64,000 nucleotides of DNA from Methanolobus sediminis. Lineage in GTDB: Archaea; Halobacteriota; Methanosarcinia; Methanosarcinales; Methanosarcinaceae. Below, piece by piece: positions 1-64,000 of this stretch. The translations under genes and the position numbers were made by a program. Location of the stretch: assembly GCF_031312595.1 (NCBI RefSeq), contig NZ_CP133592.1, positions 1,984,001-2,048,000 on the forward strand. The letters are read 5' to 3'. A model generated the notes under the pieces. The model saw only the letters and a list, made by a program, of their open reading frames with translations, was not told the origin of the DNA and did not search any database. Position 1 is the stretch's first letter. Every line of letters begins with the position of its first letter.

Positions 1-754
1 AATTTTCAACAAGAGTCAAAAGTTTTTCTTTTTCAGGCCCTTGCCCAATTACGTGTAATTTTACTGCAGGACATTTTTTTTTAATTTTTGTCATTGATTT
101 TAGGAGCATGTCTACATTCTTCTCTTTGATAAGTCTCCCTATAAAGAGGATATCACATGTCTCATTGACAGGAGGACTTGCCAAGATCCTATCAAGATCT
201 ATACCATTTGAGACAATGGCAATCTTCTGACCATCCAGCCCCAAAGACTCAAGGTTCTTTTTTGTCATCTCTGATACTGCAATGACATTTGATGATATTC
301 TTGACACTATCCTTTCAATAATTCTCCCAAAAAATCCTATCCTACCCATATACTCATACCAATAGTCATCCCATACCTCATGCCATGTAAAAAAAGCCGG
401 GGTACTTCTAAGAATAGACACTGCTTTCACAGTAAAGCAGGAAAAATAAGGGAACACGCTCACATCTATAACATCAAATCTTTGCTTCAAAAGGTGTGGA
501 GAAAGTTTCACTGAAAATATCATTGCCTCGGAAATCGAGCGTTTCCCATTGACATACAGATCTCTGGATTTGCAGACACCGTGCAACACCATTCCCTCAT
601 AATCGATAACGTCGTTCCCTTCCCACCACTTTACGCCAAAAAGGTGCACATCATGACCTTTTTCAGCAAGCCTTTTTCCAATCTCATATATGCGTTTCTC
701 TGCACCACCCTTGACCCAAGGGTACACCGCATCATAGACAAAGGCAATCTTCAA
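1..754 (-). CDS. Glycosyltransferase family 4 (partial, runs off window)
   Basis: This minus-strand gene starts at a TTG codon at 754, preceded by a GGTGAG ribosome site, and runs off the left edge, so its C-terminus is not seen. The N-terminus reads KIAFVYDAVYPWVKGGAEKR, the typical first strand and glycine-rich loop (GGAEKR) of GT-B fold, family 4 glycosyltransferases, which move a sugar from a nucleotide-sugar donor at the cytoplasmic face of the membrane. It lies 7 bases downstream of a GT2 gene on the same strand, so the two probably form an operon for surface glycan or glycolipid assembly. Substrate cannot be told. Confidence 0.8.
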   Translation of the reverse strand, partial: MKIAFVYDAVYPWVKGGAEKRIYEIGKRLAEKGHDVHLFGVKWWEGNDVIDYEGMVLHGVCKSRDLYVNGKRSISEAMIFSVKLSPHLLKQRFDVIDVSVFPYFSCFTVKAVSILRSTPAFFTWHEVWDDYWYEYMGRIGFFGRIIERIVSRISSNVIAVSEMTKKNLESLGLDGQKIAIVSNGIDLDRILASPPVNETCDILFIGRLIKEKNVDMLLKSMTKIKKKCPAVKLHVIGQGPEKEKLLTLVEN

Positions 755-761
755 ATAAAAC

Positions 762-1889
762 TCACCAATCCGTATCTGCATCAAGGAGAATCACACTCAG
801 GAATATGGCGCTGAATACAAGCTGAACACCGATTGCACCAAAGACCATCGCCATCACCGCATATTCTATCTCTAATATGGATCCATACCCTGCACTTATC
901 CATGTATAGACAACCTTTGCTCCAAGGAGGCTTCCTACAATGAGTATGATTGCACCCGCTAACAATTCTATTTCAAGGGAATGGTAGTTCAAAAATTTAT
1001 AGTCGCTTAGACTTTTTCGTTTATATACTCCATGAATAATGCCATAAGTCTTCATATAGGTACCCGTGGCAAGGATTTGGCCACCGATTACGAGTAGCAT
1101 GCTGCCTAATATAAATGAATGTGCTCTGTTATCCGCATTTCCCTGCAAAAGAAGGGAGAGTGTTGTAAGGAAACCCAGCAGAAATACAAAAGCTCCGGGG
1201 ATGTACAGGAAAGGGACCGGGTGGTATAACATCATGAAACGGATATGTCTCCATCCGTCCTCGAATGAGCGAAGTTTGGATGGTGCATTCCTTGTGTGGT
1301 ATGTGATCGGGACTTCCTTGATCCTCAGTCCCTTATAAGCAGCCTCAATGACCATCTCTGATGCAAGCTCCATGCCGTGGGTCTTGAGGTTTATTTTATT
1401 GAAAGCTTCCCTTGTGAATGCCCTCATGCCACAGTGGGCATCTGATATATTTACCTTGAACAGGATATTCAGGAGCCATGTCAAAAACGGGTTTCCTATA
1501 TATTGATGCAACCAGGGCATTGCTCCTTTTTTGATATTTCCCTTAAGGCGGGTTCCGATAACAAAATCTGCCTCATCATTCATAAGATAGTCAAGAAAAG
1601 CAGGCAGTTCTTTGAAATCGTATGTGTCATCTGCGTCAGCTATGATGATGTAGTCACCTTTTGAATGCGATAGACCTGTTATGTATGCATTTCCATACCC
1701 ATTTACAGAATGAATGACCTTTGCACCCATTGAACTTGCAATCTGTGGAGTACGATCTGTAGAATTATCAACAACGACTACTTCTCCTGTTGCTCCATAG
1801 TCTTCAAAAAGCTTTTGAGCTTTTTCTATGCATGTTCCAATTGTATTCTCTTCATTCATTGAAGGCATAACTATGGATATTGTAGGCAT
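762..1889 (-). CDS. GT2 glycosyltransferase, dolichyl-phosphate sugar synthase-like
   Basis: A 375-residue protein. Residues 1-215 form a GT-A family 2 domain: an N-terminal SIVMPSMNEE nucleotide-binding strand, the VVDNSTDRT acidic strand, and a DADDTY metal-binding (DxD) site near residue 87. The last 150 residues hold about four hydrophobic membrane segments. This layout matches archaeal dolichyl-phosphate glucose/mannose synthases, which load a sugar on dolichyl phosphate for N-glycosylation or glycan assembly. The ATG at 1889 has GGAG 8-9 bases upstream. The family 4 glycosyltransferase follows closely on the same strand, supporting a joint role in surface glycan synthesis. The sugar specificity is inferred only at family level. 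Confidence 0.85.
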   Translation of the reverse strand: MPTISIVMPSMNEENTIGTCIEKAQKLFEDYGATGEVVVVDNSTDRTPQIASSMGAKVIHSVNGYGNAYITGLSHSKGDYIIIADADDTYDFKELPAFLDYLMNDEADFVIGTRLKGNIKKGAMPWLHQYIGNPFLTWLLNILFKVNISDAHCGMRAFTREAFNKINLKTHGMELASEMVIEAAYKGLRIKEVPITYHTRNAPSKLRSFEDGWRHIRFMMLYHPVPFLYIPGAFVFLLGFLTTLSLLLQGNADNRAHSFILGSMLLVIGGQILATGTYMKTYGIIHGVYKRKSLSDYKFLNYHSLEIELLAGAIILIVGSLLGAKVVYTWISAGYGSILEIEYAVMAMVFGAIGVQLVFSAIFLSVILLDADTDW

Positions 1890-2190
1890 GGTTAGTACTC
1901 CTTGTAATTATATTCCGTTATTATTCTCTCTCATACGCATCATTGAATAGAACAATATAATCCTCTCTCATAATCCCTAGGTTTTTGTTCAATTATTTCA
2001 AGTGGTATGTTGTATGTATTTGAGAGCCTGTGTTTCATACCTGTCTTTATGGATATGCTTTCTCCTTGTCTCAGCTACTTTTCAGATTATTCCAGTATTG
2101 TATAGGAACCCATGCCTTTGTCACGGATGAGAAACCAATGGTGTGTTCTATATAATCGATGTAGATATAAGTATAGATATATATATATAC
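1890..2190. other. AT-rich intergenic stretch
   Basis: No supported gene is seen. It contains the upstream region of the GT2 gene and an AT-rich run of alternating TA near 2177-2190 that borders the integrase remnant. Confidence 0.5.
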
Positions 2191-2650
2191 CTAAGAGGAA
2201 AAACATTGAATTCTTTCTACCTTTTCTGTCTTGCCGTCGACAACAATCAAAGCTCCGTAATTGTCCATCTCCACGTGGCCAAGGTTTAGGTTCGGGAGTT
2301 CATTAGCTTTTGCGGCACTATCTCACAAGGACATGACAATGGCTCTATTACCTTTATGTTCTCAAAGAAGTCACTTTCAGGATTTAGCCACTTGAAGAAA
2401 AGTCTCAGGTCCATGCTATCACTGTGAACAGTTTTTGGTTTGTTGTTCTTCCTTCGGTAGAGGATGTATTTCTCAATATCTTTTTTATTGATATGATTGA
2501 CATTTTTGTTATTGCAGTATTTCAGGAAGGTATAACTTTCCATAGCTTGGTATTGATTATTGTTTCCTTGAAGTTATTAAGGTCAAGGCTCCTGGCATGG
2601 TCTTCTAGGGTTTCTTTGTTCTCTCCTTTGACCTCTGGTACATATTTCAT
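2191..2650 (-). pseudogene. Decayed tyrosine recombinase (phage/plasmid-type integrase)
   Basis: Three pieces in different frames read as one archaeal integrase. From 2650 the first piece (MKYVPEVKGENKETLEDHAR...) runs to a stop near 2536; a second frame from 2543 continues with the SAM-like N-terminal core-binding domain (KYCNNKNVNHINKKDIEKYI, then a KTVHSDSMDLRLFFKWL helix). After a further frame change near 2290 comes LGHVEMDNYGALIVVDGKTE, the first beta strands of the catalytic domain, ending at a TAG at 2191. The catalytic Arg-I region appears deleted and the His-Arg-Tyr end is absent. It lies 45 bases from a tRNA-Leu 3' fragment, the usual attachment target of such enzymes. Confidence 0.8.
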
Positions 2651-2697
2651 ACTTTTTAATATGCTTTATATACTTGCAAATATTATGTGACCCTGTA

Positions 2698-2757
2698 TGC
2701 AGGGCTTAGGCCCTGTCTCGTAGGAGTTCGTGCGTTCGAATCGAACCTCCCGCACCA
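2698..2757 (+). pseudogene. tRNA-Leu(UAG)-like 3' fragment, probable attachment-site remnant
   Basis: The sequence holds an anticodon arm (CAGGG ... CCCTG around CTTAGG, anticodon TAG), a class II variable-arm-like TCTCGTAGGAGTTC, a T-loop core GTTCGAATC and an encoded CCA end (CTCCCGCACCA). No 5' half (acceptor strand or D arm) precedes it. The T stem is broken (GTGCG against CGAAC) and the anticodon loop is one base short, so it is not a working tRNA. With the neighbouring integrase remnant it fits an att duplicate left by an integrated element. Confidence 0.7.
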
Positions 2758-2813
2758 GTTTTAGTAATATTTAGGATTTCATTTATGATTATTTCAGTTG
2801 TCTTGAAAAGTGA

Positions 2814-3995
2814 TTAATCCAAATCAATTGCAATGCTATCAATCTCTTCCATCTTTTCATTAAAAAGACTAATTACGACCCTGCAACTATCAGAATCCAC
2901 GGAATATAACTGGTTCGAGTAATTCACTCCCTTAGAAATAGTATTGTATGCTGCCAGGTCAAAACTTGTCTTGTAATTGAAACCATCAATTAACTCATTA
3001 GTTTCAGCATCTTCAAGCTGGCATGTTACTGTATATTTACCTTCTTCTGAAGTGGGGTTTGCCACTGTGAAATACACAGACATGCTGTCGGACTCCTGTG
3101 GCTTTCTGGTGCTGGACAGGTCGTTACTGTCAACGATGCAGTATCCGTTCTCATAGTTGCCGTCAAATCTCAGCAGTCCTGTATCATTATCTTCGTATCT
3201 GTTAGTGAAGGTCAGGCAGCTGAATCCTTTGTCGCTACGGTCTGTAAGGTAGATGGAGCCTTCAGTTGGGTTTTCGGGTGCTTCGCTTATGATCTCTATG
3301 GTATATGCCATATTTGAGGGAGAAATATTGTTAACAAGTTTTTCATTGAATTTTTCCCAGCTTACAGGTACTGCAATGTAGCCGTTGTCACTTCCAAAGA
3401 CACCTTTTGTTATTGCACCGCTGGAATCTGTCAGGTAAATGAACTGATCATCATATCCTGCTGCGAGTATTGCATGGCCTTCCTTTTCTCCATCTGAATT
3501 CATGTACTGGAATGCCATGAGGACTGGTTGACCATTATTGATATTACTTTTGATCAGGTCGTCAAATGTTTCATTATCGAAGTCTGTGATGGTCAGTCCC
3601 CAAATAGTTCTTTTAATCTGGAGAGAACATGCCTGTTTAGCATAATTTTCAAGGGATCTGTCCGAAGGGTCGTATTGCTCTGAGAATGTGCCGTAATATC
3701 CTGAGTTAAAGTAATCTGCTATTTCCCATGTTTCAATATCCTGATTATTGTAATTGAACATCATTGTAAGGCAATAATAAAGGCACCAGTTCGTGTTTCC
3801 CTGATTATAGTAAGGGACATCCAGTATTGTGTCAGATGTAGGTGAATTTTCAATTCCGTAATATGTGCCGGTTTCTTCAGTAGAAGCAACATTGCATGTG
3901 CATAATATCAAAATAGAAAGCAAAGTCGCTAGTGCTTTGCTTGCATATGTATAGCCACCGCTATTGGTGTTGTGTGGATCCCCCGATCCTATCAT
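2814..3995 (-). CDS. Secreted papain-like cysteine protease (C39-like domain)
   Basis: A 393-residue exported protein. A hydrophobic segment at residues 22-38 (KALATLLSILILCTCNV) acts as signal peptide or lipoprotein leader. The middle domain (about 55-230) starts with VPYYNQGNTNWCLYYC, with the probable catalytic Cys in the WCLYYC helix, and carries GHAILAAGYDD with the probable catalytic His, then YLTDSSG with an Asp. This is the C39/papain-like arrangement. The C-terminal 150 residues look like a beta-sandwich (CARDB-like). It probably acts outside the cell on peptides or surface proteins. An AGGAG lies upstream of the ATG at 3995. It stands alone, upstream of the rRNA promoters and divergent from them. 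Confidence 0.7.
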   Translation of the reverse strand: MIGSGDPHNTNSGGYTYASKALATLLSILILCTCNVASTEETGTYYGIENSPTSDTILDVPYYNQGNTNWCLYYCLTMMFNYNNQDIETWEIADYFNSGYYGTFSEQYDPSDRSLENYAKQACSLQIKRTIWGLTITDFDNETFDDLIKSNINNGQPVLMAFQYMNSDGEKEGHAILAAGYDDQFIYLTDSSGAITKGVFGSDNGYIAVPVSWEKFNEKLVNNISPSNMAYTIEIISEAPENPTEGSIYLTDRSDKGFSCLTFTNRYEDNDTGLLRFDGNYENGYCIVDSNDLSSTRKPQESDSMSVYFTVANPTSEEGKYTVTCQLEDAETNELIDGFNYKTSFDLAAYNTISKGVNYSNQLYSVDSDSCRVVISLFNEKMEEIDSIAIDLD

Positions 3996-4394
3996 ACTCC
4001 ATTAGACTCCTGATCTTGTTTTTTAGGGCGTATGTTAAGATCCGTTTAGGCGACGGTCTTTAAACATCACGCTACAATGCACAGTTTATCTTTGCATACC
4101 TGATATGTTTTTTTTTAACCTGTATGGGTATATATACGTAACCGGTATCGAAAATCTACTAATCGTGATAATGATGATATGCGATGTTATTTTGTTTTTA
4201 ATACATTTTTTGAAACTGGCTGTAATTGTGTAATTGTGCTAATTTACGTAAATACATTGTTTGAAAAGGTGGAATTATTGTCATCTTTCAATTTATGATT
4301 AATTTTAAAAATGATTCAATATACTCAATCATTAATTTGGTAAAACATCAAATTTAACTAGTAAGTGTTGGTTATTCCTAGCCAGTTCTCCGCA

Positions 4395-4407
4395 ACGCTT
4401 ATATAGT
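4395..4407 (+). promoter_or_regulatory. rRNA operon promoter P1 (TATA box)
   Basis: ACGCTTATATAGT with TATA core at about 4398-4406, followed by GTAACC. It is the distal of two similar promoter elements; initiation is expected about 25 bases downstream near 4430. Confidence 0.55.
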
Positions 4408-4563
4408 AACCCTGATATGTTAGGGTGCTCGCGAGGAGCCCGGTGATGCGGTCAATACATCACGAAAATAAGCTAATCGCAGAGTAGAAGATGAAGTAAT
4501 AAATTTCATTTCATCATGGCAGGTGTGATCAAAGGTCCGTCCTTTGGCTTCGAACCCCGTGTT

Positions 4564-4580
4564 CGAAAGCCTTATATATG
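4564..4580 (+). promoter_or_regulatory. rRNA operon promoter P2 (BRE plus TATA box)
   Basis: CGAAAGCCTTATATATG shows a purine-rich BRE-like part followed by a strong TATA box, and GGTAACC downstream as in P1. Expected start near 4602, giving a leader of about 240 bases before the 16S gene. Confidence 0.6.
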
Positions 4581-4693
4581 ATGGTAACCTTTGAAGGAGT
4601 CCGCGCAAATCGCGCGAAAACACTTACAATCACCGCCTTACAAGTGGAGACTGAAGTTTTTTCAGTCTGACGTTGGATTTGGCAGTTCGGTTA

Positions 4694-4709
4694 ATTCTGA
4701 CCGGTAGTG
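4694..4709 (+). other. 16S pre-rRNA processing stem, 5' strand
   Basis: ATTCTGACCGGTAGTG pairs with CACTTACCGGTCAGAA at 6342-6357 with one bulged base. This is the long helix that closes the 16S precursor and is cut by the splicing endonuclease at a bulge-helix-bulge in archaea. Confidence 0.7.
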
Positions 4710-4840
4710 TATAACTACAAACAAATTAAGGAATTAACCAAACTTATGTGCAAATAGGAAATTTTCTCTCAAAGAGAGTTCTTTCCGACTGATTCCTAAA
4801 TGACTTCCAAAAATAAACAATTCTTTGTGTGTGATCAACA

Positions 4841-6314
<1,474 letters not shown>

Positions 6315-6341
6315 AAGCAAGATAGGCACAACGTCTATCAC

Positions 6342-6357
6342 CACTTACCGGTCAGAA
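6342..6357 (+). other. 16S pre-rRNA processing stem, 3' strand
   Basis: CACTTACCGGTCAGAA, complementary to 4694-4709 with one extra T, so the two strands close a helix around the whole 16S gene. Confidence 0.7.
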
Positions 6358-6415
6358 ATCGAAAGACTGTCAGATTCAAGAAAAAAAGGCAAGATTCAAT
6401 AAGTGAATCTTCTAT

Positions 6416-6488
6416 GGGCTTGTAGATCAGTTGGAAGATCGTCGCCTTTGCAAGGCGAAGGCCCAGGGTTCGAATCCCTGCAAGTCCA
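6416..6488 (+). tRNA. tRNA-Ala (anticodon TGC)
   Basis: A 73-nt cloverleaf. The acceptor stem GGGCTTG/CAAGTCC contains the G3:U70 pair that marks alanine tRNAs. The anticodon loop TTTGCAA gives TGC, the T arm is CAGGG-TTCGAAT-CCCTG, and the discriminator is A with no encoded CCA. It sits in the 16S-23S spacer as in most euryarchaeal rRNA operons. Confidence 0.97.
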
Positions 6489-6594
6489 TTATTAGTGCAC
6501 CTACAGAGTAACGTCTGTGGGGAAGGATGAAGCGGCTGAAGCAACAACAGCTGCAATGAAATCGTGTATATGCATGCATATATCAGACGCTCAC

Positions 6595-6611
6595 TGGACA
6601 AAGTGAGATGG
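6595..6611 (+). other. 23S pre-rRNA processing stem, 5' strand
   Basis: TGGACAAAGTGAGATGG pairs with CCGTCTTGCTTTGTCCA at 9532-9548 with a few G-U pairs, closing the 23S precursor. Confidence 0.65.
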
Positions 6612-6613
6612 AC

Positions 6614-9530
<2,917 letters not shown>

Positions 9531-9531
9531 T

Positions 9532-9548
9532 CCGTCTTGCTTTGTCCA
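9532..9548 (+). other. 23S pre-rRNA processing stem, 3' strand
   Basis: CCGTCTTGCTTTGTCCA, the partner of 6595-6611. Confidence 0.65.
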
Positions 9549-9594
9549 GGCGAAATCTGATATGTGTGTGAGAGTATACACGGTTTTTTGATAA

Positions 9595-9606
9595 AGTATT
9601 TATACA
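9595..9606 (+). promoter_or_regulatory. Possible internal promoter for tRNA-Cys and 5S
   Basis: AAAGTATTTATACAA contains a TATA-like box centred near 9600. Initiation about 25 bases downstream would fall just before the tRNA-Cys gene at 9633, so tRNA-Cys and 5S could be made apart from the main rRNA transcript. Confidence 0.4.
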
Positions 9607-9632
9607 ATGGTTCCATCCATGTATCGCTCATT

Positions 9633-9704
9633 GCCAAGATGGCGGAGCGGCTACGCAATCGCCTGCAGAGCGATTCCATTCCGGTTCGAATCCGGATCTT
9701 GGCT
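9633..9704 (+). tRNA. tRNA-Cys (anticodon GCA)
   Basis: A 72-nt cloverleaf with a perfect acceptor stem GCCAAGA/TCTTGGC, anticodon arm ATCGC-CTGCAGA-GCGAT (anticodon GCA), T arm CCGG-TTCGAAT-CCGG and the discriminator T expected for cysteine tRNAs. It lies between 23S and 5S rather than after 5S. Confidence 0.96.
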
Positions 9705-9730
9705 TGACTTTATCGTTCATCGTGAGTGAG

Positions 9731-9851
9731 TTTGGCGGCCATAGCGGCGGGGTAATTCCTGTACCCATCCCGAACACAGAAGATAAGCCCGCCAGCGTTC
9801 CTTATTGTACTGAAGTATGAGAGTCTTCGGGAACTCTGGATCGCTGCCAAC
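9731..9851 (+). rRNA. rrf: 5S ribosomal RNA
   Basis: The molecule opens with TTTGGCGGCCATAGCGGCGG and closes with GATCGCTGCCAAC, whose ends pair as helix I; CCCATCCCGAACACAGAAG is the conserved loop region. Flanking GTGAGTGAG and CTCACTCAC extend the terminal helix and probably serve processing. Exact ends are uncertain by one or two bases. Confidence 0.93.
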
Positions 9852-9957
9852 TCACTCACAATTGATTCTACTTTTCTAAATACTATATTTTTGATTACAA
9901 CTTGTCCTGAGCTTTTGGCTATTTTTGATTTTAGTACTATCCTAAAGACTCACTGCA

Positions 9958-9972
9958 CCGCGCAAAGCGCGG
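9958..9972. terminator. GC-rich hairpin between 5S and the symporter gene
   Basis: CCGCGC-AAA-GCGCGG is a perfect 6-bp GC stem lying between the convergent ends of the rRNA operon and the symporter gene. It may mark transcript ends; no T-run follows. Confidence 0.35.
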
Positions 9973-10001
9973 CACACAGTAATAATACTAAAAAATAAAT
10001 C

Positions 10002-11474
10002 TTATTCTTCAGAAGAAGCCACAATTACATCCTCATCATAAACTCTTCTCTGTGCCTCATGTTTAGCAACTTCAATAAACTCCTCATTAGCTGTTTTCTT
10101 ACCTGCAACCCATTTATCCATAATTACACAGGTCACAAGGTCACCTGTTACATTAACTGCGGTACGGCTCATGTCAAGTATTCTGTCAACTCCGATTATA
10201 AGTGCGATACCTGATGTAGGTATGCCCACACTATTCAGTATCATTGCAAGGATAACAATACCTACTCCTGGTGTTGACGGAGTTCCTATAGAAGCTCCTA
10301 CTACAGTTATCATGATTAGTAGGAGTTGTCCAAAACTGAGTTCTATGCCAAATGCCTGTGCAAGAAATACTGCCGCTATACTCTGGTAAAGAGCCGTACC
10401 ATTCATATTGATAGTAGCACCCAGTGGAATCACAAATTGGGATATAGAAGGTCTCACTCCAATATTCTCCTCTGCAGTTTTTATTGAAAGCGGCATAACC
10501 GCAGCAGAACTTGATGTGGAAAACGCAAGTAACATCACATCACGAATAGATCTTAGAAAAGTCAATGGATTTTTTCTTGTAACTAAAAGAATGATAAGCA
10601 TGTACACGATCAACATCAGTAAAAGACCAAGCAACACTGTACCAACGTATACCAGCATTCCCATAAGTGCATCTATTCCCAGATTTAAAGTGAATTTACT
10701 GATAAGCCCAAACACAGCAATCGGTGCCAAAAGCATGCTCCAGCGAACAACTGTCATGCTGACTTCCTGAAGGGAGCCCAGCAGCTCAAGCAGTGGCTTT
10801 GATTGTACGGGCTGCATGGAAACAAGAGCTACTCCAATAATTATGGAGAATATCACTACCTGTAACATCTGTCCGGTTGCAAGTGATCCAAGGGGATTTG
10901 TTGGAACAATTGTAGTTATCATTCCTGGAAGTTCAGCTACATCGAAAGAACCAAGTCCACTACTTTCGGCCTGTGTCGTGTTGGTTGCCATGGTTCCCTG
11001 AACAAGTTCAGTGCTGATGTAACTTCCAGGGTTAATTGTAAGTGCAAGTATCAGTCCTATAAGAATTGCAAGGGCTGTGGTAACAAGGAAATAGCCTACG
11101 GTTCGAAGGCCAATTTTCTTTAATTGCTCCATATCTTCTCCGGCTGCAATTCCGCGAATAATGGATGCAAAAACAAGTGGTACAACGATCATCTGAAGTA
11201 GCGCAAGGAAAAGATATCCTGGAAGTGCCAGCCATTCACCAATAGTGTAAGACATTTCCTGACTCAATATTCCAGTGGATGGCCCAAGTACTAGTCCTGT
11301 AATAATGCCCAGTACCATTCCTATTAAGATCTTTAACCAGAGTCTTCCTTTCACAAGCTCCTGAAGATGATAGTTCAGGTTCTTCAGTGAACGCGGATGA
11401 ATAAGTGTAAGGGGATCCGGTAAGTTGTACCTTCCTGACATGGCTTTACTTTTATTCTTCATCTTTAATTGCAT
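10002..11474 (-). CDS. Dicarboxylate/amino acid:cation symporter (DAACS family)
   Basis: A 490-residue membrane transporter of the glutamate/aspartate/C4-dicarboxylate symporter family (GltP/DctA type), which imports substrate with Na+ or H+. Hallmarks are the serine-rich re-entrant loop STSSSAAVMPL, the NMNGTALYQ motif in TM7 and the GTPSTPGVGIV second hairpin with DRILDMSRTAVNVTGD in TM8. The N-terminus has about 45 residues ahead of the first membrane span; ATG codons at residues 1, 5 and 12 are all possible because no clear ribosome site is seen. It stands alone, divergent from the pspA gene. Substrate is unknown. Confidence 0.9.
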   Translation of the reverse strand: MQLKMKNKSKAMSGRYNLPDPLTLIHPRSLKNLNYHLQELVKGRLWLKILIGMVLGIITGLVLGPSTGILSQEMSYTIGEWLALPGYLFLALLQMIVVPLVFASIIRGIAAGEDMEQLKKIGLRTVGYFLVTTALAILIGLILALTINPGSYISTELVQGTMATNTTQAESSGLGSFDVAELPGMITTIVPTNPLGSLATGQMLQVVIFSIIIGVALVSMQPVQSKPLLELLGSLQEVSMTVVRWSMLLAPIAVFGLISKFTLNLGIDALMGMLVYVGTVLLGLLLMLIVYMLIILLVTRKNPLTFLRSIRDVMLLAFSTSSSAAVMPLSIKTAEENIGVRPSISQFVIPLGATINMNGTALYQSIAAVFLAQAFGIELSFGQLLLIMITVVGASIGTPSTPGVGIVILAMILNSVGIPTSGIALIIGVDRILDMSRTAVNVTGDLVTCVIMDKWVAGKKTANEEFIEVAKHEAQRRVYDEDVIVASSEE

Positions 11475-11556
11475 TTATGGTATTTTTACTGAAAGATAGG
11501 CATTTATGCAAGTGTGCACTTTATATGATTATTTGTGAGTCATAAGGAGGAATAAT

Positions 11557-12255
11557 ATGGGCTTATTCGGCAGAATGGAAACAGTAGTGAAATCTAAAAT
11601 GAACAAACTTATGGATCGCATGGAAGACCCACGTGAAACACTGGATTACTCCTATGAAAAACAGCTTGAAATGCTCCAGGATGTAAAGCGAGGTGTTGCT
11701 GAAGTTACCACATCTAAAAAGAGACTTCAACTGCAGAGATCAAAGCTCCAGCAGAATATCGAGAAACTTGACGGGCAGGCAAAAGAAGCCATTAAAGCAG
11801 ACCGTGAAGACCTTGCGCGTCTTGCTCTTGAAAGAAAAAGTACTCTTAATATCCAGATACAGGGTTTGGATCAGCAGATAGCTGAACTTGAAAAAGAGCA
11901 GGAGAAACTTGTAGCTGCTGAAAAGCGTCTTTCAACCAAGGTAGAGGTTTTCAGGACCAAGAAAGAAACTATAAAGGCGCAGTATTCCGCAGCCGAGGCA
12001 CAGGTCAAGATCAATGAATCTGTGTCAGGTATAAGTGAAGAAATGGCTGATGTAGGTCTTGCAATTGAAAGAGCTGAGAATAAGACCGAACAGATGAAAG
12101 CCCGTGCATCTGCACTCGATGAACTTATCGATACAGGCACACTTGATGATCTGACAAGCAGCGGTGATGATATCGACAGAGAACTTGCAAAGATCAATTC
12201 AGCAACAACCGTTGATCTTGAACTTGAACAACTAAAGAAGGAGGCAGGTAAATGA
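11557..12255 (+). CDS. pspA: PspA/IM30 (ESCRT-III-like) membrane stress protein
   Basis: A 232-residue, almost wholly alpha-helical protein of the PspA/Vipp1 family. It begins MGLFGRMETVVKSKMNKLMD, the amphipathic membrane-binding helix, followed by DRMEDPRETLDYSYEKQLEML and long coiled-coil helices (about 25-190). Such proteins polymerise on damaged membranes to keep the proton barrier. AAGGAGG lies 7 bases before the ATG. The next gene (PspAA) overlaps by four bases, so both are translated together, and PspAB-HtpX converge from the other side, forming the archaeal/actinobacterial Psp set. Confidence 0.93.
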   Translation: MGLFGRMETVVKSKMNKLMDRMEDPRETLDYSYEKQLEMLQDVKRGVAEVTTSKKRLQLQRSKLQQNIEKLDGQAKEAIKADREDLARLALERKSTLNIQIQGLDQQIAELEKEQEKLVAAEKRLSTKVEVFRTKKETIKAQYSAAEAQVKINESVSGISEEMADVGLAIERAENKTEQMKARASALDELIDTGTLDDLTSSGDDIDRELAKINSATTVDLELEQLKKEAGK

Positions 12256-12530
12256 TCATAAGAATAGTTGGTGCAGGTCAGTATGAAGTTCCAGAGAGCT
12301 TCTATGATGAACTGAATGTCATTGACAATAAGATTGTAGATCTTGTTTCAGAAGGAAACGAGGAAGGATACAAATCCGAGCTTACAAAACTCATAGACAG
12401 TATTAAGTCATGTGGAAGCCAGATCGATGATACCGAAATAGTTGAATCAGATATTATTGTCCCACCCGAGGATCTGACATTCGAGGAAGCTAAGGAAGTT
12501 TTCAAAGGTGAAGGTATATTTGAGGACTAA
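12252..12530 (+). CDS. PspA-associated protein PspAA
   Basis: A 92-residue acidic protein whose ATG overlaps the pspA stop (ATGA). It begins MIIRIVGAGQYEV and ends with an acidic segment (PPEDLTFEEAKEVFKGEGIF). This matches the PspAA domain, a small partner found beside pspA in archaea and actinobacteria and thought to bind or regulate PspA. No enzymatic motif is visible. The tight overlap supports a stoichiometric partner of PspA. Its terminus is 13 bases from the convergent end of the pspAB-like gene. Confidence 0.85.
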   Translation: MIIRIVGAGQYEVPESFYDELNVIDNKIVDLVSEGNEEGYKSELTKLIDSIKSCGSQIDDTEIVESDIIVPPEDLTFEEAKEVFKGEGIFED

Positions 12531-12543
12531 TTTATTTTAGTCC

Positions 12544-13116
12544 TTAAATAGGCATACTCCAAAGGGGATACCATTTCCCCACATCTTTTTCTATTGGAAG
12601 TTCATTTTCCATCAAAGATTTGAGCCTGAATTCCGTATTATTGTCCCTGTTGTTCTTTCCTCTTGGGGCAAAAGGATAGTAATTTCCCTGCTTGAAATTA
12701 TATATCCAGTATACAGGTCCGTCACTCTCAAAACGATATACTGCACAGAGTATCTGTTCACCAAATCCCTGTTCAACAAGTGTCTCGGAGATCATGTGAA
12801 TGTTGGTCACAAGATCCTCGAAATCTTTGTCTCTGAGAATCACCCACATGAAATTATATTCATCTTTCTCTATACTGAAATCAGTGCCTGTTTCTTTAGT
12901 ACTGAATTGCAATAACTCTTCGATCTCATGTCTGGTATTTTCGTACTTTGACATGTCCATGGACTTAAAACAAATAGCTGCAACAGCAGATGGTTTAAGG
13001 TTCAGGTTAAGTTCCAGTGTAATCACTGCTGTTGATATGGCAAAGAGTTTATCAGTCTTCGCTTTAGGTACTCTGCTGCTTCCAAGGACAGAACCCACTA
13101 GATCGCGAAAACCCAT
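12544..13116 (-). CDS. PspA-associated protein PspAB
   Basis: A 190-residue soluble protein beginning MGFRDLVGSVLGSSRVPKAK, with alternating helices and strands and a C-terminal GKWYPLWSMPI. Sequence and position (one-base overlap with the upstream htpX stop, convergent with pspA-pspAA) match the PspAB family described next to HtpX and PspA/PspAA in archaea and actinobacteria. Its role is inferred to be in membrane stress signalling with HtpX; biochemical function is not established. Identification rests on context and N-terminal pattern. Confidence 0.75.
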   Translation of the reverse strand: MGFRDLVGSVLGSSRVPKAKTDKLFAISTAVITLELNLNLKPSAVAAICFKSMDMSKYENTRHEIEELLQFSTKETGTDFSIEKDEYNFMWVILRDKDFEDLVTNIHMISETLVEQGFGEQILCAVYRFESDGPVYWIYNFKQGNYYPFAPRGKNNRDNNTEFRLKSLMENELPIEKDVGKWYPLWSMPI

Positions 13117-13997
13117 CAGTACTCTATCTCCCTCTGTATCTTTTCAAGGGCAGCTATTCTTTTTTCCAGGGAAGGATGAGTTGATAACAGGCTCATGACA
13201 GATCCTGAAACAGCTGCGGGTATTATGAAAAATGCATTCATTCCTTCAACTTTCCTGAGGTCTTCTGTAGGGACATTTGCCATAGTTCCGCTAATTTTTC
13301 TAAGTGCTGAAATAAGCTGTGTAGGCTGGCCTGTTATAAGTGCGGAACCTCTGTCTGCTGCAAATTCTCTGTATCTTGAAAGTGCACGGATAAGCAGGAA
13401 ACTTATTACCCATACGATTATTGAAATTATCCATACAACTATAAGTCCTCCATTTGAATTTCTGCGATCTCCGCCAAAGCCTCCGAAATATAAACTGTAT
13501 CTTACAATGTAAAATGCAAGTGTTGAAATGAAACTGGCTATTGTCAAAACTGCCATGTCTCTGTTTTTGACATGGCTTAGCTCATGTGCAAGCACAGCTT
13601 CCAGTTCGCCCTGGTCAAGTTTATGCATAAGTCCTGTTGTAACTGCAACTACAGCCTTTTTAGGACTTCTGCCGGTTGCAAAAGCATTTGGTACGGAGGT
13701 ATTTACAACTGCAACAGTTGGTTTTGGAAGACCGGCTATAACGCAGAGTCTTGTAATTGTTTCATGGAGCTTTGGTTCTTCTGCTTCGGAAACAACATGT
13801 GCGCCGGTCGACCATAGCACCAGTTTATCAGAATAGTAATATTGTGCTCCCATAAACAGCATAACAAACAGCAGCATGAAGCTTGCAGATGCATACTGGG
13901 AAAGGACTACAAGGAATGCCAGATATACTGCAGCCAGAAGGAACATTGTCAATAACATTCTTCCTTCAAGCCCAAGGTCTTTTTTCCATTCTACCAT
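13116..13997 (-). CDS. htpX: HtpX-type membrane zinc metalloprotease (M48)
   Basis: A 293-residue protease. Two N-terminal membrane helices (about 14-55) precede the zinc site AHELSH (HExxH, about residues 138-143); two more membrane helices follow (about 155-210), then YREFAADRGSA, which supplies the third zinc ligand Glu. HtpX cleaves damaged membrane proteins under envelope stress. The stop overlaps the start of pspAB by one base, so the two are translationally coupled and form half of the Psp module. A GGTG site precedes the ATG. Length is usual for the family. Confidence 0.92.
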   Translation of the reverse strand: MVEWKKDLGLEGRMLLTMFLLAAVYLAFLVVLSQYASASFMLLFVMLFMGAQYYYSDKLVLWSTGAHVVSEAEEPKLHETITRLCVIAGLPKPTVAVVNTSVPNAFATGRSPKKAVVAVTTGLMHKLDQGELEAVLAHELSHVKNRDMAVLTIASFISTLAFYIVRYSLYFGGFGGDRRNSNGGLIVVWIISIIVWVISFLLIRALSRYREFAADRGSALITGQPTQLISALRKISGTMANVPTEDLRKVEGMNAFFIIPAAVSGSVMSLLSTHPSLEKRIAALEKIQREIEY

Positions 13998-14050
13998 TTT
14001 AGCACCATCTCTCAGTAATTGATATTGGTATTATTAGAATTTTGGGATTT

Positions 14051-14833
14051 TCACTCTAAGTCCGTTTTTTCCCGGTGAAGAAGTCCTTTCTGCCAGTCGT
14101 TTATGATTCTGATGGCAGCTCTGGTTTCATCTATTTCACCTTTCTTCTTCAGGAAATTACATTGAAGTCCTATCATCTCAAGCAAGTCATAAGAGTTTTC
14201 ATCAGTGAATGTGATCTTGTAGAATGATTCCAGTATTTCCCTGTCCTCTTCAACAAGCTTTTCGATGATTTTCAAGGCCACACCAATTTGGTCTTTAATA
14301 TGAGTTGAATCTTTTATTCCCAGAAGTCCCTGTATATATTCATCATGCTCATCAAGAGGAAATACACCAGGAGTGTCAAGGAATACAATACGTGAACCTG
14401 CATTCACTATCTGTACACCTTTAGTATGACCTGATATTGATGAAGTCGAGGCTTTTCCTCTACCTGCTACTCCGTTTATTACAGAAGACTTTCCGGTATT
14501 CGGATAACCAATACAACCAACCTGTATGTCTCTTCCCTGTATATCTGCGACTTCCAGTATTTTATGCCTGAGCATGGTTGTTCCGAATCTCTCTTTCGAA
14601 GAAACGAATACAGCTGGGGCTATTTTTGCCATTCTGGATTTTGCTTTTTCAAGTTTTTCCTTTGGGACAAGGTCACACTTGTTCAGTACAATGATAAAAC
14701 GCTTCTTTGCACGTGCAATATCCTTTTCGATTTCGCTGTTCCTTGTTTCATCTGGAAAACGTGCATCTACAATTTCAAGAAGGACATCAGCTTTCTTTAT
14801 GACGTCCTTGACCAATAATTTCTGGCTTGCCAT
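14051..14833 (-). CDS. Circularly permuted GTPase (YlqF/HSR1-related)
   Basis: A 260-residue GTPase with motifs in permuted order: G4 NKCDLVP (about residue 51), G5 SSKE, then G1 GYPNTGKSS (about 108), G2 region SGHTKG and G3 DTPGVF (about 153). This G4-G5-G1-G2-G3 order is diagnostic of the YlqF/YawG family, which assists ribosome assembly, mainly of the large subunit. It begins MASQKLLVKDVIKKADVLLE, the usual family start. The C-terminal helical part (about 175-260) is a family feature. It stands alone. A specific archaeal target is not known to me. Confidence 0.88.
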   Translation of the reverse strand: MASQKLLVKDVIKKADVLLEIVDARFPDETRNSEIEKDIARAKKRFIIVLNKCDLVPKEKLEKAKSRMAKIAPAVFVSSKERFGTTMLRHKILEVADIQGRDIQVGCIGYPNTGKSSVINGVAGRGKASTSSISGHTKGVQIVNAGSRIVFLDTPGVFPLDEHDEYIQGLLGIKDSTHIKDQIGVALKIIEKLVEEDREILESFYKITFTDENSYDLLEMIGLQCNFLKKKGEIDETRAAIRIINDWQKGLLHREKTDLE

Positions 14834-15139
14834 GGTATTTCCCGGTATCAGAAAAGTAATTCGTATAGTTAATCTCAGATTAAATAATGGATGTTCATAT
14901 TCCCTGAAAGGATATATTATCTTTGATAGATATTTCGCATATTCTTCGACCGGTCTTCTGATTTACTAATCTTTATAACAGTATCCAATATATTAAATGG
15001 GTTGATAATACGGCTATTATATCTTTTGATTCTTAGTTATGTACAAATTGTAGAACATGTATAGTAACATGTCCGTTTGGAATTATATTTGAGGGAGATA
15101 GAACTTCTTCAAACACTCCTTTTGTGCCGGATGAGCTGA

Positions 15140-15256
15140 GATGAACTGGATTTGCCAGCAGATCATGTTGTCAGGCATGCCTTGATGTTTGGTTATCCAA
15201 AGTATGAAGTTCACAGTATTCCCGGTAGGAATCCTGCGGATATAACGTGGAAATAA
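15140..15256 (+). pseudogene. Nitroreductase C-terminal remnant
   Basis: One frame reads DELDLPADHVVRHALMFGYP, then KYEVHSIPGRNPADITWK and stop. The GYPKYEVH-IP-R-P--ITW end is typical of the C-terminus of nitroreductase-family flavoproteins. An in-frame TGA stands immediately before it, and no upstream domain is found, so only the last 38 codons remain. The 300 bases before it (14834-15139) hold no other gene I can support. Confidence 0.65.
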
Positions 15257-15443
15257 CATTCTTATTTTCTAATCTTATCATTTATTCCTGCTATTCATAT
15301 TGTTTTTTGTATACAGTTTTGTCGAAATTGTTTTCCATGGCAATTTCTAAAATAGGAATCTATAAATACCATTATGTTTGTTAGAACATAACGCTAGAAA
15401 TCATGATAGTTAATGGGAATGGACGAATACTTGGAGGCTAAAA
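15257..15443 (+). promoter_or_regulatory. Promoter and leader of S-layer-type gene
   Basis: CTATAAATACC at about 15360-15370 is a clear TATA box. Initiation near 15393 would leave a leader of about 50 bases containing TTGGAGGCTAAAA, whose GGAGG lies 6 bases from the ATG at 15444. Confidence 0.5.
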
Positions 15444-16712
15444 ATGGCATACAAATCTCAAAAAAACATCCTTGTTGGTATGGCACTTCTGCTCTTTCTG
15501 GCAGTTGTGGTACCCTGTTCAGCCACAACCGTCGATATAAGAGGCGAAGCTATTGACACAGGAGCTATTGATGCAGGCAATATATCCTGGGACTATTCCA
15601 ATTTCCCTGGATTATATTTTGCTGCTAACAAATACACTCAACTTTCTGCAGGTGCCGGGGAACACCTTTACTTTGAAAATGATGATGACGGAGGAAGCCT
15701 TTCTCTTGGTTCTGCAAATCCGAATGCTAATGTAATTGATGAAGGGGAGCTGATTTATACTACAAAGCAGGTAGCTTCTAAATACAAAGTCTATTCTGAA
15801 GTATCTAACATTACCAGGGTTACCAAATTTTACACTCTTTCATTATTCGGAACCATGTATTGTGCAGTTGATAATGATGCTACAAAGCTTGCAAAAATTT
15901 TGATGCAGCAAAGTGATAACGATAAGAAGACCATGAAAAGTGGTGAAGAGTGGTCAATGAAGAACGGTTACTCACTGGTGATGAATGCTGTTGATGTAGA
16001 CGGTTCTAAGTGCTATATGACATTGTACAAGAATGGCGAGGTGCTTGACACTGGTGTGGTTTCCACAGACGGAAGTAATGATGATAAAATATACTTTGTT
16101 GAAGATGAATGTTCAGACGGTTCCGATCATATATATTTCCTGACTTATGTGGATTCTATTTTTGCAGGAAAGGAAGATAACTTTGCAGTTCTCAAGTATA
16201 CATGGCTTTCTGATAAGGATAGTTATATGGAAGTTTCATCTGGTGACGAGTTTGGGAACTTTGAAGTTGATGAAGCATTTGCAAGCGGATTAAAATTATC
16301 AAATAGCAATTCCATCTCTATCAACGTTAATGCAGGTACAGCAACTCCAATTACAGGAGACCTGTACTTTAAGGCATCTGATGAAGGAAAAGGTAGTAAC
16401 GGTGGTTATGTTTTCTATCCTGTAAAGGTACTTACTGTAGAAGACTCATCTTCAATGACTGTAAGCAAAGCTGAAGATACAGCTGTCAATGAATCCTCCT
16501 CTGATTCGGATGAAGTGGTTGTTGATATGTCTTCAGATTCAAATGACGGATCCGATATATCTGGTAATACCAATAGTGCATCTGAAAATGACAACGGATC
16601 TTCTGCTATTGAAACAAAAGCTGTTGAAAATTCAGTTCCGGGGTTTGAATTACCACTTGCAGTAATTTCAATCTCACTTGTGTTTCTTCTTCGTAGAACA
16701 ACCCTCAAATAA
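15444..16712 (+). CDS. S-layer-family surface protein with PGF C-terminal anchor
   Basis: A 422-residue secreted protein. Residues 1-28 are a signal peptide (LVGMALLLFLAVVVPCSATT). Residues 29-330 match a single copy of the Methanosarcinales S-layer duplication domain (opening VDIRGEAIDTG, containing the WDYSNFPGLYFA motif and ending in YVFYPVKVLTVED). A Ser/Asp/Asn-rich linker (about 335-395) follows, then VPGFELPLAVISISLVFLLR, a PGF-CTERM-like sorting signal with hydrophobic span and basic tail, likely processed by an archaeosortase. The classical S-layer protein has two such domains, so this is a short relative, probably a minor cell surface component. Confidence 0.85.
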   Translation: MAYKSQKNILVGMALLLFLAVVVPCSATTVDIRGEAIDTGAIDAGNISWDYSNFPGLYFAANKYTQLSAGAGEHLYFENDDDGGSLSLGSANPNANVIDEGELIYTTKQVASKYKVYSEVSNITRVTKFYTLSLFGTMYCAVDNDATKLAKILMQQSDNDKKTMKSGEEWSMKNGYSLVMNAVDVDGSKCYMTLYKNGEVLDTGVVSTDGSNDDKIYFVEDECSDGSDHIYFLTYVDSIFAGKEDNFAVLKYTWLSDKDSYMEVSSGDEFGNFEVDEAFASGLKLSNSNSISINVNAGTATPITGDLYFKASDEGKGSNGGYVFYPVKVLTVEDSSSMTVSKAEDTAVNESSSDSDEVVVDMSSDSNDGSDISGNTNSASENDNGSSAIETKAVENSVPGFELPLAVISISLVFLLRRTTLK

Positions 16713-16721
16713 GAAAATGTG

Positions 16722-16734
16722 GCCTAAGGCCAAT
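16722..16734 (+). terminator. Hairpin after S-layer gene
   Basis: TGGCC-TAA-GGCCA forms a short GC-rich stem 10 bases after the stop codon. It is a candidate transcript end but has no T-run. Confidence 0.35.
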
Positions 16735-17101
16735 TAGGGATATATCTCTCTGAAAGTTCCAGACACTTGATTAAAAGTGTTCTTTCTTTTTTCTTTCATA
16801 AATCACGACTACTCGCCTGTTCTCATTGATTCTTTTTAGATACATGGTGTCTTAGTTACTGCAATATTGCAAACATTAGTATTATTGAATTATTACTGTT
16901 CTCAGTAATGCTTAAGTATTAGATAAACACTTAAAAAGAGACTGCAAAATTATTTAGACCAGTTGCTAAACTGTTTAAGTCTAGTTATTTATACGCCTAT
17001 CAAACTATTAATTAATCTGCATATTGTAAACTCTGACAAACGACGCAATGCCTATTCAGAATGTTGAAATGTTACTGTTTTAACCATCCATATAATTAAT
17101 T
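16735..17101 (+). promoter_or_regulatory. Intergenic region with promoter for the hybrid kinase
   Basis: AT-rich stretch. AGTTATTTATACG at about 16983-16995 is a TATA-like box; nested short inverted repeats (TAGAC-CAGTT-gcta-AACTG-tttaa-GTCTA, about 16956-16983) lie directly upstream. No gene is seen. Confidence 0.4.
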
Positions 17102-18934
17102 ATGACACTCTCAGATAAACCCCGGGTTCTAGTTGTGGACGATGAACCAATGAATGTTGAGTTGCTTCAGGCTTACCTTTCTGAAGATTATGAAGTTTTA
17201 CCTGCTTATAATGGTCATGAAGCACTGGATATCGTTTTCAAAGAGTTGCCGGATATTGTTCTTCTTGATGTAATGATGCCTGATATCAATGGTTATCAGG
17301 TCTGTGAAAAGATTAAGAGTTCTGAGATCACTCAGTTCATTCCCGTGGTTCTTGTTACTGCTCTTTCCGGGAGGGAAGACCGTTTAAGAGGTATTGAGTC
17401 ACAGGCTGACGATTTTCTTACAAAACCTGTTGACAGGCTTGAACTTAAAATGAGAGTAAAGTCTCTTTTCCGTATTAAAAGTCTTCATGACAACGTGATT
17501 ATGGAGCGTGATCAGGCACAGAATTACCTGGATGTCGCAGCTGTAATGATGCTTGCACTTGACTGCAGCCAGAATATAACTCTCATTAATAAAAGAGGAC
17601 TTGAGATTCTGGGTTATGGGGAATCAGAGGTTATCGGAAAGAATCTTATGGAACAATTCATTCCGGATTCTTCAAGGTCTGAGATGGAAATCCATTTCTT
17701 AAATTCATTGAACGCTTCAGGTGCCGGGAGCACTTATTATGAGTGTCCGGTAATAACTAAAAATAGTGAAGAGAGAATGGTCAACTGGTATTCCAAGCCA
17801 CTCACTGATGAAGGCGGTAAGGTTATTGGTGTTCTTTTTTCAGGCCAGGACATCACTATCAGGAAAAAAGCGGAAGAGAAGCTAAGGGAGCAGACGCATG
17901 CCATGGAAGCTTCTGTAGATGGCATGGCAATTCTTGATGAAAAAGGAATTTACAATTATGTCAATGCTGCTCATGCCCGTATATTCGGTTATGATAATCC
18001 CAGAGAACTGATTGGTAAAAAATGGGATCTGCTCTACAATCCATCTCAGGTTAGCTTGTTCAAATCCACTATTTTGCCGGAATTCAAAAAGAAAGGTAAG
18101 TGGCAGGGCGAGTTGATTGGTAGAAGAAAGGATGATAGTACATTTTTCCAGGAAATATCACTGACAGCCTTTGATAAAGGTCTGATCTCAGTTGTAAGGG
18201 ATATATCCAAAAGAAAGGAAGTAGAGTCTCAGCTGAATGACTATGCAGCTAGGCTCAAAAGCTCCAACGAACTCAAAGACTTGTTTACTGATATTCTCCG
18301 TCATGACTTATTAAATCCGGCAGGCGTTGTAAAAGGTTTTTCTGACATGTTGCTCAACGAGGAAAAAGATGAGAACAAAAGATATAAGATTCAACTTATT
18401 GATAACAATATAACCCGCCTCATTGAAATGATAGAATCCGCTGCAAAGTTTGCCAAACTTGAAGATATGGATAAGCTGGAGTTCAAGTCAATGGATATTG
18501 GTCCGATTCTCTCCAATGTTGTCAAGGAACTCAAACCACAACTCTCAGCAAAGAATATTACTCTTGATATGAGAGCTTCCGGGACTTATCCTGCAGTAAT
18601 AAATCCTCTTATTAGTGGTGTTTTTACTAATTTCATCTCCAATGCTATCAAATATGGTCCTTCTGGCAGCGTTGTAACTGTGGATATCATGGATATTGGT
18701 GATGAATGGAAAATTATGATATCTGATCAGGGTGAAGGTATTCCTGATATGGATAAAGATCTTATCTTCAATCGTTTCCAGCGTCTTGCCGAGAAAAAGA
18801 AGGCTGTTAAAGGCTCAGGACTCGGCCTTGCTATTGCAAAAAGGATAGTTGAACTACACGGTGGGGGTATAGGTGTGGAAGACAATCACTCAGGAAAAGG
18901 TAGTTCTTTCTGGGCAACAGTAAAAAAAGCATGA
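17102..18934 (+). CDS. Response regulator-PAS-PAS-histidine kinase
   Basis: A 610-residue soluble signal protein. Residues 1-125 are a receiver domain: the acidic pair DDE near residue 12, the phospho-acceptor Asp in LLDVMMPDINGYQ and a conserved Lys in LTKPVDR. Two PAS domains follow (about 145-255 and 265-380). The dimerisation domain has the phospho-histidine in ILRHDLLNPAGVVKGF (about 400) and the ATPase domain shows NFISNAIKYGPSG, DQGEGIPD and GSGLGLAIAKRI. There is no membrane span, so the signal is likely cytoplasmic. The receiver at the N-terminus suggests it is itself controlled by another kinase. The partner and signal are unknown. Confidence 0.92.
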   Translation: MTLSDKPRVLVVDDEPMNVELLQAYLSEDYEVLPAYNGHEALDIVFKELPDIVLLDVMMPDINGYQVCEKIKSSEITQFIPVVLVTALSGREDRLRGIESQADDFLTKPVDRLELKMRVKSLFRIKSLHDNVIMERDQAQNYLDVAAVMMLALDCSQNITLINKRGLEILGYGESEVIGKNLMEQFIPDSSRSEMEIHFLNSLNASGAGSTYYECPVITKNSEERMVNWYSKPLTDEGGKVIGVLFSGQDITIRKKAEEKLREQTHAMEASVDGMAILDEKGIYNYVNAAHARIFGYDNPRELIGKKWDLLYNPSQVSLFKSTILPEFKKKGKWQGELIGRRKDDSTFFQEISLTAFDKGLISVVRDISKRKEVESQLNDYAARLKSSNELKDLFTDILRHDLLNPAGVVKGFSDMLLNEEKDENKRYKIQLIDNNITRLIEMIESAAKFAKLEDMDKLEFKSMDIGPILSNVVKELKPQLSAKNITLDMRASGTYPAVINPLISGVFTNFISNAIKYGPSGSVVTVDIMDIGDEWKIMISDQGEGIPDMDKDLIFNRFQRLAEKKKAVKGSGLGLAIAKRIVELHGGGIGVEDNHSGKGSSFWATVKKA

Positions 18935-18939
18935 GGGGG

Positions 18940-19371
18940 TTATTTTCCAATATCCTCATACCAGATGTCTGGTTTTTCATGAATGAATTTTTCCATGAGT
19001 TCTTTACATTCATCAATATCGAGGTCAATTACTTCAACACCGTGTTCTTTCATGAACTCTGCAGCACCATCAAATGTTTTTGATTCACCAGCAATGACTT
19101 TTTTTATACCAAACTGTACAATTGCTCCGGCACAGAGATAACATGGCATTAGTGTGGAGTATATTGTAGTTCCCTGATATTTTCCAATCCTTCCTGCATT
19201 GCGTATGCAGTCTATTTCCGCATGTGCCAGAGGGTCACCCTGCTGAACTCTTCTGTTATGACCTCTGCCAATTATTTTTCCTTCTTTCACAAGGACTGAC
19301 CCAATAGGTATTCCACCTTCTTCCAGTCCCTTTTTAGCTTCATCAATAGCTACCTGCATGAATTCGTCCAT
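18940..19371 (-). CDS. Cytosine deaminase, yeast Fcy1-type
   Basis: A 143-residue zinc deaminase. The catalytic motifs are HAEIDC (zinc His and catalytic Glu, about residue 50) and PCYLCAGA (two zinc Cys, about 79-82). The body closely follows the fungal cytosine deaminase pattern, including GGIPIGSVLV, GRGHNRR and the C-terminal PDIWYEDIGK, which in the yeast enzyme closes over the active site. It would convert cytosine to uracil for pyrimidine salvage. The ATG at 19371 with GAGG upstream is preferred over a TTG 15 bases earlier. It converges with the kinase gene, 5 bases apart. Confidence 0.8.
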   Translation of the reverse strand: MDEFMQVAIDEAKKGLEEGGIPIGSVLVKEGKIIGRGHNRRVQQGDPLAHAEIDCIRNAGRIGKYQGTTIYSTLMPCYLCAGAIVQFGIKKVIAGESKTFDGAAEFMKEHGVEVIDLDIDECKELMEKFIHEKPDIWYEDIGK

Positions 19372-19504
19372 AATATTCCTCTTCAAGTCTTACAGAGTAT
19401 GTAATATGATTCGGACTAATATATTAATTATCATTCAGGAATAAGGGAAAATAGGATCAAGATCGACAGAAGAAAAGTAATGGAAGAAAAACAGAAATTT
19501 GAAT

Positions 19505-19530
19505 GTATGCTCTCGCATACTTTTTGTTTT
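19505..19530 (+). terminator. Hairpin with T-run (plus strand)
   Basis: GTATGC-TCTC-GCATAC followed by TTTTTGTTTTT on the plus strand. It lies at the 3' end of the minus-strand corrinoid-domain frame, so its use as a terminator in either direction is uncertain. Confidence 0.4.
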
Positions 19531-19847
19531 TAAAGAGATAACATTAAGTTTCCAAAGAAACAGCTGTCTTCATGGGCGCTGATTGCTGCCGGTTTAAGAA
19601 GTGATATTCCTTTGTTCATTGTCTTTGATGCTGTAAGTATATCCATGAGTGACAGTTTTCCGGATTCAAATCCATCACCAACTGTTTTCATACCTTCAAT
19701 AAATCCTTCTTCAATGATATCAACCGGATCAATGCCTGACCTTATTGTCTCCATTGCTACATTTGTTGCTTCAGCATCGTTGAAGTTAATTACAGAATTT
19801 TTAGCCTTATTGATAAGCTCTCTCTTTGCAGAATCATTATCATTCAT
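19530..19847 (-). CDS. Orphan corrinoid-protein cap domain (truncated)
   Basis: A 105-residue protein that matches the helical N-terminal (methionine-synthase B12-cap) domain of methyltransferase corrinoid proteins such as MtaC/MtbC/MttC: IRSGIDPVDIIEEGFIEGMK, VGDGFESGKLSLMDILTASK and MNKGISLLKP are characteristic. The following cobalamin-binding domain with its DxHxxG motif is missing; the frame ends after FFGNLMLSL. It could be the relic of a methylamine or methanol methyltransferase gene, or a small regulator. GAGG lies upstream of the ATG. No partner methyltransferase is nearby. Confidence 0.65.
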   Translation of the reverse strand: MNDNDSAKRELINKAKNSVINFNDAEATNVAMETIRSGIDPVDIIEEGFIEGMKTVGDGFESGKLSLMDILTASKTMNKGISLLKPAAISAHEDSCFFGNLMLSL

Positions 19848-20034
19848 GATTTCATCATTCCTCAGACATTATTCTTTGAAATTGAAAGGTTTGCTTTCTA
19901 AACAGGTGTTCCTGCTCGGCCTTCTCTATATTTCATTTGTCATAAGAATCTTGTCTACCAGAATTATATATCTGTCATGTAAATATATAGTCTCAATATA
20001 TGAATGAGGTTTAAAAAAAGTAGGAGTTAAATTC

Positions 20035-21249
20035 TCATTTTTTAATTCTGAAAACACGGTCATTTTTGCGTACAATATCCTCAACAGCAAGTCCTATTTC
20101 ATTTCCTCTTTCCACAGAATTTACTGCTTTGCCTTCCAGGGCAATGGATGTGACTTCCTGTTCCAGATATGTAGTACTACCCTCGATAATGATCCTATCG
20201 CCATTCTCAAGTCCCTGCTCAAGAAGTTTAACTGCTGCAGCAGACTGCTTTGGATAATAGTTTGTTACTATTCCCACAGCTTCGCGTTTAACAGGGGATG
20301 CATTCATGTCGAAATCAAATGCCAGGCTATCAGGTCCCGGATATCCGAAATAGAATCCAGTTGAAAATCCTCTGTTGTACTCAAGTGCCATTTTCTCTTT
20401 GAGTGGAAGTACTTTGTCTTTGGTAAAGTTCCCTTCTTTGAACAGGTCAATGGCTTTTCGATAAGACTCAGATACGGTTGCAGTATATCCCGGATTACGT
20501 AATCTTCCCTCAACCTTGAATGAGTCAATTCCGGCTTTTACAAGTTCGGGTATGTACTCGATCATGCAAAGGTCCTTTGCGCTCATAAGGTATTTTCCTT
20601 CAATATCGACTATTGCACCGTTATCTGAATGAAGGGACCATTCCCATCTGCACGGCTGGCTGCATTCTCCACAATTTCCTGATTTTCCAAGTAGGTATGC
20701 TGAAAGATAGCATCTGCCTGATATTGCCTGACACATTGCACCATGTACGAATGCTTCAAGTTCCATCTTTGTGTCTTTTTTGATTTCTGCAATCTGCTCA
20801 AGGCTAAGTTCTCTTGCAAGTACAACCCGGCTGGCTCCCAGTGACCTGTAGAACTCTGCTGTAATCTGGTTTGAGACATTTGCCTGCGTCGATATATGTA
20901 CACGAAGGTCCTTTTCTGCTGCTTTGGTTATAGTGGCAGGGTCCCATGCGATAACAGCATCTACTTCTGCAGAGGCTGCACATTCTAATACTTCATCAAG
21001 TTCGGTGAGATTATCCGGATATATTACGGAGTTCACTGCCATATAACCTTTAAGTCCCTGAGCATGAATTTCATCAATAAAAGAAGCAAGGTTTTCAGTA
21101 GTTATCTCCTGTGCCCGTGACCTGAGACTGAGTCTGTCCAGGGAAAAATAAACTGCATCTGCGTGTTGCTGGCATGCTTTGAGAGCTGCAAAATTTCTAA
21201 CACCCATTATAAGTTCGGGTATTTCAGATTTCTTAGATTCCTTGAACAT
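20035..21249 (-). CDS. Peptidase U32 family protein
   Basis: A 404-residue protein of the U32 family (YegQ/RlhA/TrhP group). It begins with a TIM-barrel-like domain (ELIMGVRNFAALKACQQHAD; DAVYFSLDRLSLRSRA) and holds the family signature EAFVHGAMCQAISGRCYLSA together with GNCGECSQPCRWEW, a cysteine cluster likely to bind iron-sulfur. A beta-barrel C-terminal part (about 320-404) follows. Several bacterial members hydroxylate tRNA or rRNA bases using prephenate; whether this archaeal one does is unknown, and protease activity is doubtful. It stands alone, divergent from feoA. Confidence 0.8.
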   Translation of the reverse strand: MFKESKKSEIPELIMGVRNFAALKACQQHADAVYFSLDRLSLRSRAQEITTENLASFIDEIHAQGLKGYMAVNSVIYPDNLTELDEVLECAASAEVDAVIAWDPATITKAAEKDLRVHISTQANVSNQITAEFYRSLGASRVVLARELSLEQIAEIKKDTKMELEAFVHGAMCQAISGRCYLSAYLLGKSGNCGECSQPCRWEWSLHSDNGAIVDIEGKYLMSAKDLCMIEYIPELVKAGIDSFKVEGRLRNPGYTATVSESYRKAIDLFKEGNFTKDKVLPLKEKMALEYNRGFSTGFYFGYPGPDSLAFDFDMNASPVKREAVGIVTNYYPKQSAAAVKLLEQGLENGDRIIIEGSTTYLEQEVTSIALEGKAVNSVERGNEIGLAVEDIVRKNDRVFRIKK

Positions 21250-21341
21250 TGGTGTATGGATTCAAATTAAGCTTTAAATCATTTGTGTTGGAAATCAAGT
21301 TAGGTTGTTTAAATGGCAATTTTTGTTCGAAGCCGGGAACT

Positions 21342-21350
21342 TATATATAC
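21342..21350 (+). promoter_or_regulatory. feoA TATA box
   Basis: AACTTATATATACTATAA is a strong TATA box. Transcription is expected to start near 21372, upstream of the DtxR-like operator. Confidence 0.55.
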
Positions 21351-21382
21351 TATAATACACTATATTGCAATATCAAGTAATA

Positions 21383-21396
21383 TTAGGGTTGCCTAA
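21383..21396 (+). promoter_or_regulatory. DtxR/IdeR-type metal-repressor operator
   Basis: TTAGGGTTGCCTAA is a perfect inverted repeat (TTAGG-4-CCTAA) matching the known core of iron-dependent DtxR-family operators. It lies just after the expected start of the feoA transcript, where bound repressor would block it. A second, weaker half-like site, TTAGGTTGTTTAA, is at about 21300-21312. Confidence 0.6.
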
Positions 21397-21459
21397 TTTC
21401 AAGAGGAAACTTAAACTCATATTCCTCAGACAACTTCTAAAAAACAAATGAGGTAAAAA

Positions 21460-21696
21460 ATGGCTCCAATAATACCACTTGCTATGATGCCTGAAGGTAA
21501 AGATAGTAAGATCATTTCTATTAATGCAGGTAAATGTCTCATTAATCGTCTCAGGTCAATGGGCTTTATTGAGAATACTCTGCTCAAAGTCAAAAAAGGT
21601 GTCAATGGTTCTCTTATTGTGTCCATAAACGGTTGTGACTATGCGCTGGGCATGGGTATGGCCACAAAGATCATGGTGCAGGAATATTCTGCATAA
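21460..21696 (+). CDS. feoA: FeoA-domain protein
   Basis: A 78-residue protein with the SH3-like FeoA fold: the RLRSMGFIENTLLKVKKG core (GF of the family motif), a glycine-bearing NGSLIVSINGCDYALG strand pair and the final ATKIMV strand that in FeoA proteins follows the A-L-G motif. FeoA proteins assist the ferrous iron transporter FeoB; some FeoA domains act as separate regulators. No feoB follows; a terminator closes the unit, so it is monocistronic here. A metal-repressor operator upstream supports an iron role. GAGGT precedes the ATG. Confidence 0.88.
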   Translation: MAPIIPLAMMPEGKDSKIISINAGKCLINRLRSMGFIENTLLKVKKGVNGSLIVSINGCDYALGMGMATKIMVQEYSA

Positions 21697-21720
21697 TATT
21701 GTTTTTTTTAAAAGAAGAAA

Positions 21721-21752
21721 AATGAAGCTAGAAAGCTTCATTGGTTTTTGTT
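21721..21752 (+). terminator. feoA terminator hairpin
   Basis: AATGAAGCT-AGAA-AGCTTCATT, a perfect 9-bp stem, followed by GGTTTTTGTTT; 24 bases after the feoA stop. Confidence 0.6.
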
Positions 21753-21820
21753 TAATCGAATGTATCAGAGTTTACTCTTTCTTTTAATGAAAGATGAAAG
21801 CAAGAAATAAACTAAGGATT

Positions 21821-22600
21821 TTAAAAATCCTTCTTATTGCCGCTTGGTCCGCGCATATATTTTCCAAGTTCGGAATCAACAAGTTCTAAACCATTGAACA
21901 CAGGTCCATCCTTGCAGACTCTTAAGCCTTTCTTATCCATGCAGCAGGCACCACATACTCCTATTCCGCATTTGAAATACCTGTGAAGGCTGAACTCTGT
22001 TTTTTCAAGTGCATCTTCTTTTTCAAGCATACTGAAGATGCATTTCATCATCATTTCAGGACCACATGTGTAGATTCTGTCATAGGCAGAAATGTCTGCT
22101 TCTCCAAGCACGTCAGTTACAAAACCGCACCTGTGGGCAGAACCATCATCTGTTGTTATGTGAAGTTCGCCACAAGATGAGAATTTATCCACAAAAAGCA
22201 GTTCTTCAGAATTTCTGGCTCCAAGGATAGTAGTTATGCACACGCCTTCAGAAGCTGCATGATTTGCCAGAGCTACAATAGGTACAGTACCGACTCCGCC
22301 TGCAATGAGCAGTATTTTCTCATCTTTATCCGGAAGTGTGAAACCTTTTCCGAAAGGTCCTCTAATTCCAAGAGTATCTCCTTCACTGAGCTTGAATAGC
22401 TTCTCGGTTGCATCTCCTACCTTCTGCACAGTGATGGAGTTCTTGCTTGCTAATCCCATGGGAATTTCATCAACTCCATGTATCCATACCATTACAAATT
22501 GTCCAGGTACGGCTTCATCAAAGGATTTGTCAAAAACAAAAGTCCTTGTGGATGGAGTTTCCTTGATGATCTTAGTAATTTTGACGTTAATGGGGTACAT
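21821..22600 (-). CDS. pyrK: Dihydroorotate dehydrogenase B, electron transfer subunit PyrK
   Basis: A 259-residue flavoprotein. Residues 1-95 form the FAD-binding barrel, 100-200 the NAD-binding domain ([19 protein letters not shown]), and the C-terminus holds the [2Fe-2S] cysteines [10 protein letters not shown] plus a later Cys in GLRVCKDGP. It passes electrons from dihydroorotate oxidation in PyrD to NAD or another acceptor in pyrimidine synthesis. Its start overlaps the pyrD stop by one base, and the two form one enzyme. This pair ends the long heme/pyrimidine run on the minus strand. Confidence 0.93.
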
Positions 22601-23502
22601 TATATCCTCTCATGTGCAAGTCCGATGATATCTGTTATATCCTTGTATCCTCTTTCAGCGACGAACGTCTCAATTCCGGTTGCAATTGAGCTGAAGATCT
22701 CAATTCCTTCATGAACTGCTGAACCTATCTGGACCGCATTTGCTCCTGCCATCATCATTTCAATGGCATCCTGCCAGGTGTAAATGCCTCCAACACCTAT
22801 GACTGGTATATCGAGGGCTGTGTAAAGGTCATAAACACATTTGATTGCAACTGGTTTCACAGCTTTTCCGGAAAGTCCGCCGAATCTATTTCCAAGAATG
22901 GGATATCCACTTTCAATGTCAATAGCCATTCCTTTTACAGTATTTATAGCAACAACTGCGTCAGCTCCTCCTCTTTGAGCTGCGTCTCCAATTGTCACTA
23001 TGTCTGTGACGTTAGGTGTTAGTTTCACCCATACTGGAATGTCTACTGCATCTTTTACTGCGGCTGTGATACTTTCAACTGCATCCGGGTTGCTTCCAAC
23101 AGATGCACCATATCCAAGTGCATGAGGGCAGCTTACATTCAGTTCAAAAGCATCAGGATTTGACTCAAGAAGGCCCTGAGCAACATCTACAAACTCTTCT
23201 TCAGTTCCACCGAATATGCTTGCAATAACCGGGGTGTCAGTTTCTTTCTTTGCAATCGCAAGCTCGTTCTTAAAATCAGGATATGATGGATTTGGTAATC
23301 CCATAGCATTCAAAAATCCATAACCAAGGTCTATCATACTGGGGTTCTTGTGCCCTTCCTTTGGTTCTGGTCCAATGGACTTTGTAACCACGGCACCAGC
23401 TCCTTCCTTTGCCACGCGGGCAAGGGATGCACCGGTGGTTCCCATTATGCCGGCTGCCAGTATGGTTGGATTTTCAAGTTCAATTCCGGTAATCTTAATC
23501 AT
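22600..23502 (-). CDS. pyrD: Dihydroorotate dehydrogenase B catalytic subunit PyrD
   Basis: A 300-residue FMN TIM-barrel enzyme that oxidises dihydroorotate to orotate. Visible motifs: [14 protein letters not shown] at the N-terminus, [10 protein letters not shown], the catalytic region ELNVSCPH with the active-site Cys, VWVKLTPN (FMN lysine), NTVKGMAID and [18 protein letters not shown] (phosphate site). The start is taken at the ATG at 23502, which gives the family N-terminus [13 protein letters not shown]; an upstream start at 23535 would add eleven unsupported residues. It overlaps the end of hemC by 8 bases and is coupled to pyrK. Confidence 0.93.
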
Positions 23503-24442
23503 ATTGTCCCTGCACCTCTGCGGCTGTTCCTGCACTCAACTGGCAGACTGCTCTTTGCACAAGTTCCTTGCCACCCATTTGTACAAGTTCTTTTGCTATC
23601 ATTCTGGCATGTTCCTGATAAGTTTCAGCCAGGATGACTTCTTCTATACGGACATGTTCAGAACCATCGAGTGCAAGCACTTCACAGCACACACTGATCT
23701 CATCTTCGTTGATAAATTGAGCAAAGGAACCTATTGGTGCAGTACATCCACCTTCTACATCGGTGATAACTATACGCTCTATCTCTGTCTCAATTCGGGT
23801 CTGCTGGTGGTCCAGGTTAGAAGTTACTTCTTCCGCCTCGCTTCCGGCAGGTGTGACAACAGCTATTGTTCCCTGGTTTGCGGAAGGACAGAAGAACTGT
23901 GGATCAAGACGTTCCACATCCATTTCCCAGCCCATTCTCTGAAGACCTGCTTCTGCAAGCAGAATTCCGTCGTAAAGTCCCTCTTCAAGTTTCCTTATTC
24001 TTGTGTTGATATTTCCTCTGAGATCCTGTACATGGAGATCGGGTCTGTATCTGAGAATCTGTGCTCTTCTGCGCATGGATGTAGTACCAAGGACTGCTCC
24101 TTCAGGAAGCTCATTTATCCTTGTTCCGTCAGTCGTAAGAAGTACATCATATGGTGAATCGCGCTTTAGCACCGCGGATGTAGCAAGCTCTTCAGGTCTG
24201 ATAGTCGGAAGGTCCTTCATGGAGTGAACTGATATATCTATCTCTCCATCGATCATCCTGTCATCCAGTTCCCTGACAAAGGCACCGACTCCTGCAACTT
24301 CGTGTAGTGGTCTGTCTGTGAAAGTGTCACCGGATGTTTTGATTATCTTCCGGGTTGTGCTGACACCCAGTTCTGCAAGCATGCCTTCAATGGTCTCTGT
24401 CTGTGCAAGAGCCAGGGCACTTCCACGGGTTCCTATTATCAT
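23495..24442 (-). CDS. hemC: Porphobilinogen deaminase (hydroxymethylbilane synthase)
   Basis: A 315-residue enzyme joining four porphobilinogens to hydroxymethylbilane. It begins IIGTRGSALALAQT, the family signature, contains SVHSMKDLPT, DVLLTTDGT, GTTSMRRRAQIL and DLRGNINTRIRKLEEG (arginine-rich substrate channel), and the dipyrromethane cofactor Cys sits in VEGGCTAPIGSFA. GGTGA precedes the ATG. It lies 13 bases after hemL in the heme run and overlaps pyrD. No hemD (uroporphyrinogen III synthase) follows here. Confidence 0.95.
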   Translation of the reverse strand: MIIGTRGSALALAQTETIEGMLAELGVSTTRKIIKTSGDTFTDRPLHEVAGVGAFVRELDDRMIDGEIDISVHSMKDLPTIRPEELATSAVLKRDSPYDVLLTTDGTRINELPEGAVLGTTSMRRRAQILRYRPDLHVQDLRGNINTRIRKLEEGLYDGILLAEAGLQRMGWEMDVERLDPQFFCPSANQGTIAVVTPAGSEAEEVTSNLDHQQTRIETEIERIVITDVEGGCTAPIGSFAQFINEDEISVCCEVLALDGSEHVRIEEVILAETYQEHARMIAKELVQMGGKELVQRAVCQLSAGTAAEVQGQYD

Positions 24443-24455
24443 ATGAATTCACCGT

Positions 24456-25721
24456 TCATTTAAGATTTGCTTCGTATGCGGAGAGTGTCTTTTCAATATC
24501 CTCTTCGCTGTGTGCAGTTGAAATGAAATTTGTCTCAAACTGTGATGGTGGCAGGAAAACACCACTGTCAAGCATCTTGAAGAAGAACTTCAGGTATCCT
24601 TCCTTGTCACACTTGAGAACATCCTGATAGTTCAGTGGTTTGTCTCCAAAGAATATCTTGAACATTGAAGCAATTCCAACTACGTTATAATCGAGATTAA
24701 GGTCTGCAACAATCTCGGACAACCTGCTTCTCATCATATCACCGGTTGCATTGAGGTTCTTGTGTACTTCTTCTTTTTCAAGTACATCAATTACTGTAAG
24801 TCCTGCTGCAACTGAAGCCGGGCTTCCGCTGAAGGTTCCTGCCTGGTATACGCTTCCGGAAGGTGCTATCATTTCTATAATCTCTTTCTTTCCTCCGAAA
24901 ACACCAATTGGCATTCCTCCGCCAACGATCTTACCAAGTGTTGTCATATCAGGTGTAACGCCGAAATATTCCTGTGCTCCACCCATCGCAAGCCTGAAAC
25001 CTGTGATAACTTCATCAAAGATGAGTACAACATCATTTTCCTCTGTGACCTTGCGTACATCTTTCAGGAAATCTCCTTCCGGAAGTACAGGACCGATGTT
25101 GCCCATGACTGGTTCCAGTATTACTGCTGCCATATCATCCTGGTTCTTTTCAATTACCTGTGTTAGAGCTTCAATATCATTGAATGGTACCTGAAGAGTG
25201 TTCTTTGTGAAATCTTCCGGGATTCCAAGTGAATCTGGTTTACCAAGTGTTGTTGCACCTGATCCGGCCTTAACAAGTACTGCATCGTGTGCACCGTGGA
25301 ATCCACCTTCTATCTTTACGAACTTGTTCTTGCCTGTGAATCCCCTTGCTGCACGAAGTGCGCTCATTGTTGCTTCAGTTCCTGTTGAAACAAACCTGAG
25401 CATGTCGATACTTGGATAAAGTGAAACGATCTTTTCAGCAAGGTTAACTTCCAGGTCTGTTGGTGTGCCGTAGAGCCATCCTTTTTCAAGCTGGTTGATT
25501 ATTGCCTGCTTGATTGTTGGGTTTGCATGTCCCAGAATGTTTGGTCCGTATGCAAGACAGTAGTCGATGTATTCATTTCCATCGATATCTTTTATTTTAG
25601 AACCGTTTGCTGATTCTGTGTAGAATGGGTATGGTTTGATAGCTCTTACCGGACTGCTGACTCCTCCTGGGAGGAGTGTCCTTGCTTTGTTGTATAGATC
25701 TCTGGACTTATCTAATGACAT
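24456..25721 (-). CDS. hemL: Glutamate-1-semialdehyde 2,1-aminomutase
   Basis: A 421-residue PLP enzyme that converts glutamate semialdehyde to 5-aminolevulinate, the second step of C5 tetrapyrrole synthesis. Motifs: [18 protein letters not shown] at the start, [18 protein letters not shown] (PLP phosphate), [29 protein letters not shown] (PLP Asp) and [15 protein letters not shown] with the Schiff-base lysine. It works with HemA, whose gene is upstream on the same strand, in a substrate-channelling pair. Length and motifs are standard. Confidence 0.96.
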
Positions 25722-25806
25722 AAAAACACCATATTTGTTATTGAGTAAAAGGATGTGATTTTTAAATTAAATACGCCTTAATTTCTTTGTTTTAACTCTT
25801 ATGAGC

Positions 25807-26445
25807 TCAGAATTTTGCCAGTAAAGCTTCAACACTATTTTTTGCTCTTCCTTCAATTGATTCATTGAATATCTCTTCTGCTTTATCTCTATAGCTTGAA
25901 TCTCCTGCTATAAGGTACGCTCTTCTCAAATAATCAATGGCAAGAAGTGGATTTTTCTCAAGTTCATTTGCCATTGAATCATAATATTTTGGCAATTCAA
26001 AAAATGTATTAAAGAATTTATCCATTTTATCTTCGAATTTTTGCCCATATTCGATATATTCGGTCCTGACAAAATCTGATGGCACTTTCGCTTCCTTTGT
26101 TTTAATTACTAATGTTTCTTTACCATAAGCCTGCATAAGGCCTATTTCATAGAATATGTTGGACAAAGTGAGAGGTGGCATGTTATTATCTATGATTGCA
26201 ATACCCAAGGGAACTGCTACTATTAGGTTCCATATTTTCATAAGGAAATCTTTGCCCGTAACCACACTTTCTGCATCAATATCCTCTATCTGATATTTCT
26301 CCAATACTTTCCTCAGTGAATCTCTAATAGTCAGTATTTCACCTGAAACTGGCTCACCAAGTTTAGTCATTATGAAACAGGTCCTTGGACGATAATTTAT
26401 ATGATTGGTGTGTACATCACCATCATTTGGCCTATAAAGAATCAT
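25807..26445 (-). CDS. Uncharacterised protein with NDT/TIR-like nucleotide-binding fold
   Basis: A 212-residue protein I do not recognise to family. Residues 20-135 resemble the Rossmann-like nucleoside deoxyribosyltransferase/TIR group: PRTCFIMTKLGEPVSGE as first strand and loop, PLGIAIIDNN as a middle strand, and SNIFYEIGLMQAYGKETLVI, where the YEIG-A-G-K pattern carries a possible catalytic Glu. The C-terminal 70 residues are helical. Its start overlaps the stop of a 47-residue protein by one base, so the two form a coupled pair inserted between hemB and hemL. Such folds often hydrolyse or bind nucleotides in stress or defence; that role is only an inference. Confidence 0.55.
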   Translation of the reverse strand: MILYRPNDGDVHTNHINYRPRTCFIMTKLGEPVSGEILTIRDSLRKVLEKYQIEDIDAESVVTGKDFLMKIWNLIVAVPLGIAIIDNNMPPLTLSNIFYEIGLMQAYGKETLVIKTKEAKVPSDFVRTEYIEYGQKFEDKMDKFFNTFFELPKYYDSMANELEKNPLLAIDYLRRAYLIAGDSSYRDKAEEIFNESIEGRAKNSVEALLAKF

Positions 26446-26588
26446 CAGTTCCTCTTTCTTGCAATTGGTATATTTTTGTAAGGACCTTCTGATTTCTTAT
26501 GGTCTAATATTTTCCCGGCAGCCCTGTCTATTTTTACATACCTTCCAGATTTTGGATTTTTAATCTGGACAATATCTTTCTTTACCAT
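26445..26588 (-). CDS. Small basic protein (47 aa) coupled to the NDT/TIR-like gene
   Basis: An unlisted small reading frame. It encodes MVKKDIVQIKNPKSGRYVK, then IDRAAGKILDHKKSEGPYKN and IPIARKRN. The protein is rich in Lys/Arg and has no membrane span. The KNPKSGRYVKID and HKKSEGPYKNIPIA segments look like a conserved small-protein family rather than random sequence, and the stop shares a base with the next start (TGATG), a normal archaeal coupling. No ribosome site is strong. Function is unknown; nucleic-acid or partner-protein binding would fit its charge. Confidence 0.65.
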   Translation of the reverse strand: MVKKDIVQIKNPKSGRYVKIDRAAGKILDHKKSEGPYKNIPIARKRN

Positions 26589-26667
26589 AGCAAACACGCT
26601 TTCTTTTTCTTTTTTGTATCTAGTAGTTTTGACTTTATATGAATGTCGATAATTAGAAAGCTCTTAA

Positions 26668-27642
26668 TCATTTTAACATCTCTGCCATTTCCTTGGCAAA
26701 ATAGGTAATTATCATATCAGCACCTGCACGCTTGATAGACATCAGTGACTCATACATCACCTTTTTCTCATCAAGCCAGCCATTTTGTGCTGCTGCCTTA
26801 AGCATTGAGTATTCGCCACTAACATTGTAGGCTGCCGTTGGAATTTCAAATTCGGTCTTGAGACGGTATAATATATCAAGATATGGAAGCGCCGGTTTGA
26901 CCATGATTATGTCAGCTCCTTCCTCTATATCAAGTGCTGCTTCCATGAGTGCCTCATCAGAATTTGCAGGATCCATCTGGTGTGTGGATCTGTCTCCAAA
27001 GCAGCATCCTGAACCTGCTGCATCCCTGAAGGGTCCGTAGAATGATGATGAATATTTTGCAGCATAGGACATAATTGGGATATTATAGTAATTATTTTCG
27101 TCAAGTGCGCTGCGAATCGCAGATATCATACCATCCATCATTCCTGATGGGGCCACCATGTCAGCACCGGCCTTTACGTGACTGACTGCCGTTTTTCCCA
27201 GTAGTGGAAGTGTGGGGTCATTCATTATTTCTTCAGTATCGAAATCGACCATTCCACAGTGGCCATGGCTGGTGTATTCGCACAGGCAGACATCGGTTAT
27301 TACAAGCATATCCTTGCCGAGCTCATTTTTGATCTCACGTATGGCGCGCTGCACAACATCATCATCTCCCCATGCAGAGCTTCCATGTTCATCTTTTTTT
27401 TCCGGGATGCCGAAAAGTAATATGGCAGGTATGCCAAGGTCGGCAGCTTCCTTTGCTTCATCGGCAATTCTCTCAACCGGCAGATTATAAATGCCAGGCA
27501 TTGATGCGACTTCCTGCGGAGCATCTATTGTCTCATTGGCAAAAACAGGGTATATCAGGTCATCTACGGACAATGAAGTCTCACGTACCAGGTCTCTAAT
27601 CTTGCCGCTTCTCAGCCTTCTCATTCTGTGCTCGGGGAACAT
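26668..27642 (-). CDS. hemB: Porphobilinogen synthase (delta-aminolevulinate dehydratase)
   Basis: A 324-residue TIM-barrel enzyme that condenses two 5-aminolevulinates. It begins [20 protein letters not shown], has the zinc cysteines in [14 protein letters not shown], the Schiff-base lysines in [18 protein letters not shown] and [14 protein letters not shown], and the C-terminal [14 protein letters not shown]. The three-Cys metal site indicates a zinc enzyme. Its start overlaps the 3' end of hemA by 22 bases. All residues of the family active site are present. Confidence 0.96.
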
Positions 27643-28913
27643 TTTACCAGCTCATTCTCTTCTTTAATGTTAGATCTATTAGCGATAAATACTCTGGCAA
27701 CAGACTCCAGCAGCTCGTCGTCACCAATTTCTGCTGCATACCTGATAATTTTGGTAGGCTCTGCCAGCATTTTATTGATAATTGAATGTGTCAGGTCTTC
27801 TATGATCTGTTTTTCAGTGTCACCAATCGTATGGTAAGCACCAAGTTTTGTGATGGCTTTATCTTTTTCATTCACACGGAGTTTGTATGACTGGGCATAC
27901 AGTTCAGATACGAGTGTGTCTGCTCTCTGTCTTTTGTATTGTTTGATCAGAAGATCGAATTCCTCATCGATAATGGACTGGGCTTTTTTAGCCTCTTCCA
28001 TTCTCAGTTCCAGATTTTTCTCATTTATGACTCTCAGGTTATCTATATTATAGAGAGTCACATGTGGGATATCATCGATTGAAGGGTCAATATCCCTGGG
28101 GTTTGCTATATCAATTAGAAGAAGTTCTTTTTCCCTGAAACTCATTGCCTTTTCGACCTGTTCATATTTCAGGACATAGTGGGGTGCACCGGTTGCACTA
28201 ATAACGACATCAGCTCTTCTGAGATTCTCATCGATCTGGTCAAAGTGTACTGCATGTCCTCCCATCTCATCAGCAAGGTTCTTTGCAGCTTCGTATGTAC
28301 GGTTGGCAATGTACATCAGTTCGATCTCCCTGTGGGAAAGTGCACGGGTGACAAGTGTCCCCATTTCTCCTGTACCAATAACAAGTACCATCTTGTTCTT
28401 GAGGTCGCCAACGGTGTCTTCTGCAAGGTCTACTGATGCTGATGCAATTGAAAGTGCACCACGGTTGATCTCGGTCTCGGTTCTGACACGTTTACCTACC
28501 TGAATGGCTTTACTGAATGCTGTATCAAGCATTTTGCCGGAGGTTCCGAGTTTCTTGGCAACAAGGTAGAGGTCTTTAATCTGACCGAGGATCTGGTCTT
28601 CACCGATTATCATAGATTCAAGACCACATGCAAGCCTGAGCAGGTGCATGATGGATTCTTCGTGCTCAAAAAAGTCTATTATATTAGAAGAAAGTCCCAT
28701 TTTCTTGGCAAACTGGAACAGGACAGTACTGCCTTTCGGTGAAACAACATATATTTCCACGCGGTTGCAGGTCTTGAGCACAACACACTCACAAACAAGA
28801 TCAAGAGAATGAAGGTCCTTGAGCATTTTTTCTATGTCCCCTTCCCATGCTTCCTCGATCTCCTCGACAGTTGCTTTGGAATGGGTTATCACCATACTGG
28901 TTATTTCAGTCAT
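27621..28913 (-). CDS. hemA: Glutamyl-tRNA reductase
   Basis: A 430-residue NADPH enzyme that reduces glutamyl-tRNA to glutamate semialdehyde, the first step of tetrapyrrole synthesis. The catalytic Cys lies in [12 protein letters not shown], the tRNA/substrate part includes [20 protein letters not shown], the NADPH domain begins [18 protein letters not shown], and the C-terminal dimerisation helices carry [20 protein letters not shown]. Downstream hemB overlaps by 22 bases; the precorrin-2 dehydrogenase gene lies 51 bases upstream. Usual length. Confidence 0.96.
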
Positions 28914-28964
28914 GGTTACCTCGTGTTTTACAATAATTCAAATAGCGGTGTCTGTGGTACATGT

Positions 28965-29639
28965 TCATCTGACTTTCTCGCTTATTTTCTTCCTTACTAT
29001 ACCCTGTGCTGTATTAAACCCTTTTTCATATGATTCTTTAAGCCCTTCCCACACGTCCTCACTCTCAAGAATGTCCCACAAAATCTCTTTTCTGTCTTTC
29101 TGGTCGGGAACTTCGCCTTTTAGGTAAGTCCGCATTTCGTCCTGGATTTTGATCATGTCAGCAAATTCAGGTGTAATGATCTTCTCCACCTGCTGGCGTG
29201 TAAATCTTGAAAAGGCAGGGCTTGAGCCGGTGGTGGATATACTTATAGTAAGTCCTCCACGTTTTATCACAGCAGGCACAGTGACATCACCAATGGCATC
29301 TACTTCGTTTGTCAGTATCCCGAAGGGTTTAGACAGAATAACAATTCTTTCATTTATGCTTCTGTCGTTGGTGGCAGGAATTACAAGGAATGCATCTCTG
29401 ATGATATCGTTTATCTCTTCATCGGTGAGCTTTCCTGCATCTGCTTTGATTAGCTTGATGCCGTATTTTTCTTCAAGCTTAAAAAAAACATCATTAAAGC
29501 TACGACTGACTACCGTAACTTTTGCATACTCTGAGAACAGGTTAGCTTTTCTTTCCCCGACAGATCCACTTCCGAATATCACGACTTTCTTGTCGCTCAT
29601 ATCTATCAGCAGTGGCAGGAAGTGGTTCTTGTCTTTCAT
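28965..29639 (-). CDS. Precorrin-2 dehydrogenase (CysG N-terminal/Met8-type)
   Basis: A 224-residue protein that converts precorrin-2 to sirohydrochlorin with NAD and may help iron insertion. It opens FLPLLIDMSDKKVVIFGSGS followed by VGERKANLF, the NAD-binding loop of the CysG-N/Met8 family, and contains LVIPATNDRSINERIVILSK and VPAVIKRGGLTISISTTGSSPAFSR, the conserved GGLTISISTxGxSPA segment. In this cluster it supplies siroheme for the downstream Ahb heme route. It sits between the siroheme decarboxylase genes and hemA. Confidence 0.9.
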   Translation of the reverse strand: MKDKNHFLPLLIDMSDKKVVIFGSGSVGERKANLFSEYAKVTVVSRSFNDVFFKLEEKYGIKLIKADAGKLTDEEINDIIRDAFLVIPATNDRSINERIVILSKPFGILTNEVDAIGDVTVPAVIKRGGLTISISTTGSSPAFSRFTRQQVEKIITPEFADMIKIQDEMRTYLKGEVPDQKDRKEILWDILESEDVWEGLKESYEKGFNTAQGIVRKKISEKVR

Positions 29640-29701
29640 ATCTCCATCTCCGGAAATGATTGCCTTCTGCTTTTCCCGGTAAAATTAGTTAAAGATTGCG
29701 A

Positions 29702-30172
29702 TTACAACCTAACTCCAGTTTTCTTGAATTCCCTGTCACTGAAAAGAAGTTTATAATCTTTGATTCCAGTTGCCTCGGATATCCTTGCTGCAACTTCTTC
29801 GCAGTCTTCCTTTGTATAAGAGTGAACCATTGCAAACAGGTTATAATCCCATCCAGGGGCTCGTGGTCTTTCATAGCAGTGTGTCACTTCGGAGAATCCT
29901 GCCATTATCGTACCAACTTCCTCTGTCCTTTCATCAGGTACATTCCAGACGCACATTGCATTTGCAACGATTCCAATGTCTCTGTGTCCGACTGATGCAC
30001 CGAACCTGCGGATAACATTTTCTTCCTGCATCTTTTTGAGGCGGTCTATTATTTCCTGCTCACTGATTCCAAGCTCACTGGCAATATCTGTAAAAGGTGA
30101 TCTTTTAAGCGGGATGCCGTTCTGTGTCATTTTGATTATTTTCTCATCAATGTCATCCAGATTATTTGCCAT
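29702..30172 (-). CDS. ahbB: Siroheme decarboxylase subunit (AhbB-like)
   Basis: A 156-residue Lrp/AsnC-like protein: N-terminal winged helix (LGISEQEIIDRLKKMQEENV) and a C-terminal ferredoxin-like domain with FSEVTHCYERPRAPGWDYNL. With its paralogue next door it decarboxylates siroheme to 12,18-didecarboxysiroheme in the alternative heme pathway of archaea and sulfate reducers. The HCYERP and GWDYNLF motifs are those of AhbA/AhbB/NirDLGH proteins rather than true regulators. I assign the B type because the paralogue shows the NVWFT and LPTKKLFKI patterns of AhbA; subunit naming is less certain than family. Confidence 0.82.
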   Translation of the reverse strand: MANNLDDIDEKIIKMTQNGIPLKRSPFTDIASELGISEQEIIDRLKKMQEENVIRRFGASVGHRDIGIVANAMCVWNVPDERTEEVGTIMAGFSEVTHCYERPRAPGWDYNLFAMVHSYTKEDCEEVAARISEATGIKDYKLLFSDREFKKTGVRL

Positions 30173-30185
30173 ATTTTGTCACCTC

Positions 30186-30641
30186 TCATTTAATGTTGAA
30201 CTTGACTCCGATCTTGAACAGTTTTTTTGTTGGAAGGTCAACAAAATCCAGTCCGGTCTTTTCCTGCAGCTCTTCTAATATCGTATCTATCCTTTCTCTG
30301 TTAACTGCAGAAATGGTGAACCACACGTTGAATTTCTCTGGTCTGTGGTAGTTGTGTGACACTTCATGATATGCGTTGATGTATTCTGCCACCTCGTCAA
30401 CCTTTTCCTCAGGAACACTTACAGCTACAAGCGTGCTTGTACCCCCTACTCCTTTGCGGTTGATTATTGGTCCGATCTTCCTGACAGCACCTTCATTGTG
30501 CAGCCTGTCAAGCCTTTCAATTACTTCATCTTCACTAATACCCAGTTCTTCTCCTAGTTTTTTATAAGGCTCTGTTTCCAGGGGAAAATCAAACTGGATA
30601 GTATTGAGTATCTTTTTATCGGTATCATCAAGAAATATCAT
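30186..30641 (-). CDS. ahbA: Siroheme decarboxylase subunit (AhbA-like)
   Basis: A 151-residue Lrp-like protein with a winged helix (LGISEDEVIERLDRLHNEGA) and a domain carrying YHEVSHNYHRPEKFNVWFTI and VDLPTKKLFKIGVKF. The HNY-RP and NVWFT patterns are family hallmarks; His residues here are implicated in siroheme decarboxylation in characterised members. It is the partner of the adjacent AhbB-like subunit, 13 bases apart, and follows ahbD by 5 bases, so all three are expected to be co-expressed. Confidence 0.82.
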   Translation of the reverse strand: MIFLDDTDKKILNTIQFDFPLETEPYKKLGEELGISEDEVIERLDRLHNEGAVRKIGPIINRKGVGGTSTLVAVSVPEEKVDEVAEYINAYHEVSHNYHRPEKFNVWFTISAVNRERIDTILEELQEKTGLDFVDLPTKKLFKIGVKFNIK

Positions 30642-30646
30642 TCAAA

Positions 30647-31693
30647 TCACTGTTTTTTAGGTACATATATACAGTATGGCTCTTCTTCCAGATAGTCGCC
30701 TGTGGCAGCATAAGCACGTGCACGACAGCCTCCGCATACTGTATTATATTCGCATATTCCACACTTTCCCTTGAGTTTTGAGACATCACGCAGGTCGTTG
30801 AATACTTTAGAATTCTCCCAGATATCCTTAAAACTCTGCTCTTTTATGTTTCCGGCAAGTGCAGGAAGGTATCCGCAAGGGTAAACGTCTCCTGTGCTTG
30901 ATATAAAACAAAAGCCAGTTCCTCCAAGACATCCCTTTGTCATTGCTTCGTAACCATGGGTCTTGACACTTATTTCAATTCCTTCCTTCTCTGCACGCTG
31001 ACGCATTATCCTGAAATAATGGGGCGCACAGGTTGCTTTGAGTTGAATGCCTGCATCCTTTTGTCTGTCGTAGAACCAGTTGAGTATCCTTTCATATTCT
31101 ACTGGCGGGATTTCATCATTCTCAAGCTCTTTACCTCTGCCGGTTGGTACAAGCAGGAAGATATGAAGGGCGTCTGCACCAAGTTCCTTTGCCATTTCCA
31201 GTATGGATGGAATTTCATCAATGGTGCGTTTTGTGATGGTTGGGTTTATCTGGAAGCCTATGCCTGCGTCTTTAAGGTTCTCTATGCCATTCAGTGCACC
31301 ATCAAATGCTCCGGGCATGCAACGGAAGTCATCGTGCGTTTTGGAACTTGAACCGTCAAGGCTTATACTTACTCTTTGTATGCCAACACTTTTGATTTTG
31401 TCTGCCATTTCTGGTGTGACCAAAGTTCCGTTTGTTGCCATGGCAACACGCAGACCTTTTTCCGTGGCATATTTTGCAATCTCGAATATGTCATCCCTTA
31501 CCAGTGGTTCCCCACCACTTAGTATGAGTATTGGGTTTCCCATTTCCTTTATTTCATCTATTAAATGGAGTGCTTCTTCAGTTGTAAGTTCGCCCTCAGG
31601 TTTTTTCTCAGTGGATGAACCTCTGCAGTGTTTGCACGAAAGGTTACATCCTGCTGTTGTTTCCCAGGCAATGAGTCTTGGAGGTTTTACCAT
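30647..31693 (-). CDS. ahbD: Radical SAM heme synthase AhbD
   Basis: A 348-residue radical SAM/SPASM enzyme. The radical SAM cluster is TAGCNLSCKHCRGSS (CxxxCxxC, about residues 15-22), followed by ILSGGEPLVRDD. The C-terminal cluster region GKCGICEYNTVCGGCRARAY followed by ATGDYLEEEPYCIY is characteristic of AhbD, which oxidatively decarboxylates the two propionates of iron-coproporphyrin III to make heme b. It is first in the minus-strand heme run, directly upstream of the siroheme decarboxylase genes. The middle Ahb step (AhbC) is not in this window. Confidence 0.9.
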   Translation of the reverse strand: MVKPPRLIAWETTAGCNLSCKHCRGSSTEKKPEGELTTEEALHLIDEIKEMGNPILILSGGEPLVRDDIFEIAKYATEKGLRVAMATNGTLVTPEMADKIKSVGIQRVSISLDGSSSKTHDDFRCMPGAFDGALNGIENLKDAGIGFQINPTITKRTIDEIPSILEMAKELGADALHIFLLVPTGRGKELENDEIPPVEYERILNWFYDRQKDAGIQLKATCAPHYFRIMRQRAEKEGIEISVKTHGYEAMTKGCLGGTGFCFISSTGDVYPCGYLPALAGNIKEQSFKDIWENSKVFNDLRDVSKLKGKCGICEYNTVCGGCRARAYAATGDYLEEEPYCIYVPKKQ

Positions 31694-31733
31694 AATTGAT
31701 CATGAATGTTTTTTGTTCGTATGTCGACTTATA

Positions 31734-31748
31734 TTACCTATTTATAGG
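31734..31748 (-). promoter_or_regulatory. Promoter of the ahb/hem run (TATA box)
   Basis: On the minus strand CCTATAAATAGG lies 45-55 bases before the ahbD start, giving an expected start near 31713 and a short leader. Confidence 0.5.
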
Positions 31749-31802
31749 ATGGGACTATACTACTGCACACCCATATTAATACTTGATTATCAGGCTGAGC
31801 CA

Positions 31803-31817
31803 TCAATCTATAAATTG
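31803..31817 (+). promoter_or_regulatory. Promoter of the ccmD-ccmE-polyprenyl synthase unit
   Basis: CAATCTATAAATTGG has a TATA-box core; initiation near 31840 would precede the CcmD-like frame by about 60 bases. It is divergent from the heme-run promoter. Confidence 0.45.
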
Positions 31818-31900
31818 GTCTATTCGTGCCTGATTATTGATGGAAGGGTTCGTCTTAATGCCTATGACGAACAAATAGGCTGATATAGAGGTGATTCTTT

Positions 31901-32023
31901 ATAGGCGCGTTAGAGATTGCATTTGCAATTATGTGGATTACATTGCTGGCGTATGCAGTATATGTTATTAGTTCCCGCAGAAAGCTGGTGCTTCAATGTA
32001 GTAAGACAGAAAATTTATCCTGA
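31901..32023 (+). CDS. CcmD-like small membrane peptide (start uncertain)
   Basis: An unlisted frame of about 40 residues: IGALEIAFAIMWITLLAYAV, then YVISSRRKLVLQCSKTENLS and stop. One membrane helix is followed by a basic RRK-L segment, with Trp and Tyr at the helix ends. This W-x-x-x-x-x-Y...RR-K-L layout matches CcmD, the tiny subunit of the System I heme exporter that helps release heme-loaded CcmE. CcmE begins 26 bases later. There is no ATG/GTG/TTG at the start of the helix: an in-frame stop is at 31892, GAGGTG (31888-31893) would serve an ATA at 31901, and the first ATG is at 31931 inside the helix. Confidence 0.5.
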   Translation: MGALEIAFAIMWITLLAYAVYVISSRRKLVLQCSKTENLS

Positions 32024-32049
32024 TAATCGATCATTGTAGGGTGCTTCCT

Positions 32050-32430
32050 ATGGATAAAACACAAAAAACGATAGTTGCAGTTGCTTTCATTGCCGTTGTT
32101 GGTTTTGTAGGTCTCTGGAATGTTGACCTTTCACAGGGATATCATATGGTATCTGATATATCCCAGAACTCAGCGGAGTTTGTAGGGCATGATGTCAACA
32201 CAATGGGCATGATCAAGAATGGAACTCTTGATATTTCTACTGATGGCACTTTTTTTGCACTTCAGGATCTTGAAGAACCTTCTTATGAGATTTATGTGGA
32301 ATATACCGGTTCTCTCCCGGCCAATCTTGCAGAGGGGCAAAGTGTTAGTATAAGCGGAAAAATGCTTTCTCCAACCATGGTTGAAGCAAGCCAGATAGTT
32401 ATGAGTTGTCCTTCAAAATATTCAGAATAA
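32050..32430 (+). CDS. ccmE: CcmE heme chaperone, archaeal CxxxY type
   Basis: A 126-residue protein with an N-terminal membrane anchor (about 7-25) and a beta-barrel (OB-fold) domain facing the outside. It has the CcmE core motifs VGHDVNTMGMIKNG and ISGKMLSPTMVEASQIV. The heme-binding residue, His in bacterial CcmE, is replaced here by Cys120 in CPSKY (CxxxY), as in the known archaeal variant of cytochrome c maturation System I. It carries heme to apocytochromes c. ATG at 32050 with AGGGTG upstream is preferred over a GTG 9 bases earlier. Its place beside the heme genes and the CcmD-like frame is telling. Confidence 0.88.
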   Translation: MDKTQKTIVAVAFIAVVGFVGLWNVDLSQGYHMVSDISQNSAEFVGHDVNTMGMIKNGTLDISTDGTFFALQDLEEPSYEIYVEYTGSLPANLAEGQSVSISGKMLSPTMVEASQIVMSCPSKYSE

Positions 32431-32442
32431 ACAGGCGTGGTT

Positions 32443-33312
32443 ATGGTGCAAATAGAAGATCTGGACGAATATCAGCTGATTAAGATTGCCAAGGATGATA
32501 TAGTTCATTCTATGGATGATAGTTCCCAGATGAAAAAGATGCTTATGCACATATGCAGTTCCGGTGGAAAGAATATCCGTCCTGTTATGCTCATATTATG
32601 TACTGAAATGTGCGGGGGTAATTCTGCGGAAGGTGTCAAGGCTGCACTTGCGATTGAATTTATTCATTCTGCATCTCTTATTCATGATGATGTGCTTGAT
32701 GGAGGTCTTGTGCGTCGTGGTGTTGAATCAGCACACAAAAAATATGGAATCCCTGCAGCGATACTATGTGGTGATTTTCTTATATCCAAGGCAATATCTC
32801 TTATTTCCGGTTACGGAAACAATGCAGTAAATGAATTCGGTCGGGCTGGAATGTATATGGCTGAAGGTGAAACCATTGATATTTCAAGCGTTGATGATGA
32901 ATTCAGGGAAAAGAACTACTTTGAGTGTATTGGTAAAAAGACCGGTTCCCTTTTTGCTGCCAGTGCTGCAATAGGTGCTTATGTTGCAGAAGCGGATTCT
33001 GAGACTGCCAAAAAATTAAGGTCTTTTGGTGAAAATGTAGGTAATGCATATCAAATAGTTGATGACCTGCTTGAGTATCTAAATGAACTTGAAGATAAGA
33101 GTTCTACTTATGAATCAGTTACATTGCCTCTTATTTATAGAAGATCCATGGATCACGATAAGGCTGTAGAGAAAACTTTAGAACAGGTCCGTATTTGTGT
33201 TAAAAATGCAAAAGATATCCTTGCCACATTCCCACCTTCTGATGCAAGGAATAAACTGGAGTTAATAACTGACCTTATTACAGTAGATATGCTTCCTATT
33301 GATATCCTTTAA
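32443..33312 (+). CDS. Polyprenyl diphosphate synthase with altered second Asp motif
   Basis: A 289-residue trans-prenyltransferase. It shows GGKNIRP (41-47), the first aspartate motif HDDVLD (82-86, DDxxD), KKTGSLF (165-171) and a second motif changed to DDLLE (207-211) in place of DDxxD. Such enzymes extend isoprenyl diphosphates by C5 units. The altered second motif resembles the divergent long-chain synthases of Methanosarcina, where the pentaprenyl tail of methanophenazine is made; product length cannot be read here. It is 12 bases after ccmE and 35 bases before a radical SAM gene, suggesting a role in electron carrier synthesis. Confidence 0.78.
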   Translation: MVQIEDLDEYQLIKIAKDDIVHSMDDSSQMKKMLMHICSSGGKNIRPVMLILCTEMCGGNSAEGVKAALAIEFIHSASLIHDDVLDGGLVRRGVESAHKKYGIPAAILCGDFLISKAISLISGYGNNAVNEFGRAGMYMAEGETIDISSVDDEFREKNYFECIGKKTGSLFAASAAIGAYVAEADSETAKKLRSFGENVGNAYQIVDDLLEYLNELEDKSSTYESVTLPLIYRRSMDHDKAVEKTLEQVRICVKNAKDILATFPPSDARNKLELITDLITVDMLPIDIL

Positions 33313-33347
33313 TTTTATTCAATTTTATTCAATTACCAGGTGACTTC

Positions 33348-34538
33348 ATGAGGGTTTATGATAAATCAGTAATTAAAGTAAATGCCAGCACTGAAAACGG
33401 ACGAGTGGTCCTTGACACAGAGGGTCCGCTATCTCCTGTTGCAAAACCTATTATAAAACGCATCAACAAGATCTTTCTTGAAGAGAAACCCATATACTCC
33501 GATGAGGAAAATATAATATTCTCTACGTGGGCTCCTCCGATGCCGGGTGACATCTTTAAAAGGATGATCAGTGCCCAGGTAGCTTCTATATTAAAGAAGA
33601 GAGTGCCTGATCAGTTTTCAATAGGAATTACCACTCATTGTCCTTATGATTGTATTCACTGTGGTGCAGCCGGTACTGTGGCAGACCCAATTCTGACTGC
33701 TGATGAAATTAATAGTGCTATTGCCCAGTCACTTGATCTTGGTTCATATTATATTGCTTTTGATGGTGGAGAAACTCTGCTCAGGAAAGACCTTGAGCAA
33801 ATGATTGCTAAGGTGGACAAGTCCCGTGCAATAGTTTCGTGTTTCACATCAGGTTTCAGTCTGACTGAGCAAAGAGCAAGGGATCTGAAAGCAGCGGGTC
33901 TTTTTTCAGCACACTTAAGTCTGGATAGTCCTGATGAGGCAGAACATAATCGTGTAAGGAATCGTGAAGGGGCTTTCCAGAACACTGTCAATGGTATCAG
34001 GCACATTGTCAATGCTGGTATTCTTGCAGATCTTTTTGTAGTTGTTTCACCTCACAATATTGATGATCTCGATGGCTTCTACAATTTTGCAGCAGATATG
34101 GGTATGCAGGAAATGTCGATCTATGAGATCATCGCTGTGGGACGCTGGCTGGAACATGAAGACGAGGTAATAAGTTCCAGGGATGTTGACAGGCTTGGAA
34201 AATTCCAGAAATCAATGAACAATAGAAAGGATGGTCCAAGAGTAACTTCGTTCCCTAATTTCATGGGTCCTGATGAGTTTGGTTGTTTTGCAGGTAGAAG
34301 GTGGATGCATACAACAGCAGGTGGGGATGTTTTACCATGTGCTTATACTCCTCTGTCATTCGGGAATATTCGTGAGGAAAAACTTGCTGCTATATGGGAA
34401 AGAATGGGCAAGCATGAAGCATATAATTGCTCTGCAGATTACTGTATGATGCGCAACCCTGAATTCCGGAGCAAATATATCCACACTATACCGGAAGGAA
34501 CACAGCTTCCGGTCAGGCTAGATAAGTTTATGCATTAA
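33348..34538 (+). CDS. Unassigned radical SAM protein linked to polyprenyl synthase
   Basis: A 396-residue protein. An N-terminal extension of about 95 residues precedes the radical SAM cluster THCPYDCIHCGAAG (CxxxCxxC, near residues 101-108), then YYIAFDGGETLLRKD (GGE SAM site). The C-terminal part has VLPCAYTPLSFGNI and NCSADYCMMRNPEF, a SPASM-like set of cysteines for an extra iron-sulfur cluster. It is not AhbC or AhbD, whose N-termini and cysteine spacing differ. AGGTGA precedes the ATG. Its neighbour, a polyprenyl synthase, suggests action on a prenylated redox carrier such as methanophenazine, or on a membrane lipid; this is inference. Confidence 0.75.
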   Translation: MRVYDKSVIKVNASTENGRVVLDTEGPLSPVAKPIIKRINKIFLEEKPIYSDEENIIFSTWAPPMPGDIFKRMISAQVASILKKRVPDQFSIGITTHCPYDCIHCGAAGTVADPILTADEINSAIAQSLDLGSYYIAFDGGETLLRKDLEQMIAKVDKSRAIVSCFTSGFSLTEQRARDLKAAGLFSAHLSLDSPDEAEHNRVRNREGAFQNTVNGIRHIVNAGILADLFVVVSPHNIDDLDGFYNFAADMGMQEMSIYEIIAVGRWLEHEDEVISSRDVDRLGKFQKSMNNRKDGPRVTSFPNFMGPDEFGCFAGRRWMHTTAGGDVLPCAYTPLSFGNIREEKLAAIWERMGKHEAYNCSADYCMMRNPEFRSKYIHTIPEGTQLPVRLDKFMH

Positions 34539-34541
34539 TTG

Positions 34542-34571
34542 TATGTAATCATTATTCATTATGATTACATA
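34542..34571 (+). terminator. Long inverted repeat after the radical SAM gene
   Basis: TATGTAATCAT-8-ATGATTACATA is a perfect 11-bp inverted repeat starting 4 bases after the stop codon. It may end the ccm/prenyl transcript or bind a protein ahead of the ATP synthase promoter. Confidence 0.5.
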
Positions 34572-34671
34572 ATTATCGCAATCAGGAGGATTTATTTATT
34601 AGATAGAATCTGTTGTAAAATCTTCCTATATCATGATAAATCATGATTATTGATGGCTCGCTAGTGTCTGG

Positions 34672-34692
34672 AAAACCGAATACTTTATATGT
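34672..34692 (+). promoter_or_regulatory. ATP synthase operon promoter
   Basis: CCGAATACTTTATATG holds a purine-rich BRE and a TATA box; initiation near 34712 leaves a 45-base leader before ahaH. GCTAG/CTAGC repeats flank the box. Confidence 0.55.
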
Positions 34693-34756
34693 GAGCTAGC
34701 AATAGGAGAAGTTGATTTATTCGGGATAATTAGCAATTCATCACATGAGGATTAGC

Positions 34757-35075
34757 ATGGCCAAAGAAAAAATCTTGTCGGAAATCAAAGAAGCAGAAGA
34801 CAATGCACGCAAAATGGTTGACGACGGTAAGAAAAAGAAAAATGACCGTATCGCCAGTGCACGTGCCGAGGCCAGGGAAATCATAAAACAGGCCGAGGTT
34901 GATGCACAAAAATCTGCACAAAGTGCAATGAAATCTGCAGAAGAGTCAATCGCTTCAGATAAAGCAAAGATCATCGAAGGTGGAGAAAGTGAAGCTAAAG
35001 CTATAGCATCCGCTGCTTCTTCCAAGGTAGATGAAGCTGTCGAGTTACTTATAAACGAATTCGAGAGGGCAATAC

Positions 35076-35083
<8 letters not shown>
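34757..35083 (+). CDS. ahaH: A-type ATP synthase subunit H
   Basis: A 108-residue, highly charged coiled-coil protein (KILSEIKEAEDNARKMVDDG onward, heptad pattern through residue 95). Subunit H pairs with subunit E to form the peripheral stalk that holds the A1 head still against rotation. The ATG at 34757 is chosen because GAGG lies 6 bases upstream; the ATG at 34745 would overlap that site. First gene of the nine-to-ten gene operon; its stop overlaps ahaI by 8 bases. Confidence 0.9.
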
Positions 35084-37275
<2,192 letters not shown>

Positions 37276-37321
37276 TTTAAGGGCGTATTTTTCGCTCTTA
37301 AATTTTCCAAAGGTGTTGAGC

Positions 37322-37873
37322 ATGGGACTAGAAACTGTTGTTAAAGATATCATGGATGCTGCACACGCAGAAGTTTCCAAACTGGATTCTGAAGCAGATG
37401 CAGAAGTAGCCTTGATTCTGGATGATGCAAAACAGAATGCCAAACGAATTATGGGTGAACGTCTTGCAAAAGCAGAAGATGATATTAAAAAGATAAGGCA
37501 GCAAGATATATCCAGTGCAAATCTTGAAGTGAAGCGCACATTGCTCAATGCACGCAAGGAAATACTCGAAAAAGTATATGTCCAGGCTGTAGAAACCATA
37601 TCTGGTTTTTCTCCAGAGAAAAATGAAGAACTCCTCAAGGAACTCATTACAGAATATGAGGCAAACGGTAGTAAGATTTATTCTAATGCTGAATCCGAGG
37701 AGCTTGTCAAGAAGTTATCTTCTCTCGAATACGCAGGTAACATCGATTGTCTCGGTGGCGTTGCTATCGAGAATGAAGATGGTACTATCAGATTGGATTA
37801 TACTTACGATGTTCTCCTTAATAGCGTGAATGAGCGGTTGTTGAAACAGACATCTGATATCTTATTCGGGTGA
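37322..37873 (+). CDS. ahaE: A-type ATP synthase subunit E
   Basis: A 183-residue protein: N-terminal coiled coil (about 1-95, rich in Ala, Asp, Lys) and a globular C-terminal domain ending YTYDVLLNSVNERLLKQTSD. It pairs with H in the peripheral stalk. The ATG at 37322 with AGGTG 6 bases upstream is preferred to a GTG at 37313. The C-terminal GGVAIENEDGTIRLDYTYD motif is typical of E subunits of V- and A-type enzymes. Lies between ahaK and ahaC, the usual order. Confidence 0.93.
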   Translation: MGLETVVKDIMDAAHAEVSKLDSEADAEVALILDDAKQNAKRIMGERLAKAEDDIKKIRQQDISSANLEVKRTLLNARKEILEKVYVQAVETISGFSPEKNEELLKELITEYEANGSKIYSNAESEELVKKLSSLEYAGNIDCLGGVAIENEDGTIRLDYTYDVLLNSVNERLLKQTSDILFG

Positions 37874-37880
37874 TTTCTAA

Positions 37881-38957
37881 ATGCAGCTGTTGCAGAAATT
37901 TAAGCGTGGTAATTCCAAAAAGTCCCTGTCAAAGGGTCATGCGAATTATGCATATACCGTAGCACGTGTACGTGCAATGAAAAGTAAGCTTCTGCCAAAG
38001 GAGACCTATCCTAGGCTCATGAACATGAGCATTGACGAAATTACCAGATTCATTGAAGAATCTGAGTATAAAGTGGATATCGATCAACTGGCAAGGCAAT
38101 ATGAAGGCGTGGATCTTATTGAGCATGCCCTTAACAGGAATCTCGCAGAGACCTTCACGAAGTTACTCAATATTTCAGAAGGTGATGTGAATTTCCTTAT
38201 AGGCGAAAAACTCAAAAAGTATGATATCTGGAATATTAAAACCATTCTGCGTGGTAAATATTGTAATGCATCTACAGAAGAGATTCTTGATGCAATTGTT
38301 GCAGCAGGAAGGCTGAATTATACTTACCTTTCAGAACTTGCAGCAAAAGCAACTTATGAGGATGTCATCTCTGAGCTTGCAAATACGGAATATTACCCGA
38401 TATTAAAGAACTATGATGGTACTAATCTTTCTGAGATTGAGAATAAGCTTGATAAAATGTACTATGCCGGTTTGTTTGAAGCAGTCGGTGGATCAAAGTC
38501 TAAAGATCGCAAGCTGTTCGAGGAATTCACCAGGATGGGTATTGATCTGAAAAACCTTATTACTCTCTTCCGTTTGAAGAAGTCAGGAATAACTGACTCC
38601 GAAGCAATGGATTTGATGATTGAAGGTGGATTAAAGTGCAACCTTAAAGAAACTGGAAAAATGTTGCCACTTTCCTTTGCAGATTTTGTATCTGAGCTGG
38701 AAAGTAATCCTTACTGGGATGTTATTTCAGATATCGTAAAACCTGATATGACTTCATTGCTTGATGTCGAGACCAAGCTGAAAAAGCACAGGCTTAAATC
38801 TGCAGCAAGCTTCTCACATGTTTATCCGAATTCAATTGTACCAATCATGGACTACATGCTAAGTAAGCAGAACGAGATAAGCAACTTACGGATCATTATT
38901 CGTGGAAAAGCTGCCAACCTAGAAGATGATGTAATCAAAGAGCAGTTGGTGATCTGA
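37881..38957 (+). CDS. ahaC: A-type ATP synthase subunit C
   Basis: A 358-residue, mainly helical protein of the V-type subunit d/C family. It begins [20 protein letters not shown], the usual start, and ends [20 protein letters not shown]. It forms the funnel that sits on the c ring and links it to the central shaft (D and F). Its stop overlaps the start of ahaF by one base (TGATG), showing coupled translation. Length is standard. Confidence 0.94.
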
Positions 38958-39256
38958 TGGAATTAGCAGTGGTCGGCAAAAGTGAGTTTGTAACAGGTTT
39001 CAGGCTTGCTGGTGTCAAAAAGATATTTGAAGTTAATAATGGCGAACTTGAGCCTGCTGTAGAGAAAATACTTGAGGATCGAGAAGTCGGCATTCTGATA
39101 ATGCACGGTGATGATCTGAGTGGACTACCGGAGATGTTGAGAAACACTATCAGCGATTCTGTTGAGCCAACTGTTGTGACTCTCGGTGGTAGTGGTGAAA
39201 GTTCGAACTTAAGGGAAAAAATAAAGCAATCGGTAGGTGTAGATCTGTGGAAATGA
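38957..39256 (+). CDS. ahaF: A-type ATP synthase subunit F
   Basis: A 99-residue alpha/beta protein beginning [20 protein letters not shown], with [14 protein letters not shown] in the middle, the normal F-subunit pattern. It binds subunit D in the central shaft and can modulate ATP hydrolysis. It is coupled to ahaC by a one-base overlap and overlaps ahaA by 10 bases if the GTG start of ahaA is used. Confidence 0.93.
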
Positions 39257-40983
39257 AAGGTGAAATTTATCGTGTGGCCGGACCTGTCGTTACTATCATG
39301 GGTATCAAGCCAAAGATGTACGATGTGGTGCACGTTGGTCACGAAGGTCTTATGGGTGAAGTTATCAGAATTAAAGGTGACAAAGCTACTGTTCAGGTAT
39401 ACGAGGATACATCTGGTATCAAGCCAGGTGAGCCTGTAGTGAACACTGGAATGTCCCTCTCTGTAGAACTCGGTCCAGGTTTATTAGAAAGTATTTATGA
39501 TGGTATTCAGAGACCTCTGAAAGTTCTCCAGGAAAAGATGGGAGACTTCATTAGCAGAGGTGTAACTGCAAACGGTCTTGACCGTGAAAAAGTATGGGAG
39601 TTCAAGCCTGTAGTAACAAGTGGTGACTCCGTAAAGGGCGGTCAGACAATAGGTGTCGTACAGGAGACAATGAACGTTGAGCACAAGATCATGGTGCCAC
39701 CAACAGTTTCCGGTACAATTGAAGAAATAAAGTCAGGAAAGTTCAAGGTAGACGAAACAATCTGTGTACTCACAGACGGTACCGAAATTTCCATGATGCA
39801 GAAGTGGCCTGTAAGAATGCCACGTCCAGTAGAGAAGAAGTTCATTCCAAGAAAACCTCTTATTACAGGTCAGAGAATTCTTGATGGTCTCTTCCCTGTA
39901 GCAAAAGGCGGAACTGCAGCTATCCCTGGTCCATTTGGTTCAGGAAAGACTGTTACACAGCAGCAGCTTGCAAAGTGGAGTGACACTGACATTGTAGTAT
40001 ATATTGGATGTGGAGAACGTGGAAACGAGATGGCTGATGTACTGAACGAGTTCCCTGAACTTCAGGACCCTAAAACAGGTCGTCCACTCATGGAACGTAC
40101 AGTTCTTATCGCAAACACATCCAACATGCCTGTAGCAGCTCGTGAAGCATCTGTTTACACCGGTATCACAATCGCAGAATACTATCGTGACATGGGATAC
40201 GATGTATCACTTATGGCTGACTCTTCATCCAGATGGGCAGAAGCAATGAGAGAAATTTCCTCAAGGCTTGAAGAAATGCCTGGTGAAGAAGGTTATCCTG
40301 CATACCTTTCTGCAAGGCTCTCTGAGTTCTATGAGCGTGCAGGTGCAGTAAAGTCACTTTCAGCAGAAGAAGGTTCAATCACAGTTATTGGTGCAGTATC
40401 ACCACCTGGTGGTGACTTCTCAGAGCCTGTTACACAGAACACCCTCCGTATTGTAAAAGTGTTCTGGGCGCTGGATGCAAAACTTGCACAGAGGAGACAC
40501 TTCCCATCAATTAACTGGCTTACAAGTTACAGTCTGTACACCCAGGGTCTTTCTGACTGGTTTGGAGAGAATGTTGCACCTGACTGGGTACCACTCAGAG
40601 ACAATGCAATGGATCTTCTCCAGCAGGAATCCGAACTTCAGGAAATCGTACAGCTCGTTGGTTCCGATGCACTTCCGGAAGACCAGCAGCTTATTCTCGA
40701 GATCTGCCGTATGCTCAGGGAATACTTCCTCCAGCAGAACGCATACCACCCTGTTGACACATACTGTCCATTCGACAAGCAGTACAAATTGCTCAAAGCA
40801 ATCTCCAAGTACAGTGATATGGCACAGGCAGCACTGGAATCAGGCATACCAATGAAGGATATCCTTTCAGTTGAGTCAAAGGACGATCTTGCAAAGGTCA
40901 AGTTCGAAGAGGACTTTGAAAGCGCACTGAATGTTGTTCTGGACAAGATGGACAAGGAATTTGCAGCACTTGGAGGCAACTAA
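39247..40983 (+). CDS. ahaA: A-type ATP synthase catalytic subunit A
   Basis: A 578-residue catalytic subunit. The P-loop is [12 protein letters not shown] (about residue 235), followed by the catalytic Glu region [13 protein letters not shown] and the [12 protein letters not shown] segment. The roughly 90-residue non-homologous insertion of A/V-type catalytic subunits lies before the P-loop (about 110-200). The GTG start is chosen because it gives [14 protein letters not shown], the family N-terminus; the ATG two codons later is the alternative. It pairs with AhaB in the A3B3 head. Confidence 0.97.
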
Positions 40984-40984
40984 A

Positions 40985-42364
40985 ATGACCAAGGAATATA
41001 AGACGATTACAGAAATCGCAGGTCCTTTGATCTTCCTCGAGAAGACAGAACCTGTAGGTTACAATGAACTCGTTCACATCAATCTTCCTGACGGAACAAC
41101 AAAAAGAGGTCAGGTTCTTGATACCTCAGCTGACGTTGTAGCAGTTCAGGTATTCGAAGGTACAGGTGGACTCAACGAAGAGTCTGGTGTAGTGTTCTCT
41201 GGTGAGACCATTAAGCTCCCTGTATCAAAGGACATGCTCGGTCGTATCCTGTCCGGTGCAGGTGAACCACTTGATGGTGGACCACGCATCGTTCCTGAAG
41301 ACAGAGTAGATGTAAACGGTGCATCAATGAATCCATATTCAAGGATGCCACCAGAGGACTTTATCCAGACAGGTATCTCTACCATTGACGGAACAAACAC
41401 TCTCGTTCGTGGACAGAAGCTTCCTATCTTCTCAGGATCAGGTCTTCCACACAACGAGATCGCTCTTCAGATCGCACGTCAGGCAAAAGTTCCAGGTTCC
41501 GATGAACCTTTCGCAGTAGTATTTGCTGCAATGGGTATTACAAACGAAGAAGCCCAGTACTTCATGGAGGACTTCGAGAAGACCGGTGCTCTTGAAAGAG
41601 CTGTGGTTTTCCTTAACCTTGCAGACGACCCTGCTGTAGAACGTATCATCACACCAAGGATGGCCCTTACAGCTGCAGAGTACCTTGCATACGAACACGA
41701 TATGCACGTACTTGTTATCCTTACTGACATCACAAACTACTGTGAAGCACTCCGTCAGATGGGTGCAGCCCGTGAAGAAGTACCAGGTAGACGTGGTTAC
41801 CCAGGTTACATGTACACTGACCTTGCATCACTCTACGAGCGTGCAGGTGTTATCAAAGGCTTGAAAGGATCAGTTACTCAGTTCTCAATTCTCACCATGC
41901 CTGGTGACGATATCACTCACCCGATCCCTGACCTGTCAGGATATATCACAGAAGGTCAGATCGTAGTTTCCAGAGAACTTCATATGAAGGGTATCTACCC
42001 ACCAATCAATGTTCTTCCATCACTCTCACGTCTGATGAACTCAGGTATCGGTGAAGGAAAGACCAGAGATGACCACAAAGCAGTATCTGACCAGATGTAT
42101 GCTGGTTATGCAGAAGGTCGTGACCTCAGAGGTCTCGTGGCTATCGTAGGTAAAGAGGCATTGTCCGAGAGGGACCAGAAAATCCTCGAATTCGCTGACC
42201 TGTTCGAAGACAGATTCGTACGTCAGGGAAGGGATGAAGACAGGTCAATTGAAGACACTCTCCAGGTTGGCTGGGACATTCTTTCTGAGCTTCCGGAAGC
42301 TCTGCTTACCAGGATCGATAACAAGTATATCGAGAAGTACCACCCTGCTCACAAGAGCAACTAA
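40985..42364 (+). CDS. ahaB: A-type ATP synthase subunit B
   Basis: A 459-residue non-catalytic nucleotide-binding subunit. It begins [17 protein letters not shown], lacks the P-loop (the equivalent region reads [17 protein letters not shown]), and has [20 protein letters not shown] and the C-terminal KYHPA. It alternates with AhaA in the head and regulates or stabilises catalysis. The ATG at 40985 follows the ahaA stop by one base; TTGGAGG before it serves as ribosome site. Confidence 0.97.
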
Positions 42365-42381
42365 CTGAAAGGTGATCCAAC

Positions 42382-42999
42382 ATGGGCGTGAAAGATGTAA
42401 AACCAACTCGATCAGAACTTATTGAGATCAAGAAGAAGATCAAGCTCTCTCAGAGTGGTCACAAGCTGCTTAAAATGAAGAGGGATGGTCTTATCCTTGA
42501 GTTCTTTGAGATTCTCAGCAAGGCTAAGGATGTCAGATCTGAGCTGGATGCCGCCTATGCAGAAGCTTCCCGTAAGATCGGTATTGCAAACGCTGTTGAC
42601 GGTACTATTACCGTCAAATCCACAGCTTTTGCACTTCAGAGCAAGCCTGAGATTGAGCTGGAAAGCCGTAACATCATGGGTGTTGTCGTTCCAAAGATCG
42701 AGTCATCCAGTGTCAAGAAATCCATAAACGAAAGAGGTTATGGTATCCTTGGTACCAGTTCATACACCGATGAGGCAGCAGATGCTTATGAGGATCTCGT
42801 AGAAAAGATCATCCTTGCAGCAGAGATAGAGACAACCATGAAAAAGCTTCTTGATGATATCGAGAAGACAAAAAGGCGTGTCAATGCTCTCGAGTTCAAG
42901 GTCATACCTGAACTTCAGGAAGCACAGGTCTTCATTAGGCTCCGTCTCGAAGAGATGGAGAGGGAAAACACCTTCAGACTCAAGAGGATCAAAGGATAA
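42382..42999 (+). CDS. ahaD: A-type ATP synthase subunit D
   Basis: A 205-residue protein made of two long antiparallel helices (about 12-70 and 130-205) around a short beta region; [20 protein letters not shown] at the start and [20 protein letters not shown] near the end are the D-subunit signature. It is the rotating central axle. A GGTGATCC site precedes the ATG. It is the last undisputed gene of the operon; a T-rich hairpin follows at once. Confidence 0.95.
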
Positions 43000-43019
43000 T
43001 CCTTTGATAATCTTTTTTT
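42992..43019 (+). terminator. Weak hairpin plus T-run after ahaD
   Basis: AAAGGA-TAA-TCCTTT overlaps the ahaD stop codon and is followed by GATAATCTTTTTTT. It could end part of the ATP synthase transcripts just before the ahaG-like frame. Confidence 0.45.
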
Positions 43020-43193
43020 ATGAATGATGTTCCACAAGATCGACCAAATGCGGTCGATCGTTTTTTTCTAAAAATGATGCAACCTGAGAATCTTGGTAGA
43101 ATTCTCAGATGGGCATGGATAATATCACTTTTAATGCTGATAATGGGTTATCTCATTATATTTACAAAAATAAGGCATGTGTTGCCAATATAA
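43020..43193 (+). CDS. ahaG: AhaG-like small membrane protein
   Basis: An unlisted 57-residue frame 20 bases after ahaD: MNDVPQDRPNAVDRFFLKMM, QPENLGRILRWAWIISLLML, IMGYLIIFTKIRHVLPI. A polar start is followed by one membrane helix (about 31-48) and a basic tail. Methanosarcina aha operons end with a small gene, ahaG, in this position, so the call rests on place, size and membrane character. No ribosome site is present; the ATG directly follows a T-run, and a strong terminator-like hairpin lies inside its first third. Function of AhaG is unknown. Confidence 0.6.
   Translation: MNDVPQDRPNAVDRFFLKMMQPENLGRILRWAWIISLLMLIMGYLIIFTKIRHVLPI
43038..43069 (+). terminator. Intrinsic-terminator-like hairpin inside ahaG frame
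   Basis: GATCGACC-AAATGC-GGTCGATC is a perfect 8-bp stem followed by GTTTTTTTCT, the form of a strong terminator. It lies within codons 7-17 of the ahaG-like frame. Confidence 0.65.
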
Positions 43194-43584
43194 TTTGATT
43201 ATTCACTATTTTTTAGCATTATGTTCATTATACTTTGTGACTGATTTCAATTTATCAGTATGTTTATAATATGGCATAAAGCAATTAAGGAATTGCTGAA
43301 CAATACTATAATTATAGCAGATTTAAGTTCTATGCAAAATAGTGCAAAGAAATATTGGCACAAGTTATTTTATTTTCAGCCATTATACAAACTCAACTCT
43401 AAGAGGTGGGATATGGCCTTGATTGGTATTTAAAATCCGCATCACCTATTGCTATTCTATGGCCGCTCCTCTATTTGATTGTATATACAAATTATATTTT
43501 TCTCATCATTATAATTATATACATTGTGTGCTATACTCCTGGAACTGTATATGTGTATTTCATTTAATTTATTTATGTGGTTGA
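43194..43584. other. AT-rich intergenic region
   Basis: Nearly 400 bases of AT-rich sequence without a supported gene. TATA-like strings near 43480-43530 may include the promoter of the following lipoprotein gene; a GAGGTGGG-ATATGG start near 43400 gives only six codons. Confidence 0.4.
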
Positions 43585-45499
43585 GGATATAATAAAAAAA
43601 ATAATCATATATCAAGTAAATATTATAGCCTACTTCTAGTGCTGTTAATGCTATTGATGTCAGCTATAATAATGTCAAGTGGATGTCTGGATTCTAATTC
43701 AGATGATCAAATAAATGATACAGAGTCTTTAAGCCCCAACTCTGATTCTTCTAACACAGCTGAGAACATTGAAGGTGGCACATCTGGGGATTTGTCAGAT
43801 GCTGGTGTTTCATCAGAAGGTACAGATAATGTAACCACCACTCAAGATTATGAAACTTATAGTGTTACCCCTCATTTTTCAAGTGGTGGTAGTTCCAGTT
43901 CATCGTCTACCAGCCCTGATGTGAGCAGGACACTCAATAAGCCAGAATATGGTGACTATACCGAACCTAATGGAACCATCTCCGGCGACCTAACAATTAC
44001 AGGAACTATTGACGGTACTATTACACTTCCAGCAGGACTTACTGTAAATGGTGACCTAACTGTAAACACACCAAGTGCCACGGTTTACAACTATGCAACC
44101 GTCGGGGTACTGTTGATATCCAGGCAGTCAGCGTTCATACCTGGAACCAATATGGCGATGCAGACAGCATTATCATGTCTGCACAAAATGCAACATTTAA
44201 CTTCATATCAGGAAATGTCAGCGATGGAGTAGAAATTGATGCTGAAAATTCAACTTTCCAGTTCATTGCAGGAAATATTTCAGGTGGTGTCAGTCTCACT
44301 GAACCATCCAGGGTGGTAATAAATGCAACTGCTACAGGCCTTCCTGAAATTACGGTAGAGGGAAGTGCTGAAGGTTCGGACATTGACAACCTTGGTAATG
44401 AGGAACTAGAACTTATTGCAGAAGCAAATGTGACTGTCGCCGGAACTATAAATGTCACTGGTGTAATTCCTACTGAGAGGACAGCTCGTGGTAGTCTTTC
44501 ACTCTCACCTACATCTGCAATTTATAACAATAATATTGACATGGTAATAACATATACACTTGGTGAAGGACTTACCAATGGAATGGTTAATATTACCGTG
44601 CCAACTGGATTTACTATAGCTGATACTGATGATCTTACCATTGCAGGCGCAGCTGCAACAGTTGCAACTAATGTCAATGCTGCATATAATGGTAACATAC
44701 TGACCATTTCTAATGTCGATATAAACAAGGACCAGACAATTGTACTGGCTCTGGGTACACAAGCAATAAGCAGTTCAGGCACATATGATTTCACTGCAAA
44801 TGCAACTAACACTTCAAAACTTACGAGTAATGAAGCAACTGCAAGGTTCACTTCATTACTAAACAATGATGCAGATCTTAGTGCTCTAGCAGTGAGTTCT
44901 GGATCATTAAACCCAGTTTTTAGCTCAGGTACAACAAATTATACTGTCAATGTGACATATGATATAAGTTCAATCGATGTTACAGCTACATTATCAGATT
45001 CTAACGCATCATTGATGATCAATGGAGAAGCTGCAACCAGTGCAGTTGCAAAATCTGTAACACTTGAAGCTGCTGGGGAAGCAACTGTAATTTCAGTTGT
45101 AGTAGCCGCAGAGGATGGAATTACTACCAAAACATATAATTTGACTGTAAATAGGGCTGCTACGGATACTACTCCAAGTGCTACAACATCTGGAATAACC
45201 AGTCAGACACTGGGAGCAGTTGGTAGCAAGGAAGTAACCCTGAATGTAACTGTTCAGAATGCAGCAGGCGATGCACTCACGGGTTATGTAGCAACCGACT
45301 TTACAGTAGTAATAGACGGTGGATCAGCAGTGGACTTCTCAGGTTCACCATTCTCCGGCTTTACTGACAACAGTGATGGTAACTATACTGTAGTATACAC
45401 AGGTGTAGCTGATGGCACAGGATATGCATTCCAGCTCTAACTGTTGATTCTGTAGAGATTGAAGCAGGCGCTACTACAGTAACCACTCCAGATGCTTAA
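43585..45499 (+). pseudogene. Frameshifted surface lipoprotein with cadherin-like beta-sandwich domain
   Basis: Three frames together read as one secreted protein of about 635 residues. The first (from about 43639, GTG, or upstream to 43585) has a hydrophobic leader and lipobox SSGC, then a long Ser/Asn/Asp-rich linker. At 44104-44107 (GGGG) the frame must shift: the continuation GTVDIQAVSVHTWNQYGDAD lies in another frame. Residues around 44870-45150 match the cadherin-like beta-sandwich repeat (LSALAVSSGSLNPVFSSGTT). Near 45435 a second shift restores LTVDSVEIEAGATT to a TAA at 45497. No normal start with basic residues is in frame. Either a decayed gene or base-call errors in runs. Confidence 0.7.
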
Positions 45500-45527
45500 T
45501 CTCGCCTAAATACAAAGAATAAACCAT

Positions 45528-45565
45528 ATGCATCCCCCTAGCCCGGGGATGCATTTCTTTTTTTA
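45528..45565 (+). terminator. Strong terminator hairpin after the lipoprotein
   Basis: ATGCATCCCC-7-GGGGATGCAT, a perfect 10-bp stem, followed by TTCTTTTTTTAAA; 28 bases after the restored stop of the lipoprotein gene. Confidence 0.7.
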
Positions 45566-45638
45566 AATCAATAAAAATTAACTAGCACACCTGCTTTTAT
45601 TTCTCCGCAGATGTACCATCAAAAAAAGCAAAAAAGAT

Positions 45639-46118
45639 CTAGTTTTTCATCTCTCTCAAAACTTCAAGCACCTTCTCAGCATGCTCTTTTACTCTTACAT
45701 TATCCCAAATCTTTGCAATATTGCCTTCAGGGTCAATGAGAAAAGTACTTCTTACGGTTCCCATATACTCTTTGCCGTAATTCTTTTTCAATCTCCATAC
45801 GTCGTAAAGTTGATGGATGTCGGTACTTTCGTCTGAAAGAAGTGTGATTCCAAGTTCCTTTTTCTCAATGAATTTTATATGGGATTTTATACTATCTTTG
45901 CTGATTCCAAGAATTACTGCATTCTCGGATTCAAAATCAGCTTTCAGGGCTGTAAAATCCTGTGCTTCCTTTGTACATCCTGATGTATTATCTTTAGGAT
46001 AGAAGTAGAGAACTACCCATTTACCTTCAAGATCCTTGAGACATATATTGTTTTCATCCTGGTCTGGGAGACAAAAATCAGGAGCTTTTTGTCCTTCTGT
46101 AAGTGAATTCTTGCTCAT
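45639..46118 (-). CDS. bcp: Peroxiredoxin, Bcp/PrxQ type
   Basis: A 159-residue thiol peroxidase that reduces hydrogen peroxide and organic peroxides. The active-site stretch is YFYPKDNTSGCTKEAQDF with the peroxidatic Cys in SGCTKEA (about residue 48). Where many PrxQ proteins have a resolving Cys five residues later (CxxxxC), this has only Gln-Asp-Phe, so it is likely a 1-Cys type or uses another thiol. It also has GTVRSTFLIDPEGNIAKIW. It stands alone; protection of oxygen-sensitive methanogenesis enzymes is the expected role. Confidence 0.92.
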   Translation of the reverse strand: MSKNSLTEGQKAPDFCLPDQDENNICLKDLEGKWVVLYFYPKDNTSGCTKEAQDFTALKADFESENAVILGISKDSIKSHIKFIEKKELGITLLSDESTDIHQLYDVWRLKKNYGKEYMGTVRSTFLIDPEGNIAKIWDNVRVKEHAEKVLEVLREMKN

Positions 46119-46392
46119 GTTCTATCTTATGTGTGTTTTCATTTAAAGAGTTTAAGCAAGAAATAAAGGTCTGTGATTTATTCTGCAAAAGAGATTTTGG
46201 GTTGGCTTCTTATCGGGGGCAGAGTTGTAAGTATATGTCAGACCAACCCGCAACTTAGTAAGTAATAGCTCTATATATATCTGAGCTATATTATGTAAAT
46301 AGAACCCAATATTCTATATTGGAAGGTTATATCCACATACAGCTTATGGCAATAACGTAAATAATGGATTCGTATTACTGGAGTAAATCACA

Positions 46393-47025
46393 ATGGGGCT
46401 ATTGGATATTCAAAAGCTTTCTGTTAGTTATGATAGAAAAACAATTCTTTCCGATTTTAATTTAGCAGTTGCAAAAGGAGAGAAGATACTGATAAAAGGA
46501 AAATCCGGAATTGGAAAATCAACACTTTTCAGAATGATTATGGGATTTGGAAAGTATGATTCTGGTGACATATCTCTTGAAGGTATATCGGTTGATGCCA
46601 GTAATATATGGGATATCAGAAAAAAAGTTGCTTATGTTTCCCAGGACACAGACATAGCTGAAGGAAAGGTAAATGATCTTGTTGATGAGGTATTTTCATT
46701 TAAAGCTAACAAAAGTAATAATGGAAGGAGTGATATTGAGAAAATCCTCTATGAGTTATCTCTTTCCCCTGACATACTGAATAAAGAATATACGAAGCTG
46801 TCTGGCGGTGAAAAACAAAGAGTAGTTCTTGTACTGGCACTGCTTTCAGGCAAAGGGATCTTCCTTCTTGATGAAGTTACAGCGGAGCTTGATGCAGATT
46901 TGAAACAGAAAGTTGTGGATATGTTTTTTGATAACCCGCAGTGGACAGTTCTTGCAATTTCCCATGACAGGGAATGGGAAAGTAAAGCAATAAAGGTAAT
47001 TGATTTCTCTTGTGGTGTGAACTGA
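46393..47025 (+). CDS. ABC transporter ATP-binding protein (FetA/YbbL-like)
   Basis: A 210-residue ATPase: Walker A GKSGIGKSTLF (about residue 36), Q-loop YVSQDTD, signature LSGGEKQRVVL, Walker B GIFLLDEVTAELD and switch His in AISHDRE. It is short, typical for the FetA/YbbL/STAR1 group. Its stop overlaps the start of the UPF0014 permease by one base, and the two form a complete exporter. Bacterial FetAB exports iron and gives peroxide resistance; here substrate is not proven, though iron would fit the Bcp gene nearby. Confidence 0.88.
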   Translation: MGLLDIQKLSVSYDRKTILSDFNLAVAKGEKILIKGKSGIGKSTLFRMIMGFGKYDSGDISLEGISVDASNIWDIRKKVAYVSQDTDIAEGKVNDLVDEVFSFKANKSNNGRSDIEKILYELSLSPDILNKEYTKLSGGEKQRVVLVLALLSGKGIFLLDEVTAELDADLKQKVVDMFFDNPQWTVLAISHDREWESKAIKVIDFSCGVN

Positions 47026-47816
47026 TGGTAACGTATGATATCAGTCTTGAAGGCATATTTTTTTCATTCTTCCTGCTCCTTATACCGGTTCTAATAAGCT
47101 ATTATCTGGGTCTGAAGCTCATTTCATCAACTCTTGAAAGTGCAGTAAGAATGGTTCTACAACTACTCTTTGTAGGTGTTTTTCTAACTTTTGTGTTTGA
47201 CCTGAATAATCCAATACTCAATATTGTGTGGGTGCTTGTCATGGTTTTTGTGGCTTCGCACACCGTTCTGAAAAATGCGGAATTGAAAACACGAAGTCTG
47301 CTGCCATTGCTTACTATTTTCATGGCAGTGACAAATTATGCTATGTTGCTCTACTTCAATAAATTCATAATAGACCTTACTGATCTTTTTGATGCAAGAT
47401 ATTTCATACCCATAGCTGGCATGGTGCTGGGCAATTCTCTTAAAGCCAATGTAATTGGAATGGAAAATTTCTGTAGCGAGATACAGAGGAATGAGAATAG
47501 ATATCTCTTTCGCCTGTCAATGGGTGCTGAAAAGACCGAGGCACTTGTTCCTTATCTTCGTAAAAGCATCAGGGTTGCACTAAAGCCTACAATTGCAAAC
47601 ATGGCTACAATTGGAATAGTTTTCCTTCCTGGAATGATGACCGGTCAGATTCTTGCCGGTGCAAGCCCTCTTGTTGCAATAAAATATCAGATTGCCATCA
47701 TGCTTGCAATATATGTTACAACCATGGTGAATGTACTTCTGGGTGTGCTTGTCCTGATATACAGAGGTTTTGATGAGTATGGGATGTTCAAAAAAGAAAT
47801 GCTTAGGAATTCCTGA
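47025..47816 (+). CDS. ABC permease, FetB/UPF0014 family
   Basis: A 263-residue membrane protein with about seven helices. Family markers are FIPIAGMVLGNSLKA, RLSMGAEKTEALVPYLRKSI (coupling helix to the ATPase), RVALKPTIANMATIGIVFLP and GMMTGQILAGASPLVAIKYQ. The ATG at 47025 shares a base with the FetA stop; earlier in-frame codons lack a ribosome site. Partner of the preceding ATPase. Relatives include the putative iron exporter FetB and plant STAR2/ALS3. Substrate inferred only. Confidence 0.9.
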   Translation: MVTYDISLEGIFFSFFLLLIPVLISYYLGLKLISSTLESAVRMVLQLLFVGVFLTFVFDLNNPILNIVWVLVMVFVASHTVLKNAELKTRSLLPLLTIFMAVTNYAMLLYFNKFIIDLTDLFDARYFIPIAGMVLGNSLKANVIGMENFCSEIQRNENRYLFRLSMGAEKTEALVPYLRKSIRVALKPTIANMATIGIVFLPGMMTGQILAGASPLVAIKYQIAIMLAIYVTTMVNVLLGVLVLIYRGFDEYGMFKKEMLRNS

Positions 47817-47821
47817 GTTTT

Positions 47822-48145
47822 TCAGTTTACACTGCTGCTCAGGTGCAGCCCTATCACGCCTATTATAATGAGAGCCAGGAATGCAATTCTGATAGGGGGC
47901 ATGGGTTCGCCAAATCCAAAATGACCTATAAGGGATATCATGGCAACACCGAGTCCTGCCCATATTGCATAGGCTATGCTGACATTAATTTTTTCCAGGG
48001 CAATAGTGAACGATATGAAACTTATTCCATAGAATACAAAAATAAGTATGGATGGCAGAGGCTTTGTCAGGCCTTCAGAAAGTTTCATGCATGTTGTACC
48101 ACATATCTCAAAAATGATGGCAAATGCCAGGTAAAGATAGCTCAT
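47822..48145 (-). CDS. Small multidrug resistance (SMR/EmrE-type) protein
   Basis: A 107-residue protein of four membrane helices. The membrane-embedded Glu13 in AIIFEICGTTCMKLSEG is the proton/drug site of SMR pumps, and AYAIWAGLGVAMISLIGHFGF is the TM3 signature. EmrE-like members exchange protons for cationic drugs or guanidinium; the sequence does not fix the substrate. It converges with the FetB-like gene, leaving 5 bases between stops. Such proteins work as dual-topology dimers. Confidence 0.9.
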   Translation of the reverse strand: MSYLYLAFAIIFEICGTTCMKLSEGLTKPLPSILIFVFYGISFISFTIALEKINVSIAYAIWAGLGVAMISLIGHFGFGEPMPPIRIAFLALIIIGVIGLHLSSSVN

Positions 48146-48344
48146 AATTTCTCATATCTTTTATTTTATACTTCTTTATTAAAAGTTATTACATTTTCGC
48201 AGAGAATCTACTGATTTTATCGGTATTTCAAACAAATGAAGTTTTTGAAGCTATGAGATAAACTATAACATGCATTTTAAACCAAATGCTTTTGTATTAG
48301 CCTTGTATTTATCAGGGAGTACATCAATTACAGGAAATCATTCT

Positions 48345-50156
48345 ATGATTAAAAACATAGATTTCAGAGGGATAATTAACTCCATGGGCCTTGTCTTTGG
48401 AGATATCGGTACAAGTCCAATATATACTCTCACAGTTATATTCATCATTACTAAGCTTACAGAAGAACACGTACTGGGTGTTCTCTCTCTTATTTTCTGG
48501 ACACTCATCATACTTGTGACAATAGAATATTCCTGGCTTGCAATGAGTCTGGGTAAAAAAGGTGAAGGCGGAACCATTGTACTAAAAGAGATTCTTGTTC
48601 CGCTGCTCAAATCCGGCAGATCGGTAACTGTTATTACATTCTTATCTTATGTGGGTATATCTTTCCTTTTGGGTGATGGTGTTATCACTCCCGCAATCAG
48701 TATTTTAAGTGCTGTGGAAGGATTGCGTGTGATTCCGGGCCTTGAATCCATTACCCAGAACACATTGATTTTGATTGCCGGAATCATTGCAATAGGTCTT
48801 TTTTCAATTCAAAGGAAAGGTACTGAAAAGATAACATGGGTCTTTGGGCCATTGATGGTTATATGGTTTGCTACACTTGCTTTTTCTGGTGTTATTTCTA
48901 TTTTCTCTACGCCTGAAGTGATAAAAGCCATAAATCCTTATTATGCAGTTGAATTCGTTCTAACTAACGGATGGACAGGTTTTTTTGTATTATCTGAAGT
49001 AATTCTTTGTGCAACAGGTGGTGAGGCGCTTTATGCAGATATGGGGCATCTGGGTAAAGAACCAATCGTAAAAGCATGGAAAATAGTATTTGTAGCACTG
49101 GTTCTGAATTATCTGGGTCAGGGAGCATTCATGCTTCGTAATCCTGAATCAACCAATGTTTTGTTTGAAATGATTTACCAGCAGGCACCTGTAATATATA
49201 TTCCTTTCCTGATTCTTAGTGTCCTTGCCACTATTATAGCTTCACAGGCTATGATAAGTGGCATGTTCTCAATAGTATATCAGGGAATAAGCACAAGGAT
49301 TGCTCCTCTTTTGAAGATAGACTATACTTCAGAAGAAATGAAATCCCAGATATACATTAGTGTAGTAAACTGGTTACTTCTGATCTCCGTATTATTTGTT
49401 ATGTATGAATTCAAGGAATCTCATAAACTAGCTGCAGCATATGGGTTGACTGTAACCGGAAGTATGGTAATAACAGGAATTATGATGACTTTGATCTTTT
49501 ATATAAGAAAAGATATGTTGAAGTCAGCAATTGCATTCCTTGTGACTGTTGTTGATTTTGTGTACCTCCTGGCTAATATGTACAAGATCCCACATGGGGG
49601 CTACTGGTCAATTACCATAGCAGCTATCCTTCTCAGTATGATACTGATCTATACTTCAGGGCAGAAAAGACTATACAGATTGCTGAAACCAATGGAGCTC
49701 AATGATTTTCTCAAGGAGTATAATGCGTTTTACATGAGAGCATCTAAAATAAAAGGAACAGCTCTTTTCTTTGCACGGGACATGTCTTTTGTTCCTCAGT
49801 ACATTACACATACGATGTTTGATAATGGGATCATTTATGAAGACAATGTCGTAATTTCGATTTCCCTGAGTGAAGAACCGTTCGGTATTTCTAAAATGTT
49901 TAAAGAAGAAATCTCAAAAGGTCTGCGTGTATTTGAGATCAAGATGGGATATATGGAAGTCATCGATCTGGTTGAGATTCTTAAAACTGAAGGAATAGAT
50001 GAGCGCACTATATTTTATGGTGAAGAAGAAATTATTACTGACAATATAATCTGGAGGATATTTGCCCTGATGAAGAAATTATCTCCTTCGTTTGTCCAGT
50101 TTTACAAGCTTCCTTCTGACAAACTTCATGGAGTAGTCACTCGATTTGAGATGTGA
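48345..50156 (+). CDS. kup: KUP/HAK/KT-type potassium transporter
   Basis: A 603-residue K+:H+ symporter. The N-terminus GLVFGDIGTSPIYTL is the KUP signature; about twelve membrane helices follow with GALSVLS-like GVITPAISILSAVEGL, ATGGEALYADMGHLG and a cytoplasmic C-terminal region (about 450-603). ATG at 48345 is preferred because the family signature then starts at residue 15; the open frame extends 25 codons upstream without support. It stands alone. Potassium uptake suits a salt-adapted methanogen. Confidence 0.93.
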   Translation: MIKNIDFRGIINSMGLVFGDIGTSPIYTLTVIFIITKLTEEHVLGVLSLIFWTLIILVTIEYSWLAMSLGKKGEGGTIVLKEILVPLLKSGRSVTVITFLSYVGISFLLGDGVITPAISILSAVEGLRVIPGLESITQNTLILIAGIIAIGLFSIQRKGTEKITWVFGPLMVIWFATLAFSGVISIFSTPEVIKAINPYYAVEFVLTNGWTGFFVLSEVILCATGGEALYADMGHLGKEPIVKAWKIVFVALVLNYLGQGAFMLRNPESTNVLFEMIYQQAPVIYIPFLILSVLATIIASQAMISGMFSIVYQGISTRIAPLLKIDYTSEEMKSQIYISVVNWLLLISVLFVMYEFKESHKLAAAYGLTVTGSMVITGIMMTLIFYIRKDMLKSAIAFLVTVVDFVYLLANMYKIPHGGYWSITIAAILLSMILIYTSGQKRLYRLLKPMELNDFLKEYNAFYMRASKIKGTALFFARDMSFVPQYITHTMFDNGIIYEDNVVISISLSEEPFGISKMFKEEISKGLRVFEIKMGYMEVIDLVEILKTEGIDERTIFYGEEEIITDNIIWRIFALMKKLSPSFVQFYKLPSDKLHGVVTRFEM

Positions 50157-50277
50157 GTTCATATTTCCGTTTATCGGTTTGATTTGAACGATTCCTGTTC
50201 ATCTATCAAAGGAGTAGTTTCTAATACAATGTGGTTTCAGATAAAATCACATTTCTTTTTATGGAGAGTGTGGACAA

Positions 50278-51060
50278 ATGCCTGTACTTACTTTCATTGC
50301 CTGTAGGATGTTTGAGGATGAGATAGTTCATATTGTTGAGACTGACGATTCCATAAAGGATCTGTTAGTAGTTGATAATGCAGATTGCGGCGGGCTTGTG
50401 GCTAAACTGAAGGATTCGGGTTGCAATTTTACTCTGGTAAAAGAAAACAGGCTCTCAGATTTTCTGCAAGAAACGGAAACTCTTATTCTTGTTGTGGAAA
50501 TGCTTGAGCTTGCTTTGCATGCCACGCCTGAGCATCTCAAAGAGGTTGTTTATGGCAAGGCACGTGAGATGGCAGAATATTCAGATGGCATCCTCCTTTT
50601 TTATGGTCTTTGCGGAAATGTTCTTGGAAAGGTTGATACTGAACTTGCTGATCTTGCCTGTCCGGTTCGGATTCTGAAAGAGGATAACGGGGATGTGATA
50701 GATGACTGCATTGGTGCCGTGCTTGGTAGCAGGGCTGCATATCTTGAGAAACTTAAGAGTTTTAAAGGTGTGGGTACCTTTTTCATGACACCTATGTGGG
50801 CAGCTCACTGGCGTGAGATGGTTGTATCTGCAGGTATGACTCCTGATCCGGATGATATCAAGCTCTCAAAGTTCGTTTTTGATTATGCAGGATATAAGAA
50901 TGTGGCTAAAATGGACACAGGACTTTGTTATGAGAAGCAGTTCGAATCCATGGTAGAAGAATTTGCAAGGCTTTTTGATTTTAATATTATCGAAATGAAG
51001 GCAAGTCCTGATTTACTTGTACGTTGCTATGAGCAGTTGAAAGATGAAATATCCGTTTAA
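50278..51060 (+). CDS. DUF1638 family protein
   Basis: A 260-residue cytosolic protein opening PVLTFIACRMFEDEIVHIVE, with DNADCGGLVAKLKDSG, GILLFYGLCGNVLGKVDTEL and IDDCIGAVLGSRAAYL. Cys residues in ACRM, DCGG, GLCGN and DDCIG are well placed to bind a metal or cofactor. The family is frequent in methanogens and often lies near corrinoid-dependent methyltransferases, but its function is not established. No RBS of note; spacing to neighbours shows it is a single gene. Confidence 0.75.
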   Translation: MPVLTFIACRMFEDEIVHIVETDDSIKDLLVVDNADCGGLVAKLKDSGCNFTLVKENRLSDFLQETETLILVVEMLELALHATPEHLKEVVYGKAREMAEYSDGILLFYGLCGNVLGKVDTELADLACPVRILKEDNGDVIDDCIGAVLGSRAAYLEKLKSFKGVGTFFMTPMWAAHWREMVVSAGMTPDPDDIKLSKFVFDYAGYKNVAKMDTGLCYEKQFESMVEEFARLFDFNIIEMKASPDLLVRCYEQLKDEISV

Positions 51061-51135
51061 TGAAATCATTAAATATCCAAAAAAAATAAATGGATAATTC
51101 CATTATCCATTATTCGGGATTATAATAAAGAATGT

Positions 51136-51378
51136 TTACTCTCCTTTACTATATGTTCTTACAGATTCGATCTTTTCCCAGTCATAGTATGTGTTTATTT
51201 TCTGACCGCCTTCATCCTCTGTAACACGTACGAACTGTTCCCCAAGGAAAAGGACTACTTTAGAGTAAACTTTTCCTTCATTGACCTGAATGTTTACTCC
51301 TTCCCTGAGTTTCCTGGACATTGTTCCATGAAGTGGGGAAGATGCATATTCAAAGACTTTTTCCCATGTGTCTTTCAT
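51136..51378 (-). CDS. Hypothetical small protein (80 aa)
   Basis: An 80-residue soluble protein: KDTWEKVFEYASSPLHGTMS, a central beta-rich part (GKVYSKVVLFLGEQFVRVTE) and DWEKIESVRTYSKGE at the end. I do not recognise the family. The ATG at 51378 is chosen because AAAGGTG lies 6 bases upstream; a start five codons earlier would overlap it. It stands alone between a DUF1638 gene and a cupin gene. Confidence 0.6.
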   Translation of the reverse strand: MKDTWEKVFEYASSPLHGTMSRKLREGVNIQVNEGKVYSKVVLFLGEQFVRVTEDEGGQKINTYYDWEKIESVRTYSKGE

Positions 51379-51588
51379 TTTTTCACCTTTCAATTCAGTA
51401 TGGTTTTTACAAGTCGATTCTTGTATGAGTAATCATACACCGGATTCTTATGTGTGATTAATTACTACATAAACCTTACTTGTATCTGTGCAAATATATA
51501 GTATTCTTCTAAAGTAATAATCGGACATTATGAAAAAGTAACGTCATAAAAGAATTAAAAATAAGTTTTAATGGAAACTTAATTAAAA

Positions 51589-51912
51589 TCAGTCAAGATA
51601 TTCATCCCTGCATGGAGAGAACACTTCAACAGCAACAGAATCCTCAATTACCTTTGCTTCATGTGAGACATTAGATGGTATATTCCATGAATCCCCGGCA
51701 TTTACTTCATGAGTCTCATCACCTATGGTCAGTATCATTTTCCCGGACACCATGTAACCAGTTTGCTCATGAATATGTTCGTGTGAAGGTAAGTGGCTTC
51801 CATTTTGTAATAAAAACTCAGTCATCAGGGTTTTTTCCCCGTAGACGATTGTTTTCATCTTGATTCCGGGAAGCACTTCTTTGTAATCAGATTCACTATG
51901 TTTTCTGAACAT
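51589..51912 (-). CDS. Small cupin-domain protein
   Basis: A 107-residue single cupin barrel. Metal-binding residues are visible in the first motif [20 protein letters not shown] (two His, Gln/Glu, Gly) and the second motif [16 protein letters not shown] (His). Such proteins bind a divalent metal and act as sensors, isomerases or oxygenases. The ligand cannot be told. The C-terminal [12 protein letters not shown] is the common end of small stand-alone cupins. Monocistronic. Confidence 0.82.
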
Positions 51913-52022
51913 TAAATAAGCTTACAGCTTATATCAATTTAGTATTTTTCATTGAGAACAGTAAAATAGAAATATTTCTCTCACCTGTCAGCAGATAAGA
52001 GTAAGTCTTTATGTTTTGTTCA

Positions 52023-52190
52023 CTAGTACATTGTACTGATGGAAGGTCTTAAAAATCCTACAGCGCAAGTCGATTTTTTTGATGCCATGCATTTGTAGCT
52101 CTCGGGCTTTGCATCAATTTGTTCGAAATCTTTCCAGACTCTGAAATGTCTGAAACGCTGTTGCGTCTTTCTAGACAGCTTCCATTCCAT
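52023..52190 (-). CDS. Possible small protein (55 aa), weak
   Basis: A frame of 55 codons, MEWKLSRKTQQRFRHFRVWK and on to SIST-MY, with GGAG 7 bases upstream of the ATG. It is basic, has two Cys and no known motif. A competing frame of 48 codons overlaps it, and the region otherwise lacks genes, so this is a low-confidence call. Confidence 0.25.
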   Translation of the reverse strand: MEWKLSRKTQQRFRHFRVWKDFEQIDAKPESYKCMASKKSTCAVGFLRPSISTMY

Positions 52191-52568
52191 ATTTTATTCT
52201 CCATTAATTGATTTATTGTTTTTCAGACCTTTCTGTGAGGTCTTCCTGTTCAATTAATGCTCTAATTTTCTCCCATATAAGGTAAACGCATGTAATCTAC
52301 ATATTCTATTATTTTTTCTGATACTTGGTGAGCAGAAAGTATTTCTGGGTCATTTTCACAACTTGATTGCAGAATATGTATTTATGTTCCAATACTTTTT
52401 TATATGTCAATAGTCATCATTAAATGTTATAAATCTTGGCTCGAATATTTATACCGGAATCTTGTTACCTTTTTCGTAAGTAAATTCGATAGAATCTCAT
52501 TCTGCTCTATCTATAAATGTGATGAATCGATATTTTGTGATTTTTCTGTCACTGTCTGAGTTTCTGAA
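52191..52568. other. AT-rich intergenic region downstream of the antiporter gene
   Basis: No gene recognised. A TATA-like ATATTTATA near 52448 is the only promoter-like string seen. Confidence 0.4.
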
Positions 52569-54593
52569 TTAGACGGTACAGCTCTGTGACAAACCTTCTA
52601 TTTCTCCTTCAAGAGATATCCTCAGCTGGCATAGTCTATCAGGCTTTCCAAGTACTATACATTGGTCACCTGCCATTAGCAACGTGTCACCTGTGGGATT
52701 TTCAATAATACTGTCTCCTCTTTTGATGGCCAGTACGGTTGTACCATATATATTCCTGAGATTTGCCTCTTTAAGAGTGCATCCATTTAGGGCACTATCT
52801 TCATTGATCTTGAAAGATGTGACATCAACACCTGGTAATTCATCTTTAAGGTTAAAATCTTCCTTTTTTCCCTCAAAGGAGTGTCTTCTCAACATAGAAT
52901 ATCCGTTTGCACGTATCTCTGTTGTGAATTTGTAGATCTCTTCTTCGGGTACAAGATATTTTTTAAGAAGACGACTGAATATCTCTACGGATGTTTCATA
53001 TTCTTCAGGAATAACCTCATTTGCTCCCATCTGGCTGAGTGCCTTTATCTCAGTCATATATCGTGTCCTTGCGATAATATATAATTCAGGATTCATTCTT
53101 CTAGCAACCTGTACTATTGTTCTGGTGGCAATGAAATCTGAAATCCCAACGATCAGTATTCTTGCAGATTTTATGTTTGCGGCATCAAGTACGATCTCAT
53201 GAGTGGCATCCCCATAGTGGATAGTTTCTCCCATCTGTCTTTCTTTGCGTACTGTTTCAGGATTAGTTTCAATTATCACGTAAGGAATGCCTGCTGTCCT
53301 TGCAGCATTTGAAAGGGTTTTTCCATTGAAGCCGTAACCTATGATAATCAGGTGATCATGTAGTTCTTCTTCCTCTTCTGCAGTTTCCATACTCTTTGAG
53401 TAAATGCCGTTGATCAGTACGCGATTAGTTGTCTTTTTAAGGATTTCATGTGAGATTGTGTGTGAAGAGCTCATGACAAAGGGTGTTAAAGCCATTGTGA
53501 CTATGGAGACTGCAAGGAAACTCTGGTATAAGCTGTCGTTCAGAAGTCCGTATTCCTTGCCGTAACTAGACAATACGAATGAGAATTCTCCTACCTGGGC
53601 GAGTGCCATTCCTGTTATGATTGTGGTTCTGAGTGGGTAGCCAAGAAGGAATGTAACAAGTCCTGATGCAACTGATTTTATCAATATCACTGCGACAGCA
53701 AGTACAAGCAGAATGGTAATATTATTTATAAAGAAGTTAACATCCAGAAGCATTCCTATGGATACAAAGAAAAAGCTCATGAATACATCCTTAAAAGGCA
53801 TCATATTACCTATGGCCTGGTGGCTGTATTCTGATTCGGATATGATAAGGCCTGCCAGGAAAGCTCCCAGTGCCAGTGAGAGTCCGGCATTGGAAGTAAG
53901 CCATGCAGTTCCCAAAACAGTAAAGATTATAGTCACAAGGAAAAGTTCTCTGTTACGTGTCTTTACAATTCTGAACAGCAGTAAAGGCATTATCCATCTT
54001 GCGTTGATAATCACAAAAAGCATTATTCCAATGCCTTTCAGGATAAATATGAATGGGCTGTCACCGGAAGTGGAAGATACTCCTGCAAGTATGGGTGTAA
54101 GCAATATCATCGGGACGATAACTATGTCCTGAAATATGAGGATGCCAAGGGCTATCTTACCGTATGGTGTGTACATTTCCCCTTTTTCCTGAAGCAGTTT
54201 AAGAACTATTGCCGTACTGCTAAGACATACAAGGAATCCAAGAAATATCGAGGTGCTGAAACTATATCCGCCATATCGGGAAATGTAATAGACTATTGCT
54301 GAGGTAAGTACCACCTGTAGTCCTCCTCCTAGCAGCACGAATCTTTTAATGTCCCAAAGTTCCTTTATGGACATTTCAACTCCTATTGTGAAAAGCAACA
54401 GGATAATTCCAATCTCTGCAAGTATCTCTACCTGCTCAGTATCCTGGATAACACCCAGCACATAAGGGCCAGTAATGATCCCTGTTACTAAAAAGCCAAG
54501 CACAGGGGACAAATGCAATCTGTGGAATAACAGGAGTATGGATATTGACAGTCCGAAGATAATTTCTATTTCTGTGAAAAGTGTAAGGTCCAT
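52569..54593 (-). CDS. CPA2 cation:proton antiporter with TrkA-N and TrkA-C domains
   Basis: A 674-residue protein. Residues 1-390 form about twelve membrane helices of the CPA2 (KefB/GerN) fold with GFLVTGIITGPYVLG and LFTIGVEMS. Residues 415-535 form a TrkA-N domain (LIIIGYGFNGKTLSNAARTA; GxGxxG-type nucleotide site and Glu at the end of the second strand), and 580-665 a TrkA-C ligand domain (LPGVDVTSFKINEDSALNGC). It would exchange K+ or Na+ for H+ under nucleotide control. The MTH865 gene is upstream but separately promoted. Confidence 0.92.
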   Translation of the reverse strand: MDLTLFTEIEIIFGLSISILLLFHRLHLSPVLGFLVTGIITGPYVLGVIQDTEQVEILAEIGIILLLFTIGVEMSIKELWDIKRFVLLGGGLQVVLTSAIVYYISRYGGYSFSTSIFLGFLVCLSSTAIVLKLLQEKGEMYTPYGKIALGILIFQDIVIVPMILLTPILAGVSSTSGDSPFIFILKGIGIMLFVIINARWIMPLLLFRIVKTRNRELFLVTIIFTVLGTAWLTSNAGLSLALGAFLAGLIISESEYSHQAIGNMMPFKDVFMSFFFVSIGMLLDVNFFINNITILLVLAVAVILIKSVASGLVTFLLGYPLRTTIITGMALAQVGEFSFVLSSYGKEYGLLNDSLYQSFLAVSIVTMALTPFVMSSSHTISHEILKKTTNRVLINGIYSKSMETAEEEEELHDHLIIIGYGFNGKTLSNAARTAGIPYVIIETNPETVRKERQMGETIHYGDATHEIVLDAANIKSARILIVGISDFIATRTIVQVARRMNPELYIIARTRYMTEIKALSQMGANEVIPEEYETSVEIFSRLLKKYLVPEEEIYKFTTEIRANGYSMLRRHSFEGKKEDFNLKDELPGVDVTSFKINEDSALNGCTLKEANLRNIYGTTVLAIKRGDSIIENPTGDTLLMAGDQCIVLGKPDRLCQLRISLEGEIEGLSQSCTV

Positions 54594-54710
54594 TTTAGTA
54601 TCACTTTACCCTACATTGAATCTGTTTGTTACTAAAAAAAACCTTTTGAAAAATAATGTATACAGTTTATGGCAAAATGTGCCAAAAAAAAGATAAAATT
54701 GGACAGTATT

Positions 54711-54950
54711 TTAAAGTCCTGCTCTCTCTACGATTATATCTGCAACTTCTGTTGCATTTTTGAATGGAAAGTCTTCTGCCGTGAGAAGTCCACCTGCTTC
54801 ACCTGCTGTCACTGATACATCTCCTGATTTGCAGGTTGTGTCTGCTCCTGCAGGGAATGCTGCAAGTAATTTTTCAGGTGTCTCAATCGGGAATGTTGCA
54901 TCTGCAAGTCCACCGACGATTTGGCTGTGTATATCTTCTTTTACGCTCAT
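54711..54950 (-). CDS. MTH865-family protein
   Basis: A 79-residue helical protein: SVKEDIHSQIVGGLADATFP IETPEKL-like start, a Gly/Ala-rich turn (CKSGDVSVTAGEAGGLLT) and PFKNATEVADIIVERAGL at the end. This is the MTH865-like family, small archaeal proteins with an EF-hand-like helical fold and no known function. GGAG precedes the ATG. It lies upstream of the antiporter gene on the same strand, about 120 bases apart, so they may be separate units. Confidence 0.8.
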   Translation of the reverse strand: MSVKEDIHSQIVGGLADATFPIETPEKLLAAFPAGADTTCKSGDVSVTAGEAGGLLTAEDFPFKNATEVADIIVERAGL

Positions 54951-55065
54951 ATTTTCCTGTCTCCTTAATTTTGTAATATTTTTTTAGGTTTATTGTTGCT
55001 GCTTTTCTCCGGAGCGTATCAGCAATATCTAATATGATAGTCTTTGATATATACTTAATCTGCAC

Positions 55066-55093
55066 TGTACTATACTTAGTATTCTTCAGTACA
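55066..55093 (+). promoter_or_regulatory. Nested palindrome upstream of the winged-helix regulator
   Basis: TGTACT (55066-55071) and AGTACA (55088-55093) form an inverted repeat around an inner palindrome ATACT-T-AGTAT (55072-55082). It lies just before a TATA-like CTTTATAGT at 55101 and between two divergent genes; a good operator candidate. Confidence 0.5.
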
Positions 55094-55154
55094 CTACACT
55101 AACTTTATAGTGATATGCAGAAACCTTTTAATCAATAATTCCCTATATATGTGT

Positions 55155-55940
55155 ATGAGTCAGGATTCCGAATATGAGTCAGAGCTGGATGATATCAAGC
55201 ACATGCTTTCTGATATTCATAATGACATCAGATCATTCATGGACTCGGCAAATCACCAGTATATTGATTCAGTCATAAGAAATGTAAAAGATGACTACTC
55301 CGGCGTTATTGTAAGGCATCTTATGGATGATGCGAGTAAAGGGCTTGAAAAGAATATGGTCAAAAAGTGTGAGATGCGTGGTGACTGCAAGACCCTCCTT
55401 TCAAATGTACTGCAGAAAAACGCAGGTCTTATAAAAAACGGAACGGTACACGAGGCTGCAATAGAGGAAAATCGCCTTGAATTAAAACAGCTTCGTACAA
55501 TGGTGCCTTACGATAAATGTGATATCTGCTTTGCAGAAGCATCTGATATTCTTTCCAGACAGGTAACTCTCATGCGTTCCATGCGCATCTATGAGACCAA
55601 TAAGGACAAACGCCAGGATCTTAGCCAGCTTCCTCCAGAAGAGGTTGTCACTGATATACTGGAACCTCTCTGTCATCAGAAACGATTTGAGATTCTCAAG
55701 GCAATCTCCGCTGAAACTAAGAGTTTCTCTGTTCTTTCAGGCCTGACTGGTCTTAGAGGTGGAAATCTTCTGTTCCATCTTCAGAAACTTGTTGAAAAGG
55801 GCATGATCATCCAGCGGCACGAAAGAGGTGACTATATGATAACCGGAAAAGGCTTCAAGGTCATGGAAGGTGTCAGTCGTATATATTCTGCCCTTGAACC
55901 TGAGCCCGAAAAGCAGACTGATGACTCAGAATCGATCTAA
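55155..55940 (+). CDS. Winged-helix regulator with CX5C and CX2C cysteines
   Basis: A 261-residue protein. The first 150 residues are helical and contain Cys72, Cys78, Cys122 and Cys125 (CEMRGDC and CDIC), a set that could hold zinc or an iron-sulfur cluster. Residues about 180-250 form an ArsR-like winged helix (CHQKRFEILKAISAETKSFS; GGNLLFHLQKLVEKGMIIQR; GDYMITGKGFKVMEG). It is a likely DNA-binding sensor. The ATG at 55155 is chosen as it removes an odd upstream extension; ATG at 55149 is also possible. A nested palindrome lies in its promoter, which suggests autoregulation. Signal unknown. Confidence 0.8.
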   Translation: MSQDSEYESELDDIKHMLSDIHNDIRSFMDSANHQYIDSVIRNVKDDYSGVIVRHLMDDASKGLEKNMVKKCEMRGDCKTLLSNVLQKNAGLIKNGTVHEAAIEENRLELKQLRTMVPYDKCDICFAEASDILSRQVTLMRSMRIYETNKDKRQDLSQLPPEEVVTDILEPLCHQKRFEILKAISAETKSFSVLSGLTGLRGGNLLFHLQKLVEKGMIIQRHERGDYMITGKGFKVMEGVSRIYSALEPEPEKQTDDSESI

Positions 55941-56051
55941 TTTATTATTTTCCTCTTTGATATTGATATGGCAATTGCAGTTACAGAGGATTCGGAGTGG
56001 CTTTTCATTGAAATAGGATCATAGTCACTATTGTTGTACTCGTCCTATTCT

Positions 56052-56372
56052 TCATAGATTACATGGTGGGGGTTTTGTATGGCACTCTTCACAAATCTCT
56101 GCTGACAGGTTAAGTGGCGTGAATGCTTCTGAAGGAGTAATGACATGAGTAGTAAATCCTTCTGCAGAAGGGTGGTGACACATTTCACATTCAGGCGATT
56201 CAGCCGACACTTCTCCATACATTAAAGTTGTGGGGTATTTCCGAAATGAGAATACATGCAGGCTTACGAACCTGATTTCCTGGAAATAATTCCCTCATTA
56301 TCGTAATGGATGGATGAACGCCATGCAATATATTAGTTATTTGTATGGCAATGATGGTTTACCTACGGATGT
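56052..56372 (-). pseudogene. Decayed multiheme cytochrome c
   Basis: The longest intact piece (start 56222) reads MYGEVSAESPECEMCHHPSA, then EGFTTHVITPSEAFTPLNLS and AEICEECHTKPPPCNL: two CxxCH heme-c motifs (CEMCH, CEECH) in 56 codons. Upstream in a second frame comes LHGVHPSIT (about 56304-56327), and in a third NHHCHTNN (about 56336-56359), a degenerate CxxCH with its usual following residues; a stop lies before it. So at least two frameshifts split a former multiheme protein. There is no signal peptide or ribosome site left. Confidence 0.65.
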
Positions 56373-56428
56373 TTAGGGTTAAAGATTTTAAATCTGAAAA
56401 AAAGGATAAACAAGGATATCAGATTGAA

Positions 56429-56446
56429 GCAGAGTAAAAACTCTGC
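56429..56446 (-). terminator. Hairpin after the RGG/zinc protein gene
   Basis: GCAGAGT-TTTT-ACTCTGC (minus strand), a perfect 7-bp stem 28 bases after the gene's stop; no T-run. Confidence 0.35.
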
Positions 56447-56473
56447 CCCTTGTTCTGATATTTGATAAATGTT

Positions 56474-56752
56474 TTAGTATCTCTTTGGTCTGTGCTTCTG
56501 GAAGCATTCCCTGCAGTAAACAGGTCTGTCTTCTGCTGGCTTGAATGGGACTTCTGTCTCCTGTCCACAGTCTGAGCAGGTTGCCTTGTGCAATTCTCTT
56601 GGGCCGCTGTTCTGCCTGAAGTTTCCTCCTCTGCCACCGCCATTGCCGCCACGGTTTCCACCGCTGCCGCCTGGACCTCTTCTGAATCCGCCATCTCTGC
56701 CATTTCCGTCTCTTGAACCGCCTCTGAAACCACTGCTTCTATCGTCTCTCAT
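56474..56752 (-). CDS. RGG-rich protein with CxxC-x17-CxxC zinc ribbon
   Basis: A 92-residue protein. Residues 1-52 are almost wholly Gly, Arg, Asp and Asn with RGG repeats (GFRRGPGGSGGNRGGNGGGR), a disordered RNA-binding type. Residues 58-90 form a zinc ribbon: ATCSDCGQETEVPFKP, then VYCRECFQKHRP, with 17 residues between the two CxxC pairs. This CxxC-x17-CxxC family is widespread in archaea and bacteria. RNA binding or chaperoning is inferred from composition. The gene seems to have a leader of about 200 bases. Confidence 0.82.
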   Translation of the reverse strand: MRDDRSSGFRGGSRDGNGRDGGFRRGPGGSGGNRGGNGGGRGGNFRQNSGPRELHKATCSDCGQETEVPFKPAEDRPVYCRECFQKHRPKRY

Positions 56753-57159
56753 ATTTATTTTCCTTTGTTGTTTATTTGATCAGTTATCTTCGGGTCAAGA
56801 TCATTCGCACGATTCGTTCAATTTTGATTCTTATCAAGTCTACAATTGTTGCAGCTGAACATAGTCACAACTACTGGATACAGATGATTGTATAATGCCT
56901 GGCGGGCATTTTGTTGTGATGCTATAGCAGTTTTCATTGAGACGGGAACCTCTCTCCCGCAATCTATACGACGCTCTCTTGTTAACGATTAACTTAAAAG
57001 AAGTAGCCAGATGAAATTATCCCTTTCTTAACCCGCAAGTAAGTTAACTGTCTATGTTGTGATAAGCCGGATAAATATAAAAAGCTATGTCTGAAGTGAC
57101 AAATCTTATTCTTTGGATAAATAGTAAAAACCAGAAGGAATCTATGGTAACAAGTAAAA
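56753..57159 (-). promoter_or_regulatory. Long leader and promoter region of the RGG/zinc gene
   Basis: On the minus strand a TATA-like TTTTAAGTT near 56990-57000 would give a transcript with about 210 leader bases. The leader holds a 39-codon frame starting near 56942 that ends in FSCNNCRLDKNQN; whether it is translated is unclear. Confidence 0.35.
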
Positions 57160-57161
57160 AA

Positions 57162-57195
57162 AGGATTTTTCCCTCTTTTTCTTTTGAAAAGAGGG
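57162..57195 (-). terminator. Terminator of the repeat surface protein gene
   Basis: On the minus strand CCCTCTTTT-7-AAAAGAGGG is followed by AAAAATCCTTTTTTT, 20 bases after the stop of the surface protein gene. Confidence 0.6.
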
Positions 57196-57214
57196 ATTCT
57201 TATGCGTTTGATCC

Positions 57215-59191
57215 TTATGGCTGTGTCAGTCCGTAACCGGACATTACACAAATAGCACTCAGAAGCAACCAGACTATGTACCAGGGTAGGTTTTTGAGTA
57301 CACTGAGATCAGGAATGGATGACTCCTGCTGAGAAGGTTCCGGTATAGGGTCAGGTATTGACATTACAGTTTCATTCTCTTCTGCAATATCAGATACACT
57401 GAAGAATCTGTTTTTGTCATCAGTTGTTGTTACTTCTCTGCTGTAACTTACAGAGCCAGATGAACCACCATATCCACCTGAGTTACCACTACCTTCGTCT
57501 TCTTTTTCCTCTTCATCAGTACTGCCATCATCTTCTTTTACTGGTATCTTGAAGTCCACGGTATCTGTATCAGTGACAATTGTACCACTTGGACTTATGC
57601 CAGCAGCTGTTGCTGTATTGTTCATCCATTCTGCTTCTACGTCCGTCTGGCTCAGTGTGTAGTTGATAATGTATGTTACACTCTCTCCCTGCAAAAGAGT
57701 TCCATTGAACCCGTTTGGTGCTTCTATCTCACTGGGTGTGAACATTGGATCAGTTACATTCACATCTGTCAGTGTAACGTTTCCTGTGTTCTCTACCATG
57801 AACTTATATGTGATATTCTCCCCTTCCTGGGCATATCCATCATCATTCTCATCGTTGAAATCGGCAGTCTTATTGATGCTAATCTTCAAATCATCCGGAT
57901 TTTCTTCAGTAATGCCGCCCTCTTCTTTCACTGGTATCTCGAAGTCCACGGTATCCGTATCAGTGACAATTGTACTCTTTGGACTTATGCCCGCAGCTGT
58001 TGCTGTATTGTTCACCCATTCGGCTTCTATGTCCGTCTGGCTCAGTGTGTAGTTGATAATGTATGTTACACTCTCTCCCTGCAGAAGAGTTCCATTGAAT
58101 CCGTTTGGTGCTTCTATCTCACTGGGTGTGAACATTGGATCAGTTACATTCACATCTGTCAGTGTAACGTTTCCTGTGTTCTCTACCATGAACTTATATG
58201 TGATATTCTCCCCTTCCTGGGCATATCCATCATCATTCTCATCGTTGAAATCGGCAGTCTTATTGATGCTAATCTTCAAATCATCCAGATTTTCTTCAGT
58301 AATGCCGCCCCCTTCTTTCACTGGTATCTCGAAGTCCACGGTATCCGTATCAGTGACAATTGTACCCCTTGGACTTATGCCCGCAGCGGTTGCTGTATTG
58401 CTCACCCATTCTGCTTCTATGTCCGTCTGGCTCAGTGTGTAGTTGATAATGTATGTTACATTCTCTCCCTGCAGAAGAGTTCCATTGAACCCGTTTGGTG
58501 CTTCTATCTCACTGGGTGTGAACATTGGATCAGTTACATTCACATCTGTCAGTGTAACGTTTCCTGTGTTCTCTACCATGAACTTATATGTGATATTCTC
58601 CCCTTCCTGGGCATATCCATCATCATTCTCATCGTTGAAATCGGCAGTCTTATTGATGCTAATCTTCAAATCATCCGGATTTTCTTCATCCGCTTCATCT
58701 GTTTTTGATATGATATATGTGAAATAGGTTGCATCACTGGTCCGCTCGTTGATTATTGTTCCATTTGCCCAGGCCACTTCATTACGACCATTATTGACCA
58801 TTGCAGATGCTGTAATGTACAGTGTATTATTTTCAGCAGGCAGATATGGTTCAAGTGGAATCTCATATGTATATATGGTGGTTTCTTCAATAACGTCCCT
58901 GTAATCGAATTGTCCGTAGACTATATTGCCACCTTTGTTAATTGGCGTACTGTTAAAACTATTTGAGATTCCAAGGCTAAGTTTCTGAATAGTCCAATCT
59001 CCTGTGGTTTCATATGTGACGTAGAGATATTCTGTATCGTTTGAAAAGTTGACAGTACCAACATCTATGGTCTGGTCTACATAAAGTATTCTTGTCATAT
59101 TATTCTCATTGGCATTAGTTATGCCTGAAAATGCAAATGTAAAAATGATAAATATGGAAGTTAGCAGCCATATGTTTTTTGTTTTTATCAT
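57215..59191 (-). CDS. Surface protein with three near-identical DUF11-type repeats
   Basis: A 658-residue secreted protein. Residues 1-27 are a signal peptide (IWLLTSIFIIFTFAFSGITN). Residues 28-165 form a unique N-terminal beta domain. Three 130-residue repeats follow, each starting near DLKISINKTADFNDENDDGY and holding ITYKFMVENTGNVTLTDVNV, the DUF11 (conserved repeat) fold, ending in ATAAGISP and VTDTDTVDFEIPV. A Glu/Gly/Ser linker and a membrane anchor (LPWYIVWLLLSAICVMSGYG) close the protein. The repeats are nearly identical in DNA. It is probably a glycosylated stalk on the cell surface (many N-x-T/S sites). Confidence 0.85.
   Translation of the reverse strand: MIKTKNIWLLTSIFIIFTFAFSGITNANENNMTRILYVDQTIDVGTVNFSNDTEYLYVTYETTGDWTIQKLSLGISNSFNSTPINKGGNIVYGQFDYRDVIEETTIYTYEIPLEPYLPAENNTLYITASAMVNNGRNEVAWANGTIINERTSDATYFTYIISKTDEADEENPDDLKISINKTADFNDENDDGYAQEGENITYKFMVENTGNVTLTDVNVTDPMFTPSEIEAPNGFNGTLLQGENVTYIINYTLSQTDIEAEWVSNTATAAGISPRGTIVTDTDTVDFEIPVKEGGGITEENLDDLKISINKTADFNDENDDGYAQEGENITYKFMVENTGNVTLTDVNVTDPMFTPSEIEAPNGFNGTLLQGESVTYIINYTLSQTDIEAEWVNNTATAAGISPKSTIVTDTDTVDFEIPVKEEGGITEENPDDLKISINKTADFNDENDDGYAQEGENITYKFMVENTGNVTLTDVNVTDPMFTPSEIEAPNGFNGTLLQGESVTYIINYTLSQTDVEAEWMNNTATAAGISPSGTIVTDTDTVDFKIPVKEDDGSTDEEEKEDEGSGNSGGYGGSSGSVSYSREVTTTDDKNRFFSVSDIAEENETVMSIPDPIPEPSQQESSIPDLSVLKNLPWYIVWLLLSAICVMSGYGLTQP
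57519..58688 (-). repeat. Three tandem 390-bp direct repeats
   Basis: Units of 390 bp (about 58299-58688, 57909-58298, 57519-57908) inside the surface protein gene. Long stretches are identical between units (for example the segment coding for TDPMFTPSEIEAPNGFNGTL), with only scattered changes, mostly near unit ends. They keep the reading frame. Confidence 0.9.
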
Positions 59192-59495
59192 TATACTACC
59201 CCTATTTTGTTTTAAAACTGGTTTTGGATTGCACCCGTTTGTCTGTTTTTTATTGGTGTATAATTATAGCTGCTATTTTTATTATATTTAAATATATGTA
59301 TAGTTTGGTGTATTATAATACTTATTATAATGATATGCCAGGTTTATATCAGTGCAAAATTAGTTATGTATGTGTCTATGGGATGTGTTTCTTATATAGG
59401 GTAGGATAAGTAGAGGTCAACTTATAATATGAATTTCCGGTGTAACTCTAGTGGGCACTACATTATATCTTAAAGATCTAAATGCTGTTTGCTCA
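59192..59495. other. AT-rich intergenic region
   Basis: No gene recognised. TATA-like strings near 59265-59310 probably include the promoter of the repeat surface protein on the minus strand. Confidence 0.4.
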
Positions 59496-59567
59496 TGGAC
59501 CCGGCGGGATTTGAACCCGCGGCCTTCACGTTGCGAACGTGACAATCTCCCTCTGATCTACAAGCCC
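59496..59567 (-). tRNA. tRNA-Ala (anticodon CGC)
   Basis: A 72-nt cloverleaf on the minus strand: acceptor GGGCTTG against CGGGTCC (with G3:U70 and G-U pairs), D arm TAGATCAGAGGGAGA, anticodon arm TCACG-TTCGCAA-CGTGA (anticodon CGC), T arm GCGGG-TTCAAAT-CCCGC, discriminator A, no encoded CCA. It starts with the same 15 bases as the spacer tRNA-Ala(TGC). Confidence 0.95.
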
Positions 59568-59618
59568 AATAAAGTTACAAAGTTAAAAAATTAATAAAAA
59601 AAAGAGTGGTTGAGAGGT

Positions 59619-59888
59619 TTAAACAGGTCTTCCGACATCTGTTACTGTAACACTCTCGACGCCTTCTACTGCCGCAAAGGCTTCTTCTACTGCTTCGGTA
59701 CCGCCTTCTCCGTCACCTACAATGACGACCATGACGATTGCCTTAAGTCCGAATGCAATTGGCTGTATCTCGTGTGTACCGTATTCTGCACCTTCTGGAA
59801 GTGCTGCGATAACATCGTCCTTAAGTTTCTCGAGGTCTACATCCACGCCAGTTGGCATAATCTTCATTGTTGCTGCAACTTCGCCCAT
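59619..59888 (-). CDS. Translation elongation factor aEF-1beta
   Basis: An 89-residue protein, the archaeal guanine nucleotide exchange factor for EF-1alpha. It begins MGEVAATMKIMPTGVDVDLE and has the family core EIQPIAFGLKAIVMVVIVGD and the end GVESVTVTDVGRPV. The ferredoxin-like fold lacks the N-terminal domain of eukaryotic EF-1B. It starts 10 bases after a small zinc protein gene, the arrangement found broadly in euryarchaea, so both are read from one promoter. Confidence 0.95.
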   Translation of the reverse strand: MGEVAATMKIMPTGVDVDLEKLKDDVIAALPEGAEYGTHEIQPIAFGLKAIVMVVIVGDGEGGTEAVEEAFAAVEGVESVTVTDVGRPV

Positions 59889-59898
59889 TTAGCTCACC

Positions 59899-60066
59899 TT
59901 ATGCTCCCTTAAAGCCACATTTTGGGCATTCGTATGGATTGCTCTGCTGCCTGCAGCTTGCACATCTTCCAAGCTCATTACCACAAACAGGGCATGGGAA
60001 ACGTACGTAACCTGTTTCCACAAGGCTCTTGTTGCATGTAGTACAATTATCAACTTTATTTGCCAT
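59899..60066 (-). CDS. HVO_2753-family zinc micro-protein
   Basis: An unlisted 55-residue frame: [55 protein letters not shown]. Four CxxC pairs (CTTC, CPVC, CASC, CPKC) form two zinc ribbons. This is the HVO_2753 family, known from haloarchaea, where deletion affects motility and biofilm formation. AAGGAG lies 7 bases before the ATG. The aEF-1beta gene follows by 10 bases, the conserved neighbour. A link to translation is inferred from context. Confidence 0.88.
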
Positions 60067-60140
60067 TTAAAATCTCCTTACTGTGAGTAATATATGATCA
60101 ATATAATACTGAAAATCAGCATGTCAGTGATTTCAGTACA

Positions 60141-60155
60141 TACGCAGTATATAAT
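60141..60155 (-). promoter_or_regulatory. Promoter of the zinc micro-protein/aEF-1beta unit
   Basis: On the minus strand AAATTATATACTGCG holds a TATA box about 80 bases before the micro-protein start. Confidence 0.45.
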
Positions 60156-60794
60156 TTAAATATTCCCCTTGATGTGAGTGCCAATTACATTTTTTCCAAT
60201 AACGGCATCAATGACCCTTTCCGGATACATTCCATTGACCACGACACAGTCCATCATATTCTCCATCAGAAATCCGGGTAGTGAACTGTCAATACATGTA
60301 ACTCCCATTCTTGAAAGTTCAAGGGCAGTCATCCATTTCTGAATGATATCATCTGCAATCACACCATCAACATCAGTCACTTTAACAAAACGTGATCCTG
60401 TCTCTTTTGCGATCCATGCCCCTATTGTATCAGATGTGACGTTCCATGAATGTGGTAGCCTGTCAGTTTCCTTCAGCATTTTATATGGCATAAGCACAGA
60501 AACACCTGCAGGAAATTCATGTATATTTTCTACGGAGTTGATACCTGTCTTATCTATCAGGAAGTATGCGTATTGTTCCATGGAAAGAATTGCCATCCAG
60601 TGAGCGGCATCATCACCAATAGAACATTTTTCACTGATGTCTCTGACTGAATTAGCAAACACACCACCACCCGGGACGATCAAAATAGAATGGTCGTCTC
60701 CCTGTCCGCAAGTTCCAAAATATTCCTCAAGGGCACTAATGATAGAAGCCGAGTGTCTTATCAGGCTTCCCCCCAGTTTCACAACCGTTCTCAT
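60156..60794 (-). CDS. mfnE: Methanofuran kinase MfnE (amino acid kinase fold)
   Basis: A 212-residue protein of the amino acid kinase superfamily: VVKLGGSLIRHS (phosphate loop), ILIVPGGGVFANSVRDI, HSWNVTSDTIGAWIAKETGS and FVKVTDVDGVI. The archaeal short form next to mfnF and mfnD is MfnE, which adds a phosphate to the (aminomethyl)furanmethyl phosphate precursor to make the activated furan diphosphate for methanofuran. It follows mfnF after a 100-base gap on the same strand. The role rests on family and neighbours. Confidence 0.85.
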   Translation of the reverse strand: MRTVVKLGGSLIRHSASIISALEEYFGTCGQGDDHSILIVPGGGVFANSVRDISEKCSIGDDAAHWMAILSMEQYAYFLIDKTGINSVENIHEFPAGVSVLMPYKMLKETDRLPHSWNVTSDTIGAWIAKETGSRFVKVTDVDGVIADDIIQKWMTALELSRMGVTCIDSSLPGFLMENMMDCVVVNGMYPERVIDAVIGKNVIGTHIKGNI

Positions 60795-60893
60795 AACAGT
60801 CTGCTCCCAATATATTTTCAGGTAAGTTTGATATTTGCAATATCATCCTTATCTGTAATTGATGTACCTATTAATTGTATCTTCTCTGAGTTC

Positions 60894-61883
60894 TTATTCT
60901 TTTCCCGGCTGTGAGGTCTCATTTTCCAATATCCTTGCAGCAGCGTATGCAGGGAAAACCTTGGAGATGTCAGTTCCCCATTTTTCAGCAACGGAAATGC
61001 ATTCAAAACCAAGTCGCTTTGCTGCTTCCCTTATCATGAATTCCCCCAATCCTGCGGAAACTATCCTGTTGAGTCCATTCTTCTCAGCAACAACAGAGAT
61101 GGTCTCACAAAGAAGGCTTATTTGCTTTTCTTTAACCTGGGCTGCAATATTGTAAATCTCATCCGGTGATATTTCTGTCAGGTCTGCACATACTACCCTT
61201 GCCAGTCTTCTCATAGAATCATTTTTAGTCTTGCCTGCACCATCTGCGGTTTCACAGGTATACAATTCTTCCGTGATGTCTCCAAGTAGCAGGTATGCAT
61301 CAGCGGTGTTTGCAAAAAGCTCTGAAGAAATATTGCAATCACCATCTGCAACCTTTACTTTATCCAGCAGGTAAGCAAGGTTTGTCCTTAAGGTCCCTGC
61401 ATAAAAAAGTTCGCTGCGCACAAGTCTTGAAAAGTCAGTTAACCCTGCAACATGTTTTCCGTCTTTGATGGGAATTATATCACTGGTGGTACTTCCAACA
61501 TCTACAAAAATACAGTCTCCGATCTCAGCCCCTATCAGTCTTGTGGATGCAGCCCAGTTAGCTGCTGCAAGTTCACGCAGGCTTGATGATTCATCATAGA
61601 AGTGTCCATTGCTATCTATATACATAGTCTTGCAATCAAAAGCCTCGTCAACAGACTTCATTATAAACTGAATACCCTGAAGTTTGTCTTCGAAGCAGTC
61701 TGCCAGCTCTCCTGTCATAACCACACTGACCATGTCCGGTTTAAGTTCGGTAGCAATATCCTCAAGTGCTTCCGGCAGAGTTGTATCTTTCCACAACGGG
61801 ATGTAATGTAGTTCAATGATCTTTCCGTCAGCGGAAGCTATTTTAGTATTCGCACCGCCAATATCGATCCCTATTATTATCAT
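60894..61883 (-). CDS. mfnF: Methanofuran synthase MfnF (furan-tyramine condensing)
   Basis: A 329-residue protein of the hydantoinase/ASKHA fold. It begins MIIIGIDIGGANTKIASADG (ATPase phosphate-1 motif), has VDVGSTTSDIIPIKDGKHVA (phosphate-2) and IVSAGLGEFMIREAAKRLGF (adenosine motif). Formerly named an H4MPT-linked C1-transfer pathway protein, MfnF joins the activated furan to gamma-glutamyltyramine. It overlaps mfnD by 4 bases, so they are coupled, and mfnE follows. Methanofuran is the C1 carrier of the first step of methanogenesis from CO2 and the last of methyl oxidation. Confidence 0.88.
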   Translation of the reverse strand: MIIIGIDIGGANTKIASADGKIIELHYIPLWKDTTLPEALEDIATELKPDMVSVVMTGELADCFEDKLQGIQFIMKSVDEAFDCKTMYIDSNGHFYDESSSLRELAAANWAASTRLIGAEIGDCIFVDVGSTTSDIIPIKDGKHVAGLTDFSRLVRSELFYAGTLRTNLAYLLDKVKVADGDCNISSELFANTADAYLLLGDITEELYTCETADGAGKTKNDSMRRLARVVCADLTEISPDEIYNIAAQVKEKQISLLCETISVVAEKNGLNRIVSAGLGEFMIREAAKRLGFECISVAEKWGTDISKVFPAYAAARILENETSQPGKE

Positions 61884-62809
61884 ATGATGTCCTCAATGTC
61901 ATCTTTGGTGAAAGAACATTCCCCTGTAAGTTCAACTGACTCAGGAAGCTCTCCAAACATATTCATTAGTAGTAATTCTCCAATTTCACATCCAAGTGTC
62001 CTGACAAGTCCGAATATTGCAGTGGTAGGCCTTGGGTTCACATCTATTACATATGGTTTATTTCCATATACTATATCTATTCCCACGTACCCATTGCATC
62101 CCAGGGTTTCAACTGTTTTCTTTGCAGTGATGAATACTTCATTTTCAAAGTCCGCTCTGTATGGTACCTGGTTTCCCTTGTAATCAAAAATGGTTTCGCC
62201 ATTCTCTTCTTTTATATCGATTAATTGCCTGTTAAGGCTTAAAGGAAGGGACTTCTGTCCGCATATCAAACTGACACTGAGGTGCTCTCCTTCAACATAT
62301 TCAGTTGCAATGTACTCATCTGCCTGTTCATCCATATTTTCTGCAGGTTTGAGTCTGACTCCTTCGGAAGCGCATCCAAACCTTGGTTTAATAACATACT
62401 TCCCTTTGGAACCCATGTCCATTATTTTTGGAACTGCAATTGAATTTGATTCCAGCGTATTTGTACAAGTCAGTTTATCTGCACACAAACGCACTGATCC
62501 TGAGGAGCAACCAAGGTTTACTGTGTTTCTTTCTATTATTCCGGTGAGGTTGCCAAGTAGTTCATCAGGGCCGATAACAAGACCTGCATCACTTTCTTTT
62601 GAAACTTTCTCCAGCATATCTTCAAATGTGTTCTCGTCAGATATTACAGCATTTCCGCATTTTAGCTTGCTCTGCGCGGTTAGGTAGGTAACCTCATGTC
62701 CAAGGCGTGTGAAACTGTCAGCAAGGGTACTTAGCATAGCTCTGCCTTCCAGCAACAATGTTCCACTCAGGCCAATTCCCATAGCGTATTCAGCAAGCAG
62801 TATTTTCAT
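61880..62809 (-). CDS. mfnD: Tyramine-L-glutamate ligase MfnD (ATP-grasp)
   Basis: A 309-residue ATP-grasp ligase: MKILLAEYAMGIGLSGTLLL at the start, GKYVIKPRFGCASEGVRL (nucleotide loop), ATEYVEGEHLSVSLICGQ and GYVGIDIVYGNKPYVIDVNP with RPTTAIFG (metal-binding Glu/Asn replaced region IDVNPR). It attaches glutamate to tyramine in methanofuran synthesis. Its stop overlaps mfnF by four bases. First of the mfnD-mfnF-mfnE run; no tyrosine decarboxylase (mfnA) or mfnB is here. Confidence 0.88.
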   Translation of the reverse strand: MKILLAEYAMGIGLSGTLLLEGRAMLSTLADSFTRLGHEVTYLTAQSKLKCGNAVISDENTFEDMLEKVSKESDAGLVIGPDELLGNLTGIIERNTVNLGCSSGSVRLCADKLTCTNTLESNSIAVPKIMDMGSKGKYVIKPRFGCASEGVRLKPAENMDEQADEYIATEYVEGEHLSVSLICGQKSLPLSLNRQLIDIKEENGETIFDYKGNQVPYRADFENEVFITAKKTVETLGCNGYVGIDIVYGNKPYVIDVNPRPTTAIFGLVRTLGCEIGELLLMNMFGELPESVELTGECSFTKDDIEDII

Positions 62810-63062
62810 GCTGGATGCAACTGCATTTATTTGATATATCCTTTACTATTGTATATTATACTCCGGTTTTTACAGGATACTTTTCATTATTTCGTTGTAA
62901 TGGCATTTGAAATTTCAATGACGTTAAAATTTGATGGGCGGTAGTAAATTTCGCCGAATTTGTGTTATATACTATAACTAATATCTTGATAAGTAGGGTT
63001 GAGAGTTTATCTCAATTAAGGTGCGTCGGGTTGGAGCCGGGTTTAACCGGTTTACGGCGGGG
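62810..63062. other. Intergenic region upstream of the palindromic promoter
   Basis: No gene seen. It holds the promoter area of mfnD on the minus side and a TATCTTGATAAG string near 62981 that resembles the operator palindrome at 63071-63097. Confidence 0.4.
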
Positions 63063-63097
63063 GTATATAAATAGTATCTTTCCCGATAAGATACTAT
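63062..63097 (+). promoter_or_regulatory. TATA box overlapped by a 27-bp palindrome
   Basis: GGTATATAAAT (63062-63071) is a strong TATA box. Directly after it ATAGTATCTT (63071-63080) and AAGATACTAT (63088-63097) form a perfect 10-bp inverted repeat with a 7-base centre, covering the space between TATA box and expected start. This is where a repressor would block transcription. Confidence 0.6.
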
Positions 63098-63200
63098 TTT
63101 GACAAAGAAAAGAGGCACGTATCGGAAGTAAGTGAGTAGAGGAGTAAGAAACCGTTGTGTTTATGGTACACTTAGGACACAATGGTTTGTTCTTCTTATT
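63095..63200 (+). ncRNA. Candidate small RNA or structured leader
   Basis: Downstream of the strong TATA box the first 100 bases contain no convincing frame but a 12-bp hairpin: AAACCGTTGTGT (63149-63160) with ACACAATGGTTT (63177-63188, one G-U pair), followed by TGTTCTTCTTATT. It may be a short RNA or the leader of the membrane protein gene at 63358. Confidence 0.35.
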
Positions 63201-63357
63201 ACTTGGTAGCAATCTGTTTTAATAGTGCTATATGTTTTCTGTTATTGTTTTATCGTAGTTATAGTTTTCATCCTGTTTTGGCACTTATGTGACATGTATA
63301 TCTTCTTGCTTTATATTAAAAATGACTATATACTATGATTACTGATAGAGGACTGGG

Positions 63358-63771
63358 ATGAATATGGATGTAAATACGGAAAACCCATTTGTGCAGGCAC
63401 TGGTTGTATCAACCACGATGGCAGTTTTCATGATCGGCGTGGCTTTTGGGCTAATGAGCATGGCTCGCGAAGGTAGCACTCCGGTTCCGATGGCCGTTAT
63501 GCTTCTTATCTTTGCAGTGATCTTTATAGCAGGCTCTGTATTTTTTGAATCAAGAGGTGCAGATTATATGGGTTCTCTTGTCGGTGGTGCAATCATAGGT
63601 CTGGTAGCTACTGTCTCTGCAACTGCATTTTTCAGTGGTGTAAGATTTGCTATTGGTGGTGGTATTACTGAGATTGGATTTGATCAGGTAATTTCCGCTC
63701 TTGCAGTTTGTATGATTGCAAGCATGCTTCTGATACGTATTCTGCAGCATAGGTTCAGCAATGCTTTTTAA
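63358..63771 (+). CDS. Membrane protein of unknown function (four helices)
   Basis: A 137-residue protein with four membrane helices: ALVVSTTMAVFMIGVAFGLM, VPMAVMLLIFAVIFIAGSVF, a glycine-rich third (YMGSLVGGAIIGLVATVSAT) and QVISALAVCMIASMLLIRIL. The short N-terminus is acidic and the end is basic (QHRFSNAF). I do not recognise the family with certainty. GAGG precedes the ATG by 7 bases. It may be the gene served by the palindromic promoter about 290 bases upstream. Confidence 0.6.
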   Translation: MNMDVNTENPFVQALVVSTTMAVFMIGVAFGLMSMAREGSTPVPMAVMLLIFAVIFIAGSVFFESRGADYMGSLVGGAIIGLVATVSATAFFSGVRFAIGGGITEIGFDQVISALAVCMIASMLLIRILQHRFSNAF

Positions 63772-63935
63772 GCATTATAATGTTAAAGTCCAGCATAAAA
63801 TATGCATTAATTCTCTTTTTTGTACACTTCATTTCGCCAAAACAAGACACATATGCGAAAATTATTTATAGAACTTCAAACAATCACTAGTTCGACTACA
63901 CTTTACCGCGCACAGAATATGCGGAGATATTGAGA

Positions 63936-64000
63936 ATGGCTGATGGACCAGAGAATTGTGACGATTTAGATTCAAAAACAGTTGATGAAGGTAAAGTTGA
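63936..64000 (+). CDS. Unknown protein, N-terminal fragment (runs off window)
   Basis: Only the first 21 codons are visible: MADGPENCDDLDSKTVDEGK, acidic. GGAG lies 10 bases upstream of the ATG and a TATA box (ATTATTTATAG, about 63861-63871) about 70 bases upstream, so a real start is likely. The family cannot be told. Confidence 0.5.
   Translation, partial: MADGPENCDDLDSKTVDEGKV

Follow-up and report, generated by a model that had tools for sequence, protein, structure and literature searches.

A ccmD-like gene upstream of ccmE in Methanolobus, probably initiated at AUA or AUU

Our analysis points to a gene for the cytochrome c maturation protein CcmD directly before ccmE in the archaeal genus Methanolobus, with ATA or ATT in place of its ancestral ATG. 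Positions 31901–32023 of the window (the whole stretch of 64,000 nucleotides of Methanolobus sediminis DNA analysed here) very probably constitute ccmD of System I cytochrome c maturation, the first gene of a ccmD–ccmE unit, initiated at AUA/AUU. We further advance, tentatively, a wider reading: these archaea would encode CcmD, and the genus-wide AUA/AUU start would be maintained by selection to attenuate ccmD translation, balanced by an extended Shine-Dalgarno (SD) sequence and possibly a leader hairpin, as an archaeal counterpart of infC-type control.

Results

The ccmD frame and its conservation

The features of the ccmD–ccmE unit are as follows.

31901 to 32023, forward strand: ccmD coding sequence, 40 codons plus TGA, proposed start ATA at 31901, single transmembrane helix at about residues 6–24, acidic N side, basic C tail.
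31901 to 31903, forward strand: codon proposed to initiate translation as AUA; most other genera have ATG here, and 27/27 Methanolobus species have ATA or ATT.
31888 to 31895, forward strand: extended SD GAGGTGAT, pairing over 8 nt with the 16S rRNA 3' end, 5 nt before the ATA; it holds an in-frame TGA (31892–31894) and an out-of-frame GTG (31891–31893).
32050 to 32430, forward strand: ccmE, heme chaperone (PF03100).
32449 to 33312, forward strand: polyprenyl synthetase gene, directly 3' of ccmE; the neighbour of M. acetivorans ccmE is alike.

The frame reads IGALEIAFAIMWITLLAYAVYVISSRRKLVLQCSKTENLS and stops at the TGA at 32021–32023, leaving 26 bases to the ATG of ccmE at 32050. Its first in-frame ATG is at 31931, with no ATG, GTG or TTG ahead of it and a TGA in frame at 31892–31894. 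The peptide is about 40 residues long, with one transmembrane helix (19-residue hydropathy maximum 2.15 at residues 6–24) and a basic C-terminal side of charge +3. The initial annotation had described this 40-codon frame before ccmE, its upstream stop at 31892 and the lack of a standard start before ATG 31931; the description is accurate and every point was confirmed in the sequence.

Every one of the 27 Methanolobus species searched has the peptide directly 5' of ccmE, and alignment of the regions upstream of ccmE in relatives showed it conserved in the same place. Approximately 60 other Methanosarcinaceae and related genomes carry it there, so placed at nearly every other Methanosarcinaceae ccmE locus examined and in related families too. 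At one locus (L062) the region upstream of ccmE is missing, the contig ending there, and in another (G032/L095) ccmE is broken and ccmD is degraded too. No stop interrupts the ccmD frame in any of the 27 Methanolobus species, whereas many of them have stops in the other two. Over codons 2–26 the ccmD frame has a median dN/dS of 0.28; the shifted frames reach 0.80 and 2.1. The open frame, the conserved peptide and the low dN/dS thus exceed what chance would leave, and the ccmD helix is under purifying selection; the ten C-terminal codons 27–36 are under looser constraint (dN/dS 0.67). The two observations on which the initial annotation had let its reading stand or fall, a conserved helix before ccmE in relatives and purifying selection on the frame, were therefore both made.

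The non-standard start, which had been noticed in a single genome, extends to the whole genus. Since genomes sequenced independently show the same ATA context, and 27 species share a non-standard start context, sequencing error and a mutation private to one strain are excluded.

CcmD identity and distribution

The NCBIfam model TIGR04391 (CcmD_alt_fam) was matched at E<0.1 by 25 of the 27 Methanolobus copies (best 2e-12) and by all 32 members of a family-wide set (best 8.8e-14). The window copy scored 18.7 bits (E 0.0013), below the curated cut-off of 24 bits; several congeners exceeded it (for example G022, 31.1; G025, 27.4; G026, 45.1). Across the phylum, 60 of 295 genomes matched at E<=0.01, 39 of them over the cut-off, and the best 30 loci all adjoin ccmE or ccmC. 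The archaeal peptides resemble TIGR04391 proteins in their length of about 40 residues, single helix, sequence and place beside ccmE or ccmC; they differ in that the Methanolobus copies have no ATG or GTG start and the window copy lies under the curated cut-off.

Similarity to the classical bacterial profiles was weak and below both curated cut-offs in seven copies scanned singly, the best of which (L007) reached 13.7 bits against 25.6 for PF04995 and 17.8 against 25.95 for TIGR03141; Pfam on its own thus gives a weak CcmD similarity. The archaeal gene shares with bacterial ccmD a single-helix product with a basic C-terminal side, a place directly before ccmE and this weak profile similarity. 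In contrast, it is shorter, and ccmDE is apart from ccmC here. As established for the E. coli operon, bacterial ccmD lies between ccmC and ccmE. An archaeal locus of another family (L111) has the bacterial order, with a 250-aa membrane-protein frame, which may be ccmB, followed by ccmC, the ccmD-like match and ccmE. In the Methanolobus genome, ccmC and ccmF-type genes are located elsewhere; a search for a second ccmD near ccmC returned one other match, a weak one (E 0.35) that falls in a frame of 110 residues, far away from ccmC. Position, profile match and orthologues thus all support the assignment to CcmD made in the initial annotation.

Start codon and Shine-Dalgarno sequence

At the start-aligned codon, 21 Methanolobus species have ATA, six, forming one clade, have ATT, and none has ATG. 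Outside the genus, the assigned ccmD starts are ATG in 53 cases and GTG in 6; some of these genera start a few codons before the aligned position. In the alignment of all members, the outgroup Met stands over the Methanolobus Ile (MNAL/MEAF against IGAL/ISAL/INAL). Methanolobus is a single clade on the tree (support 100/99), within which the start codon changed once, from ATA to ATT. An in-frame ATG, GTG or TTG upstream of the ATA/ATT is absent in 22 of the 27 species, usually because of the TGA inside the SD, and in 17 of the 27 none occurs through codon 12 either.

The position does not behave as an ordinary isoleucine codon. For comparison, we took ten Ile codons of the neighbouring prenyl synthase gene whose residue is invariant: each changed 4–10 times and all use ATC, whereas the start position changed once and is never ATC; it therefore acts as a constrained start. 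In a simulation of neutral 4-fold sites, the probability of no G at any tip was 0.059, and that of neither G nor C was 0.001. Because the former value is marginal, avoidance of ATG by selection in Methanolobus is suggested but not proven.

The SD is strong. The 3' end of the 16S rRNA, read in the window as GGATCACCTCCT, is complementary to GAGGTGAT over 8 nt, and the longest match among 24 long window ORFs with SD-like sequences was 7 nt. An SD of 7–8 nt precedes ccmD in 19/27 Methanolobus species but in 1/59 elsewhere, counts that ignore shared descent. The spacing to ATA/ATT is 4–5 nt in 26 of the 27 species, the exception (L016) having a weaker SD. The genus thus combines, as infC does, an extended SD at normal spacing with the lack of an upstream in-frame standard start (22/27). 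The initial annotation had offered three ways of translating the frame: from ATA 31901, by a frameshift from GTG 31891, or from ATG 31931. The outgroup ATG at the same codon and the extended SD 4–5 nt upstream strongly favour the ATA.

Neighbouring genes and leader elements

Divergent from ccmDE are genes for a radical SAM/SPASM protein and two siroheme-decarboxylase-like proteins, which we read as an alternative heme pathway. Two elements lie between the divergent genes and ccmD.

31754 to 31792, no strand assigned: strongly conserved block ACTATACTACTGCACACCCATATTAATACTTGATTATC lying between ccmDE and the divergently oriented radical SAM gene, recognised by its conservation.
31848 to 31872, forward strand: hairpin in the 5' leader with a 7-bp stem (GTTCGTC/GACGAAC) and the loop TTAATGCCTAT; it covaries in one Methanolobus subclade.

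The block is a probable promoter region and possibly a shared promoter or operator; CCCATATTAA within it is also partly kept in other genera. The hairpin shows compensatory changes among Methanolobus loci L001–L013, with a nearly invariant loop TTAATG. In 11 sequences, 89.6% of cells were paired, with two-sided changes at 4 pairs, against 27–62% paired in slid controls, a count that leans towards pairing, the hairpin having first been spotted in these same sequences. No Rfam family matched the ccmDE leader, and that the hairpin regulates ccmDE is a guess. At 31859–31879 and its equivalents, a possible short upstream ORF (MPMTNK*) ends just before the SD; similar ORFs occur in many species of the hairpin subclade, and the hairpin sequence alone could account for them.

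Discussion

The strongest competitor to initiation at ATA, though itself very unlikely, is the frameshift from GTG 31891 raised in the initial annotation. We considered it in the form of translation that would begin at this GTG inside the SD and slip by +1 at CTT-T into the ccmD frame. A GTG does lie 10 nt upstream of the ATA/ATT in most species. It is out of frame in 22 species and, with one base fewer, in frame 9 nt upstream in the other five (L016, L018–L020 and L026), the difference amounting to two changes on the tree; L016 resembles a version in which the extra T has been lost, and in these five species the in-frame GTG could be the start. However, the GTG itself belongs to the sequence that pairs with the anti-SD, none of seven species inspected has a separate SD for it, and the outgroup ATG aligns with the ATA, not with the GTG. 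The bases before the ATA/ATT differ by clade (CTT-T, ATG-T, CTG-T), so that no slip site is shared, and where species of the ATT clade have GTG-AAC/AAT-ATG, a TAA closes the GTG frame within five codons. Neither a conserved slip site nor a start with its own SD, as expected of programmed +1 frameshifting, was found in Methanolobus ccmD, and we disfavour the proposal. Read-through would have to pass both a TAG and a TGA within five codons upstream in this species, and is likewise not favoured.

Two further explanations appear more improbable than the frameshift, and to a similar degree. Five members of the ATT clade, L021–L025, have a very short ORF, ATG TAT TAA, just after the SD; it overlaps ATT-AAC, so that its translation could be followed by re-initiation at the ATT. 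Yet in L027, also of this clade, CTG replaces the ATG, and the ORF is missing from the 21 ATA species, leaving the genus unexplained. The frame could also be a decayed, untranslated ccmD remnant, as its lack of a standard start codon and the loose constraint at codons 27–36 would allow; against this stand the absence of stops in 27 species, the helix dN/dS of 0.28, the conserved strong SD and the contrast with G032, where a broken ccmE comes with a visibly degraded ccmD. The third option of the initial annotation, a start at ATG 31931 (codon 11) within the helix giving a 30-residue peptide, is the least credible of all. Although this is the first in-frame ATG of the window sequence, an ATG at codon 11 is private to this species, relatives mostly having ACN, and codons 2–10 are conserved as protein.

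We therefore return to initiation at AUA/AUU. The ATG start of ccmD, which we take as ancestral, would have changed to ATA in Methanolobus and later to ATT in one clade, remaining non-ATG throughout the genus since. Extended SD pairing would set the AUA or AUU in the ribosomal P site, where the initiator tRNA-Met would read it despite the third-position mismatch, so that CcmD would begin with Met. Initiation at this codon would yield CcmD at a low, SD-dependent rate. The one-helix protein would be expected to bind CcmC and aid the release of heme-loaded CcmE. The AUA/AUU may be kept because it sets the amount of CcmD relative to CcmE, or because it allows control through start-codon discrimination by aIF1.

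A stronger SD paired with a weaker start is a known compensatory trend, and when 61,358 ancestral AUG starts were surveyed across bacteria and archaea, a single switch to AUU turned up, AUA being unmentioned in the text of that study (PMC5622118). The closest parallel is in Staphylococcus, where conserved AUA/AUU starts with extended SDs give approximately 10–30% of AUG output (PMC13009471). Its infC, ccpN and cvfC1 share with ccmD the AUA or AUU start and the extended SD, and the cvfC1 case is conserved among staphylococci. These are, however, bacterial genes subject to discrimination by IF3, whereas archaea use aIF1, and initiation was shown experimentally there but is deduced from sequence comparison here. 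It counts against reading of AUA/AUU that initiation complexes on non-AUG mRNA are destabilised by aIF1 in archaea (PMC6237735). Our literature search, mostly of openly accessible papers, found no described case of an AUA/AUU start in archaea.

Our results also bear on the streamlined archaeal Ccm system described in M. acetivorans, for which CcmD was stated to be missing from archaea universally, holo-CcmE being inferred to be released without it (Gupta et al., 2022 eLife, PMC9084895). The pathway is the same, and M. acetivorans ccmE (MA4149) was likewise reported to adjoin a polyprenyl diphosphate synthase gene (PMC9084895); the difference is that CcmD was called absent there, while we found a ccmD-like ORF in Methanosarcina. 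A Methanosarcina genome of 5,751,492 bases encodes, in an ORF of 34 codons, the peptide MEPFILAFAISWILIFAYLLSLLKTYAEFNKRLM 25 nt before ccmE, scoring 35.5 bits against TIGR04391 (L077:371-472; also L101), and this genome is very probably that of M. acetivorans. Among 14 named control genomes, M. acetivorans among them, three matched TIGR04391 at all and one exceeded its cut-off. Judging from these profile matches and gene positions, archaea of the Methanosarcinaceae group do encode CcmD, against the published universal absence.

This reading corrects the published statement that archaea are without CcmD, on which the CcmD-independent release of holo-CcmE in M. acetivorans had rested. Annotation pipelines demanding ATG, GTG or TTG would be expected to miss Methanolobus ccmD. 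The gene is a conserved, naturally occurring example with which to ask whether archaeal ribosomes use AUA/AUU as starts in vivo under strong SD pairing.
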